This document shows positions 1-44,298 of a stretch of DNA of 44,298 nt, piece by piece (position 1 is the first letter of the stretch; every line of letters starts with the position of its first letter). Source of the stretch: a virus; the IMG/VR virus record IMGVR_UViG_3300037156_000113, positions 1 through 44,298 of that record, one strand, 5' to 3'. Both the position numbers and the translations under genes were made by a program. The notes under the pieces are model-generated. The model ran no database searches and was not told the origin of the DNA. It worked only from the letters and a program-made list of their open reading frames with translations.

Positions 1-118
1 TGCCCCAGCTTCGGCTCCGGCTCCGGTGGAGGCGCCTGCGTTTCCTAGCGTGGCTCAAGGCCCTCTGGATCCGCCTGCGCCCCTGGATCCTCCCGCCCCG
101 CCCGAGCCCACGGGAATG
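1..118. repeat. Terminal direct repeat (circular overlap), left copy
   Basis: Bases 1-118 are identical to 44181-44298. An exact short repeat of this size at both ends of a contig is what an assembler leaves when a circular or circularly permuted molecule closes on itself. The proline-rich gene starting at 43984 stays in frame across the join and stops at 151, which supports real continuity rather than a physical terminal repeat. The unique genome length is therefore 44,180 bp. Headful-packaged P22-like phages have circularly permuted genomes, which agrees with the P22-like gene set here. Confidence 0.93.
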
Positions 119-151
119 ATGGACCCCCCGCCGCCCCCTCCAGCTTTGTAA
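1..151 (+). CDS. C-terminal part of proline-rich protein (continues from 43984)
   Basis: This is the tail of the gene that begins at 43984; codons run from base 2 (after one base of a split Pro codon) to the TAA at 149-151. The encoded segment is Ala/Pro-rich and ends in a run of prolines followed by Ala-Leu. Joined across the circle the protein is about 115 residues. It sits between a structural protein gene and the tail accessory genes, so it is probably a virion or assembly protein, but I do not recognise the family. Confidence 0.85.
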   Translation, partial: APASAPAPVEAPAFPSVAQGPLDPPAPLDPPAPPEPTGMMDPPPPPPAL

Positions 152-174
152 TTCACCGATAATGCGGGGACGCC

Positions 175-897
175 ATGACCCAGGTTACTGATATTATTCA
201 GGCGGCGCTCCGAGAAAGCAACGTCATTGCAGCCGGCCAAGTGCTAACGTCGGATCAAACGTCCGAAGCCTTGGACCGGCTGCAATCGTTGGTGCTATCC
301 TCGCTAGGGGACGAAATCGGCTACATCATGGAGGATTGGAACATTTCCAATGCTTCATACGTCAAGCCAACAGGCGTTCCAATTCCGAACGCGGCCATGG
401 CGGGGTTCGCTGTTGAACCCAATTCCCGGTTGCTGTTCAATCTCACCGGAATACTGACGATCGTTCTCGATCCCCAGCCCCAGGACGGGCAGCGGGTTTC
501 CGTTGTCGATGCCGCGAGCAACTTTGCCGCGCATAATTTGACGCTGAACCCGAGCGGTCGGAAAATCAACGGATCGAATGCAAATCTGGTGCTTTCGACT
601 TCGGGCGTCTCTCTGCAATGGGTGTACCGCTCGGACCTGGGAGCCTGGGTGGAAATCGATCCGCTCGTCCTGGCCTCGGAAATGCCCTTCCCCAAGGAAT
701 TCGATGATTATTTCATCATCCTTCTGGCCATGCGGCTGAACCCGCGTTTTGGGCGAACTTTAGACCAACAGAGCCAAGTTCGCTTCCAGCAACAGACGCT
801 CCAATTCGTCAACCGCTACACGCAATCTCGTTTGCGGTCCCTGCCAACCCCCGCAGCGGATAATCCCGCTCGGGCTCCGCAAGGGGGCAACCAATGA
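175..897 (+). CDS. P22 gp4-like head-tail accessory protein, copy 1
   Basis: 240 residues. The N-terminal helix region (II..AL, then AL..L..L at about residues 8-45) and the C-terminal helical part with FPKEFDDYF and AMRLNPRFGR (about 164-190) resemble the gp4/tail accessory factor family that caps the portal after DNA packaging in P22-like phages. Between them lies a beta-rich insert (about 75-160) with the pattern DGQR..VVDA, LTLNPSGRKI and LVLST, ending in a Tyr-Arg and Trp-Val element. The same architecture recurs in the next gene. The ATG at 175 follows a weak purine stretch. It overlaps the next gene by ATGA. Function is inferred from family resemblance and from its place just before a gp10-like gene. 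Confidence 0.7.
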   Translation: MTQVTDIIQAALRESNVIAAGQVLTSDQTSEALDRLQSLVLSSLGDEIGYIMEDWNISNASYVKPTGVPIPNAAMAGFAVEPNSRLLFNLTGILTIVLDPQPQDGQRVSVVDAASNFAAHNLTLNPSGRKINGSNANLVLSTSGVSLQWVYRSDLGAWVEIDPLVLASEMPFPKEFDDYFIILLAMRLNPRFGRTLDQQSQVRFQQQTLQFVNRYTQSRLRSLPTPAADNPARAPQGGNQ

Positions 898-1673
898 CCC
901 AATGCGCCAATATCCTTGAGGACGCTTTCTACGAAGCGGGCTTGACCATGGAGCTGGAACATCCTTCGCCTACTCAAATGCGGAGGGGGATGACAACGCT
1001 CAAGGGCCTTGTCGAATTCCTTTGTGGGGGCAGTGCGGGGGAGTACCTGAACGCTTGGCCTCTTGGGAATTTTGGGCGCGGTCCGCAATACAATTATCTG
1101 CCATCGGTCCAGGTGCTTTCCCGGCCCCCGTTGAACGCGCAGCTCATTGCCACTAACGAAAATGCGATGACGGTCTATTTGCCGGTCAATCCGAGCGACG
1201 GAGCGCGCTTTGGGGTCAATGACCCCTTCGGTCGGCTTTCAACGCACCCGGTGACGCTGGACGGCAACGGCCGCACGATCGGCGGGGCAGCTCAATTGGT
1301 ACTCAATACCGACAATCTCAAGTCGATCTATTTCTACCGGGACGATCTTGCGAATTGGGTTTTGGTGACGCCGCTTCTCATTACCGACGATTTGCCATTC
1401 CCCGAAGAATACGACCAAATGTTTCTTCTCATGATGGCGATGCGGCTGAACCCGGTTTATGGCCGGAATCTCTCCAGCGTGCAAAATCAGTGGTTGAAGG
1501 AATTCCGCCAGCAATTCACCGCGCGCTATGTTCAGTCGGCGCCGCTGCAAATCAACCCGGATCTTGGCTACGCAACGCGGCAGTCGTATGACCAGTACGC
1601 CGACGCTTGGTTTGGCGGGGCCAACACCGAAACCTGGGATCGAGGCGGCTGGTGGGGCTGGTGGGGAGCTTAA
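894..1673 (+). CDS. P22 gp4-like head-tail accessory protein, copy 2 (paralog)
   Basis: 259 residues, starting within the ATGA that ends the upstream gene. It is a clear paralog of its neighbour: helical N-terminus, central beta insert with DGARFGVNDPFG, VTLDGNGRTIGG and LVLNT, then FPEEYDQMFLLMMAMRLNP and a C-terminal helix, as in gp4-type adaptors. The C-terminus adds a Gly/Trp-rich tail (WWGWWGA). P22 has one gp4 gene; two tandem diverged copies suggest either two different rings or a hetero-oligomer in the neck. That is inference. The order gp4-like, gp4-like, gp10-like matches tail assembly order. Confidence 0.7.
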   Translation: MTQCANILEDAFYEAGLTMELEHPSPTQMRRGMTTLKGLVEFLCGGSAGEYLNAWPLGNFGRGPQYNYLPSVQVLSRPPLNAQLIATNENAMTVYLPVNPSDGARFGVNDPFGRLSTHPVTLDGNGRTIGGAAQLVLNTDNLKSIYFYRDDLANWVLVTPLLITDDLPFPEEYDQMFLLMMAMRLNPVYGRNLSSVQNQWLKEFRQQFTARYVQSAPLQINPDLGYATRQSYDQYADAWFGGANTETWDRGGWWGWWGA

Positions 1674-1676
1674 TTT

Positions 1677-2990
1677 ATGGGCATGACCCCAATCCCCCTT
1701 GCCAAGTCTGACTATCGCCGTGGCGTTGCTCAAGAGCCCGTCGTTTATCTGCGCAATCGGTTCATCGAAGCAAATCCGGTTCTCACTGATCGGCATTCTA
1801 ATTATTCCCCTCGGGATGAAACTACAGCTTCAATGTCATTTATCGCCCGCCCGGGGCTCCGGTTTTGGCAGGTAGTGGGCGACGGGCCGATCCGGGCAAT
1901 ATTCAGCCAGCCTGGGGCTTTTAATGACGACGTATTCGTTGTTTCCTACAATTCCCTTTTTCGCGTCTCTCGGCTAACCGGAACCCCAACGCTTCTGACT
2001 GCCAGCCTGGACGGCGCCGACGCCGGTACGACTGTTCGCATGGCCGCAACGGGGAACGTCGGGACAATCACCCCATATCTGTGGATCGCAGACGGTTCGA
2101 GCCTGCAATACTACACCGAAAGCGGCAATGCTCGGGGCTCGCTTTCGGGAACCGCGATCGCTGATAATGATGTAGTCGTGATCGGGGCAGAATATTACAA
2201 ATTCACCGCGGGCCCGGTGGATACCGGCACGCCGGACGGGACGGGAGGCAACCCTTGGCTCGTCAATCTCGGAGCTTCCTTGCTGGAGGGCTACACTCAC
2301 CTTTCAGACGCCATCAACGGCCTGGGGACCGCGGGAACCGATTATTCGTCGGCAGTGGTTCCAAACCCCGACGCGACTTCACAGGGGTATTCGCTGGCCA
2401 GTGGCGTTTCAGTCGTGGCTATCCCGCTCGGGATCGCCGGCAATGCCGTAGTGACGACCACCACCGGAGCGAACATCGCCTGGAGTGGAGGAACCTTGGC
2501 CGGTGGAGGGGACTCGGGGGTTTTCTCAACTCCGCTGCCCGATGCCGAAGGCGCCATTGACGTCGCCGTGATTAACAGCTTTGTGATCGTGATCCCCGCG
2601 CAAGGGAACGGGATCAATGGCCGCTTTTACTGGATCAACCCGGGTGAAATCACCGTGGATCCCTTGGACTATGCGACGGCCGAGCGCAGTCCGGATCCGG
2701 TGTGGCAAGTAACGGTTTTCAACGATCAATTTTGGTTGCCGGGACAGAATACCACCGAAGTCTATTATATGTCGGGGGATATCAATGCCCCGGTAAAGCG
2801 CTTGCAAGGCGTCGTATTTGACCGCGGGACGATTCAGGGGACGGCAATCCAAATCAAGGATTTCATGGCGATCATTGATAGCGACGGCGGGGTATTCAAA
2901 ATTCAAGGCGGAGAACAGCGAATTTCGACGCCGGCTATTTCTGAACTTCTGCGGGTGGCTATCAACCAACAGAATATTCTTTTGTCTTAG
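1677..2990 (+). CDS. P22 gp10-like tail hub/DNA stabilization protein, N-terminal half
   Basis: 437 residues. The protein starts like gp10 'packaged DNA stabilization' proteins (VVYLRNRFIEANP) and carries gp10-type beta-propeller segments such as NDQFWLPGQNTTEVYY and GTIQGTAIQIKDFMAIID near the end. Residues about 160-280 form an inserted beta domain (ADNDVVVIGAEYYKF, INGLGTAGTDY, GNAVVTTTTGANIAW) of a kind often found inside phage virion proteins. The expected C-terminal half is missing here and is found at 5005-5742, after two other genes. ATG at 1677 is used; a second ATG at 1683 is possible. It should sit in the tail between gp4 and the needle. Confidence 0.72.
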   Translation: MGMTPIPLAKSDYRRGVAQEPVVYLRNRFIEANPVLTDRHSNYSPRDETTASMSFIARPGLRFWQVVGDGPIRAIFSQPGAFNDDVFVVSYNSLFRVSRLTGTPTLLTASLDGADAGTTVRMAATGNVGTITPYLWIADGSSLQYYTESGNARGSLSGTAIADNDVVVIGAEYYKFTAGPVDTGTPDGTGGNPWLVNLGASLLEGYTHLSDAINGLGTAGTDYSSAVVPNPDATSQGYSLASGVSVVAIPLGIAGNAVVTTTTGANIAWSGGTLAGGGDSGVFSTPLPDAEGAIDVAVINSFVIVIPAQGNGINGRFYWINPGEITVDPLDYATAERSPDPVWQVTVFNDQFWLPGQNTTEVYYMSGDINAPVKRLQGVVFDRGTIQGTAIQIKDFMAIIDSDGGVFKIQGGEQRISTPAISELLRVAINQQNILLS

Positions 2991-3002
2991 GAAGGAAGCG
3001 CC

Positions 3003-3995
3003 GTGACTATAGTATTCGCAGGCGGCGAAATGCCCTCTTTCCTTCCGTCGGTTCCCGCGAACGGCGAGACGGTGGCTTTTTTCAATCCCACCTACGCCCG
3101 TTGCTCGGTGCGAGCGATTGGCAATGTCACGCTGCCCAATATCGACGGTCAATTTCTCTCCCCCTTGAATGCTCTGTGGACCCATATCGAGCATAATATG
3201 TCGATTGGTGAAGGAGGGGACGGAAACTGGTGGAGCGTCATAGTCTGGTCGGACATTCACGGGATCGACCGCGTAGCGTTGCAGATAAAGGAATCGATCG
3301 GCAGCGTTCGCCTTGTTTATTTCAATGGTTCGACCTGGATCCAGGCGGGGGTTCCCTATGTCGTCTCGTACACCGACCTTCAAACTTATGACTTCAATTT
3401 TTCGGTCGGTTCCGGCTCGGGCCATCTTCGCCTATACAATGCAGGGGTCAAGCGTATCGAGAGCGGCGGTATTAATTTGTCCAGCATCCCCGCCTTGGCC
3501 AGTATGCGCCTCCAGGGCGCCGTTAGCGGATTTGGAACGGGTGTTGCTTCGAACGGCAGTCAGATTATTGTGGCCAGTGAATCCACAATCGGGTGGAAAA
3601 TGACAACCTATGTTCCCTCTGGAGCGGGCGACGTCTCGGATTGGGCGGGTACCTACGCGGACATTGACGAAGTTATCTACAATGACGCCAATTCCATTTC
3701 GACGCCGACGACGAACAAGGCATCAAATTTTGCGCTCACCCCGGTTGCTGTTCCAACAGGACCGCAGATAAAGGCTATTGTTGTCACGGCCCGCGGACGT
3801 AGGGGCACCGTTGCGCCTTCGCATATTGAATTGAGTATCGATTCCACAGGGACGAACCACTTTGGCCCCTCTCTGCCGGTGGACGAAGGTTTTTCGCCCT
3901 ACATTGCCATTTGGGATAAAAACCCCGAAAGTGGGGCCAAATGGACGGCTCCGGACTTGGTAGCCCTCAAAGCTGGCGTAAAGGCACTGGCATGA
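3003..3995 (+). CDS. Beta-rich virion surface protein, cassette copy A
   Basis: 330 residues with a GTG start; the purine run GGAAG lies just upstream. Alternating hydrophobic/polar strands and Trp- and Gly-rich turns suggest a concanavalin-like (lectin-type) jelly roll, for example LNALWTHIEHNMSIGEGG, GWKMTTYVPSGAGD and GTYADIDEVIYND. It is a paralog of the following gene; both begin MTIVFAGGE. It is coupled to the next gene by an ATGA overlap. It lies in the middle of the split gp10-like gene, so a role on the tail surface, perhaps in carbohydrate binding, is plausible but not shown. Confidence 0.6.
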   Translation: MTIVFAGGEMPSFLPSVPANGETVAFFNPTYARCSVRAIGNVTLPNIDGQFLSPLNALWTHIEHNMSIGEGGDGNWWSVIVWSDIHGIDRVALQIKESIGSVRLVYFNGSTWIQAGVPYVVSYTDLQTYDFNFSVGSGSGHLRLYNAGVKRIESGGINLSSIPALASMRLQGAVSGFGTGVASNGSQIIVASESTIGWKMTTYVPSGAGDVSDWAGTYADIDEVIYNDANSISTPTTNKASNFALTPVAVPTGPQIKAIVVTARGRRGTVAPSHIELSIDSTGTNHFGPSLPVDEGFSPYIAIWDKNPESGAKWTAPDLVALKAGVKALA

Positions 3996-5008
3996 CGATT
4001 GTATTCGCAGGCGGCGAAATTGCTTCCTTCATCCCCTCGATCCCGGGGAGCGGAGAGTATAACGGCCAGTACGACCACACCTATGCGCGGGTGGATGTTT
4101 TTGCCGAAGGGCACCGGGACGAGATACCCCAGCCCAATATCTTGGGGCATTTCTCGGCGTCAGTCATTGATTTTTGGACCCACATTGAATGGAATTCGTC
4201 TATCGGCGAGGGGATCGACATTGGTTGGTGGCCCCGTATTCTTTGGGGTGGAGTGGACAATACTACAAGATTTCGTCTTTTGGCGCGGGAAAAGCCCATA
4301 GACGGCGCGGCCCCGGCGCTGAAAATGGAGTATTGGGATGGGGGATCATTCGTCCAAGCCGGGTTCCCCTACGCGGTGGAGTATATCGACAAGCAAGTAT
4401 TCGACGTTCATATTCAGCTTGGTTCCCCCGGGCGCATTCGTGTTTACAACGGGGGCACTAAGGTAATTGACTCCGGCGATATATTTCCTGTCAGCCCGAA
4501 TATCGGCGGGATTGAATTCATGGGGGCGGTAAGTGGCTTTACCGGCGTAGGGACGCTGGCGAGCCAAGTCATTGTTGCGGACACTTGCACAATCGGGTGG
4601 AAGCTTATGACCTATGTTCCCTCGGGGGCGGGCAACGATTCTGCTTGGACGGGCACCTACGCGGACATTGACAAAGTATTTGATAATTATGCGGCGACAA
4701 ATATCCACACTGTTACGGATAACGCCGTGTCAAATTTTGCCGTAACCCCCATCACCGCCCCCGATGGCTCTCTAATCAAGGGCTTCATAGTCACGGCTTA
4801 TGCGCGTAAGGGTCTTTTAGGGGGACCGAGTAATTTGCAGATGAATATGCGGACTGGCGGCGTTAATTATTTTGGCACCCCGTTCGCGCTGGATCCCGCC
4901 GTGCTTGGTCCAAATATCACTATATGGGATACCAACCCTAACACGGGCCTTCCCTGGATTGACGCCGATCTTGTCGGAATAAACGTGGGGGCGAAAGCGG
5001 CACCATGA
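3992..5008 (+). CDS. Beta-rich virion surface protein, cassette copy B
   Basis: 338 residues, starting in the ATGA that ends copy A (an upstream in-frame ATG at 3941 lies inside copy A and is not preferred). It matches copy A along its length: MTIVFAGGE, FWTHIEWNSSIGEG, GWKLMTYVPSGAG, GTYADIDKVFDN and a C-terminal ITIWDTNPNTG block. The pair is an old tandem duplication, since the two differ at most positions. It ends in ATGA overlapping the gp10-like C-terminal gene, so the four genes from 1677 to 5742 look translationally linked. Confidence 0.6.
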   Translation: MTIVFAGGEIASFIPSIPGSGEYNGQYDHTYARVDVFAEGHRDEIPQPNILGHFSASVIDFWTHIEWNSSIGEGIDIGWWPRILWGGVDNTTRFRLLAREKPIDGAAPALKMEYWDGGSFVQAGFPYAVEYIDKQVFDVHIQLGSPGRIRVYNGGTKVIDSGDIFPVSPNIGGIEFMGAVSGFTGVGTLASQVIVADTCTIGWKLMTYVPSGAGNDSAWTGTYADIDKVFDNYAATNIHTVTDNAVSNFAVTPITAPDGSLIKGFIVTAYARKGLLGGPSNLQMNMRTGGVNYFGTPFALDPAVLGPNITIWDTNPNTGLPWIDADLVGINVGAKAAP

Positions 5009-5742
5009 CGGAGATTTCCAAACTTACTGCCTATCTTGCGACGGGTCCCTCCGACGCCGAAATGGTAGTGTCCAAGCTGGTGGCCTACGTCATCACGGGC
5101 CCCATTGTTAAAGGCGCTTTGCGGATCCTGACTTGGACCTTCACCCTGGATGACCATGATTTCCTGGTGATCCAGCTTCTCAACACAACCCTTGTGTACG
5201 ACTTCCATTCAAGCGAGTGGTACACCTGGGGCAGCGGGATTGCCGATGACAGGTGGCAAGTTTCCTTCGGCCAAAATTGGGATGCCAATCTCGGGAAATT
5301 AATGCCCGGCCTGGGTGGAAATACACAGAGCAATGTCATTTGTGGCGACGAGCAGACCGGGACGCTCTATTTTCTCGATCCCAAACTTGTCGAAGATGAT
5401 GCCGCCGACGGAACCCCGGGACAAGCTTTTAGCCGCTTCATAACGGGGCAACTCGTTGTGCGAGGGCATGACTATATTTCGTGCCCTGGGGTGGAATTGA
5501 CGGGAAGCACCGGCCAAGGCCCCGTCGGCTTGGTAAACGGGACCGTCACGCTCGATTATTCGGACGATCGCGGGCAAACGTATGTGACCGCGGGGGCTTT
5601 GACCCCCGATCCCGGCGTATTCGATGTTGAATTGGGCTGGTACAGCCTGGGCAGCTTCACCGGACCCGGAAGACTGTTCAGGATAACGGACTATGGCGCG
5701 TTGAGCCGCATTGACGGGTTGGACATGCCCAATGGTCAATAG
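5005..5742 (+). CDS. P22 gp10-like tail hub protein, C-terminal half with new N-terminus
   Basis: 245 residues. The first about 35 residues contain a repeated VSKL.AY..TGP-type motif (SKLTAYLATGP, then SKLVAYVITGP) and do not look like gp10. From about residue 38 (ALRILTWTFTLDDHDFLVIQ) the sequence reads as the C-terminal half of gp10-type proteins: LVYDFHSSEWYTWGSG, QVSFGQNWDANLGK, VICGDEQTGTLYFLDP and a C-terminal GPGRLFRITDYGALSRID block. It seems to continue the protein broken at 2990. It overlaps the upstream gene by ATGA and the downstream gene by 11 bases. Confidence 0.68.
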   Translation: MTEISKLTAYLATGPSDAEMVVSKLVAYVITGPIVKGALRILTWTFTLDDHDFLVIQLLNTTLVYDFHSSEWYTWGSGIADDRWQVSFGQNWDANLGKLMPGLGGNTQSNVICGDEQTGTLYFLDPKLVEDDAADGTPGQAFSRFITGQLVVRGHDYISCPGVELTGSTGQGPVGLVNGTVTLDYSDDRGQTYVTAGALTPDPGVFDVELGWYSLGSFTGPGRLFRITDYGALSRIDGLDMPNGQ

Positions 5743-6820
5743 CACCTCCCTCCAAAATCTGACGCGGTTCGACAAGCTCGTTAACCCCGACGGCACGCCG
5801 ACTGATTTTTTCATGCGCCTGTTGCAGAGCAGCAACGATACTACCGATGGCTTTCAGGCTGATATCAATCACCTTGGAGCCTTTGAGATAAAAACTACTG
5901 ATCCGATCATCGGCGGCGACCATGCCTTGAAGGATGTTCCTTCAGTCACAATCGGGCATGATGTGAGCGGGGTAACAGCCGGGACTAAAGGCAGTGCGAC
6001 TAAGGTTCCAGTGGTCACGGTGGATGATAAAGGCCACGTTACGGACCTCACTGACGCCGATGTTTCCATCAATGTCGAAGATGAAGGCGGAGCCCTCGGG
6101 GATTTCCACACATTAGACTTTGCTGGGGCGGGCGTAACGGCGACAGATGCAGGCGGCGGTGTGGCTCTTGTCACTATTCCGGGTGGCGGAGGAGGGAGCG
6201 GGGGAGGCGGTCTGCCAGCGGCGAAACCTCCGAATAGTACATTGTTCAACTATCAGGCTTTGGCAGGTGGCTGCACTCTGGCAATGAATGACGGGGCCGG
6301 GATATTCAGCATCCTTCGGTCAGACGGCGGAGCTGCCGCTGAGAATTGTACCTTCCAGGGGAAAGCCGTTCCCGCCGGAGCTGCCTGGATTGCCGATATG
6401 GGTTTCTGGACGACCCCCTTTGGAAGATCATGCAAGGCTCGCTGCGGCTTGAGCCTTTATGAGAGTGCAACTGGCAAGATCGTAAACTTCATCTATAATA
6501 CCGAAAATGGAGCCCCGCAGTTCTTCGTCTTCGCGTACACAAACTTGACGACTTTTGCAGCGGTGGTTGCCAATGGGTCAAACCTCATGGGGGGTCAGTT
6601 TCCTGCATGGTTCCAGATTGAATTAAGTGGGGGAAACTACATCTTCCGGATAAGCTATGATTTTGGCGAATCGTATGAAACCTTGGCCACTGTGGCTGTT
6701 GGCACCTATTTCACCACTGCGGCAGACAAGATTGGTTGCGGGCTGAACACGGGCACTGTGCAGACTCCGGGCGATGCTCGCATGGGAGTTTTCTACTATA
6801 AGGATCCAGATTTCCCATGA
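5732..6820 (+). CDS. Tail fibre/receptor-binding protein
   Basis: 362 residues from the ATG at 5732 (the TTG-type upstream extension lies inside the previous gene). An N-terminal attachment region holds the fibre-type motif VPVVTVDDKGHVTDLTDADV (about 90-110). A glycine hinge (GGGGGSGGGG, about 155) then leads to a C-terminal beta-rich domain with regularly spaced aromatic strands (AGAAWIADMGFWTTPFG, FFVFAYTNLTTFAAVV, FQIELSGGNYIFRISYDFG). This fits a trimeric fibre with a virion-binding stem and a distal receptor-binding domain. It stops within the ATGA that starts the next gene. Confidence 0.6.
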   Translation: MVNSTSLQNLTRFDKLVNPDGTPTDFFMRLLQSSNDTTDGFQADINHLGAFEIKTTDPIIGGDHALKDVPSVTIGHDVSGVTAGTKGSATKVPVVTVDDKGHVTDLTDADVSINVEDEGGALGDFHTLDFAGAGVTATDAGGGVALVTIPGGGGGSGGGGLPAAKPPNSTLFNYQALAGGCTLAMNDGAGIFSILRSDGGAAAENCTFQGKAVPAGAAWIADMGFWTTPFGRSCKARCGLSLYESATGKIVNFIYNTENGAPQFFVFAYTNLTTFAAVVANGSNLMGGQFPAWFQIELSGGNYIFRISYDFGESYETLATVAVGTYFTTAADKIGCGLNTGTVQTPGDARMGVFYYKDPDFP

Positions 6821-7090
6821 ACTTCCTCCAATCTCTTTTCGGCCCCCCCAGCGCAACCTCCGGGCATCCCGGCAATCCCGGCGTACACCCCGGAGCAGGA
6901 CCATATGGCCCGGCTGCATGGCTTCAATAACGCCAATGAAATGGTGCTTTGGCAACGCCAGCGTGATACGCCTTCGGGCGGCACAGTGCAGGGCCACGGG
7001 CCCGCGAGCATGGACGCTTTTATGTCCTGGCACCCGGCCAATATTCTCGCCAAAATCACGGCGGCGCTTAACGGGGCCACCGGGAATTGA
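6817..7090 (+). CDS. Small virion protein split by a frameshift at a C7 run
   Basis: The ATG at 6817 (ATGA overlap with the fibre gene) opens MNFLQSLFGPP, but that frame degenerates and stops at 6930. Moving +1 at the run of seven C at 6843-6849 gives a protein-like continuation (AQPPGIPAIPAYTPEQDHM) that runs into the open frame from 6905 and stops at 7090. The joined product would be about 90 residues and starts like its neighbours (MGFLK...). This is either a sequencing/assembly indel in the homopolymer, a programmed frameshift, or two genes with the second starting at 6905. Function is unknown; the place suggests a virion component. Confidence 0.5.
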
Positions 7091-7187
7091 CATAGCTGCA
7101 AAGCTGGGTCATATCGTTCGGGCCTCGCCGCCATGTGCGTATCATCATAGATCATTCGGGGCCTTGGATCGTTAGCGATGATGCACC

Positions 7188-7583
7188 ATGAGCCCCAGCG
7201 AAATCTCCGTTCTGATAGACGAAAGCCCGATGAACCGCGGCGCGTCCGGAATGGCATGGCTCCAGACACCGGGCAACATTGCTTTCTCCGATGAAGTCGG
7301 AAACGTCCTTCTGTTCGAGAAGCGCGCCGAGCATATGTACGAATTCCATTGGTTGACGACCGTTTCGAAGCCCCGCCGGATCATCAATTTCACGAAATTT
7401 GCGGCTCGGGAAATGTACGATCTTCCGGGCACGGGATTACTCTATGGCATGGTCCCGGCCGATCGGCGCGATAGCAAGATCATGGCCCGTTGGCTCGGGG
7501 CGCAATCGTTGGGGCTAGTGTCAACCGACCTTGGCCCTTGTGAAATGTTCATTTTGACCCGCGAAGCTGCGGAGAGGAAATAA
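7188..7583 (+). CDS. GNAT-fold-like internal virion protein (tentative)
   Basis: 131 residues. The sequence VLLFEKRAEHMYEFHWLTT followed by RIINFTKFAAREMYD and GMVPADRRDSKIMARWLGA has the strand-helix rhythm of the acetyltransferase-like DUF2833/DUF2824 proteins found between tail and ejection genes of podoviruses. No acetyl-CoA-binding R/Q-x-x-G-x-G/A loop is obvious, so enzymatic activity is doubtful. The stop codon just upstream in frame fixes the ATG at 7188. It precedes the first ejection-protein candidate by three bases. Confidence 0.5.
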   Translation: MSPSEISVLIDESPMNRGASGMAWLQTPGNIAFSDEVGNVLLFEKRAEHMYEFHWLTTVSKPRRIINFTKFAAREMYDLPGTGLLYGMVPADRRDSKIMARWLGAQSLGLVSTDLGPCEMFILTREAAERK

Positions 7584-7586
7584 GCT

Positions 7587-8261
7587 ATGGGCTTTCTCAA
7601 ACCAAAGCCGGCGACGTCCAGTTCGTCAAATCAGGCATACGGCCAGATTAACACGGCCTATTCGCCCTCGATCGCAGCGGGAACCGGGGCAACCAACTTC
7701 CTGGCAGGCGCGCTTGGCGTCCCTGGGGGCAACACCGCCGGAGCCGATGCAGGCTTTGCACATTACAAGGATGAAGCGGGATACGCTCCGGCTCTCCATG
7801 ATCTTCAAGCGGGCATCACCCAGGGCGCGGCAGCTCAAGGATTGCTGAACAGTGGTTCGACGCAAAAGGCGCTTGTGAAATATGGCGCCGGCCTCGATTC
7901 TCAAATGTTCGGCAACTACCTGCAATCACTCACCGGACTTTCGAATATCGGGCAGAATGCCGGCAATACCGTGGTGAACGCGGGCCAGACTTCCAGCAGC
8001 TCGGGCGCGAGCCCCAGCACTGCCGGCGCGATCGCGGGGACCATCGGAGGCATTGCCTCCATTTTCTCCGATCGCCGAACCAAGCGCGATATCACGCACC
8101 TGCACGATTTCGACGACGGCCTGGGGCTCTATGCCTTCCGCTATCTCGATGATCCCGTGCTTCGAATTGGCGTCATGGCCGATGAAGTCCAGGCAATTCG
8201 CCCGTGGGCAATGGGGCCGAAGGTCGGTGGATTTGACACCGTGAATTATGGGGCACTCTAA
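7587..8261 (+). CDS. Ejection/tail-tip protein with C-terminal peptidase S74-like chaperone domain
   Basis: 224 residues, preceded by the good Shine-Dalgarno GAGAGGA. Residues 1-150 are low-complexity Gly/Ala/Ser-rich with helical stretches, as in ejection proteins. From S161 the sequence reads SDRRTKRDI, then GLGLYAFRYLDDPVLRIGVM, ADEVQAI and VNYGAL, the signature of the intramolecular chaperone of endosialidase (peptidase S74). The Ser-Lys spacing (S161, K166) matches the autocleavage dyad known for that family. The domain usually ends long trimeric spikes or fibres, so its presence on a small Gly/Ala-rich protein is unusual. It overlaps the next gene by TAATG. Confidence 0.62.
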   Translation: MGFLKPKPATSSSSNQAYGQINTAYSPSIAAGTGATNFLAGALGVPGGNTAGADAGFAHYKDEAGYAPALHDLQAGITQGAAAQGLLNSGSTQKALVKYGAGLDSQMFGNYLQSLTGLSNIGQNAGNTVVNAGQTSSSSGASPSTAGAIAGTIGGIASIFSDRRTKRDITHLHDFDDGLGLYAFRYLDDPVLRIGVMADEVQAIRPWAMGPKVGGFDTVNYGAL

Positions 8262-9967
8262 TGGGCTTCCTCAAGGATAATTCGCAGCCGGCGGCTACCC
8301 AAGCGCCCGTTTCGACGCCAACCGCAAGCGCCATTGATTCGCTCCTGTCGCAAGGGTCGATCGCTGGAAACTCGCCGCCACAAACGGTAGATCCGGCGAC
8401 CATGACGCAGGCGCCGCCCCCCGCGGGCCCGAGCCCCGCGCTCGATTCGATCTTGTCTCAAGGCCCGATCGCCGGAGCTGCGGACACAACGCAAACGATG
8501 GCCCCGGCTGACGTCCCTCAAAATCCGCTCCCGCAGCCTAATTTCCTCCAGCGAATTGGGATCGATTCGAACGGACTGCCCGCCGGAACCGGAGTTGGCG
8601 GAAAGCGGAGCATTCTAGATATTATCGGGCATATCGCGGATACCGTTGCCCAAGTGGGAGGCGAAACCCCGCAATATCAGCCAACGCTCGATGCAAACGC
8701 CGCCCGGCAGCAATTGGCGACCACGAACGGCTACCAAAATCAGGAGAGCCAGCAAACTCTGGATTCGAACGCGGTCAAACTCGCGCAGGATCATGCGGGC
8801 CAGCTCGGGCAGCTCGCCAATGGCCTCACTTCACTTTATGGCCAAGGGACGCCGGAAGATATTGCCAAGGTCCAGAAGGCAGTTCCGACGATCATGGCAG
8901 CATTGGGGATCAAGCCGGAAGATCCCCAGGCCAAGGTTTTCATGGATCAATTGGCGACCAATCCGCACGACGCAATTGCCGGGCTGCACGCGGCTTTGAC
9001 AAAGGACACCGCCGCGGGCTCCACGGCCGGAAATGTGCAGACCGCCGAGTATATCAAGGAACATGGCACCCCCGAGCAGTACCAGCAATATCTCACGACC
9101 ATTGCGAACCCGAACGCGATCAAGCCTTTTCAACAGGCGCAATTGTCACAGGGGAGCGAACGCAACCGTATCGCGGCATTCAAGGCGCTGCACCCAGCTT
9201 CCCAGCTCGCCGGAGAGCAAGCGGCTGCGGGTATGGATCCCCGGGCCATCGATATGCTCGCCTCCCGCTTTCGCGCCGGCCAGCCGGTCCCTCTCGGCCG
9301 TGGCGGGGTTGGGGGCCCCGTCGGAACGGCGATCGTCAATCGGGCTGCGCAACAGGCGCTCGTCGAAGGCGGAGGGGCAATCCGGGATCCCGCCGGCTTT
9401 GTCGCCAACTTCAAGGCCAATGCGGCCTCGCTTACCAAATTGCAGCCCCAGGTGGATCAAATCACCGCCTTCGAAAATTCGGCTCGCGGTATTGGCAACA
9501 ATCTCGTCTCCGTTTTGAGTAAGGGTGCAGCCGGGGGACAATCTCCGGTCCTGAACCGCTGGATCCAGGGCGGGCGCCGGGCGATCGCTGGCGATCCCGA
9601 CGTTACCGCGCTCGATACCTACATGCGCGATTACAATATGGAAGTTGGCAAGGTCATTGCCGGGACCACCGGGAGCAGCCGTGCGCCTACGAATGCGATG
9701 CAGGCAAACCTGGATCATTTGATGAATTCCTCAATGAACCCGGCGCAGATTGTTGCGGGGATCAATGCCAACAATTCTTCAATGGGCTACCGCACTGGAG
9801 AGCTGAAAAATCAGTTGAACGTGATAAAATCTCGGATGGCGCCCCCCGTGGCTTCGCACGCGCCTTCTGCGACGGGGGGAAATCCCCCGGCCGGCGCGAC
9901 AAAAACGGCGACCGGGGCCGGCGGTTCGAAAGTCGCCTTGGTTAATGGTCGCTGGGTGCCCTATTGA
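8261..9967 (+). CDS. Putative DNA-ejection protein
   Basis: 568 residues, beginning MGFLKDN like the gene before it. It is rich in Ala, Gln, Gly and Pro. The first about 90 residues hold a repeated SIDSLLSQGSIAG / LDSILSQGPIAG element; the rest is mostly predicted helix (for example the region around HAGQLGQLANGLTSLYGQG). There is no catalytic motif I recognise. The C-terminus is Gly/Ala/Thr-rich and ends NGRWVPY. Long helical Ala/Gln-rich proteins between tail and lysis genes are typical of P22 gp7/gp20/gp16-type ejection proteins; the assignment rests on that and on position. Confidence 0.5.
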   Translation: MGFLKDNSQPAATQAPVSTPTASAIDSLLSQGSIAGNSPPQTVDPATMTQAPPPAGPSPALDSILSQGPIAGAADTTQTMAPADVPQNPLPQPNFLQRIGIDSNGLPAGTGVGGKRSILDIIGHIADTVAQVGGETPQYQPTLDANAARQQLATTNGYQNQESQQTLDSNAVKLAQDHAGQLGQLANGLTSLYGQGTPEDIAKVQKAVPTIMAALGIKPEDPQAKVFMDQLATNPHDAIAGLHAALTKDTAAGSTAGNVQTAEYIKEHGTPEQYQQYLTTIANPNAIKPFQQAQLSQGSERNRIAAFKALHPASQLAGEQAAAGMDPRAIDMLASRFRAGQPVPLGRGGVGGPVGTAIVNRAAQQALVEGGGAIRDPAGFVANFKANAASLTKLQPQVDQITAFENSARGIGNNLVSVLSKGAAGGQSPVLNRWIQGGRRAIAGDPDVTALDTYMRDYNMEVGKVIAGTTGSSRAPTNAMQANLDHLMNSSMNPAQIVAGINANNSSMGYRTGELKNQLNVIKSRMAPPVASHAPSATGGNPPAGATKTATGAGGSKVALVNGRWVPY

Positions 9968-12777
9968 TGGCCGATCCAGCACTTCCTCCTGGGTTCACGC
10001 TCGATGCTCCGGCTTCGTCAGGGGCACCTATCCTGTTGCCTTCGGATGCCCAAAAGGCATGGGATGCCGGAAGCGCGTCTCTCGAACAGCAATTATCCGC
10101 CGCTGGGTATTCCGAAGCGGAAAAAAGCCGTCGGCGGACGATGTTTTTCAATGATCCTCGTATTCAGCGTCTGCGTGAAGCTGCGGCGTCTCCTGTTGCG
10201 ACCCGGTTCAACGCTACTCCCGGCCCCCCGGTGCCTGTCCCGGTTTCGACCAAGCGGCAGGAAATCCAGAATATCGCCCGTCAGGCAGTGCAGCAACGGC
10301 AACAGGATACTGGGTTTGACAGTGGACTAGGTAACTTTGCCACGGCCCTCAAATCTGGCATTATCCAGGGCGCCAATACGATTTCAATGGGCCTGCCCAA
10401 TGTGCTTGCTGCGGGCGCTGAAAAGGTTCTGCCATCTGCGATCACCGGCAACGATACCGATGCCAGCTTCATGGATATTCTTCGCACCATCCAGGCGAAG
10501 AACCAAGCCGAAGGCGATTTGAATGGTCCGGGAAATTTCATCGGGCAACTCATGGGCTCCATCCCCGCAGCATTGGTAGGAACCGGAACGGCTGCAAGTG
10601 CCCTTGCGGGGACCAAGGTTGCCGATGCAGCTTCACAGGCTTCTGCGGCAATGCCGCTCGCAACGAAACTTGCAAGCGCTATGGGAGCTGGGGCGCTTGG
10701 CGGCGGCGCTGGCGCGCTTTCCAATGGGCAGGATCCCGTGACAGGAGCCGAGATTGGTACTGTTGCTGGACCGGTGCTGCAAGGGGGAGCCAAAGTACTA
10801 GGAATTCTCGGAAAGAAAGCTGCCGATGTACTTGGCATCCGAAATATCGATGCAATCCTTCGGCATCTTACTCCGGCCTCAAAAGCTGAAATTCAAACCA
10901 ACGTGGACAAAATTCGGGCGACGGGGGTAGAACCCTCTTTGTTCGAGGCTTTGCCTTTGGCAGAGCAAAATCGACTTGCGAGCAATATCGGAGGTCATTC
11001 GGACCCGGTTCTTGAACACGCGCAAGCGACAATCAATCAGCGCCTCTCCAACATACCGGGAGAAATGGCCAATTCGATTGAGAATGCCGCCGCTCCGGCT
11101 CGCGCAGACGCCACGCAACAGATGACCGATGCCTTGACGGCTGCGAGGGGTTCCCCGGCACCGGGGGATGCTGCACAGGCCGCAGAGGCAACTACCAGTC
11201 CTTTGGCGATGGCAGCACAGCCGGGGGTTGAAGCTGGCCTAATTATGGGTCCGCACGACACTAACCAACTCTTTGACAATATCAGCCAAATTATCCCCCA
11301 CGACCCTAAATTGCAGCCCAACGGGGAAGTGCATATGGTCGAGAGTGATACCCCAATTGGTCGCATTATTCGCAGCCAAGCGGGGCTTCTGCCGGGTAAG
11401 AATGTTACCAACCCAAGCGGCGGCTTGACGGGAAATGAAGTCGGGGCACTTCTCGATAAACTCAAAGCTATTGGGGACAATTACACAAGTCCAAATCAGA
11501 CTTTGGCAGCTCAAGCAGTGAAACATATCGAGAGTGTTCTTGCCGAACAGCATCCCGAATATCTTGCTGCCCGACAGCAGATGAAGGACCAATTTGCGGC
11601 GCGTTCCCGCATGGTTGAAGGTGCGAGCGAGGGTATGAACACGCGCACTGCGGCATCGCTCGATCCGAATAGTATTAACCAGGAAATCAAGAATGCCTAT
11701 GGCTCCACAGAAGGTGCCACAGGTCGGGCACTCGGACAGTCAAATGAACTCCAGACAGGGTTTGCCGAAGCGTCACCATCACAGGCCGTATCGCAAGCTG
11801 CGGCTATCCCCGGCAATATGGCCGCGATCACCCAAAACCTCGGGTCAGAAGCTGCGGGACAAATTGCCGCGACAGCCGAATCGCAGACTAATGCTGCGCA
11901 GGCTTTGGCTCGCTTGAACCGGAAGAACGAAACCAGCCCAACACAACTTGGTCCCGATGCTCTTGCGGGAGTTGTGCTCGGGCTTCACCCGGCGGCAATG
12001 ATACGAACCAAGATTGCAGCTATCCAAAAAGTCGTGCGCTCGATGCGGATTTCAGAGCAGAAAGCCAAAGGGCTTGTGGATTTGGTATTTTCCCCGGATG
12101 CAAACAAGCGCCAGATGGCTTTGGATATGCTCGGGAAAACTACACAAGGCCAAGGGATACTTTCGAATATTGCGACTTCGATGGGCCTTGGCGGAGCTGC
12201 GGCGCAGCGGTTTGCTCCAGAGGCTCCGCAGCCAATTCCCGCGCTTGATCCGACCGCAGCGCCCGATGCATCCCCCACAGATGCCGCAGACCCGCCGCTG
12301 CCCGAAGGATTCACCTATGATGCTCCGGCAGCGGATAGCGCTCCAACACCCGAATCAGCACCAGTGAACGCCCCGGCTCCCGCGGCTTCGATCGATGATA
12401 TGTTGAAGGATCCCGAAGTTCTGAAATTGCTAGGTCAAAATAACCCCGAGGATCTTCCAACGCCAAACGGGGCACCGAGTTTCGCAGCTATCCAGAAGGT
12501 TTTTCCCAATGTCGATCACCCGACAAGTGGACTACGCTCGATCGCGCACAACCGGGAAGTGGGCGGCGTTGCCAATTCCCTGCACCTGGGGCTTGTACCC
12601 GGGGTTCAGGCTTACGATATCCCCCCGCAGGCGGGTATGACGATCCACGAAGCCGCAGCCAAGATCGAAGCGGAAAACCCGGGCGTCAAAGTCGTGGAAT
12701 CGTTGGCTCACCGGGCGCGCAAGCCCGATGGCAGTTTGGGCGGATACCATTGGCATTTTGCCCTCGCTCACGCCTAA
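9967..12777 (+). CDS. Large virion ejection protein with C-terminal M15-like peptidase domain
   Basis: 936 residues from the ATG at 9967 (TTG at 9964 also possible); TGATG overlap with the upstream gene. Most of the protein is Ala/Gln/Asn-rich helix with a glycine-rich hydrophobic stretch at about 190-245 that could interact with membrane. The C-terminal about 90 residues contain LRSIAHNREVGGVANSLHLG with a following Asp and a final YHWHF, which match the H-D-H zinc ligands of peptidase M15-type (VanY/Ply) murein peptidases. A motif LPPGFTLDAP at the N-terminus recurs as LPEGFTYDAP just before the peptidase part. It probably enters the cell envelope and opens the peptidoglycan during DNA ejection. 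Confidence 0.6.
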   Translation: MADPALPPGFTLDAPASSGAPILLPSDAQKAWDAGSASLEQQLSAAGYSEAEKSRRRTMFFNDPRIQRLREAAASPVATRFNATPGPPVPVPVSTKRQEIQNIARQAVQQRQQDTGFDSGLGNFATALKSGIIQGANTISMGLPNVLAAGAEKVLPSAITGNDTDASFMDILRTIQAKNQAEGDLNGPGNFIGQLMGSIPAALVGTGTAASALAGTKVADAASQASAAMPLATKLASAMGAGALGGGAGALSNGQDPVTGAEIGTVAGPVLQGGAKVLGILGKKAADVLGIRNIDAILRHLTPASKAEIQTNVDKIRATGVEPSLFEALPLAEQNRLASNIGGHSDPVLEHAQATINQRLSNIPGEMANSIENAAAPARADATQQMTDALTAARGSPAPGDAAQAAEATTSPLAMAAQPGVEAGLIMGPHDTNQLFDNISQIIPHDPKLQPNGEVHMVESDTPIGRIIRSQAGLLPGKNVTNPSGGLTGNEVGALLDKLKAIGDNYTSPNQTLAAQAVKHIESVLAEQHPEYLAARQQMKDQFAARSRMVEGASEGMNTRTAASLDPNSINQEIKNAYGSTEGATGRALGQSNELQTGFAEASPSQAVSQAAAIPGNMAAITQNLGSEAAGQIAATAESQTNAAQALARLNRKNETSPTQLGPDALAGVVLGLHPAAMIRTKIAAIQKVVRSMRISEQKAKGLVDLVFSPDANKRQMALDMLGKTTQGQGILSNIATSMGLGGAAAQRFAPEAPQPIPALDPTAAPDASPTDAADPPLPEGFTYDAPAADSAPTPESAPVNAPAPAASIDDMLKDPEVLKLLGQNNPEDLPTPNGAPSFAAIQKVFPNVDHPTSGLRSIAHNREVGGVANSLHLGLVPGVQAYDIPPQAGMTIHEAAAKIEAENPGVKVVESLAHRARKPDGSLGGYHWHFALAHA

Positions 12778-12803
12778 AAAATTATCATAGTGGAAAAGTT
12801 CAA

Positions 12804-13166
12804 ATGACCGAGACTACGCACGCACGGGACACTAGGATTAACGCTACAGCCGAAAGGATAGCGGAAGCCGCCGTGGCAAAATTCGTAGCCTCACACCCTG
12901 AAATCAACCATGTTAAGGCGGAGATTCCTCCCCCTATGAAATGGGCTGCGGGGGTAATCGCGGCACTGTTCACAATGGGGATTGCCGGGATGGCCTTTTG
13001 GCTGGTATCGAGTGTTAGCTCGGTGCAGGTAACACTTGCTCGTATGGACGAACGGCAAATCCAGCAAAGTACCAACCAAGAGGCTTGGAAATCCGATATT
13101 TCCCACCGTCTCGACAAGTTGGAAAATGTTCTATCTCATGGGGAGACACAAAATGCAGCTCATTGA
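12804..13166 (+). CDS. Single-pass membrane protein of the lysis region
   Basis: 120 residues, chosen from the ATG at 12804 after the previous stop. One clear membrane segment (about residues 49-70, WAAGVIAALFTMGIAGMAFW) is flanked by a charged N-terminal helix and a C-terminal stretch (ARMDERQIQQ...SHRLDKLENVLS) that could form a coiled coil. It overlaps the holin gene. It may be an antiholin or holin accessory protein; no family was recognised. Confidence 0.5.
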   Translation: MTETTHARDTRINATAERIAEAAVAKFVASHPEINHVKAEIPPPMKWAAGVIAALFTMGIAGMAFWLVSSVSSVQVTLARMDERQIQQSTNQEAWKSDISHRLDKLENVLSHGETQNAAH

Positions 13167-13581
13167 CTATTGGAAAGCTATCTGGTGGCGCCGTTGGTCC
13201 ACTTGGGCCGCTGCCGCCTATGCCGCAGCAACCGCAGCAATCACGCTCTATCCGAGCTTGCTTATCGAGCTGCTATCCAATTTTCCCGGCGCGTCTCGAG
13301 CATTCCTTTCGGGGATTATCTTCGTCATCCTTTTCGTGGTCCCGATTTTGGTTGCGATCACCAAACAGCCCAAGCTGGAAGCCAAGGTTGAACAACTCAA
13401 AGCGGTCGATGCGATCGTTGCAGCGGCGCAGACGTCTAGTCCGCCCCCTCCGGAGGCTGTGGCAGTCCTGAACATGGCTCCAGCGCCCGCGGTAGTCGTT
13501 CCCGAGCCTGCACCAGCGCCAATTCCCCCGGAGAACCCCGATGCCCTTAATTCAGGACCCGCAATCCCGCCAGTTAGTTGA
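13153..13581 (+). CDS. Holin (two-segment)
   Basis: 142 residues. N-terminal WKAIWWRRWSTW, then two hydrophobic segments (about 17-40 and 50-69), then a charged stretch and a long Pro/Ala-rich C-terminal tail. This pattern is that of small alphaproteobacterial-phage holins. The C-terminus overlaps the endolysin start by 41 bases in a different frame. Role: permeabilise or depolarise the inner membrane and release the SAR endolysin encoded next. Confidence 0.65.
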   Translation: MQLIDYWKAIWWRRWSTWAAAAYAAATAAITLYPSLLIELLSNFPGASRAFLSGIIFVILFVVPILVAITKQPKLEAKVEQLKAVDAIVAAAQTSSPPPPEAVAVLNMAPAPAVVVPEPAPAPIPPENPDALNSGPAIPPVS

Positions 13582-14077
13582 AACGGCTCCGGCCTCGGAT
13601 ACGAAAAAAGGCGGATTGGCGGCGATCGTCGGCGCGACGGCAGCGGCATTGCTCTATGTGATCGTGCCGCAGTCCGAAGGGACCAAGTACGTCGGCTATC
13701 TCGATATGGTCGGGATCCCGACGAAATGCACGGGCGACACTCATGGCGTCATCGTCGGGCACCATTATACCGATGCCGAATGCCGGGCCAGCCTGGACAA
13801 GCAACTTACCCTTCATGCGCAGCCGGTTATGGATTGCACCCCGGGGCTAGCTGATATCGGGCATGACAATCAACGCGCCGCAGCGGTTTCCCTCGCTTAC
13901 AATATCGGAGACGGCGCCTATTGCCGCTCGAGCGTTCGGCGACTATTCAATGCCGGAAACTATCGCGCGGCTTGTGACACTTTCCTTGTCTGGAACCGGG
14001 CCGGGGGAAAGCCGGTCGCCGGTTTGACCGCTCGCCGGCAGCGTGAACGCACTCTTTGCTTGAAGGACGTATCATGA
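13541..14077 (+). CDS. SAR endolysin (lysozyme, glycoside hydrolase family 24)
   Basis: 178 residues. A weakly hydrophobic, Gly/Ala-rich segment at about 24-43 (GGLAAIVGATAAALLYVIV) is a typical signal-arrest-release anchor. It is followed at once by the catalytic triad in the GH24 spacing: E46, D55 and T61 (E-x8-D-x5-T). Downstream AAVSLAYNIGDGAYCRSS, RLFNAGNYRAACD and the GGKPVAGLTARRQRERTLC block are the standard lambdoid lysozyme C-terminal signatures. Cys63 near the active site suggests the disulfide regulation seen in some SAR endolysins. The product cleaves murein glycosidic bonds after depolarisation frees it from the membrane. Confidence 0.88.
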   Translation: MPLIQDPQSRQLVETAPASDTKKGGLAAIVGATAAALLYVIVPQSEGTKYVGYLDMVGIPTKCTGDTHGVIVGHHYTDAECRASLDKQLTLHAQPVMDCTPGLADIGHDNQRAAAVSLAYNIGDGAYCRSSVRRLFNAGNYRAACDTFLVWNRAGGKPVAGLTARRQRERTLCLKDVS

Positions 14078-14631
14078 TCGTCGCATGGATTGAAAAATAC
14101 GCCATTATGATCCTCGGGGGACTTTCCGGGGTTTTGGCCGTCGCCTGTTTTGTCATGTGGATCCAGGTCGGCCACTACAAAAATCAGGTGGCCCAAGCGC
14201 ACAATGAGGCGACGGCGCAAGTCAACGAATATGAGCGCGTCTATAACCAGACATTCACCGCCCACTTCAATGCGAAGATCGCAGAGGACGCGCGATTGGC
14301 GGCAAATACGGAGAAAACCAACAATGCGACTGAACCAGCTCGGGCGGCGGCGCTTGGCGTTGCTGCTAGCTATCGTGCCACTCACCAGTGCGTGCTTCGG
14401 GAACCAGCACCGGCCAATATCAATCCTCCCGAACACTCCGATTTGCCCGGCACTGCCGCCAATTCCGGAAGTTCTCAAGCACCCGGCGAGGCCGTTGAAC
14501 TTATCGGCGTCACCCCCGAGACTTTGAACAACGCGACATTAAATTCCGCAGACCTGCAAACCGCTTACGAGTGGGCGCAGGGGTTGGCAAAGGCACCCGA
14601 TCCGACGCCCGCCGACGCGGCTCCGCATTGA
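14074..14631 (+). CDS. Rz: Inner-membrane spanin (Rz-like)
   Basis: 185 residues from the ATG in the ATGA overlap with the endolysin gene. An N-terminal membrane segment (about 9-29, YAIMILGGLSGVLAVACFVM) is followed by a helical periplasmic region (HYKNQVAQAHNEATAQVNEY) typical of i-spanins. The o-spanin gene is nested inside it in another frame. Together they fuse inner and outer membranes in the last step of lysis. Confidence 0.78.
   Translation: MIVAWIEKYAIMILGGLSGVLAVACFVMWIQVGHYKNQVAQAHNEATAQVNEYERVYNQTFTAHFNAKIAEDARLAANTEKTNNATEPARAAALGVAASYRATHQCVLREPAPANINPPEHSDLPGTAANSGSSQAPGEAVELIGVTPETLNNATLNSADLQTAYEWAQGLAKAPDPTPADAAPH
14324..14527 (+). CDS. Rz1: Outer-membrane lipoprotein spanin (Rz1-like), nested in Rz
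   Basis: 67 residues, ATG at 14324 preceded by GGAGA, entirely inside the Rz gene in another frame. A basic N-terminus (RLNQLGRRR) and hydrophobic core lead to the lipobox LTSAC, so C24 should be lipidated, leaving a mature peptide of 44 residues that is proline-rich (PNTPICPALPPIPE). Size, nesting and Pro-richness all match Rz1-type o-spanins. Confidence 0.85.
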   Translation: MRLNQLGRRRLALLLAIVPLTSACFGNQHRPISILPNTPICPALPPIPEVLKHPARPLNLSASPPRL

Positions 14632-14707
14632 GATAAGCGGGCACTCTCTGCCCATCCACGATCTTCGTTACCTGCATATTTTCCTCCTGTTTTTGAAAGG
14701 TAGTGCG

Positions 14708-14821
14708 ATGAAAAAGCCCATGAAGATGCCGATGAAATCGAGCAAGAAAATGCCTATGGACAACCCGAAGGAAGAACGCGCCGAGCGCAAGATGCCTCCT
14801 AAGCCCAAGGGCAAAAAGTAG
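14708..14821 (+). CDS. Lys/Met/Pro-rich 37-residue peptide
   Basis: A short ORF with a good Shine-Dalgarno (GAAAGG) eight bases before the ATG. The product is extremely basic and Met-rich (KKPMKMPMKSSKKMPM, ending PKPKGKK) with no hydrophobic segment. It closes the rightward late arm: its TAG ends at 14821 and the converging resolvase gene's stop begins at 14822. Function unknown; a nucleic-acid-binding or packaged peptide is possible. Confidence 0.55.
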   Translation: MKKPMKMPMKSSKKMPMDNPKEERAERKMPPKPKGKK

Positions 14822-15322
14822 CTATCGGGCGGCGATCGTCATTATCCCGTAGTACGCGAGTAGGCCGGCTTCGGCCACTCCATCGTCCATCGCCCTGGTC
14901 AAGTGCGGCGCAAGGCTCGGGATCAGCTCCCGGGCGCGGTGGATCGAGGCTTGCTTGCCCATCCCCGCCAGCCCAAGTTTGGCTTTCCATACACTCGGGT
15001 CCGCGGGATGAATCGGCGCGTCAATATACATGAGCAACGCCGTCATGAAGCCCGTCGATCGGCCGAAGCTGAATATCGAATTGACCCCTTGGCCGGTCCA
15101 GGCGCCGACGCGCTCAACCACGAAAACGTCCGGCTGGGTGAACAGCAAACTCTGACGCCATTGGCGGGCCCACTCCCGTTCATCGGGCTTTTTCGAGATT
15201 GTCTTTTTGCCCTTGGGAACCGATGGCTGATAGAGAGGCACGCGATCGACGATCGTTGAACCGTCCTCGAAAAGGGTGACCAATGCACCGTTCTTGCCGG
15301 GGTCTGAACCGCAAATAATCAT
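14822..15322 (-). CDS. RuvC-like Holliday junction resolvase
   Basis: 166 residues, ATG at 15322 in an ATGA overlap with the upstream HNH gene. RNase H-fold acidic residues are visible in RuvC order: D7 in SDPGKNGAL, E70 in VFVVERVGA, and D146/D147 in MDDGVAEAG. The FGRSTGFMTALLM block and the PSVWKAKLGLAGMGK region are typical of phage RuvC-like enzymes. It would resolve branched DNA before packaging. Last gene of the leftward arm. Confidence 0.85.
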   Translation of the reverse strand: MIICGSDPGKNGALVTLFEDGSTIVDRVPLYQPSVPKGKKTISKKPDEREWARQWRQSLLFTQPDVFVVERVGAWTGQGVNSIFSFGRSTGFMTALLMYIDAPIHPADPSVWKAKLGLAGMGKQASIHRARELIPSLAPHLTRAMDDGVAEAGLLAYYGIMTIAAR

Positions 15323-15816
15323 GTTGCAAGCCTCGCCTGTTTGAGCCATTCGGGCTCGTCATAGAATGGGATCAATTCTACCGGAAGATCCTCGGCCGAG
15401 CCATAGATTTCGTAATAGTCGGAAAGGCCGACTTGCAAATGAACGAAATGCCGGCGCCGCTCTGTTTGGAGCCAACGATTATAGTCGCCCGTGATCGCCT
15501 GCACATGCTCAACGCAAAGGTGATTTGGCAGCGGGATATTGGGGCAGCAATGATCGACCTGGAGCCCGTCGATATCGAGCCCATGGATATTCTTTGCGCT
15601 CCAGCGGTGGACTAGGTGCGTTTTTCCTTTGTCCTTGAATGACCCATAGCGGATCGATTTGCCGCGGCCCCAGCATTTTGCCCCGGTCCATATGACGCAC
15701 CCCGTCTCGGGCTCAAAACGGCACAAATTAGCAAACCGGATAATGGGGTTCGTTTTGACGAAACCCTGGATCCCCGGGATGGCATGGCTAGTAACGCTTG
15801 TGCCTCCCCAGCTCAT
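15319..15816 (-). CDS. HNH endonuclease (zinc-binding HNH_3 type)
   Basis: 165 residues from the ATG at 15816, which overlaps the YDL-TGA end of the upstream gene. The first part (RFANLCRFEPETGCVIWTGA) and the core HLVHRWSAKNIHGL, LQVDHCCPNIPLPNHLCVEH, VQAIT carry the DH...C...C..H ligands of this HNH family (D88, H89, C90, C101, H104). A domain of about 50 residues follows that I do not recognise. Such proteins are common singletons in phage replication clusters; it may be a homing endonuclease or a recombination nuclease. It overlaps the RuvC-like gene by ATGA. Confidence 0.72.
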   Translation of the reverse strand: MSWGGTSVTSHAIPGIQGFVKTNPIIRFANLCRFEPETGCVIWTGAKCWGRGKSIRYGSFKDKGKTHLVHRWSAKNIHGLDIDGLQVDHCCPNIPLPNHLCVEHVQAITGDYNRWLQTERRRHFVHLQVGLSDYYEIYGSAEDLPVELIPFYDEPEWLKQARLAT

Positions 15817-16040
15817 AAATCGTACTCCAAAAATCGAACGACCAAAATCCAATTCTGGACTTGCCGAGCGATCGCAAGATATTCCCGGCTCGGGGTTTTT
15901 GTGATTTCCTGCCCCGGTCGATAGGTACGCCAGATTTGATCGCGCAGCCCTCCGGGGAGCTGATACCAATGCTCGCGGCAACCCCACATTTTAGGAGGCA
16001 CGGCACGCCGGCAACCGGGCCAATGACAAGTGTGGCTCAT
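15813..16040 (-). CDS. Small zinc-binding phage protein (CHWPGC type)
   Basis: 75 residues. CHWPGC near the N-terminus and WGCREHW at about residue 19 provide two Cys-containing clusters with a His, likely one zinc site. The rest (LPGGLRDQIWRTYRPGQEI) is a well-known small phage protein pattern of unknown function. It ends in LEYDL-stop, with the stop overlapping the start of the HNH gene. Upstream it overlaps a duplicated piece of polymerase C-terminus. Confidence 0.65.
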   Translation of the reverse strand: MSHTCHWPGCRRAVPPKMWGCREHWYQLPGGLRDQIWRTYRPGQEITKTPSREYLAIARQVQNWILVVRFLEYDL

Positions 16041-16102
16041 TTCTGATACCTTTCCATGACGTCGGTTTCCGCTTTCACATTGAAGCGCCGCTCACAGGTC
16101 AT
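16037..16102 (-). pseudogene. Remnant copy of the DNA polymerase 3' end
   Basis: Reading from 16102 gives ERRFNVKAETDVMERYQK-stop, almost the same as the true polymerase C-terminus (ERRFNVKAE then MERYQK-stop at 16802-16855). The DNA is identical in two blocks of about 21 bases on either side of a changed middle. The remnant ends ATGA at the next gene, exactly as the real polymerase does. It shows that the small zinc-protein gene once followed the polymerase directly and that the XRE/sigma gene now separates two copies of the polymerase end. Confidence 0.8.
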
Positions 16103-16805
16103 ACCAATCGGATGGCCTCTGCCCCCAATTTACCCTTCTGGCACGGCATGTCTCCTCCCATTCTTTCTGTTCTTTCTGTTTTTTAGCCTCGGCTTCCTGA
16201 TTTTTCTGATCGCGAGATTTCCAATTAGTATTCGGGACATAATCAATGGTTTCGGGGGCCATTTTCATATGAAAGTTACTTTCATCTACTTGAGCGTGTC
16301 GTCGCATTTTACGCAAAGCTGTGGCTTCAATTTGATGTATGCGGGCAACCGAAAGATTAAGTTGTTCAGCAATTTCCCCCGCCGTTTCACCCTCCGCACG
16401 GGCTTCTATAATCTGACGGGAACGCTCGTTCAAGCCGCCCAACAACCTTTGTGTTTCTATCCGCGCCCAACTCTGGCTCTCGGCATCCCCGCTGGCCAAC
16501 GCCATAACTTGAGGTTCGTCCATTTCAATAGTTCGGCTGTTGCTTTTGATAGCTAAGGTAAGTTGAGATTCGGTGAACATATCTTCGGGATCGCAACACA
16601 AAACCCCGGCGATATTTTCCACCCCGCCCGCCCACTGCCCCCGGGAGTTTACGGGGGCTTTTTTGAGATTAATAATGTCCCCTATTTGGCTTTGGGTAAC
16701 GCCACATTTACGGGAAAGTTCGGCTACCGTAGCGATACCCGCTTTCCTCATAAGGCGCAGGATGCGGCCGTTCTTAATAGTGATTTTGACTGTGTAATCG
16801 GTCAT
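16092..16805 (-). CDS. XRE-HTH plus sigma-region-4-like transcription factor
   Basis: 237 residues, ATG at 16805 in an ATGA overlap with the polymerase. Residues about 13-50 (AELSRKCGVTQSQIGDIINL) read as an XRE/Cro helix-turn-helix. Residues about 120-170 (LLGGLNERSRQIIEARAEG, TAGEIAEQLNLSVARIHQIE, ATALRKMRR) are a sigma-70 region 4 helix-turn-helix. No region 2 is seen, so it is not a full sigma factor; it may redirect host RNA polymerase to late genes. The C-terminus is a charged helix (RDQKNQEAEAKKQKEQ) and ends DWYDL. It sits between two copies of the polymerase 3' end, a sign of insertion. Confidence 0.75.
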   Translation of the reverse strand: MTDYTVKITIKNGRILRLMRKAGIATVAELSRKCGVTQSQIGDIINLKKAPVNSRGQWAGGVENIAGVLCCDPEDMFTESQLTLAIKSNSRTIEMDEPQVMALASGDAESQSWARIETQRLLGGLNERSRQIIEARAEGETAGEIAEQLNLSVARIHQIEATALRKMRRHAQVDESNFHMKMAPETIDYVPNTNWKSRDQKNQEAEAKKQKEQKEWEETCRARRVNWGQRPSDWYDL

Positions 16806-19663
16806 TTCTGATACCTTTCCATAGTGCCGCACTCGGCTTTCACATTGAAGCGCCGCTCCCGAGCCCATGCCGGGACATCCTCCATTATCTGTTTGAGTTG
16901 CAACGCCATGGCGTCCCGATCGCCGGTATCAAGCAGTTCCAGTACAATTTCATCGTGTGCCGTGAACACTGCCGGAAGACGCTCTCGCTCGCAGCGGAGC
17001 AAGGCGTGCCGGATTAAGTCGGCTGCACTGCCCTGGACCAAGTTATTCATAAGCTGCCCGTACCACATGAAATTCCGACGGGTCTTTTTGCCTTGGTAGG
17101 ACAGGAAGCTCCATGCCGGATATTCGTTGCCGGTGGAGGGGTTGTAACTCTTTTCGCAGCGGGGCTTGTGATACCAGATCTTGCGGCCACTTGGGAGCCG
17201 CATCGTCAGATAGTCGCCTTCCTTGCGGAATTCGATGCCGGCGAATATGTAGGTCCGCGCGTCATTGCACCAAACTGCATCCACCGAAGCTTGATAGAGC
17301 CCGTACCAAAAACGGGTGACTAAGGGAGCAAATTCAGCACGATAAGTCGATACGGCTAGTTGGGCCAACTCAAAGGTGTCGTTTGGGGCGAACTTCGCCT
17401 GAAAGCCAAGGGCACCCAAACCGAAGCCGCAGTTATGCACGATCAACGGGCCGTCAGAGGTCATAACGGTGAATCTGTTTTCCGGCCCCGCATGTGCAAG
17501 ATCGTAAACAGGCTCGTAGCCGTTCAAGTTCGGCTTCCGCTTTTCCCGCTGAACGCCGGTTGGCGTTATTTTGGGCAGGAGTAGTGAACCGAAGGTTCCC
17601 CGGCTCGTAATGGCCGTCGTTGTTAACTCGGTCAATTTGTAATGCGGGATTGTCCCATCCCGGAAGGGAAATAAGGTATTCCAAAGCGTCCCAATAATTT
17701 GGGAAATTGAACTTAATGCCCCGTCCGCCATAGTCCTTATATCGGGGGTCTTTTGATTCTGTACAGCGGTGTTTCGCGTAGTATAAGCGGCGGACCAACC
17801 TTTCCCGATGAAAGGGGTCAGGACAGATTGAATCATACCGACGAATCCCCCGATATGACCGATGGGCTTTTGGCCGCGAGCAACTCCGACAACCCCTAGA
17901 TCTACCGGAATGGAAGTTATGTACATCGACGTATTGAGGGAACTCCCGGCAATCGCACTGGCATACCAAGACGGCCAAAAATCCTGTTTCGGTATAGGCA
18001 TACCCCCGAACGGTCCATGATCCTTGGCGAAGGCCAACGCTTGGGATTTCTCTTGTGCTGTCAGGCCGTCTGCGCGGCACCATCGGTCCCCAATGAAAAC
18101 CAAGTGATCCGGGGTCAGACGTAATTGGGAGAAATTCAAGGTTCTCTGGTTGCCCTTGAATACAAGTCCCTGATGCGTAACCCAATTTTTGCCATCCCAT
18201 AGCCGGTCCTCCTTTTCGACCTTCACAATGGGCTTCCATCCATCCTTAGTCAATACTAAAGTGTCCGCCGCCAAACAACCTAAAAGCGCATTCTTGCCCG
18301 TCTGGCGTTCGGGACTTTTCTTGTCAGTGATCGGCCGCTTGAAAATCATTGAAGCTAGTTCAGCGTAAGCGTCAGTCGTATCAAACTGCATTGCCCGATC
18401 ATGATGGCCAGCAAAGCTAAGAACATTACGGGCCTCCACTTGGGCATAGTCCCCCACGACGAGAACACAATTCTTAGAACGATCAGGAACAATGCAAGAG
18501 CGCAGAGAGCTAATAATAGCAGCAAAAATGTCATTACCCCATAACTCCCTAATTCGGTTCAGATCCCGAGACAAAATTGCCTCGGCGAGAATTTCCGGCG
18601 TCAATCCTTGGTGCGCCTGGAATGTCCCGCGCGGGTAATTCTGAATCTGGATCAAGCGCCCCGCCCACCGGCCCGTATTGGCTCCGTGATACTGCATTGT
18701 ATAGCGAACCCGGCCATCGGGACCGGCACACCGCAACATGCGCTCCAGCTTCGCCACAGAGGACGACGCGAGCGACCGGCGAAGGTCCAGCACCTTGTAA
18801 ACATGCGGAGGTATTGGAGCCGTGGCGATCGTCTCCCAGGCCCCCATATCTATGTCTTCCTCGGGATCGAGCATCGCGTCCAGCGTGCCCTTGCGCATGT
18901 CATCGAGAGGCACGCCTTGCTCGTTTACCCAATTCAGGATTTTCTCACGTTGCGTGGGATTGAGCCCCGTCAATTCCTGAAACCGCTTCGTCATCGGAAT
19001 TCGGACTTGATTCAGAACGTCGATGCAGGCATGGACAAACGGCACGTCGATCAAGACCCCGCGCTGATTGATGCGCTGGTCAGTCATCCAGATTGCGCGC
19101 TCACCTTCGCCTAAGCCGCCCGTGGCAAGATAGACCTGAAACTGGCTGTCAACATCGGTGACATTGTATTCGGCTTCCCGTTGCATTTTCTCCGGGGTAT
19201 GGTGCGACCAATTCCCATCTTTGTCCGGCTTGCACATATGCAACATCAACCGATGGCCTTCCATATCCTTGCGGATTGGCAACTCCAGCGCCCCGCCAAG
19301 TGCATCGAGCCCGAGCGGCAACGAATGCATAGCCGCCGACGCCATGGTGTCATGCCAACGCTCAATCGGGATATCCGGATAGCCGAGCGGGACCATGTGG
19401 AATCGCCACATACTCATTTCGAAGCTGCAATTATGCGCGCAGAAAATTACCGAGGGATCTTGCACAAGATCGAGCAATTCAGGGTCAATGCGATTGACCG
19501 CAGCACCATAAAGAACCCGCGTAGGGGCTGGAATATGGTCGGTTACGACTTTGAAGCCAATATGAGTAATAAACGTGCTGAAATCTTGACTGTATCTCCA
19601 TGCCCCGCTCTTTAGCAGGTCACAACAAGAGGCAGTCTCAAAATCGAGGACGACGTATCTCAT
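16802..19663 (-). CDS. Family A DNA polymerase with 3'-5' exonuclease, intein-interrupted
   Basis: 953 residues including a 282-residue intein (463-744). Exonuclease motifs are present: VLDFET (D7, E9), FCAHNCSFE and AEYNVTDVDSQ. Polymerase motif A is GDYAQVEAR (D405, E410). Motif B (RQTGKNALLG then CGFGLG) is split by the intein between G462 and C463, with C745 as the first residue of the C-extein. Motif C is FTAHDEIVLEL (H903-D904-E905). The spliced enzyme is about 671 residues, a usual size for phage polymerases of this type. It replicates the phage genome. It overlaps small genes at both ends by ATGA. Confidence 0.92.
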   Translation of the reverse strand: MRYVVLDFETASCCDLLKSGAWRYSQDFSTFITHIGFKVVTDHIPAPTRVLYGAAVNRIDPELLDLVQDPSVIFCAHNCSFEMSMWRFHMVPLGYPDIPIERWHDTMASAAMHSLPLGLDALGGALELPIRKDMEGHRLMLHMCKPDKDGNWSHHTPEKMQREAEYNVTDVDSQFQVYLATGGLGEGERAIWMTDQRINQRGVLIDVPFVHACIDVLNQVRIPMTKRFQELTGLNPTQREKILNWVNEQGVPLDDMRKGTLDAMLDPEEDIDMGAWETIATAPIPPHVYKVLDLRRSLASSSVAKLERMLRCAGPDGRVRYTMQYHGANTGRWAGRLIQIQNYPRGTFQAHQGLTPEILAEAILSRDLNRIRELWGNDIFAAIISSLRSCIVPDRSKNCVLVVGDYAQVEARNVLSFAGHHDRAMQFDTTDAYAELASMIFKRPITDKKSPERQTGKNALLGCLAADTLVLTKDGWKPIVKVEKEDRLWDGKNWVTHQGLVFKGNQRTLNFSQLRLTPDHLVFIGDRWCRADGLTAQEKSQALAFAKDHGPFGGMPIPKQDFWPSWYASAIAGSSLNTSMYITSIPVDLGVVGVARGQKPIGHIGGFVGMIQSVLTPFIGKGWSAAYTTRNTAVQNQKTPDIRTMADGALSSISQIIGTLWNTLFPFRDGTIPHYKLTELTTTAITSRGTFGSLLLPKITPTGVQREKRKPNLNGYEPVYDLAHAGPENRFTVMTSDGPLIVHNCGFGLGALGFQAKFAPNDTFELAQLAVSTYRAEFAPLVTRFWYGLYQASVDAVWCNDARTYIFAGIEFRKEGDYLTMRLPSGRKIWYHKPRCEKSYNPSTGNEYPAWSFLSYQGKKTRRNFMWYGQLMNNLVQGSAADLIRHALLRCERERLPAVFTAHDEIVLELLDTGDRDAMALQLKQIMEDVPAWARERRFNVKAECGTMERYQK
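17432..18277 (-). other. Intein in DNA polymerase motif B
   Basis: The insert starts with C463 (block A: CLAADTLVLTKDGWKPI), has block B as LTPDHLVF (T55 and H58 of the intein), block F as YEPVYDLAHAG near intein residue 254 and block G as LIVHN followed by Cys+1. These supply all residues for standard class 1 splicing: Cys1, block B T..H, penultimate His281, Asn282, Cys+1. The flanking polymerase reads LLG then CGFGLG in motif B, a typical conserved target. Between about residues 85 and 245 the intein frame does not look like a protein family, and the same DNA encodes an HNH endonuclease in another frame. Confidence 0.92.
17454..18200 (-). CDS. HNH homing endonuclease nested out of frame inside the intein
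   Basis: 248 residues from the ATG at 18200. The sequence AAAAGGAGG lies at 18208-18216, seven bases upstream, so internal initiation is likely; an ATG at 18239 lacks this. The conserved part has a Cys cluster (VCQCDC at 79-84, RGCRSC at 102-107), then RYKDYGGRGI (153-162) and the catalytic region LQIDRVNNDGHYEPGNLRF with NNANRR, the pattern of phage HNH homing endonucleases like the one at 37667. The frame is offset by -1 from the polymerase. It stops inside intein block F and ends in YDL, the C-terminal tag shared by many genes here. It should mobilise the intein. Confidence 0.85.
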   Translation of the reverse strand: MGWQKLGYASGTCIQGQPENLEFLPITSDPGSLGFHWGPMVPRRRPDSTREIPSVGLRQGSWTVRGYAYTETGFLAVLVCQCDCREFPQYVDVHNFHSGRSRGCRSCSRPKAHRSYRGIRRYDSICPDPFHRERLVRRLYYAKHRCTESKDPRYKDYGGRGIKFNFPNYWDALEYLISLPGWDNPALQIDRVNNDGHYEPGNLRFTTPAQNNANRRSAGKAEAELERLRACLRSCTCGAGKQIHRYDL

Positions 19664-19818
19664 AGCCCGAGTGACGCCAGTGCATAATGGGTTTGCCGGA
19701 ACGGGCTCCGGGGATCACTATTTTTCACAGTGACGAATAGCCGTACCATATCCCCATTCGGAGCAATATGTGGAACGCAAGGAACAAATTTGATCCTGCG
19801 ATAGTGCCAAGTTTTCAT
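19660..19818 (-). CDS. Small hypothetical protein upstream of the polymerase
   Basis: 52 residues from the ATG at 19818, which overlaps the YDL-TGA end of the gene before it; the stop overlaps the polymerase ATG. The sequence (MKTWHYRRIKFVP, GDMVRLFVTVKN) is basic and beta-prone. No family was recognised. Tight overlaps on both sides show it belongs to the polymerase operon. Confidence 0.55.
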   Translation of the reverse strand: MKTWHYRRIKFVPCVPHIAPNGDMVRLFVTVKNSDPRSPFRQTHYALASLGL

Positions 19819-19982
19819 AAATCGTACTCCAATTTTTTGATCCACGGACGCAATTCAGGGATGCAGGAAAGGTGCGTCACAATCCATTTGCCCGGTTGGC
19901 CCATGACGGCGCCTTCACCTTTCGGCACAAGTTTGTCACAGCGGAAGCACTTGGCGGGAAAAGCGTTGCGATCGGCGCTCAT
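19815..19982 (-). CDS. Small zinc-ribbon protein
   Basis: 55 residues, ATG at 19982 overlapping the stop of the upstream gene. CFRCDK at residues 12-17 and a later HLSC provide a likely Cys3-His zinc site. The end, KKLEYDL-stop, and the junction DNA (GGAGTACGATTTATGA) are identical to the end of the gene at 15813, although the rest of the two proteins differs. Confidence 0.55.
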   Translation of the reverse strand: MSADRNAFPAKCFRCDKLVPKGEGAVMGQPGKWIVTHLSCIPELRPWIKKLEYDL

Positions 19983-20155
19983 TTCTCCAGCGCTCGCTTA
20001 GCCCGAACCTTCATGACCTGGACCGCGAATTGGCGCAGGACGTAGGGCGCAATAAATCGCATCGAGTTTGCGTTGCGGCAACGTCCGATGGCCTCTTGGA
20101 ATATCGAAACTTCCTCCGCAATTTGGGAGTCCGTGGGCATGTGCAGATTGGCCAT
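19979..20155 (-). CDS. Small helical hypothetical protein
   Basis: 58 residues from the ATG at 20155. The leader GGAAGATACC-ATG is the same as that of the DUF2800 nuclease gene (22527), which favours this start over the in-frame GTG at 20221. The product (SIFQEAIGRCRNANSM, QFAVQVMKVRAKRALEK) is helical with a basic end. It overlaps the next gene by ATGA. No family recognised. Confidence 0.5.
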   Translation of the reverse strand: MANLHMPTDSQIAEEVSIFQEAIGRCRNANSMRFIAPYVLRQFAVQVMKVRAKRALEK

Positions 20156-20278
20156 GGTATCTTCCAAAAAATAAAGGGCTGAAATCTTCCCAATTTCATT
20201 TAATCCCAATTGCCCCGCCACGATCGAAACCGCATTGGAGTGGTATCCTATACCTCGCCCTCGGGAACCCTTATTTGA

Positions 20279-21259
20279 TCACCACATAGGTTGCGCGTTT
20301 CCCGCCGCGCCTGGAGGCGGGGGAGGGGACGCAGGAGGCGGCGGGGGAGTTGCAGCCGCGATCGGATGCGAACCGCCATCCCAGGCGCCATTGACTGCCC
20401 ATTGCTCGGTCCCGTTGCCATTGTCATGGCGCATTGCGGGATCCTGGGGACGTCCAGGCTCGGCAGGGGGCGGCGGGGGAGCTGCGGCCGTCACTGGAGG
20501 CGCTAGAGCTGCCGCAGCGGCTACGGCCGGTCCAGCGCCCCAGGTATCGCCGCCACCGGGCGCATTTGCCAGCGGATCGTAGTCCGAATAGTTGGCAAAG
20601 CCGCCGAACACTTCGGAGTTGGAAGCGTGCCCGCCGCCAAGATCCATCTTCTCACCCTTGCGAATGAACAGCATGTTCTGGAGGAAGCCGGTAACGCCAT
20701 CCTTGGCGTCAAGCGTTTTGCGCCGGAACCCCTGGAGCGATACGGCCGGAGCCACATAGGCGCCCGAGTAGAACAGATCCTTGCCGGCGAGGGCAATGGC
20801 AGCTTCGCCCTTGATATCGACGATCTTGCCCGCTTCCAGCCGGCCGAGTTCGATATCAAATTGGCTGGAGCCCTGGAGGATACCAACGTATTGCTCATAG
20901 ACCGCGGCGCGCTTTTCCGCCTTCTCCAAAATCGCAAAGGCTTTGTCTTCGCCTTCGCCCTTGGCGCGTGCAGCGGCGGCATCGAGCGCAGCCTTGTCGC
21001 GGACCCGCTGCGCAGCCATCTTGCCCGGCATACAGGCGAGATAGTAGTCGTTCGGATTGCCCGAAAAACTGCCCGTCTCGGCCGTGATAAGCTGGACCAT
21101 GATCGGCTTGATAAGGTTCCAATCGACTTCCCCGATACCGACGGTTGCCGAGTATTTCGGGATAGCATTGGCAACCCCCTTGGGAGCGGACTTCGCGGCA
21201 ACGCTGCTATAGAGCAAACGTGCAGGCTCGGTGCAGGTGAATTTGATTTTTTCAGCCAT
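20279..21259 (-). CDS. DUF2815-like ssDNA-binding protein with Trp-rich tail module
   Basis: 326 residues from the ATG at 21259 (leader AAGGAAATAACC). The body (about 1-220) resembles DUF2815 phage single-strand binding proteins: KYSATVGI near residue 34, YYLACMPGKMAAQRV, DLFYSGAYVAPAVSLQGFRR and GFLQNMLFIRKGEKMDLGG. The C-terminal about 100 residues are Pro/Ala-rich and contain the module GTEQWAVNGAWDGGSHPI, which occurs almost unchanged in the protein at 22629-23459. It sits between a RecB-like nuclease and the polymerase, as expected for a recombination/replication SSB. Confidence 0.65.
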   Translation of the reverse strand: MAEKIKFTCTEPARLLYSSVAAKSAPKGVANAIPKYSATVGIGEVDWNLIKPIMVQLITAETGSFSGNPNDYYLACMPGKMAAQRVRDKAALDAAAARAKGEGEDKAFAILEKAEKRAAVYEQYVGILQGSSQFDIELGRLEAGKIVDIKGEAAIALAGKDLFYSGAYVAPAVSLQGFRRKTLDAKDGVTGFLQNMLFIRKGEKMDLGGGHASNSEVFGGFANYSDYDPLANAPGGGDTWGAGPAVAAAAALAPPVTAAAPPPPPAEPGRPQDPAMRHDNGNGTEQWAVNGAWDGGSHPIAAATPPPPPASPPPPPGAAGNAQPMW

Positions 21260-21309
21260 GGTTATTTCCTTCGGTCTTTCGTGGTTTCCCGGAAGCCGCC
21301 GGTGCGGAT

Positions 21310-22527
21310 CTACCAACCCAAATCGGTCAAATTTTCGACCGGGCTAGCAAAACTCTTGAATATTTCAGCGTTGCCCTTTGGCGTCACTTCGGGACGACGA
21401 TCGGACAACGGCGCGACTGTCAGGCGATCGCTATCAGGCTTGAAACCCCATTCGAGCGCAAAGGCTTTGCCGTCCGACGAGAGCTTTTCAATCTGCGCCG
21501 GGCTCTTGAGTTTCTTGGGCTCATAGGCGAATTCACCGAACCGCGCTGCGGCGGCAGGCTCGGCCCCGGCCTTGAATATCCGGCGAGTTTGCTTTTCGAC
21601 AAGCTTGGCCGAAGGGACTTCGCAGCCCGTAACCTTGCGGGCAAAGACAACCTTTTCCAGTTCGTTGCCGTAGCGCCGGGCATCATCGCGCAGCGCGTAC
21701 AAGTCGGACAGTTCTGTGTTTGAAAGCATTTCCAAGAAATCCTCACCATGAGCGTATGTCACAAAGGCATGACGCAGTTTCGGGCAATCCAGCATCACCG
21801 GGCAAAACTGGCAGTGATCGCCGGACACAAATTCATCTTCGGGCAGCATTTCCCGCTTGTCAGCGAGCAGCGACGTCATCGCGGGCAGAAGCACTTGGCT
21901 TCCCCAATCGACCACTTCACCAATTGACGTTATCCAAAACTCGGGATCCTCGAACAGTCCGTAATAATTCGGCTGGACGATCCCCAGGTGGACGGTAAAA
22001 TCCCGCGGCATGTTGCGCAGCTCGGGGAACTTCATAATCAGGAGCAAGGCATAGTATAGAAGCTGTTCGCAGCGGTATGCCTGGACGCCAATTCCCTCGC
22101 CGTTCTTATAGTCAACCAGCCAAAGGGCCGTGCTATTCCAAAAGCCGAAATCGATCGTCCCTTTGAACAAGGGGTGGATTTCGTCCATGTGGATGGTCTG
22201 TTCGATAATGATATTGCCGGGACCATTGGCCATGATCGCCTCGCAAGTGGCAACATAAATTGCAACCGCGTTAGGGTCCAAATCGTCGGGGTGGATTGTG
22301 TAGTTGCCGATTTTCTCGCCAACATATTCGTAAGGCTCGGTCCGGTCCAAAAGGCAGCTCGCGCCAAGTTCATGGGCCGCGGTGCCCTTGTCGGCAAAGT
22401 CGCTTGTCGGCGGTTCTTCGTACTCGCCTGCCAGCATCAAAAGGCGCTGCAACAGGAAGGACGAACCGCAATTCAAAAAACGTTTTGCCGCAGATCCCCC
22501 GAGCGGGGAATGCTCAAAGTCGATCAT
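21310..22527 (-). CDS. DUF2800 RecB/Cas4-like PD-(D/E)XK nuclease
   Basis: 405 residues, preceded by GGAAGATACC. Nuclease motifs are in order: GTAAHELG (H52, E53), FKGTIDFGF (D126) and LVDYKNGEG (D139, K141), followed by the helix QAYRCEQLLYYALLL. A later SGDHCQFCPVMLDC cluster together with C20 could hold an iron-sulfur cluster as in AddB/Cas4-type enzymes. The family is a common partner of phage recombination and ssDNA-binding proteins. It lies between two proteins that share the Trp-rich module. Confidence 0.8.
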   Translation of the reverse strand: MIDFEHSPLGGSAAKRFLNCGSSFLLQRLLMLAGEYEEPPTSDFADKGTAAHELGASCLLDRTEPYEYVGEKIGNYTIHPDDLDPNAVAIYVATCEAIMANGPGNIIIEQTIHMDEIHPLFKGTIDFGFWNSTALWLVDYKNGEGIGVQAYRCEQLLYYALLLIMKFPELRNMPRDFTVHLGIVQPNYYGLFEDPEFWITSIGEVVDWGSQVLLPAMTSLLADKREMLPEDEFVSGDHCQFCPVMLDCPKLRHAFVTYAHGEDFLEMLSNTELSDLYALRDDARRYGNELEKVVFARKVTGCEVPSAKLVEKQTRRIFKAGAEPAAAARFGEFAYEPKKLKSPAQIEKLSSDGKAFALEWGFKPDSDRLTVAPLSDRRPEVTPKGNAEIFKSFASPVENLTDLGW

Positions 22528-22570
22528 GGTATCTTCCGTTCATCGTAGTATATCGTGGTTTTTCGTAGTT

Positions 22571-22594
22571 GCCCGCAGATATACCGCTGCGGGC
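22571..22594. other. Perfect 8-bp hairpin between operon genes
   Basis: GCCCGCAG at 22571-22578 is the exact inverse of CTGCGGGC at 22587-22594, with an eight-base loop. It lies in the gap between the gene ending at 22629 and the nuclease gene starting at 22527, so in leftward mRNA it is intercistronic. No T-run follows on either strand, so it is not a standard intrinsic terminator; it may be a processing or stabilising hairpin. Confidence 0.5.
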
Positions 22595-22628
22595 GCCGGT
22601 TTTCAAAACGCGAGTAGAAGGGGGAGGA

Positions 22629-23459
22629 TCACCCCGCGTATTGAAGTTCGAACACCGCTTCCAGTTCCGAAGCAAATTCCTCGTGGTTGGCTTCGGGGAT
22701 ATTGCGCGAGTGCTGCACTTCACCCTCGGGGACATACTTGGCCAGCACCGGCTTGACGCGCTCGGGATTTCCATCCTTCACCGCGCACTGGTTGCAAAGC
22801 TTGGACAAGTCGGCGTCCGACCACTTGCGAGCCGCAGCGACGACGGGAGCAGCAGCGGCCGTGGCAAACTGCGCAAACTCGTCATCTTCGGCAGGCGCAG
22901 CGGGAGCTGCCGGAGCCGGGATAGGGTGCTTGCCGCCATCCCAGGCGCCATTGACGTACCACTGTTCCGTTCCGTCGCCATTGTTATGGCAATAGGCGGC
23001 ATCCGTCGGCCGATTGGGATCGACCGGGGGAGCAAGCGGGGCAGCGATAGGCGCGGGCGGGGGCGAACCCGGGCCAGCGGCAAGAGCAGCCGCACCTGGA
23101 GCATTACCGGGCTTAACGTAGTTTGGGCTATCCTCGCCTTCACCGGGCAAGCGCTTAACGCCGACCTTCATACGCCACAGGCCCGAGCCAACCTTGGCCT
23201 TGGTGCTGGCGTGCTTGTCAGCATTCCAGGCAATGCCGGCCGCGTCCAGTTCAGCATCGCCGCTCTGGACAACCTCGATTGCAGGGGCTGACGGACCTTC
23301 GATCACTGCGGCTTCAATTTCTTTCTCGGCAACCTTGACGGGTTCCGCCGCAGCAATTGCGTTCGTGCTGGCACCCCCGAGAAAGGCATAAACGCCTGCG
23401 AGCTGTTCTTCACTGGTGACAGTGATAACAACCGAAATTGGATGGTCAAATTTACTCAT
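22629..23459 (-). CDS. Recombination-cluster protein with Trp-rich module
   Basis: 276 residues from the ATG at 23459 (AAGGAA upstream). The middle contains ELDAAGIAWNADKHAST and GSGLWRMKVGVKR, a pattern of small phage proteins found beside SSB and recombinase genes. Then comes a Pro/Ala linker with GTEQWYVNGAWDGGKHPI, the module shared with the DUF2815-like protein. The C-terminus (KWSDADLSKLCNQCA ... LAKYVPEG) is helical and resembles domains added to phage SSB-like proteins. Function unknown; a scaffold or ssDNA-binding partner is likely from context. Confidence 0.5.
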   Translation of the reverse strand: MSKFDHPISVVITVTSEEQLAGVYAFLGGASTNAIAAAEPVKVAEKEIEAAVIEGPSAPAIEVVQSGDAELDAAGIAWNADKHASTKAKVGSGLWRMKVGVKRLPGEGEDSPNYVKPGNAPGAAALAAGPGSPPPAPIAAPLAPPVDPNRPTDAAYCHNNGDGTEQWYVNGAWDGGKHPIPAPAAPAAPAEDDEFAQFATAAAAPVVAAARKWSDADLSKLCNQCAVKDGNPERVKPVLAKYVPEGEVQHSRNIPEANHEEFASELEAVFELQYAG

Positions 23460-23461
23460 TT

Positions 23462-25087
23462 TCAAATTCCTTCTTTGTCGAGAACGCGGTGGATTACGTT
23501 CATTTTCTGGAGAGCCCTAACGAAGATTTTTTCCGAAATACTGCCGGGGGCTACAAAAATTCCGGCGGTAACTAAATTCTCCTGTCCAAACCGATCGAGG
23601 CGCGACACCGCTTGTTCGTTCTGTGCTGGCACCCAATCAACTTCTGCTATGAAGCAACGAGAGCAAACTGCTTGTAAGCCGTCAACGCCCGTTCCCATGC
23701 TTTGAATGTTTCCATTGATAACCCGAATATCAGGGTTGTCAATAAACTCATTGACCCGCGCTTGCCTTTTTAGAGGCGGAACAGAGCCATCAATGCGAAG
23801 CGTGCCGTAGCGGGACAATTTCTCGTCCAAAATATCTAAAACTTCCAGGTGCCATCCGAACAGCACCACCTTCTCCCCGTCGGATCCATCGAGCCAATCG
23901 GCCACATATTCGGCAATCTGCGGCGCGAGAGCAATTCCCATAAGCCGCCGAACTTCGGCAATGTGACCTAGCACCTGGATATTTTTAACAGTCTGGACGT
24001 CGGAAATATCAATATCCAGCATACTTTCTTCGGCTAGTGCTGCCTTGACTGCGCCGGTTTCGGTGAGGCGAATAATTTCATAGTGCGGGGGCTTGAGCTG
24101 AGTCAAAACATCACGCTTTTCATGTCGGGTTAAAATATTGACCCTCAGACGATTTTGCAATTCACTTTCCAGCGACGTGCTTTCGAGATTATGCCGTTTG
24201 CCGTGGATCGTTTTTATTGTGGCAATTTTGTTATATTTTTCCTTAAATTTCTCCATCCCCATAAAATCTATCGCTTCATGGTCAAAAAACCTTAAAACCA
24301 CATACGCCTCGGACGGCCGGTTCAACAAAATAGTCCCTGATAAAGCCAAAACATGATCGCAGTAGCTAGCGATTGCGGGCATATCCGTTTCGCCATGATG
24401 AAATTTACCCTTGGCATTTCCTAAAATTGCGCGTGTTCTAATTGCATCAATCGACTTGAGCGCGTGGGCTTCGTCAATAATCAGGACTTTCCACTGATAT
24501 TTGGCGATAGCTTTGATAATCGCTGGATTTGTCGCCGCATTGTAGCTGATAATCTGGTAGTGTGCCGTAGGGTGAATTCCATCTTTAACGTTGAGCATGA
24601 CGCTCACTTTGACGTTGGGAATTGTGGACCACTCTTTAATTTTATCCGCCCATTGCAGTCGGATTGACGCGGGGACAATTATCAAAGTCCGGTAACTTTC
24701 TAACTCATTGCAGAAGGCGATTGCCATCGGGCTCTTTCCGAGCCCCGGGGCGTCCCCAATAAGGCCACCACCACGGGCGAGCACATAATCTAAGCTGGCG
24801 CGTTGAAAAGGCCACAGCTCACGTCCTGGAGGCAGACGTTTAGTTCCGCGACCGTCTAACGCCCTGCTGGCTTCAATTTCCTTGTGATAGCCCGCGAGAG
24901 CGGGAACATCGTCGGCTAAATCGCACAGTGAGTAGGGGTTTGATGAAAACAGAATTGCTTCCTCACGTGAACTAGCCGACGTGCTAAACGCAAGCCCCCG
25001 GTAACTCATGAGGGTTGCAACTTCATTTTTATTGACGGAGGGGACCCGGAGAACGAAAGTCCCATTGGTGCCTTGTTGGACTTTCAT
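23462..25087 (-). CDS. SNF2-type superfamily 2 DNA helicase/translocase
   Basis: 541 residues, ATG in an ATGA overlap with the methyltransferase gene. Walker A is GDAPGLGKS (111-119) and Walker B is the DEAH box at 205-208 in VLIIDEAHAL. Motif III is LALSGTILLNRP. The C-terminal lobe has VLFGWHLEVLDIL, INGNIQSMGTGVDGLQ and the motif VI region QAVSRLDRFGQ. This is the compact SNF2/SMARCAL1-like phage helicase family, probably acting on replication or recombination forks. Confidence 0.85.
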   Translation of the reverse strand: MKVQQGTNGTFVLRVPSVNKNEVATLMSYRGLAFSTSASSREEAILFSSNPYSLCDLADDVPALAGYHKEIEASRALDGRGTKRLPPGRELWPFQRASLDYVLARGGGLIGDAPGLGKSPMAIAFCNELESYRTLIIVPASIRLQWADKIKEWSTIPNVKVSVMLNVKDGIHPTAHYQIISYNAATNPAIIKAIAKYQWKVLIIDEAHALKSIDAIRTRAILGNAKGKFHHGETDMPAIASYCDHVLALSGTILLNRPSEAYVVLRFFDHEAIDFMGMEKFKEKYNKIATIKTIHGKRHNLESTSLESELQNRLRVNILTRHEKRDVLTQLKPPHYEIIRLTETGAVKAALAEESMLDIDISDVQTVKNIQVLGHIAEVRRLMGIALAPQIAEYVADWLDGSDGEKVVLFGWHLEVLDILDEKLSRYGTLRIDGSVPPLKRQARVNEFIDNPDIRVINGNIQSMGTGVDGLQAVCSRCFIAEVDWVPAQNEQAVSRLDRFGQENLVTAGIFVAPGSISEKIFVRALQKMNVIHRVLDKEGI

Positions 25088-25881
25088 AGGTCATAATCCT
25101 GCAAGGTGAAGTCGCCGTAGCGCCACGCGATATATCGCCCCAAGACAAGCGGGATTTTGGCAATCTTGGCGCTCGCTTCTTTTCGGGCTTTGCTCTTGGA
25201 GCCGGTTAACCGTGAAATCGAAGGTTGCGAAGAATTGAACCCATCTCCGCCTTGCTTAATCCCCGTCGCTTCCACACCGCAATCACGGGAAGTAAACCGC
25301 GCCCCTTTGCCAATATCTGTGCGGCGAACCGAAGCAGTCTGAAAAGCCCCTTTGCTTTCGCCATCGAAGCGAAACCCAGGAACTTTGAGCGGCCGGCCCT
25401 TTGGCAATGGCATCGGAACATCCCCCCACAGATAATAGGAGCCGAAGTGCCCTTGCGCCTTTCCAACCCATTCTTGAGCCCCACGCACGTTCTCCACCAC
25501 CATAGGAATATGCCGGCCAGCAGCGTCAGAGGCTTCGCGCTGAATGCGAAAACAGGCATCAAATATCTGGTTGAGTTTTATCCGCTCTGAGCCCGTTTCA
25601 TCGGCTAGAATCTTGGACCGCTTGGCTTTGGCCAGTTTCCAAGGCATTGCCATATAGGAGTATTGCTGACACGGCGGCGAAGCCACGAGCAAATCGACGT
25701 GAGCAAACTGTGAACCATGGAGTTCCAGAATGTCCGCGATTACCAAATCTCCCGGGTAACTTTCGTTGCCATATCGGTGTTCTTCAATATCATAGCCCAC
25801 AACGTGATAACCTTCGGCTTGAAGTCCCTCGGTCCATCCTCCCAAGCCGCAGCAAAGATCGACCGCCTCCCACACTTTCAC
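25084..25881 (-). CDS. C5-cytosine DNA methyltransferase-like protein
   Basis: 265 residues with a GTG start at 25881 in a GTGA overlap. Motif I is DLCCGLGGWTEG, motif IV is ASPPCQQYS with the catalytic Cys71, and motif VI is VVENVRGAQEWVG. The target-recognition region is short and the usual motif X is replaced by a basic stretch (SKSKARKEASAKIAK) before IPLVLGRYIAWR. It may methylate phage DNA against host restriction. It ends QDYDL with an overlapping start for the helicase. Confidence 0.8.
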   Translation of the reverse strand: MKVWEAVDLCCGLGGWTEGLQAEGYHVVGYDIEEHRYGNESYPGDLVIADILELHGSQFAHVDLLVASPPCQQYSYMAMPWKLAKAKRSKILADETGSERIKLNQIFDACFRIQREASDAAGRHIPMVVENVRGAQEWVGKAQGHFGSYYLWGDVPMPLPKGRPLKVPGFRFDGESKGAFQTASVRRTDIGKGARFTSRDCGVEATGIKQGGDGFNSSQPSISRLTGSKSKARKEASAKIAKIPLVLGRYIAWRYGDFTLQDYDL

Positions 25882-26189
25882 AAGTCATAATCCGTATAAA
25901 TCGAATCCTGAACCAAGCGAAGAAAGATCATCGTATCTTCTACGAGATTATGCAGGGCTGTCATGGCGCGAGGATCGTCGAATGCGGCAAGAATTTCAGC
26001 CAGAGACATCCCGGCCATCTGCGCCGCTGCGATCAATTTGGCGCGGTCCACATGTTCTCGGGTGAACTCCCGCGCTCCGAACCGATCACGGCTCACAGGC
26101 CCGAGCAATCCCCGTCCCTCCCAAATATGCACTCCCCGCACCGTAGTTCGTCCAGCTTTGGCAATGTCAGCCGTAGTAAGATTAGCCAT
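25878..26189 (-). CDS. MerR-family-like regulator
   Basis: 103 residues. TTADIAKAGRTTVRGVHIWEGRGLLGPVSRDRFGAREFT matches the MerR helix-turn-helix plus wing (quoted here in sense only; key elements are the AD.A....V....IW.GRGLL turn and the R.F.REFT wing), followed by a helix with AAAQMAGMSLAEI. No effector domain of size remains. It may act on phage or host promoters. It overlaps the upstream gene by eight bases and ends TDYDL with an overlapping GTG start downstream. Confidence 0.65.
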   Translation of the reverse strand: MANLTTADIAKAGRTTVRGVHIWEGRGLLGPVSRDRFGAREFTREHVDRAKLIAAAQMAGMSLAEILAAFDDPRAMTALHNLVEDTMIFLRLVQDSIYTDYDL

Positions 26190-26670
26190 GCAAAATTTCC
26201 TCTAGCTCTGCTTGTGTCAAGCGGCGATCACGCCAATAGGTGATATTCTCGCAGATGAAATATTCCGTTGGTGTTGAGTTCTTTTCGAACCAATCGCCGC
26301 TTCCAACTCCGTCGAAAGATGGAGCAATTTGATCCGAACGCCTGACGATCGGCAGGCCGTAGAATTTCAGTTCATTCGCCAGCCGATTAGGTGACGGGGC
26401 TTCGGTCATCCGCTTTTCCAGGCCCAAGGCCAGCTTGAGCGCGGGCCAGAAAAATGACAGTTCGCTCGCCGCGTAAAACGGACGCTTGAAATTGACATAC
26501 TCCAGCCATAGCCGAAGCGCCGCGGCATCCTGCCCGTTATGCGCTTCCGCCCACTTGAGCGACGTTTCTAGCAGCTCGCGGATAAGGCCCGGCTTGCTGC
26601 CGCGTTCGATCATTACCCGCACGATTTGATAGGTCGCTCCGCCTTTCGACGGAGTTGGAAGCGGGCTCAT
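26182..26670 (-). CDS. Hypothetical protein
   Basis: 162 residues; ATG at 26670 follows GGGAGG by eight bases, a strong ribosome site. N-terminal helical part (IREL.ETSLKWAEAHNG, LRLWLEYVNFKRPFYAAS) and a C-terminal part with an acidic Trp-rich stretch (FFWPALKLALG earlier; SGDWFEKNS later). I do not recognise a family. It sits in the replication operon between a small protein and the MerR-like gene. Confidence 0.55.
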   Translation of the reverse strand: MSPLPTPSKGGATYQIVRVMIERGSKPGLIRELLETSLKWAEAHNGQDAAALRLWLEYVNFKRPFYAASELSFFWPALKLALGLEKRMTEAPSPNRLANELKFYGLPIVRRSDQIAPSFDGVGSGDWFEKNSTPTEYFICENITYWRDRRLTQAELEEILHG

Positions 26671-26834
26671 ATTGTCGGCCTCCCATAATAGGCAATAACC
26701 GTTTCGGGGTTCAAAGGATGGAGGCGAGCAAGGATTAATTTTACCACCCCATGCTTTTTGGAATTCTGCATAGGCTGCACAATTTCATGCTCGCCGTAGG
26801 CCCGAATATGGACCGCACCTTTCGGGCTTTTCAT
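26667..26834 (-). CDS. Small hypothetical protein
   Basis: 55 residues. The ATG at 26834 overlaps the FDL-TGA end of the upstream gene and the TGA overlaps the next ATG, which supports translation. The product begins MKSPKGAVHIRAYGEHEI and contains GVVKLILARLHPL, a short beta-prone sequence. No family recognised. Confidence 0.6.
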   Translation of the reverse strand: MKSPKGAVHIRAYGEHEIVQPMQNSKKHGVVKLILARLHPLNPETVIAYYGRPTI

Positions 26835-27067
26835 AGGTCAAATTCCTTATCCTGCGGCGCCAAGCCCCGTTCGAAAGCTTCGCGGGACATAACCGGCATA
26901 GGGCCGATCCATGCTATGACTTCATCGGGATAATTCTCGGATGAATTCGGGAACCGCCAATCTTTGCCAACGCGCAAGATCAAATGAGGCTCCAACCATC
27001 CGAAATGCCCGATGACGAAAACAACATACCGGCCATCGAACGACGGTGTTCCAGTTTCAATTTTCAT
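26831..27067 (-). CDS. Small DUF551-like protein
   Basis: 78 residues. The pattern TPSFDGRYVVFVIGHF, LRVGKDWRFP and VIAWIGPMPV resembles small phage proteins that end in an IAW.PLP-type block (DUF551-like). Function unknown. Both ends overlap neighbours through the TTTGACCTATGAAAA junction sequence. Confidence 0.55.
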   Translation of the reverse strand: MKIETGTPSFDGRYVVFVIGHFGWLEPHLILRVGKDWRFPNSSENYPDEVIAWIGPMPVMSREAFERGLAPQDKEFDL

Positions 27068-28977
27068 AGGTCAAACTCCGAGTTTCCAGGTATCCGCCAC
27101 TTTTTTGTGGTCGGCTCATAAAACATTTGAATGTCCTGCCGATATTTCAATTCTTGCGAAACCTTAGCGCGGTCCACTCCAAATTTCTTTGCCAGCTCTT
27201 GCACTAGAAGCGCCGGGCTAGTGCGGGAGCCTAATTCGGTTATCATTGCGCAAACCGTCTCGGGATCGCTCCAGCTAATCTTGCTCTTTCCAGCCTTGGC
27301 TTCCGCGGCGGGGACTTCCTCCGTTCGTGCCAGCATAATCGAATTGCTGTATTTCTTAATTTCCAGATAAAACGGATTTTCAGGAATATCAACCTCTTTA
27401 AGCTTTTTGACTTTCAAACTTGTGCCGCTCCCGGTCTTTTTTGCGTATATCACCGCGTCAGAGTTATCGACGAAAACTTGCCCGCCGCGCAGGCCCCGGT
27501 TTTCATCCTTGCCAGTGTGGCCGGTTGAAAGTACAAAGCAATCAAAATATGTGGAAATATCTTCGCAGTGCTTGAGCATCATCTTGCCGTCATTATTCGA
27601 ATTCTCGTCTAAGCCGTTCATCATCCGGGTTAGGGTATCGATCACGAATAAATCTGGCTTGATCTTGTTTTGCACCAGCCAGTTCCGAATTTCCTCCCAT
27701 CCTTCCTTATCGCCGAACGACGGCACGCCGGGCACAATGTAGAATTCCAGGCCCTCGGCGTCGGGATCTAACCCATGATGCTCGCACCAGGAATCGACGC
27801 GCTCTTGCTGGAGCGCAAATCTGGATTCGCCGGCCAGGAACACAACCGAATGCTTGACCGGCGGGGCTCCCCATTGCCCGGCGATCCCGTGCGCCAGTGT
27901 CAGAGCCCAATCCAGCGCCACGAAAGTCTTGTAGCTGCCCGAGAGGCCATAGAGGATCCCCACGCCGACGTCGGGCAGGAACCCGGGCACCAGCCACTTG
28001 GCTTCCCGCTTTTCCTGCCGTGCGTCTCGCAGCAACATTGGCTCGAAACGCTTGCGAGCTGGAGCGGCCGGATCGTCGGCGAATTCCATACCGGCGAACT
28101 TAGCGAAGGCGTCCTGGTTGGTATCAAAGCCCTTGGCTCCGGCCGCGCCTTCATCGCTGTATTTTAGGACACGCTCAATCTTCTGTTCAATCTCCCAATC
28201 CTCCCAGGGCGGGGAGCAATGCGGGTTCCACATTTCTTCTAGCAGCTCCAGTGCTGCGCCTGGGGAAATCCCCTTGTCCATGATCGAGGCGACAACCTTG
28301 TAGCATGTGTCATCCCCGCCAGAGCCTTCGACCGACACCCGGCCATCTTTGATATAGTTCGCCAGGAGGTCCCGGCATGTTTGGATATTCCGCGGGTTGT
28401 CTTTAGAAACGTCCCGCTCCAGGAGTGACGCGCCCCGCTTGCGCTCGGGTACTACCTGGAGGACGGCCGCATTCATCGGCTCCAGAGTGCCCGAGACATA
28501 TTCGTAGGAGCCGTCAACCGTTTTTGGCCCCGCCACGGTCCTGGATCCAGGCAACACCACATAGCCAGTGGATTTCATTTTTCCCGAACGCTCTTCCAGA
28601 TAGCCGCCCCGGGTATCAATGCCGGGCGCGATCGTGCTAGCCGTTGTCGGACCATAGCCGCGGAAATAGTGGTGGAACCCGCCGCGGGGGGTTTTGACGG
28701 TGTAGGAACGCGCCACGGCTTCCTTTAGGCCGGGGATCTTCTCTTGCAGCTCGCGCCATGCCGGAATGCCCGCGGGGTCAATGTCAAAAACGAAAAGGCC
28801 AGAAGGTCCACAGGCAACCCCCCAATTCAGGTCTGGCATTCCCGCATCCCATTGCGCCAGTTGCGCGGGATCGTCGGTTGCCCGAACTTGCCATCCAAAG
28901 GAGAGAGCGGGCAGCTTGTCGCCAGGGAGACAAGGGAACACCTTGACGCCTGCCAACTCTGCCGGTAAATTGACCAT
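27064..28977 (-). CDS. Primase-helicase (prim-pol domain plus RepA-like AAA ATPase)
   Basis: 637 residues. The N-terminal prim-pol domain has GVACGPSGLFVFDID (catalytic D65, D67) and RGGFHHYFRG (H102, H103). A helical primase C-terminal-like part at about 200-270 precedes the ATPase: Walker A GLSGSYKT (344-351) and Walker B PDLFVIDTLTRM (D447), then STGHTGKD and a sensor region, as in RepA/AAA_25 helicases. A C-terminal winged-helix-like part ends SEFDL. It would prime and unwind DNA for the family A polymerase. A strong hairpin lies just upstream. Confidence 0.88.
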   Translation of the reverse strand: MVNLPAELAGVKVFPCLPGDKLPALSFGWQVRATDDPAQLAQWDAGMPDLNWGVACGPSGLFVFDIDPAGIPAWRELQEKIPGLKEAVARSYTVKTPRGGFHHYFRGYGPTTASTIAPGIDTRGGYLEERSGKMKSTGYVVLPGSRTVAGPKTVDGSYEYVSGTLEPMNAAVLQVVPERKRGASLLERDVSKDNPRNIQTCRDLLANYIKDGRVSVEGSGGDDTCYKVVASIMDKGISPGAALELLEEMWNPHCSPPWEDWEIEQKIERVLKYSDEGAAGAKGFDTNQDAFAKFAGMEFADDPAAPARKRFEPMLLRDARQEKREAKWLVPGFLPDVGVGILYGLSGSYKTFVALDWALTLAHGIAGQWGAPPVKHSVVFLAGESRFALQQERVDSWCEHHGLDPDAEGLEFYIVPGVPSFGDKEGWEEIRNWLVQNKIKPDLFVIDTLTRMMNGLDENSNNDGKMMLKHCEDISTYFDCFVLSTGHTGKDENRGLRGGQVFVDNSDAVIYAKKTGSGTSLKVKKLKEVDIPENPFYLEIKKYSNSIMLARTEEVPAAEAKAGKSKISWSDPETVCAMITELGSRTSPALLVQELAKKFGVDRAKVSQELKYRQDIQMFYEPTTKKWRIPGNSEFDL

Positions 28978-29002
28978 TGTTCACCCTTGAATGTTCACCC
29001 CA

Positions 29003-29036
29003 GAGCCCCGCGCGTTGTCCAGACGTTGCGGGGCTC
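29003..29036 (-). promoter_or_regulatory. 9-bp hairpin and repeated leader before the primase-helicase gene
   Basis: GAGCCCCGC (29003-29011) pairs perfectly with GCGGGGCTC (29028-29036) around a 16-base loop. In the leftward mRNA it is followed by two direct copies of GGGTGAACA, the second ending at the ATG of the primase-helicase. There is no T-run. A translational or attenuation control element is plausible. Confidence 0.45.
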
Positions 29037-29039
29037 GAA

Positions 29040-29243
29040 CTATATAGACTGCCCTAACGTAACGTCCCGGTCAATCCGCCCCATCTTGTGCAGCCAGCCA
29101 AGGGGGCCAGCTAGCCCTAGTGTCAAGAGGGGGATCTTTCCAGGCATAGGACAACTCGGGCCAGCGCGCTCGAAATAGAGACGGGCGCTTTCGGCGTCAG
29201 GGAACCGCTGGAATAGTTCGAACGTGCTGATGCTGGACTTGCT
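29040..29243 (-). CDS. Small protein resembling a transposase zinc-ribbon N-terminus
   Basis: 67 residues from the ATG at 29243. FELFQRFPDAESARLYFERA closely matches the start of the IS1595-type zinc-ribbon module, and SCPMPGKIPLLT follows where the CP.C knuckle should be. Only one Cys is kept, so the zinc site looks degraded. No transposase catalytic part follows. It may be a domesticated or decaying fragment. Confidence 0.45.
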   Translation of the reverse strand, partial: SKSSISTFELFQRFPDAESARLYFERAGPSCPMPGKIPLLTLGLAGPLGWLHKMGRIDRDVTLGQSI

Positions 29244-29247
29244 CATC

Positions 29248-29661
29248 TCAATATCCAATCGGGCCAATTAGGCATAAGCCAGTGGAAAAACCTACGTCCG
29301 CCGCCTTCTGAGTGCAGTCCACGGCAGAACTACCTTCGATCACGATATGGACGCGAATATCTCTCGCCTCGCCTGTGTGCGACTTTGCGCGGGGGACGCG
29401 GACATCCGCGTAATAGCGGCGGATCATTGAAAGAGTCCTTCCGCTTCGCACTGCGCCATGAATGCTTCCATCCGTTCGCGCTTGGCGTTCGCGCTTGGCG
29501 ATCACCTTGGCGGGCGACTTACGGTAATCCTTGAACTCGCCGCAGTTGCGGCATTGCTTCCCATAACGGATGACGTTGAAATCATCGTCATAGAGCGGAA
29601 CCATCTGGTCAAAGAGCGCCCCGCCAGAGGGGCAGCAGGTTTTGCAGATTTCGCTTTTCAT
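29248..29661 (-). CDS. Zinc-ribbon hypothetical protein
   Basis: 137 residues. The ATG at 29661 is six bases after AAAGGA, so it is preferred to the ATG at 29667. Two Cys pairs (CKTCC near the N-terminus and CRNCG at about residue 37) suggest a zinc ribbon, then a basic stretch (KSPAKVIAKRERQAR). The middle SMIRRYYADVRVPRAK and the C-terminal part are unfamiliar. A promoter-like sequence lies directly upstream. Confidence 0.55.
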   Translation of the reverse strand: MKSEICKTCCPSGGALFDQMVPLYDDDFNVIRYGKQCRNCGEFKDYRKSPAKVIAKRERQARTDGSIHGAVRSGRTLSMIRRYYADVRVPRAKSHTGEARDIRVHIVIEGSSAVDCTQKAADVGFSTGLCLIGPIGY

Positions 29662-29682
29662 GTTCATTCCTTTCTCATTTTC

Positions 29683-29709
29683 CCTATAACACTAGGTAAT
29701 AGCTGTCAA
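29683..29709 (-). promoter_or_regulatory. Candidate leftward sigma70-like promoter
   Basis: On the minus strand TTGACA (29704-29709) is followed after 15 bases by TATAGG (29683-29688), just upstream of the zinc-ribbon gene. The -35 is perfect; the spacer is shorter than the optimal 17. Confidence 0.4.
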
Positions 29710-29723
29710 GTGTGAACAAATGG

Positions 29724-30281
29724 TTAAAGGTCAAATTGTTTTTGAAAAAATTGCGTCACTCGGTTTTCCGTTGCGCTCATTCCCTCTAGAGCGGGATCCT
29801 GACGCGCTTTGGCAATCGCTCTGGAAACCCTTTGCGCGGTGAATTCCAATAGGTGTTCAGGCACATTCAGCAACGCTCTAACGGCAACATAGTGATAGTC
29901 GCAACCCTTTTCAGGGATCACACTCGCAATCCATCGGGCAAACTGACTGATTCGGTTTTCGTCATTGGTTGCAGCCCCGTCAATCAAAGCATGTGGAATT
30001 GCATCGAGCGGCAAAGATTCGCCGATGGCGTCACCTAGTGGCTTGAGATTATTTTTTGCAAACCAAACTAGATCCTCCCCCATTAATTTCAACCATGTGG
30101 GATTGCGCAGCAATAAGGTGCGATGGTAGCTTGATAGCTGATTGGCTTTTCGCAAAGATATCACAATATCTTCAAATGGGTTTGAAGCGGTTAGGGCGTT
30201 TAGGCACCCGGCCTCAAACATTTCCTTCACCTTTTTTAGGGGAATTTTATATTCCTTTGATATTTGGTAGATAGTTTTCAT
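29724..30281 (-). CDS. First leftward gene, HTH-like N-terminus
   Basis: 185 residues. The N-terminus (TIYQISKEYKIPLKKVKEMF) reads as a MerR/excisionase-type helix-turn-helix start. The remainder is helical (WFAKNNLKPLGDAIGE, LLEFTAQRVSRAIAKAR) and of unknown family. It ends KQFDL-TAA with no overlapping downstream start. As the promoter-proximal early gene next to repeated elements it is a candidate regulator of the control region. Confidence 0.6.
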   Translation of the reverse strand: MKTIYQISKEYKIPLKKVKEMFEAGCLNALTASNPFEDIVISLRKANQLSSYHRTLLLRNPTWLKLMGEDLVWFAKNNLKPLGDAIGESLPLDAIPHALIDGAATNDENRISQFARWIASVIPEKGCDYHYVAVRALLNVPEHLLEFTAQRVSRAIAKARQDPALEGMSATENRVTQFFQKQFDL

Positions 30282-30301
30282 AATTTAACCCCTTTTAGTG
30301 A

Positions 30302-30320
30302 TTAGATTGGTTAGGTTCCT
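30302..30320 (+). repeat. 19-bp direct repeat, copy 1
   Basis: TTAGATTGGTTAGGTTCCT, repeated exactly at 30406-30424 (start-to-start 104 bp). Each copy itself contains two GGTTAG-like half units. Likely operator or iteron in the control region. Confidence 0.7.
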
Positions 30321-30405
30321 TACCTGCCCTAATCACGTTTTATTGCATTTAGTCAATAGTCCGTCAACCCTTTTTATATCTAAAGTTTTCAATGACTTAA
30401 TGTGG

Positions 30406-30424
30406 TTAGATTGGTTAGGTTCCT
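30406..30424 (+). repeat. 19-bp direct repeat, copy 2
   Basis: Exact second copy of the 19-base element at 30302-30320. Copies flank promoter-like sequences for the leftward arm. Confidence 0.7.
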
Positions 30425-30684
30425 ATCTCGTAATGCGCGTGCGCCCGAATAGTGCGAAGCAATCCGCTTCACTCATTCCAGCCTACGCCTATCGGCGCTT
30501 AACGGCTTCCATTCGTTCAGCTCAAATAATTTTAAAATCTCAAAATCTTATAATTCTCTAAATTTTCAAAACGCTTTAAGCCCATTTTTCAACCCTCGCG
30601 TGGCATTCCAACACTCACCCGCGCCAAAATTCACTATTTCTTAATTTTTCCCCATTATCCTGGCCAATGAAAGGAATTTCCATC

Positions 30685-30849
30685 ATGTCTAGGGATTATT
30701 CAAAGGTTCGCAAAGAATTTTGGGCCATGAAAACCCGCGAAGGGATCAGGTCCGATATGATCTTGGCCCGGTTAGACGGTAATCCCGAAGCATACTGGCG
30801 CGCCCGTGATAGATTGGCGGAAGCATTCCCCGATCTTCGCAATAATTGA
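30685..30849 (+). CDS. Small helical protein, first rightward gene
   Basis: 54 residues; ATG at 30685 is nine bases after AAAGGA (the ATG at 30667 lacks a site). The sequence (SKVRKEFWAMKTREG, SDMILARLDGNPEAYWRARD) is helical and charged with no known domain. It stands alone before a strong promoter, so it may be a regulator of that region. Confidence 0.55.
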   Translation: MSRDYSKVRKEFWAMKTREGIRSDMILARLDGNPEAYWRARDRLAEAFPDLRNN

Positions 30850-31503
30850 TTATTATTTGAAATTATCCCTTGACACCTATGCCCTTATGTCATATCATAG
30901 GGGCATAGGGCAGGGAATTAGGGCATGGTCGATCGAAATTGCGGAAAGGATGCTTTTTTGAAATTTCTCTCGGCATGGGGGAGTGGTTAGAATGCGCAGC
31001 GCGATCGCCGGGCCGGGGTCAACCCGCTCGATATTTTCCAAATTTCCCCTTAGCATCCCCTAACGTAATAGCTGCCATGCCTCCCAAGCGGCCCCCTTGC
31101 CAAGTCCAAATCTCTCTGATAAATTGCAATCAATTCCCACGACTACCGCCCTGTGACGACTACGAAGCGGAACCATAGTATGCGGGGATTGGAGGGGCTT
31201 TTCTGGTGGGCCTCACGGGGGAAGGCATCCCAACCGAGTGTGGGCCATGCCGATAAATAAACTCCCCTTGAACGATCAGACGGCTACCCGAGCCGAAGGT
31301 GTTCCATTTTAGCACATGGGCCCAAAACACCACGGGAATTTTCCAATTGACACGACCGACCAGAAACAACTACCAACTCCAAACGCGGCCCGGCCCCGAG
31401 GCGTGACAAGCGTTCAATTCCCATGATTGTGGTATCTCATGGAAAGCGAGAACTACAATATCGGGCACGCCATCACGCTACGATACCAACCCGGAGAAAC
31501 CAC
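30850..31503 (+). other. 654-bp region without a supported gene (promoter and leader)
   Basis: It begins with the promoter/operator at 30870-30909. The rest has only weak open frames. It includes an imperfect stem formed by GGCAT-CCCA (about 31217) and TGGG-CC-ATGCC (about 31239), suggesting a structured 5' leader before the gene at 31504. No tRNA was found. Confidence 0.45.
30870..30909 (+). promoter_or_regulatory. Strong sigma70-like promoter overlaid by inverted-repeat operator
   Basis: TTGACA (30870-30875), a 17-base spacer, then TATCAT (30893-30898). CCTATGCCC (30876-30884), right after the -35, is the exact inverse of GGGCATAGG (30901-30909), right after the -10, so a dimeric repressor or activator could cover the whole promoter. 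A further GGGCAT half-site lies at 30921. Confidence 0.75.
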
Positions 31504-32025
31504 ATGGCTTTTGAAAATGATGGAATTGTAGTCGAATTTTCATTCGGCGGAATTACTCTAACTCCTAGCGAGGGACCGGAAAATCTCTTGACCGTAACTA
31601 AGAACGGCGTCTCTACTTTCGTCGGGGCCGGTCACTTCGCCAAGATTATCGAGGCCGGCCTATTCTCTGTAGTGGATGATACCGCAGACGGCGTGCTGGA
31701 ACTGACGCAGAAAATGGAAGCCGCGCCGGAACCCAAGTCCGCTTGTAGCATGGGCCGGTTCGAGCTGATCCACTACAAGGATGGCTCATTGGGGATCCAC
31801 ATCGCCCCTGACTACGGTATCGAGAGCAACTTCGAATTCTATCTCGACGGCTGGACCTTGAAAGGCAACTCGGGCGCTCCGTCTGACAACGGAGTTGGTA
31901 GCGGCGACACCTTCGAAGCCGTCTCACCAAACGCCGAGAAGATCACGGTCAAATCCAGCGCATTGACGGCCTTCCTCGAACGCCGACTAACCCCAGGCGA
32001 GAGTGACGCCTCAATCACGGTTTGA
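31504..32025 (+). CDS. Hypothetical protein of the first rightward transcript
   Basis: 173 residues; the ATG at 31504 is preceded by GGAGAAACCAC. The protein starts IVVEFSFGGITLTPSEG and is beta-rich, acidic and without Cys clusters; the segment ENLLTVTKNGVSTFVGAG could be a small beta domain. No family recognised. With the next gene it forms a two-gene unit ended by an intrinsic terminator, which suggests high expression. Confidence 0.6.
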   Translation: MAFENDGIVVEFSFGGITLTPSEGPENLLTVTKNGVSTFVGAGHFAKIIEAGLFSVVDDTADGVLELTQKMEAAPEPKSACSMGRFELIHYKDGSLGIHIAPDYGIESNFEFYLDGWTLKGNSGAPSDNGVGSGDTFEAVSPNAEKITVKSSALTAFLERRLTPGESDASITV

Positions 32026-32087
32026 CTGGCTGGCCTCCCGGGAATATACCAGCTCGGCCTGGAGAAAAATCATAGGGGACATTTGAT

Positions 32088-32537
32088 ATGAACAGCATTC
32101 CTTTCGGCCGGATCTTCAACACCGAAGGCCCGTGGTGCCAGAATACCCCGGTCCCCTTGACCGGCACTCTTGTTCTGGCCGAACTCGCCCGCATTCCCCT
32201 GCCCGGCGGCTACATGGGACCGGGCGGCCAGCTCGACCTGGACTTTATCTTCACTTCCACCGCAGTTGCCGCTCAAACTCTCGCCGTCCAGCTCAATGGC
32301 ACCGAAATCTTCACGGTCACAGTCGCCGCAGCGGGCCATACCAGGGAAGTCTTGACCTTCACCAACCGGAACGATCCCGCGGTGCAAATCCTGAATTCCA
32401 CCGAAGCCCCCGACTTCGTAATCACCGACTTCGACACAGAGGCAGATATGGTGCTGACGGTCACAGGCATCCTTGCCGATATCACCGACACCTTGACCCT
32501 TGAGAAAATCACTTCGTCCTTCACCTACAGGACTTGA
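32088..32537 (+). CDS. Beta-rich hypothetical protein
   Basis: 149 residues with an AGGGGA ribosome site. Alternating strands (GQLDLDFIFTSTAVAAQTLA, EIFTVTVAAAGHTREVLTF, ADMVLTVTGILADITDT) suggest a beta sandwich, possibly a virion-associated or decoration protein. An intrinsic terminator follows 65 bases later. Confidence 0.55.
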   Translation: MNSIPFGRIFNTEGPWCQNTPVPLTGTLVLAELARIPLPGGYMGPGGQLDLDFIFTSTAVAAQTLAVQLNGTEIFTVTVAAAGHTREVLTFTNRNDPAVQILNSTEAPDFVITDFDTEADMVLTVTGILADITDTLTLEKITSSFTYRT

Positions 32538-32601
32538 CGGCCAATCCAAAATGACCCAAAACGGGACGCCTTTCCAGGCATCCTCTCCCAAACTTTCATA
32601 G

Positions 32602-32629
32602 GCCCGGCCCTTGCGCCGGGTCTTTTTTT
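32602..32629 (+). terminator. Rho-independent terminator
   Basis: CCCGGC (32603-32608), loop CCTTGC, GCCGGG (32615-32620), then T-C-TTTTTTT (32621-32629). It closes the transcript from the promoter at 30870 after the gene at 32088-32537. Confidence 0.85.
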
Positions 32630-32733
32630 ATGTTTGATTATACCCAGCGGCCCAAAACGTAGATAGGCCCCACGGGTGATTTGGCAGGGGTTGCGCCCTG
32701 GATCAAAATAGCAGTCTGGAAAAGGAAACAACG

Positions 32734-32904
32734 ATGGCATCGGAGATTAACCAAGTGGTCCGGCGTAAGCGTCTCGGGGAATTGCAGGACAAGTTGCACG
32801 CACGAACCGACGGGGCCGGTAAATCCATTCCCTGCTATGCCGAAAGCAATGAAGCGATCAAGGCCGAGATTTCCCGGCTTGAAACCGTCATCGCCAATGA
32901 GTAA
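32734..32904 (+). CDS. Small helical protein
   Basis: 56 residues, with AAAGGAAAC before the ATG. The sequence (VVRRKRLGELQDKLH, NEAIKAEISRLETVIANE) is two charged helices able to form a coiled coil. It overlaps the start of the GP88-like gene by eight bases. No family assigned. Confidence 0.6.
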   Translation: MASEINQVVRRKRLGELQDKLHARTDGAGKSIPCYAESNEAIKAEISRLETVIANE

Positions 32905-33760
32905 GGATTTCTTCGACCGCCGACTGTCCGGCGAGGAAAGCGTCCGCGGGGCTCAAGGAATGGAAGGCCGACGCTCCCGCTTTGTCAAAATCCAGAAGGC
33001 CAAAGATGGGATCCATAAACCAAAGCAACGCGCCTTCCGCGACTTTCGTTCCCCGAAATTCGTCACCGGCCGCAGCTTTTTCCATGTTAAGGGCGTCAAG
33101 CAACCGTCCAGCATGACCAATCTTCTCGTCTCGGGCCACTCGAACGTGAAGATCGGCAAGCGCGTCCTCGCCAAGAAATTCTATGGCTACGATATTTACA
33201 CCCTTAGCCTTGAAGAACGCAACACTTGCCCGCGCTCATGCCTCCATTGGGAAAATTGCTACGGCAACAATATGCCCTATGCAAAGCGCGTGGATCATAC
33301 CGCCGATGACTTCCTCCCGCGTCTGGCGTCAGAGCTGAAAAATCTAACCTATTGGCAGGAGCAGGGACGATCGAGTGGCCGCAAAGGCGTGCTAATCCGC
33401 CTCCATGCCCTCGGGGATTTCTATTCGGTCGAATATGTCCAGTTTTGGGCCGAAGCGTTGGGAAATCATGCTACGCTCGCGGCATATGGTTATACCGCTC
33501 GAAAGCCCGATACTGAAATAGGGCAAGCCCTTCTCGCGGTGAAACAGCAATTCGGCGATCGGTTCATGATACGCTGGAGTGACGGGGGCGTGGACAAAGA
33601 TTGCACCGTTTCGATTGAGCGACCCGAAGACAAGCCCTCCGACGCCTTCCAGTGTCCCGAGCAATTCCCTGCCTTCACCGCGGCCGGCGTCGAAATCAAG
33701 TGCGACAACTGTGGCCTATGCTGGTCCACTACCCGCAACGTCGCTTTTCTGGAGCATTGA
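32897..33760 (+). CDS. GP88-family protein
   Basis: 287 residues from the ATG at 32897. The central region ERNTCPRSCLHWENCYGNN has the C-x3-C-x6-C arrangement of the phage 'gene product 88' family, followed by RLHALGDFYSVEYVQFW and AAYGYTAR. A second Cys group (IKCDNCGLCW) near the C-terminus could bind metal. The Cys pattern has led to suggestions of iron-sulfur or radical-type chemistry for this family, but no function is established. It stands at the head of a cluster of small genes upstream of terminase. Confidence 0.7.
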   Translation: MSKDFFDRRLSGEESVRGAQGMEGRRSRFVKIQKAKDGIHKPKQRAFRDFRSPKFVTGRSFFHVKGVKQPSSMTNLLVSGHSNVKIGKRVLAKKFYGYDIYTLSLEERNTCPRSCLHWENCYGNNMPYAKRVDHTADDFLPRLASELKNLTYWQEQGRSSGRKGVLIRLHALGDFYSVEYVQFWAEALGNHATLAAYGYTARKPDTEIGQALLAVKQQFGDRFMIRWSDGGVDKDCTVSIERPEDKPSDAFQCPEQFPAFTAAGVEIKCDNCGLCWSTTRNVAFLEH

Positions 33761-33761
33761 A

Positions 33762-34046
33762 ATGGCCGACGATACCGTAGTTCCTCTTGGGGCCTGGCGC
33801 TGGAATGCGAGTGATAGCAATAGCCCTGCGGATTACTCAATTCGTGATATGCTGGTGATGGCACTCCATCGCCTCGATAGTGGGGATTACCCAGCCGACC
33901 ACATGATTTTGATAATCGGGGTCATCCATGAGGATCGTTCGGTGGATACCCAAATGATGCAGGCGGGACCGTTTGACAACTTCGCACAGCTCGGGTTAAT
34001 GACCCAGGCTAGTCGTGGATTTCTTGAAGGTAAAGTTTGGCCGTAA
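33762..34046 (+). CDS. Hypothetical protein
   Basis: 94 residues, one base after the GP88-like stop. Two hydrophobic/acidic blocks (YSIRDMLVMALHRLDSGDYP and HMILIIGVIHEDRSVD) suggest a small alpha/beta fold. It overlaps the next gene by one base (TAATG). No family recognised. Confidence 0.55.
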   Translation: MADDTVVPLGAWRWNASDSNSPADYSIRDMLVMALHRLDSGDYPADHMILIIGVIHEDRSVDTQMMQAGPFDNFAQLGLMTQASRGFLEGKVWP

Positions 34047-34420
34047 TGGAACCGACCCCCGCCCTGAACGATCCCGAGAAAACCCCCGGCCGGGTTGTGG
34101 CAAACATGCCGCAAATCTCGGGCGAAGCTTATCAGCATGTGGGCCGCTATGCCGGCGCCGTGGTCATGGCTTGCTTCGAACAGATTGGCGGGCTCGCCAG
34201 GATGCAGACTTGGGCGGATAGCAATCCGACCGACTTTTACACGAAGCTGTTTCCCAAATTGGTACAGCGATCAGCGCAAGTGGACGTCTCGGGCGTAGTG
34301 ACAATCGACGACGCCATTGCTAGGCTGGAAAACCAGCCCATAATGCTCGCTGACTACAGCGCTTCAACTTTCGTCGAAGATGAAAGCGAAGTGGAGACGG
34401 CCGAATATTTTGATTTGTAA
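34046..34420 (+). CDS. Possible small terminase subunit
   Basis: 124 residues from the ATG at 34046. A helical middle (RYAGAVVMACFEQIGGLARM then WADSNPTDFYTKLFPKL) matches the pattern of phage proteins encoded just upstream of the large terminase, where an LGG...W...NP..FY...P motif is common; these are thought to be small terminase-like. The end is acidic and finishes YFDL-TAA. Several small genes separate it from terL, which lowers confidence. Confidence 0.45.
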   Translation: MEPTPALNDPEKTPGRVVANMPQISGEAYQHVGRYAGAVVMACFEQIGGLARMQTWADSNPTDFYTKLFPKLVQRSAQVDVSGVVTIDDAIARLENQPIMLADYSASTFVEDESEVETAEYFDL

Positions 34421-34441
34421 CCGCTGAACGGAGAACAGCAA

Positions 34442-34903
34442 ATGAACGACCTGGAATTGAAAGTCCTCGCTTTGGGCGAGGCACACCGCCGCATTCGGGA
34501 TCAGGGCGAGGATTCGCTTGCTTTTAGCAGTCCTGAGATTGTCGCTGAACTTCTCGTGGAAATGCACAAGACAGCTTCGGCTGTGGTCGATATGATCCGT
34601 AAGGAACTCGGCCTTTGCACCGACATTGAGCGCAAGCTGAACCGCTGGATATTCCCGCTGGCCCTGTGGGAGCGTGAACGAGAAGCGCGCGAGGATGCAC
34701 AGCGCGAAACCAAGTTGCAGGCGATGTATAGCCGCCCCGCAAGTACGGCCGACCTTGATATGCGCGACCATATGGCAGCGCGAAATCAATGCGCGGAACC
34801 CAGGGATGTAGAAAATATGCCTACGCCATCGATCTCGCGCGAAAATTATGACAAGCTGCAAGCCTATGCGATGGATTTGCAGAGCCAGCTTTACGGAGTT
34901 TGA
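34442..34903 (+). CDS. Hypothetical helical protein
   Basis: 153 residues with AACGGAGAA upstream. Mostly helical and charged, with a long stretch ALWEREREAREDAQRETK likely to form a coiled coil. No family recognised. Confidence 0.55.
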   Translation: MNDLELKVLALGEAHRRIRDQGEDSLAFSSPEIVAELLVEMHKTASAVVDMIRKELGLCTDIERKLNRWIFPLALWEREREAREDAQRETKLQAMYSRPASTADLDMRDHMAARNQCAEPRDVENMPTPSISRENYDKLQAYAMDLQSQLYGV

Positions 34904-34906
34904 GTC

Positions 34907-35062
34907 ATGGGCCTACTTACCCATCCGGAGGCAATGGTGAAGTGCGCCAATTGCGGCGAGCCGTTCCCCGCGCATATTCCTAGTGACTTTATAGAACACC
35001 CGGGACCTGATTGCCCGGATAAATCTTTGCGGCAATGGAAAGCGCCCGAGGTTAAATCATGA
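34907..35062 (+). CDS. Small zinc-ribbon protein
   Basis: 51 residues. VKCANCGEPFPAHIPSDF with a later PDCPDK gives a C-x2-C...C pattern for a small zinc knuckle. Its stop overlaps the next ATG (ATGA). Confidence 0.6.
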   Translation: MGLLTHPEAMVKCANCGEPFPAHIPSDFIEHPGPDCPDKSLRQWKAPEVKS

Positions 35063-35262
35063 CAGAGTGCAACTTCGGTAGCCCCGACGGCATTGGCAAG
35101 CGGCTGGCCTATTGGGCAAACCAGCTTTCGCGCGACAAGGGTTATCCTTGGGTAGGAACTGGCCTGATCGATGATTTGAAGTGCGCTGCAAAGCTGCATG
35201 GTGAAGAACCCGATGCACTCTATCCGGATTATGTCGCCCCCGCAGTGGAGTTTGACCTATGA
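35059..35262 (+). CDS. Small hypothetical protein ending in FDL
   Basis: 67 residues (FGSPDGIGKRLAYWANQLS, LIDDLKCAAKLHG). Short helices, no known domain. It ends VEFDL and the junction GAGTTTGACCTATGAAG starts the next gene. Confidence 0.6.
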   Translation: MTECNFGSPDGIGKRLAYWANQLSRDKGYPWVGTGLIDDLKCAAKLHGEEPDALYPDYVAPAVEFDL

Positions 35263-35432
35263 AGACTCTCTCGCTCTATCACGGCCAGCTTGAATCTCTG
35301 CGCCACCAGCGTGAGGAACTGGATAAGGATATCGCTCAGGTGCTTGCCGAAGGCGTGATTGACGGTCATAATATCTATGACTTGTTCTATCCCTCGAAGA
35401 TCGATACCAAGCAAACGAGGTTTGACCTATGA
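35259..35432 (+). CDS. Small helical protein ending in FDL
   Basis: 57 residues (MKTLSLYHGQLESLRHQREE ...). A charged helix followed by a YDLFYPSKID segment. Start and stop both overlap neighbours through TTTGACCTATGA junctions, so translation is very likely although the gene is short. Confidence 0.6.
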   Translation: MKTLSLYHGQLESLRHQREELDKDIAQVLAEGVIDGHNIYDLFYPSKIDTKQTRFDL

Positions 35433-35632
35433 CCGCTATCGCAATCAAACAGAAAATGGCGGTACTCCGTTTATCCGTCGTCATGCAGAAACTGCATGAT
35501 ACCGCGACTGATATCGGGCTCCCCGACACCGAACGCACCGACGCCGCGCGTCAGCTCGCTATGACGATGAATACTCATTTCGAGCTAATAATTCTGGGAC
35601 TTAGACAAGCCGGGGGAGCGCGCCGACCGTAA
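35429..35632 (+). CDS. Small helical hypothetical protein
   Basis: 67 residues, beginning in the TTTGACCTATGA junction. Helical (MAVLRLSVVMQKLHDTATD, RQLAMTMNTHFELIILGLRQ) with no recognised domain. Confidence 0.55.
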   Translation: MTAIAIKQKMAVLRLSVVMQKLHDTATDIGLPDTERTDAARQLAMTMNTHFELIILGLRQAGGARRP

Positions 35633-35646
35633 TGGAGAAAATAGCA

Positions 35647-35904
35647 ATGAGTGAAATCGGGGATAATTCGGGGGATGACCGCTTGCGCCTTCTGATTGAG
35701 CGCGTTGAGCGCCTTGAGGAAGAAAAAAGGGGTATCGCCGACGATATCAAGGATACCTACGCCGAAGCCAAAGCGGTTGGGTATGACGCCAAAATTATGC
35801 GTCAAATTGTGCGTCTCCGGAAAATGAACCCGGATGACCGGTCCGAAATGGAAATGCTCCTGGATACCTACAAACGGGCTTTAGGTTTGGACTATAATCT
35901 GTAA
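35647..35904 (+). CDS. GapR-like (DUF2312) nucleoid/DNA-binding protein
   Basis: 85 residues; ATG at 35647 lies eight bases after GGAGA, while an in-frame ATG at 35632 overlaps the upstream stop. The sequence LRLLIERVERLEEEKRGIAD, IKDTYAEAKAVGYD and IMRQIVRLRKMNPDDR is the DUF2312/GapR signature almost in full. GapR is an alphaproteobacterial protein that encircles overtwisted DNA ahead of forks. A phage copy could aid replication or displace the host protein. It ends LDYNL and overlaps terL by TAATG. Confidence 0.85.
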   Translation: MSEIGDNSGDDRLRLLIERVERLEEEKRGIADDIKDTYAEAKAVGYDAKIMRQIVRLRKMNPDDRSEMEMLLDTYKRALGLDYNL

Positions 35905-37670
35905 TGGATATCGCCGGGATTGCAGCCGAATATGGGATTTCCAGCGACGAAGTGCGCGGGCGCTATCTGGCGCTGAAAGCCGCGCAATGGAAATCCGACT
36001 TTCGGTTATTTTGCCGCGACGTAATCAAGATACGGACCAAGACAGGCGATCTTGAAAAGTTGGTGCTGAACGAAGCGCAAACGATTCTTCACAACGCTGC
36101 CGAAGCGATGCTTGATACCGAAGGCTGGGTGCGTCTCGCCGGGCTCAAGGGACGCCGCCAGGGCTTTTCCACCTACGTTGCCGCTCGCGGCTATTGGCGC
36201 GCCACACTGTGGGACCGCCAGCGAATTTACATTCTCTCGCATGAGCAGAAATCCTCCGATGGCCTATTTGATATGGTCGCACTCATGCAGGAGAAAAACC
36301 CGTTTCCGCCTGCCGTCGGTACAGACAACGCGAAGGAATTGGAATTCGTCAAGCGGGGATCCAGCTACAGTGTTGCCACGGCGGGGCAGAAGGCGGGTGG
36401 ACGCGGCGGTGCCGTATCGTTCTTTCACGGCTCGGAAGTTGCTTGGTGGACAAACGCGGAAGATCACTTCTCGGCTTCGGTGCAGTCGGTGGATGAAGTT
36501 CGCGGCGTGCAGGGAGTGCTTTGGCGTGAGCCACCAAATCCACTTCCATTTGAGCTGGGTATCGGCGAAATCACTGGCTGGATCAAGGCACCGTCTGAAA
36601 TCTGGCTGGAGACGACTTCGGCGGGTCCAACGGGGACTTTCTATAATCGCTATATGGACGCAATGAAGGGAAAAGGCCGCTATCGGCATGTTTTCGTGCC
36701 GTGGATCGTGCAACGGGAATACAAGGAAGCCGGGGATTGGGTTGCCGAAGTCGAACCCGAAGATGAAGGCGAATTGTCCGAGGAAGAATATCAGGCGCTC
36801 AACAAACTTTCAGGTGCGCAGATGCTCTGGCGCCGTACCAAAACGCATGAACTTGGGTCTGCGGGAAAGTTCCGGCAGGAATATCCGATTGACGTTACCG
36901 AAGCCTTTGGCGCAACCGACATTGCCGACGTATTTATCAAACCTTCCACGGTGCTGCGAGCCCGTCGCCGGGGTTGGGATGAAATCCCCGATGCCCCCTT
37001 GATTATCGGGGTGGACCCCGCGGGCTCGGGCGGCGACCGCTTTGCCGTTGCCTTCCGCCGCGGGGACGTTTGTTTTGATATAAAGGTACGCCATAAGCTG
37101 GAGCATGACGACGCCGTAGCGTGGCTGGCTTCCATCATTGACGAGTATCGGCCCGAGCGTATGTGCGTCGATCGAGGTAGTTTCGGCCAGAACATCATTT
37201 CGTCGCTTCGCAATCAGAAAGCGAAGTACGCCGACACTATCCGGGGTGTCGATTTTGGAGGGACTTCCAAAGCAAAACAGGCCCATCCGAAGCGCGCTGG
37301 ACCCTGGAATAAAAGGGCAGAGATATGGGGGAATTGCAACGATTGGCTTAAACAGGGAGGCTGCATTCCAGACGAGGACGATTTGGCCAGCGATCTTTCC
37401 GGCCCTAAGCTGATCTATAGGCAAAATAATGATTGGCTTCTCACTTCAAAGTCTGATATGAAGAAATTAGGTATCAGATCTCCCGATTTGGGGGATGCTC
37501 TTTGTTTAACTTTTGCTTTTTCAGAGTTTTTTGATAGTTGGGGTAAGCCGGAAGTTGTTCGCGGATTCGAAGCTGGGTTACCACCCAGAGAAAACTATAA
37601 CTATCGTTCGGGGGACGAAATTGATAACTATGATGAAATGTCAGGAGTCCAAACAGGTTGGATGTTATGA
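35904..37670 (+). CDS. terL: Terminase large subunit
   Basis: 588 residues. ATPase: Walker A-like GRRQGFST (83-90). Nuclease (RNase H fold): IIGVDPAGSGGDR (D371), CVDRGSFGQN (D423) and SPDLGDAL (D528, D531). This packages DNA through the portal and cuts it by headful. From about base 37430 the codons become AT-richer (TTA, AGA, ACT, TCT) than in the rest of the gene, just before the adjoining HNH gene, which suggests the 3' end came with that endonuclease. Confidence 0.92.
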   Translation: MDIAGIAAEYGISSDEVRGRYLALKAAQWKSDFRLFCRDVIKIRTKTGDLEKLVLNEAQTILHNAAEAMLDTEGWVRLAGLKGRRQGFSTYVAARGYWRATLWDRQRIYILSHEQKSSDGLFDMVALMQEKNPFPPAVGTDNAKELEFVKRGSSYSVATAGQKAGGRGGAVSFFHGSEVAWWTNAEDHFSASVQSVDEVRGVQGVLWREPPNPLPFELGIGEITGWIKAPSEIWLETTSAGPTGTFYNRYMDAMKGKGRYRHVFVPWIVQREYKEAGDWVAEVEPEDEGELSEEEYQALNKLSGAQMLWRRTKTHELGSAGKFRQEYPIDVTEAFGATDIADVFIKPSTVLRARRRGWDEIPDAPLIIGVDPAGSGGDRFAVAFRRGDVCFDIKVRHKLEHDDAVAWLASIIDEYRPERMCVDRGSFGQNIISSLRNQKAKYADTIRGVDFGGTSKAKQAHPKRAGPWNKRAEIWGNCNDWLKQGGCIPDEDDLASDLSGPKLIYRQNNDWLLTSKSDMKKLGIRSPDLGDALCLTFAFSEFFDSWGKPEVVRGFEAGLPPRENYNYRSGDEIDNYDEMSGVQTGWML

Positions 37671-38251
37671 ATTCTTTTCCCGCGCCTAAATGGAAGAACA
37701 AAACTAAAGATACCAAGAGGACTTATGCTTCTTGGAATTCGATGTTGCACAGGTGCTACGACCTGAATTCAGTCTCTTATAAATATTACGGTGCGAGAGG
37801 GATAACTGTTTGTGATCGCTGGCGGGAAAGCTATGATGATTTTGTCGAGGATATGGGGCTACGCCCGGAAAATATGACTCTGGATCGTAAAGATAATTCT
37901 CTTGGGTATTCATCTGACAATTGCACATGGAAATCTGTGGAATACCAAAACCGCAATAAACGATCAACGAAGCCGAGAGAATTGAATGGGGAAATCAAGA
38001 CGTTGGCTGAATGGGCTAGGGATATCCCGATTACCCGAGAAGGAGTTGCTTATAGGCTGAAAACTGGGGTTTCATTTGAGCGTGCGATAGACCCAACTCC
38101 TCTCCGGACGCCCCCAAAACACGGGACCGCTACCATGGGGAGTGGGCGTTATCGGTGTACGTGTGCGTCTTGCAAAGCGGCGGTGAAAGAGTATCACCGC
38201 TTGCGTTATATAAGGTTGAAGGCTGGAAAAGCCCTTCAATTCGATCTTTAG
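37667..38251 (+). CDS. Free-standing HNH homing endonuclease
   Basis: 194 residues from the ATG at 37667 in an ATGA overlap with terL. The core YASWNSMLHRCYD, YKYYGARGITVCDRW, MTLDRKDNSLGYSSDNCTW and YQNRNKR is the HNH pattern of phage homing endonucleases. It is followed by a NUMOD-like helix-turn-helix (IKTLAEWARDIPITREGVAY, RLKTG) and a C-terminal Cys cluster (CTCASC). It is the same family as the enzyme hidden in the polymerase intein. It ends LQFDL-TAG. Its base composition is more AT-rich than the neighbours, a sign of transfer. Confidence 0.9.
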   Translation: MNSFPAPKWKNKTKDTKRTYASWNSMLHRCYDLNSVSYKYYGARGITVCDRWRESYDDFVEDMGLRPENMTLDRKDNSLGYSSDNCTWKSVEYQNRNKRSTKPRELNGEIKTLAEWARDIPITREGVAYRLKTGVSFERAIDPTPLRTPPKHGTATMGSGRYRCTCASCKAAVKEYHRLRYIRLKAGKALQFDL

Positions 38252-38263
38252 GGGTAACTCGAT

Positions 38264-40480
38264 ATGTCGGCAACGTGGATCCAAGGATTGACAGACGACC
38301 CCAATCAGGTCGTGCGGACCCGATCAAAAACCCCCACGGGGTTCAAAACCGGGGAAGCTTTCCTTGAGGAAATGCGCGAGCGTTACGATACCGCCAAGGG
38401 CTTCAATCAGCACAACCAGGAGGCCGGCGAGGAAGATGCGAAATTCACTGTAGGCAATCAGTGGGAAAGCATTGTTGAGCAAAAGCGCCGCACCCAGCGC
38501 AAGCCCGTTCTGACATTCAATCGCCTAGTGGCCTTCATGGCCCAAATCGTTGGCAATCGTCTCATGAACGAGACGGAAATCCGGGTGTGGCCGGACAAGA
38601 GTGGCACCAAGGCCGTAGCCGAGCTGCGCGAAGGGCTCATTCGCTCGATCTACAAGAATTCGCAGGCCGTTTTCGCCCGCGACGAAGCGATGAAATACCA
38701 AGTCATCGGGGGCCAAGGCGCCTTTTGTCTGCGGGTAGAATACGCTTCGGACGACGTTTTCGAGCAGCAAATTTCGCTTGCGCCAATCTCCGATCCCTAT
38801 GCGGCCACTTGGGATCCTCTTTCGGTCGAGCCTAGCGGCGGCGATTCTGAATACACCTGGGTCGAGGACGATATGCCCAAGGCGGCATTCAAGAAACGCT
38901 GGCCGTGGGCGGCTGAAACGTCTTTCTCGGATAGCACTTCATGGAATGGCTCGGGATATTGGCTCCAGGAAGACACTATCCGGGTTGTCAGCTATTGGCG
39001 CATGGTGACGGAAGGGACCAAAACCCTTGCGCTTTACCTTGACGGCACCGTGCATGACGTTACCGATAAGGAAGAATACGAGTATATCAACTATGTGGAT
39101 CATCGCTCGGATGGCTCCCCCTATACGCGGGAAGTCCCCAACCGCTTTGCTCGCATGTACCTATGCTCTGGCAAGGATATCCTTGAAGGGCCTTTCGACT
39201 ATCCGATTTCCTCGATCCCGGTCTATCGCGTCCCTGGCTGGGAAATCACCGACGGCGAGCAGATCCACCGTTTCGGCCTTATCCGCTTCCTGAAAGATCC
39301 CCAGCGCCTCGAAAATTATTGGGCTTCCATGTATGCAGAGCAACTTGTTGCCGCGCCTCGCAATAAGTGGCTGACGACGCCGGAAGCTATCAAAGGTCAT
39401 GAAGCCCGCTGGCGCCGGAGCCCGATTTCCGACGATCCATTCCTGTTTTTCAATGACGGCGAAAATGCGCCGGTCCATGTGCCGCCCCCGCCGGTCGATG
39501 GCGCACTCATGGCCGAACGCGCGAACATGACGCAAAATCTCAAGGATATTTCGAATATCCATGAGGCCAATCTTGGGATGCAGTCCAACGAAGTCTCAGG
39601 CAAGGCGCTCCAGCAACGTCAGATGATTTCGGATGTTGGCAGCTTCATTTACCACGATCGGCTGCGAATTGCCGATGAACGCTGCGCTCGGAATATCGAT
39701 GAATTGATCCCGTTTCTCTATGATACCCAGCGCATGGTCACGATTATGGGCCGCGACAACAAGCCGATTATGCAAGTCATCAATGACCCTTCGCAGCCCG
39801 ATAGCGATATCACTATTGGCAAGTACGGAATTACCGTCAGCGTAGGACCGGCGACCGAAACCAAGCGCACGCTCGCGGCCGAGCAGATGATGGCTTTCGT
39901 GAACGCTATCCCCGGCGTGGCTCAAGGCGTTATGGATCTTGTCGCCGAATCGCAGGATTGGCCGAAAGCCGACGAATTTGCGCGCCGCTTCCGTCTCATG
40001 CTGCCGCCGGGGACGATCCCTGACGATGAATTGACCGACCAGGAAAAGCAAATGATGCAGGCCAACCAGCAAAAGCAACAGATGACCGAACAGCTCGCCA
40101 TGGCGCAGCAAAAGGCCGAGATTTCCGACCGCGAGGCGCAAGCCAATCTCCGCACGGCGCAGTCCAATTTGGCGCTTGCTCAAGCGTACAAGGCGCGGCT
40201 CGATGCCGACGCGCGGACGGCCGACGTTGAAGGCAAAAACGAAGATCGGGCGACCGGGCACGTTATGGACGCGATCGACCAACATAATCAGGTCCAACAT
40301 GACAACCAACAGCTCAACCTGCAATCCGAGCAACAGGACCATAATCAAGGGAAGGACGTCGCAACTCTTGGATTAGCTGCGGCTACGCAAGTCCATAACG
40401 AGCGCATTGCGACGGCCGATCAGAGGTTCCAACAGGAGCAAGCCGATAGTGGCAATACCGGAGAACAAGACAATGTTTAG
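38264..40480 (+). CDS. Portal protein (P22 gp1-like)
   Basis: 738 residues with AGGGG upstream. The start (RYDTAKGFNQHNQEAGEEDA, KFTVGNQW), then RRTQRKPVLTFNRLVAFMAQ and the aromatic clip/wing region (PFDYPISSIPVYRVPGWEI, QRLENYWASMYAEQLVAAPR) match P22-type portals. The C-terminal about 150 residues are a Gln-rich helix (NQQKQQMTEQLAMAQQKAE onward), the barrel that extends into the capsid in this family. It forms the DNA channel and docks the terminase. Confidence 0.88.
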   Translation: MSATWIQGLTDDPNQVVRTRSKTPTGFKTGEAFLEEMRERYDTAKGFNQHNQEAGEEDAKFTVGNQWESIVEQKRRTQRKPVLTFNRLVAFMAQIVGNRLMNETEIRVWPDKSGTKAVAELREGLIRSIYKNSQAVFARDEAMKYQVIGGQGAFCLRVEYASDDVFEQQISLAPISDPYAATWDPLSVEPSGGDSEYTWVEDDMPKAAFKKRWPWAAETSFSDSTSWNGSGYWLQEDTIRVVSYWRMVTEGTKTLALYLDGTVHDVTDKEEYEYINYVDHRSDGSPYTREVPNRFARMYLCSGKDILEGPFDYPISSIPVYRVPGWEITDGEQIHRFGLIRFLKDPQRLENYWASMYAEQLVAAPRNKWLTTPEAIKGHEARWRRSPISDDPFLFFNDGENAPVHVPPPPVDGALMAERANMTQNLKDISNIHEANLGMQSNEVSGKALQQRQMISDVGSFIYHDRLRIADERCARNIDELIPFLYDTQRMVTIMGRDNKPIMQVINDPSQPDSDITIGKYGITVSVGPATETKRTLAAEQMMAFVNAIPGVAQGVMDLVAESQDWPKADEFARRFRLMLPPGTIPDDELTDQEKQMMQANQQKQQMTEQLAMAQQKAEISDREAQANLRTAQSNLALAQAYKARLDADARTADVEGKNEDRATGHVMDAIDQHNQVQHDNQQLNLQSEQQDHNQGKDVATLGLAAATQVHNERIATADQRFQQEQADSGNTGEQDNV

Positions 40481-41501
40481 ATTTTCAGACCGCAAGCACC
40501 GATATCTTTGCTCAACCACGATCGAGGGCGACGACGGCATGGAAGTGGGCGCGGGATTTACCGAAGCTGCGCAGCGCATGAGCGGCGATGACAATCGCCC
40601 CAAGCCCCCGGAAACCCCGCCAGCTCCCGCGGCCGATGATGATCAAGGCGGCGACGATCGAGGCGGCGACGATCAAGGCGGCGACGATCAAGGCGGCGAC
40701 GATCAAGGCGGCGACGATCAAGGCGGCGACGATCAAGGCGGCGATGATGACCAAGGCGAGGATGACGACGGGAAGCCCGCCAAGGGCACGGCGAAATATA
40801 TCCGGGAATTGCGCAAGGAACGCCGCGCCGATCGCCAGAGAATTGCCGACCTGGAAGCGAGGCTTGGGAAAAATTCTCCTCCCCCATTGACGCCTCCCGC
40901 GCCGGGTGTTACGCAAGCTCCTACGAGGACGGCTCCGGATCCTTTGGATTCGACAAAATACCCTCTCGGCGTTCTCGATGATCGTTATATCGAGGATAAA
41001 ATCGATTGGTCGGCCGAACAAAAAGTGGCTGGCGCAATCGCCGGCCAGCGCCAGACCGAAATGGCGCAAGCACAGCAGCAACGCGAAACAGAACGTGTAA
41101 CTGCGGTGCGCGCGAAAGTGGACGACCTTCTCGATAAGGGCACAGAGCTTTTCCCCAATTATGAGGAAAAAGTTTTGGAAGCTGGCCTCGCAGGCAAGTG
41201 GGATCTTACCGAAACGACGTTCACCGCCGCTTCTGAAAGCGACCACGGCGCGGAAATTCTCTACAATTTGTCGCAAGACAAGGCAGAGGCAACCCGCGTT
41301 GCAGCCCTTAGCCCGACACAACAAATCAAGTATGTGATCGAGCAAGAGGGAAAAATCGCTTTGAAGCGGAAACCGCGGGTTAAGCCCCAAGCTGGGGAAC
41401 CTCCCGCAAGCGCACCAAGGGGCCGGAACGCAAGTAGCCCCATTCGAGAAGACACAGAGAATCTGAACGACTTTCGGAAACTCTGGTACAAAAGTGCCTA
41501 A
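40473..41501 (+). CDS. Scaffolding protein
   Basis: 342 residues from the ATG at 40473, after GGAGAAC, overlapping the portal end; an alternative start is the ATG at 40539. After an N-terminal stretch comes an acidic repeat (seven DQGGD-type units), then a basic coiled-coil (KYIRELRKERRADRQRIADL), a Pro-rich hinge and a helical C-terminal part (VRAKVDDLLDKGTELFPNYE). A charged, mostly helical protein between portal and coat is the usual scaffolding protein that directs procapsid assembly. Confidence 0.75.
   Translation: MFRFSDRKHRYLCSTTIEGDDGMEVGAGFTEAAQRMSGDDNRPKPPETPPAPAADDDQGGDDRGGDDQGGDDQGGDDQGGDDQGGDDQGGDDDQGEDDDGKPAKGTAKYIRELRKERRADRQRIADLEARLGKNSPPPLTPPAPGVTQAPTRTAPDPLDSTKYPLGVLDDRYIEDKIDWSAEQKVAGAIAGQRQTEMAQAQQQRETERVTAVRAKVDDLLDKGTELFPNYEEKVLEAGLAGKWDLTETTFTAASESDHGAEILYNLSQDKAEATRVAALSPTQQIKYVIEQEGKIALKRKPRVKPQAGEPPASAPRGRNASSPIREDTENLNDFRKLWYKSA
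40641..40745 (+). repeat. Tandem 15-bp repeat (7 units) in the scaffold gene
   Basis: Seven consecutive 15-base units with consensus GATCAAGGCGGCGAC encode DQGGD repeats. Unit 2 has one changed base (Gln to Arg) and unit 7 ends in GAT. Near-identity at DNA level suggests recent slippage expansion. Confidence 0.92.
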
Positions 41502-41555
41502 CCCGTAGGGGAATTCTCCTACGATCAATTTCAACACAACGTAGGAGTTTTCCCC

Positions 41556-42869
41556 ATGGGCGCCGTCACTGTCGATCAAGCCAAGCTTGTCATGAATGTT
41601 TTCTGCACCGTTTTCGAGGATAATCTCGTCACGGGCGAAGCCGTCGAGTGGAATGTCCATTCGGGCGAAATGGACGACCGGAACAAGCTGACGGTTGTTG
41701 AGCAGATTGGTCCCCGCTACAAGATCACTCGCACGCAGAATGGCGTGAAGGATCTTACGGCCGGCACCGATGGCTCCGTTTTCGGTTCCGAGCAGTTCAC
41801 CATTGACGGCACTTTCAACGCCAACATGGGCTGGTCCGATTTTGCCGCCATTCAGTCGATCGGCGATGCTCGCAAGAGCAAGGCCCTTCTCGGCGCCGCA
41901 ACTTCGCTGGCCGAGCAGATCGATGCCTATATTCTCGGCATCGCGCTTCTGGCCCCGAATAACTGGACCGGCACGCCGGGCAACAGTCTGGCCGCTTCGG
42001 TTGACGTCACCGCGGGCTATACTCGGCTGAAAGAGGAAGGTGTGGGCGACAACGATCTTCGCGCCATTCTCAACTACACCGACAAGATGCTTCTCGGCGA
42101 TCAGGTTATCAAACTCCCGGGCGTCCAGCCGATTGCCAAGGATACCTATCGCCAGGGCTTTTCGGGCGAGATTAACGGCTTGCCGACGATGTTCACCAAT
42201 CAGCTCACCACTCTTACGGTGGGTACTCGCGTTGCGGGTGCGGGCGCCGTCAATGGCGCTGCGCAGAATGTGAACTATGCCGACGTTGCCATTTCGACGG
42301 CGAACGGCCGGTTCCTGACGCAGACCATGGCAGTCGATGGCTACGCGGCTGGCGCGACGATCAAGAATGGCGAAGTCTTCTCCCTGCCCGGCGTCTATGC
42401 CTACGATAACCGCAAACAGGCTCTTGTGAGCCCGGCTCGCCTGGAGCAGTTTACTGTGGTTGGCGATTTTGTGGCCGATGGCGGTGGCGCGATTGCCGCT
42501 CTGCGGTTCTTCCCTGCCATGGTTGTCCCGGCCACGGGTGCGGGCGATAACGTCAACATCAACAGCGCACAGGCGACCGTCAACGCGGCGCCGGCCGATA
42601 ATGCCGTGATTACCTTCCTGGGTGCCGCGAGCGCAACGCTTGCCCCGCGGTTGATTATCCAGAAGGAAGCAATCGTGGTGGACACGATCCCGCTGATTAT
42701 GCCGGCAACCGGCATCGCCATGCGCAAGAAATTGTCCAACATTCCGGTGACTGTCCGTATGTGGCAGTGGAGCGACTTCTACACGGGCGCCCATAGCGTT
42801 CGCTGGGACGTCGCCATGAATGGCAACATTCGGGAACGTCGCCGGGCAGTTCGCATCAACGGCGCCTAA
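41556..42869 (+). CDS. Major capsid protein (P22 coat-like)
   Basis: 437 residues with a strong site (GTAGGAG) before the ATG. Motifs of the P22-like coat family are visible: VFEDNLVTGEAVEWN near the N-terminus, DGTFNANMGWSDFAAI, AAGATIKNGEVFSLPGVYAY and VVGDFVADGGGAIAALRFFP. It has the HK97-type fold in this family. It follows the scaffold and is followed by a terminator, as expected for a very highly expressed gene. Confidence 0.9.
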   Translation: MGAVTVDQAKLVMNVFCTVFEDNLVTGEAVEWNVHSGEMDDRNKLTVVEQIGPRYKITRTQNGVKDLTAGTDGSVFGSEQFTIDGTFNANMGWSDFAAIQSIGDARKSKALLGAATSLAEQIDAYILGIALLAPNNWTGTPGNSLAASVDVTAGYTRLKEEGVGDNDLRAILNYTDKMLLGDQVIKLPGVQPIAKDTYRQGFSGEINGLPTMFTNQLTTLTVGTRVAGAGAVNGAAQNVNYADVAISTANGRFLTQTMAVDGYAAGATIKNGEVFSLPGVYAYDNRKQALVSPARLEQFTVVGDFVADGGGAIAALRFFPAMVVPATGAGDNVNINSAQATVNAAPADNAVITFLGAASATLAPRLIIQKEAIVVDTIPLIMPATGIAMRKKLSNIPVTVRMWQWSDFYTGAHSVRWDVAMNGNIRERRRAVRINGA

Positions 42870-42906
42870 TTTTCGCCTCGCCCGTTCTCCGGGTGCGAGT
42901 GGACGG

Positions 42907-42943
42907 AAACCCCTCTGGTGCTGCCTGTACCGGAGGGGTTTTT
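42907..42943 (+). terminator. Rho-independent terminator after the coat gene
   Basis: ACCCCTC (42909-42915) pairs with GAGGGGT (42933-42939), extended by flanking A-T pairs, and a five-T run ends at 42943. It lies between the coat gene and the small gene at 42962. Confidence 0.85.
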
Positions 42944-42961
42944 GATGAAGGATGAAAGCGA

Positions 42962-43228
42962 ATGTCTCAACTCCAAGAACGCTACCGCCCGGTCCCGATG
43001 ACCGCAAATGCCTCGCTGGAGCTGCCAGCTTCGGCAAACCTCGGGGGCTTTCTCGCGCTGACTTCGGGCACCATAACCGTGGTTGACAGCACTGGCGCCA
43101 CCGTTATCAATGGGGTTCCGGTGACTGCCGGGATTTACACCCCGACACCGTTCATGCTTTCGGGGGGCGGCTTGAATTCCGTCGTTACTTTGGGCGGCGG
43201 GGCAAGCGGCACTCTCGGGACATACTGA
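42962..43228 (+). CDS. Small beta-rich structural protein
   Basis: 88 residues; GAAGGATGAAAGCGA precedes the ATG. The sequence (NASLELPASANLGGFLALTS, GTITVVDSTGATVING, VPVTAGIYTPTPFML) is a typical small beta protein with Gly-rich end, found after coat genes; a decoration or neck role is possible. Confidence 0.55.
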   Translation: MSQLQERYRPVPMTANASLELPASANLGGFLALTSGTITVVDSTGATVINGVPVTAGIYTPTPFMLSGGGLNSVVTLGGGASGTLGTY

Positions 43229-43229
43229 C

Positions 43230-43349
43230 ATGGTAGCATCGATTTTCTCGCAGCAACAATCCGGAGGTCCCGGCTCCAATTGGATATTGCACGGCGGGAT
43301 TTGGGCCGACACAGGCGTTTGGGATGACGCCGCAGTTTGGATTGATTGA
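43230..43349 (+). CDS. 39-residue Trp-rich virion peptide
   Basis: ATG at 43230 two bases after the previous stop; the TGA overlaps the next ATG. The product GGPGSNWILHGGIWADTGVW with a further WDDAAVWID resembles short peptides encoded near phage structural genes that end in W-D-D-x-x-V-W. Function unknown. Confidence 0.5.
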   Translation: MVASIFSQQQSGGPGSNWILHGGIWADTGVWDDAAVWID

Positions 43350-43948
43350 TGGCCAAGCAAACGATCAATAATGGCGAGAGCGGCGCCGCAACTCGGGCGG
43401 CTATAAACGCGAATTTCACCGAATTGTACGGAATGGCTTCGGCTCTTGTGCTACTCGGGGAAGTCACTACCGCGGCTTCACAGGACAGCGTGGACTTCGC
43501 GGCCATTGCCGCCACCTTCCGCGATCTTGAGGTTCGGGTTAGTGGACGCGCTCTTGCCGCTGCCGCTGTTGTCGGGGTCTTCCTTCAATGCAACGCGGAT
43601 GGCGGAGCAAACTACGACGACTTCCTATTCCAGTATCACCAGTCGGGCGGGGGCACGGTGGAACACATGGATGCGACGTCGGCCTTTGCGGGGTACATCA
43701 CCGGCAGCACCGGACCCGCCGATTTCGCCGACTCTATCAGGGTTGATATCTTCGACTACAAGAACACCAACTTTTTCAAATCCATGCAGAACCAAAGCGG
43801 CCCCCACGTTGCGACGGGCTCGGCGGGGCTCTACACGCAAATTGGAACCATGGCGTGGAAAAGCAAAGTAGCTATCAACGAGATTACCATACTCTGCGCT
43901 GGCGGCTTCGTTGATGGCTCCGTGGTAAGCCTCTACGGGAGAATGTAG
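43349..43948 (+). CDS. Structural protein, fibre-like N-terminus
   Basis: 199 residues from the ATG at 43349. NGESGAATRAAINANFTELY near the start is common at the N-terminus of phage fibre/appendage proteins. The rest is beta-rich (FRDLEVRVSGRALAAAAVVG, DFADSIRVDIFDYKNTNFF, INEITILCAGGFVDGSVVSL), likely a small jelly-roll domain. It may be a virion appendage or decoration protein. Confidence 0.5.
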   Translation: MAKQTINNGESGAATRAAINANFTELYGMASALVLLGEVTTAASQDSVDFAAIAATFRDLEVRVSGRALAAAAVVGVFLQCNADGGANYDDFLFQYHQSGGGTVEHMDATSAFAGYITGSTGPADFADSIRVDIFDYKNTNFFKSMQNQSGPHVATGSAGLYTQIGTMAWKSKVAINEITILCAGGFVDGSVVSLYGRM

Positions 43949-43983
43949 GGCCGAGCGATTTAATTTTTAACAGGAGAAAACCG

Positions 43984-44298
43984 ATGGACAAAGAACAACC
44001 CAAGATCGAAGGTGAGCCCTACGAATACAAGCCGTGGCCTAAGTGGTGCGTTGACGCTGACGGCAATGGCGACATTTTCGAGAGCGCGGGCGAAGTTCCC
44101 GATGGCTGGTCGATCGACGGCAAGGTGAAGAACCCGCCGGCTCCGTTTGTGCCTCTGACGCCAATCGACCCCCCGCTGCCTGCCCCAGCTTCGGCTCCGG
44201 CTCCGGTGGAGGCGCCTGCGTTTCCTAGCGTGGCTCAAGGCCCTCTGGATCCGCCTGCGCCCCTGGATCCTCCCGCCCCGCCCGAGCCCACGGGAATG
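43984..44298 (+). CDS. N-terminal part of proline-rich protein (continues at 1-151)
   Basis: CAGGAGAAAACCG precedes the ATG. The first 60 residues (KPWPKWCVDADGNGDIFESA, GWSIDGKVKNPPAPFVP) form a small folded-looking part, then an Ala/Pro-rich tail that continues across the join to the TAA at 149-151. Total about 115 residues. Possibly a small virion protein; family not recognised. Confidence 0.8.
   Translation, partial: MDKEQPKIEGEPYEYKPWPKWCVDADGNGDIFESAGEVPDGWSIDGKVKNPPAPFVPLTPIDPPLPAPASAPAPVEAPAFPSVAQGPLDPPAPLDPPAPPEPTGM
44181..44298. repeat. Terminal direct repeat (circular overlap), right copy
   Basis: This is the second copy of the 118-base end repeat. It lies inside the proline-rich gene that begins at 43984. 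One of the two copies should be dropped when the sequence is circularised. Confidence 0.93.

Follow-up and report, generated by a model that had tools for sequence, protein, structure and literature searches.

A phage DNA polymerase intein with an HNH endonuclease reading frame overprinted on its linker

Canonical large inteins carry an in-frame endonuclease domain (LAGLIDADG) and are mobile by homing. The polymerase gene of the viral contig studied here (IMG/VR record IMGVR_UViG_3300037156_000113, 44,298 nucleotides, called the window in the following) raises the question whether an intein and its endonuclease can also be encoded by the same DNA in two different reading frames. We propose, with a probability of roughly 0.85, that the two proteins of one mobile element, an intein and an overprinted HNH endonuclease, are encoded by a single stretch of DNA, with splicing, internal translation, cleavage and homing as the expected activities. 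Read in the polymerase frame, the N-terminal half (residues ~1–90) and the C-terminal half (~251–282) of a Hint domain would be joined via a long unstructured linker, and the intein is expected to excise itself, restoring the polymerase. Translation of the same DNA in the −1 frame, starting at an internal ATG (18200) that has a ribosome-binding site of its own, would give a complete zinc-ribbon HNH endonuclease as a separate protein, which is expected to cut intein-less polymerase genes during co-infection, and repair of the cut gene would copy the whole element in. The main demand on the linker would be an uninterrupted intein frame, with most of its sequence being dictated by the endonuclease. 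At the sequence level this proposal is based on both ORFs, the conservation of their overlap, selection in two frames, the splice residues and empty alleles, and it is complemented by predicted folds.

The precursor of the polymerase is encoded by a single ORF of 953 amino acids (predicted to be 671 once spliced) into which the intein is inserted between TGKNALLG and CGFGLG (Table 1). Complete splicing blocks had originally been predicted, with C463 in block A, LTPDHLVF as block B and VHN followed by Cys+1, and all of these coordinates and residues could be confirmed: Cys1 corresponds to precursor residue 463, the final Asn of VHN to residue 744, and a cysteine follows at +1. Among the 158 inteins scored (see below for the survey), Cys1 and the terminal Asn are present in 158/158, the penultimate His in 154/158 and a Cys or Ser at +1 in all 158 (C 151, S 7). 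The sequence thus shows Cys1, the T..H of block B, the C-terminal HN and Cys+1 of a class 1 intein, together with a predicted Hint fold and a precise insertion at a conserved site with intein-less homologues. A profile match to the Mtu RecA intein was found (E=4e-4), and after in silico fusion the exteins of the window align without interruption to 32 intein-less phage polymerases; Pfam gave no match to the intein frame of the window. Using an alignment of 52 members as input, AlphaFold2 predicted the intein frame with high confidence for residues 1–90 and ~251–282 only, with a pLDDT of 87–98 over most of both Hint halves and ~40 at residues 99–241. The 30 best fold matches of this model in the PDB are all inteins or intein-like Hint domains, even if the matches are modest (best E=1.4e-3). 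By sequence and predicted fold the insert is therefore a class-1-type intein, for which self-splicing is expected.

Table 1: Features of the polymerase gene, its intein and the overprinted HNH ORF in the window (positions in the 44,298 nt stretch).
Feature	Position	Strand	Evidence or remark
Family A DNA polymerase gene with intein	16802..19663	−	PF00476 E=1e-15; PHROG_17 E=1e-71
Intein, 282 aa, 846 nt	17432..18277	−	splicing blocks, fold, fused-extein alignment
Intein block A with Cys1, CLAADTLVLTKDG	18239..18277	−	TIGR01445 intein_Nterm E=0.004, under the model's cut-off
Intein block B, LTPDHLVF	18095..18118	−	T55 and H58 invariant (52-member alignment)
Intein-frame linker, residues ~99–241	17555..17983	−	open, predicted disordered (pLDDT ~40), weakly constrained
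Intein block F, VYDLAHAGPENRFTV	17465..17509	−	D259 invariant; Y258 and R268 nearly invariant (52-member alignment)
Intein block G, PLIVHN, then Cys+1	17432..17449	−	conserved splice residues
Shine-Dalgarno-like AAGGAGG (AAAAGGAGG)	18208..18214	−	ends 7 nt before the HNH ATG at 18200
HNH endonuclease ORF, 248 aa, overprinted	17454..18200	−	PHROG_374 E=5e-24; PHROG_3377 E=2e-16
Zinc-ribbon-like motif, first half, CQCDC (HNH frame)	17949..17963	−	C82 and C84 invariant (42-member alignment)
Zinc-ribbon-like motif, second half, CRSC (HNH frame)	17880..17891	−	C104 and C107 invariant (42-member alignment)
HNH-frame conserved core YGGRGI ... LQIDRVNNDGHYEPGN ... NNANRR	17553..17732	−	42-member alignment

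The linker of the intein frame coincides in the DNA with the HNH core. As the HNH start lies 77 nt after the intein start, the HNH ORF is in a different frame from the intein (−1 relative to it), and this frame is open over the region, with 19 stops in the third frame. The 248-residue ORF was found exactly as predicted before, including the offset and the Shine-Dalgarno sequence seven bases upstream of its ATG. Its proposed relation to a free-standing HNH ORF of the window (at 37658) also holds, as both belong to the same PHROGs (3377 and 374) and give a distant match to each other (27%, E=2e-4). Pfam gave no match to the HNH ORF of the window, and when the HNH alignment was run as a profile against the PDB, only zinc-ribbon look-alikes were returned. 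The AlphaFold2 model of the HNH frame, calculated from a 42-member alignment, is confident from about residue 51 on and mostly disordered upstream of it. A fold search with this model against the PDB gave nothing significant, and the HNH identity thus rests on sequence families. An HNH core usually reads DH where the conserved core here reads DR; the conserved core consists of YGGRGI/DR/N and four cysteines, and the canonical general-base His is not certain in the 42-member alignment. We therefore assign the overprinted ORF as an HNH endonuclease by family membership, with a putative catalytic activity. Comparing the two models, each of the two proteins is predicted to fold mostly where the product of the other frame does not.

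In order to see how common this arrangement is, we looked for relatives. A tblastn search with either frame against named phages gave relatives which again showed two differing frames, with the offset of the window in Sodalis phage SO-1, Escherichia phage Pubbukkers, Salmonella phage Ent3, Escherichia phage fEg-Eco19, EBPR siphovirus 2 and Vibrio phage 97.13, and the other offset in Streptococcus phage Javan107, APSE-1 and Caulobacter phage GB2A. A scan of viral contigs with the intein of the window alone as query found no relatives, making alignments necessary as queries. Viral contigs were scanned with three of them, namely the intein (A1), the HNH (A2) and blocks A–B or the N-block only (A3), followed by a profile survey for N-block, C-block and HNH core, resulting in 172 non-redundant inteins. 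A1 is biased towards relatives that have the same overlap, and we therefore carried out the survey again with A2 and A3, which are neutral with respect to the frame relation. In 147 of the 172 inteins the intein frame is open over an out-of-frame HNH, with 98 showing offset 2, which is that of the window, and 49 showing offset 1. Not one of the 172 surveyed inteins carries the HNH in frame. The remaining ones are 12 mini-inteins without HNH, about eight in which the intein frame is not open and the HNH lies between the parts, and five unresolved cases; one locus in the 'not open' list (L095_1740) probably reflects a chance pairing. Restricting the set to inteins retrieved with the N-block only, we counted 48 overprinted inteins and eight mini-inteins, and again none with an in-frame HNH. 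Similarly, seven of nine loci from bacterial assemblies, which are probably prophages, have an out-of-frame HNH, two lack the HNH core and none has it in frame; one of these seven (L262) looks decayed. Most of the 98 same-offset inteins are far diverged and come from independent assemblies. Judged from these sequences, overprinting prevails in this clade of phage PolA inteins and is neither an artefact nor a singleton.

The openness of the intein frame over the HNH exceeds chance. When synonymous codons were shuffled within each HNH and the intein frame was checked, it stayed open in 1.5% of the shuffles for the window and on average in 0.7% (offset 1) and 2.5% (offset 2) for the relatives, for which 147/147 open frames were observed; the third frame of the relatives contains about 10 to 13 stops each. 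The openness of the polymerase frame across the HNH core and its reading as overprinting, both part of the original prediction, are confirmed by this null model and the 147 open relatives.

For the selection test proposed together with it we used 40 disjoint intein pairs, 35 of them at the offset of the window, and classified changes as synonymous or nonsynonymous in each frame; the resulting w values are counting estimates that leave out nonsense changes and are uncorrected for multiple hits. At the offset of the window, the linker over the HNH core shows a w_HNH of 0.26 and a w_intein of 0.81. The first 45 intein codons, which lie mostly upstream of the HNH start, show a w_intein of 0.30 and no constraint in the HNH frame (w 1.37). 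In codons 45–75 both frames are constrained (w_intein 0.33, w_HNH 0.51), and in the C-block w_intein is 0.19 with an HNH-frame w of 0.81; overall the splice blocks have a w_intein of 0.19–0.33. This pattern is kept in pairs with more than 80% or more than 85% identity under two transition weights (linker w_intein 0.56–0.72, w_HNH 0.16–0.22). With linker values of 0.56–0.81 the intein frame is not wholly neutral, and some sequence constraint on its linker is possible. The five pairs with the other offset have a linker w_HNH of 0.33 and a w_intein of 1.43, which means no linker constraint. The NS/SS ratio was not relied on, as doubly synonymous sites are few. Purifying selection is thus seen in the sequences of both frames and is divided by region, with the Hint blocks constrained in the intein frame and the HNH core in the other one.

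How the HNH is translated can be judged from its start positions. At the offset of the window the HNH begins at intein nt 77 or 92, in each case on the codon preceding an invariant Trp, so that the TG of the start is supplied by the intein (TGG). A conserved HNH start codon per se was dismissed as evidence because of this overlap with the Trp codons, and only the excess of A was used. An A precedes the TG in 44/92 cases at one start position, compared with 17.5 (SD 3.4) expected from codon usage, and in 53/89 at the other (expected 31.8, SD 4.2). The window has the full AAGGAGG, and the Shine-Dalgarno sequence is weak or absent in many relatives. Due to the enriched ATG and the full AAGGAGG of the window, internal initiation of the HNH is likely as far as the sequence goes. 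Ribosomal frameshifting, which would instead produce the HNH as a fusion to the N-terminal half of the intein, would agree with the HNH frames of several relatives reaching upstream of the start positions. It appears unlikely, however, as two different offsets are in use, ATG is enriched at fixed starts, the window has a strong, correctly spaced Shine-Dalgarno sequence and no constraint on the HNH frame is seen over the first 45 intein codons.

Traces of mobility were found in several phages. Many records related to the SO-1 polymerase are intein-less, with up to 99.4% protein identity across the site, and the intein junction of SO-1 against these empty alleles is exact to one base. The Jerseyvirus pair Ent3 (with intein) and S120 (intein-less) is 90–100% identical within 300 nt of the site with the exception of the 50 nt immediately upstream of it, which show 72% identity. 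In these 50 nt, Ent3 and three other intein-bearing contigs match the intein-bearing fEg-Eco19 and not three empty Jerseyviruses, yet another intein-bearing contig (L114) has retained the empty-type flank. The flank pattern is what co-conversion during homing would leave and suggests such an event, even if other recombination could leave it too. Furthermore, one sample contained two contigs (L085 and L083) whose polymerase inteins are identical except for a difference of exactly 531 nt, a length divisible by three, and whose flanks show 99.5–100% identity; the HNH core is deleted and the intein frame survives. HNH remnants left after similar deletions were seen in three further loci (L090, L100, L270). 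Empty alleles, flank pattern and the exact in-frame deletion allele are, at the sequence level, compatible with mobility. As phage HNH enzymes can have other roles, the HNH might also be expressed for a purpose different from homing, such as attacking competing phages or acting in DNA metabolism. We regard this as quite improbable given the location of the HNH inside an intein, the existence of empty and deleted alleles and a flank pattern suggesting co-conversion.

That the HNH ORF is only a decayed, untranslated relic, open under the intein by accident, would agree with the weak ribosome-binding sites in many relatives. It is nevertheless very unlikely, since the HNH-frame w over the core is ~0.16–0.26, the four cysteines and core residues are invariant across 42 members, ATG is enriched at the starts and actual decay looks different, namely in-frame deletions leading to mini-inteins. 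The original prediction had itself named as the rival view an endonuclease that was once in frame and that two compensating indels, real or due to sequencing errors, had shifted out of it. An in-frame endonuclease is the textbook form of an intein and real frame breaks do occur in this region in SS3e, but with 98 non-redundant inteins open in both frames at one and the same offset, 49 having the other offset and none in frame, with an intein frame that is predicted to be disordered over the HNH core and with purifying selection in both frames, this view is refuted and keeps only a negligible probability. The offset changes only about twice among the open inteins on the HNH tree, which also speaks against displacement and indicates that both frame solutions persist over long divergence. 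A group I intron with a homing endonuclease, as the GenBank note of SO-1 ('type I self-splicing intron') would have it, is just as implausible in view of an Rfam search without a match even at E<=1, a frame open throughout, the splice residues Cys1, terminal Asn and C/S+1 in 158/158 inteins scored and a predicted Hint fold matching inteins.

Among known systems, canonical large inteins share with the intein of the window a splicing domain interrupted by an endonuclease between blocks B and F. Their endonuclease lies in frame, an HNH example having been reported by Dalgaard et al. 1997 (as cited in PMC5050341). It is translated as part of the intein, whereas in the window it lies in the other frame, offset by 77 nt, and is expected to be a separate protein; none of the 147 overprinted relatives has it in frame. 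Fractured genes, reportedly described by Dassa et al. in 2009, contain inteins that are split in two, with a free-standing endonuclease gene in between. Like the window, they have a separately translated endonuclease gene (in the window an expected one) between intein halves, but their host gene is split into two proteins that undergo trans-splicing, whereas in the window the halves are joined in cis through the endonuclease gene and the polymerase is the single 953-aa ORF. Loci of our survey resembling fractured genes are L136, L153 and L160, in which the intein N-half stops, the HNH ORF follows and the C-half apparently has its own ATG; four further loci (L180, L040, L041, L044) have the same split-like layout by survey, and L108 resembles them as well. 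The first seven of these loci sit at other polymerase sites than that of the window. Since mini, overprinted and split forms were all found among the surveyed loci, they occur side by side. In our opinion it is probable that they belong to an old and large class of phage polymerase inteins in which an overprinted endonuclease in one of two offsets is the standard, with the mini and split forms being neighbouring states of one evolutionary cycle.

The closest described case is the ShiLan domain, a hidden out-of-frame HNH in an insertion of an actinobacteriophage DNA methylase (Arsenault, Gosselin, Gogarten 2025, PMC11855218). Neither splicing domains nor an intein fold were detected in this insertion by its authors, who conclude that it is not an intein of any known kind. 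Both elements have an HNH gene in the alternative frame of an insertion that is open in the frame of the host gene, and the sporadic distribution of ShiLan, implying homing, is a further likeness. In contrast to ShiLan, the carrier frame of the window is a full Hint intein with all splicing blocks and conserved splice residues. The architecture of the window is also present as overlapping CDS in GenBank, in Hamiltonella phage APSE-1 (P45/P46) and Sodalis phage SO-1 (gp38/gp39), with no comment on the overlap in either record and the intron label already mentioned for SO-1. The record of Salmonella phage Ent3 has an annotated intein, with the splicing domains only. Many of the records encountered annotate the polymerase only and not the HNH. 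The original remark that no described case was known agrees with a search of openly accessible journal papers, which gave none on an overprinted endonuclease in an intein. It needs to be corrected with regard to the overlaps entered for APSE-1 and SO-1, the related ShiLan domain and the wide spread of the arrangement.

In summary, we judge the overprinted-HNH intein to be new among inteins, widespread and overlooked. The rule that an intein either contains its endonuclease or has lost it would have to be changed, and annotation with one CDS per stretch of DNA misses such endonucleases. An essential polymerase gene can thereby harbour a hidden selfish gene that has its own presumed translation start, the host protein being expected to be still self-splicing. 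With more than 100 natural cases of a long same-strand gene overlap and a recognisable fold on each frame, overprinting, the joining of free endonucleases and splicing elements and the step from cis to split inteins become directly testable.

Among the relatives of the polymerase intein, the loci L083 and L085 represent a natural allele pair with and without the overprinted HNH, as they differ by an exact in-frame deletion of 531 nt that removes this ORF while the rest of the intein is identical. Remnants of the overprinted HNH were also seen in the inteins of L270 (Pasteurella testudinis), L100 and L090, the HNH core being deleted wholly or partly. In L083, L085 and L265 (a Spirochaetae MAG) the polymerase gene carries two inteins, of which the first is small and the downstream one occupies the ENxxQA site.

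The polymerase inteins of L136, L153, L160, L180, L040 (2275), L041 (2218), L044 (1125) and L108 are interrupted by stops and have an HNH ORF between the intein halves, with an ATG preceding the C-half in those loci where the sequence was read. Compared with other Jerseyviruses, Salmonella phage SS3e (L002/L112) has frame breaks in the intein region, which are possibly sequencing errors and because of which its polymerase is annotated as three CDS.

Besides the overprinted HNH the window encodes two free-standing ones and thus at least three HNH genes. The first is located ahead of the portal gene and overlaps the terminal part of the gene for the terminase large subunit, and the second overlaps a Holliday junction resolvase gene.

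Free-standing HNH ORFs of the window
Feature	Position	Strand	PHROG match
HNH endonuclease ORF	37658-38251	+	PHROG_374 and PHROG_3377, in common with the overprinted HNH
Second HNH ORF	15319-15987	-	PHROG_826 (E=2e-11)
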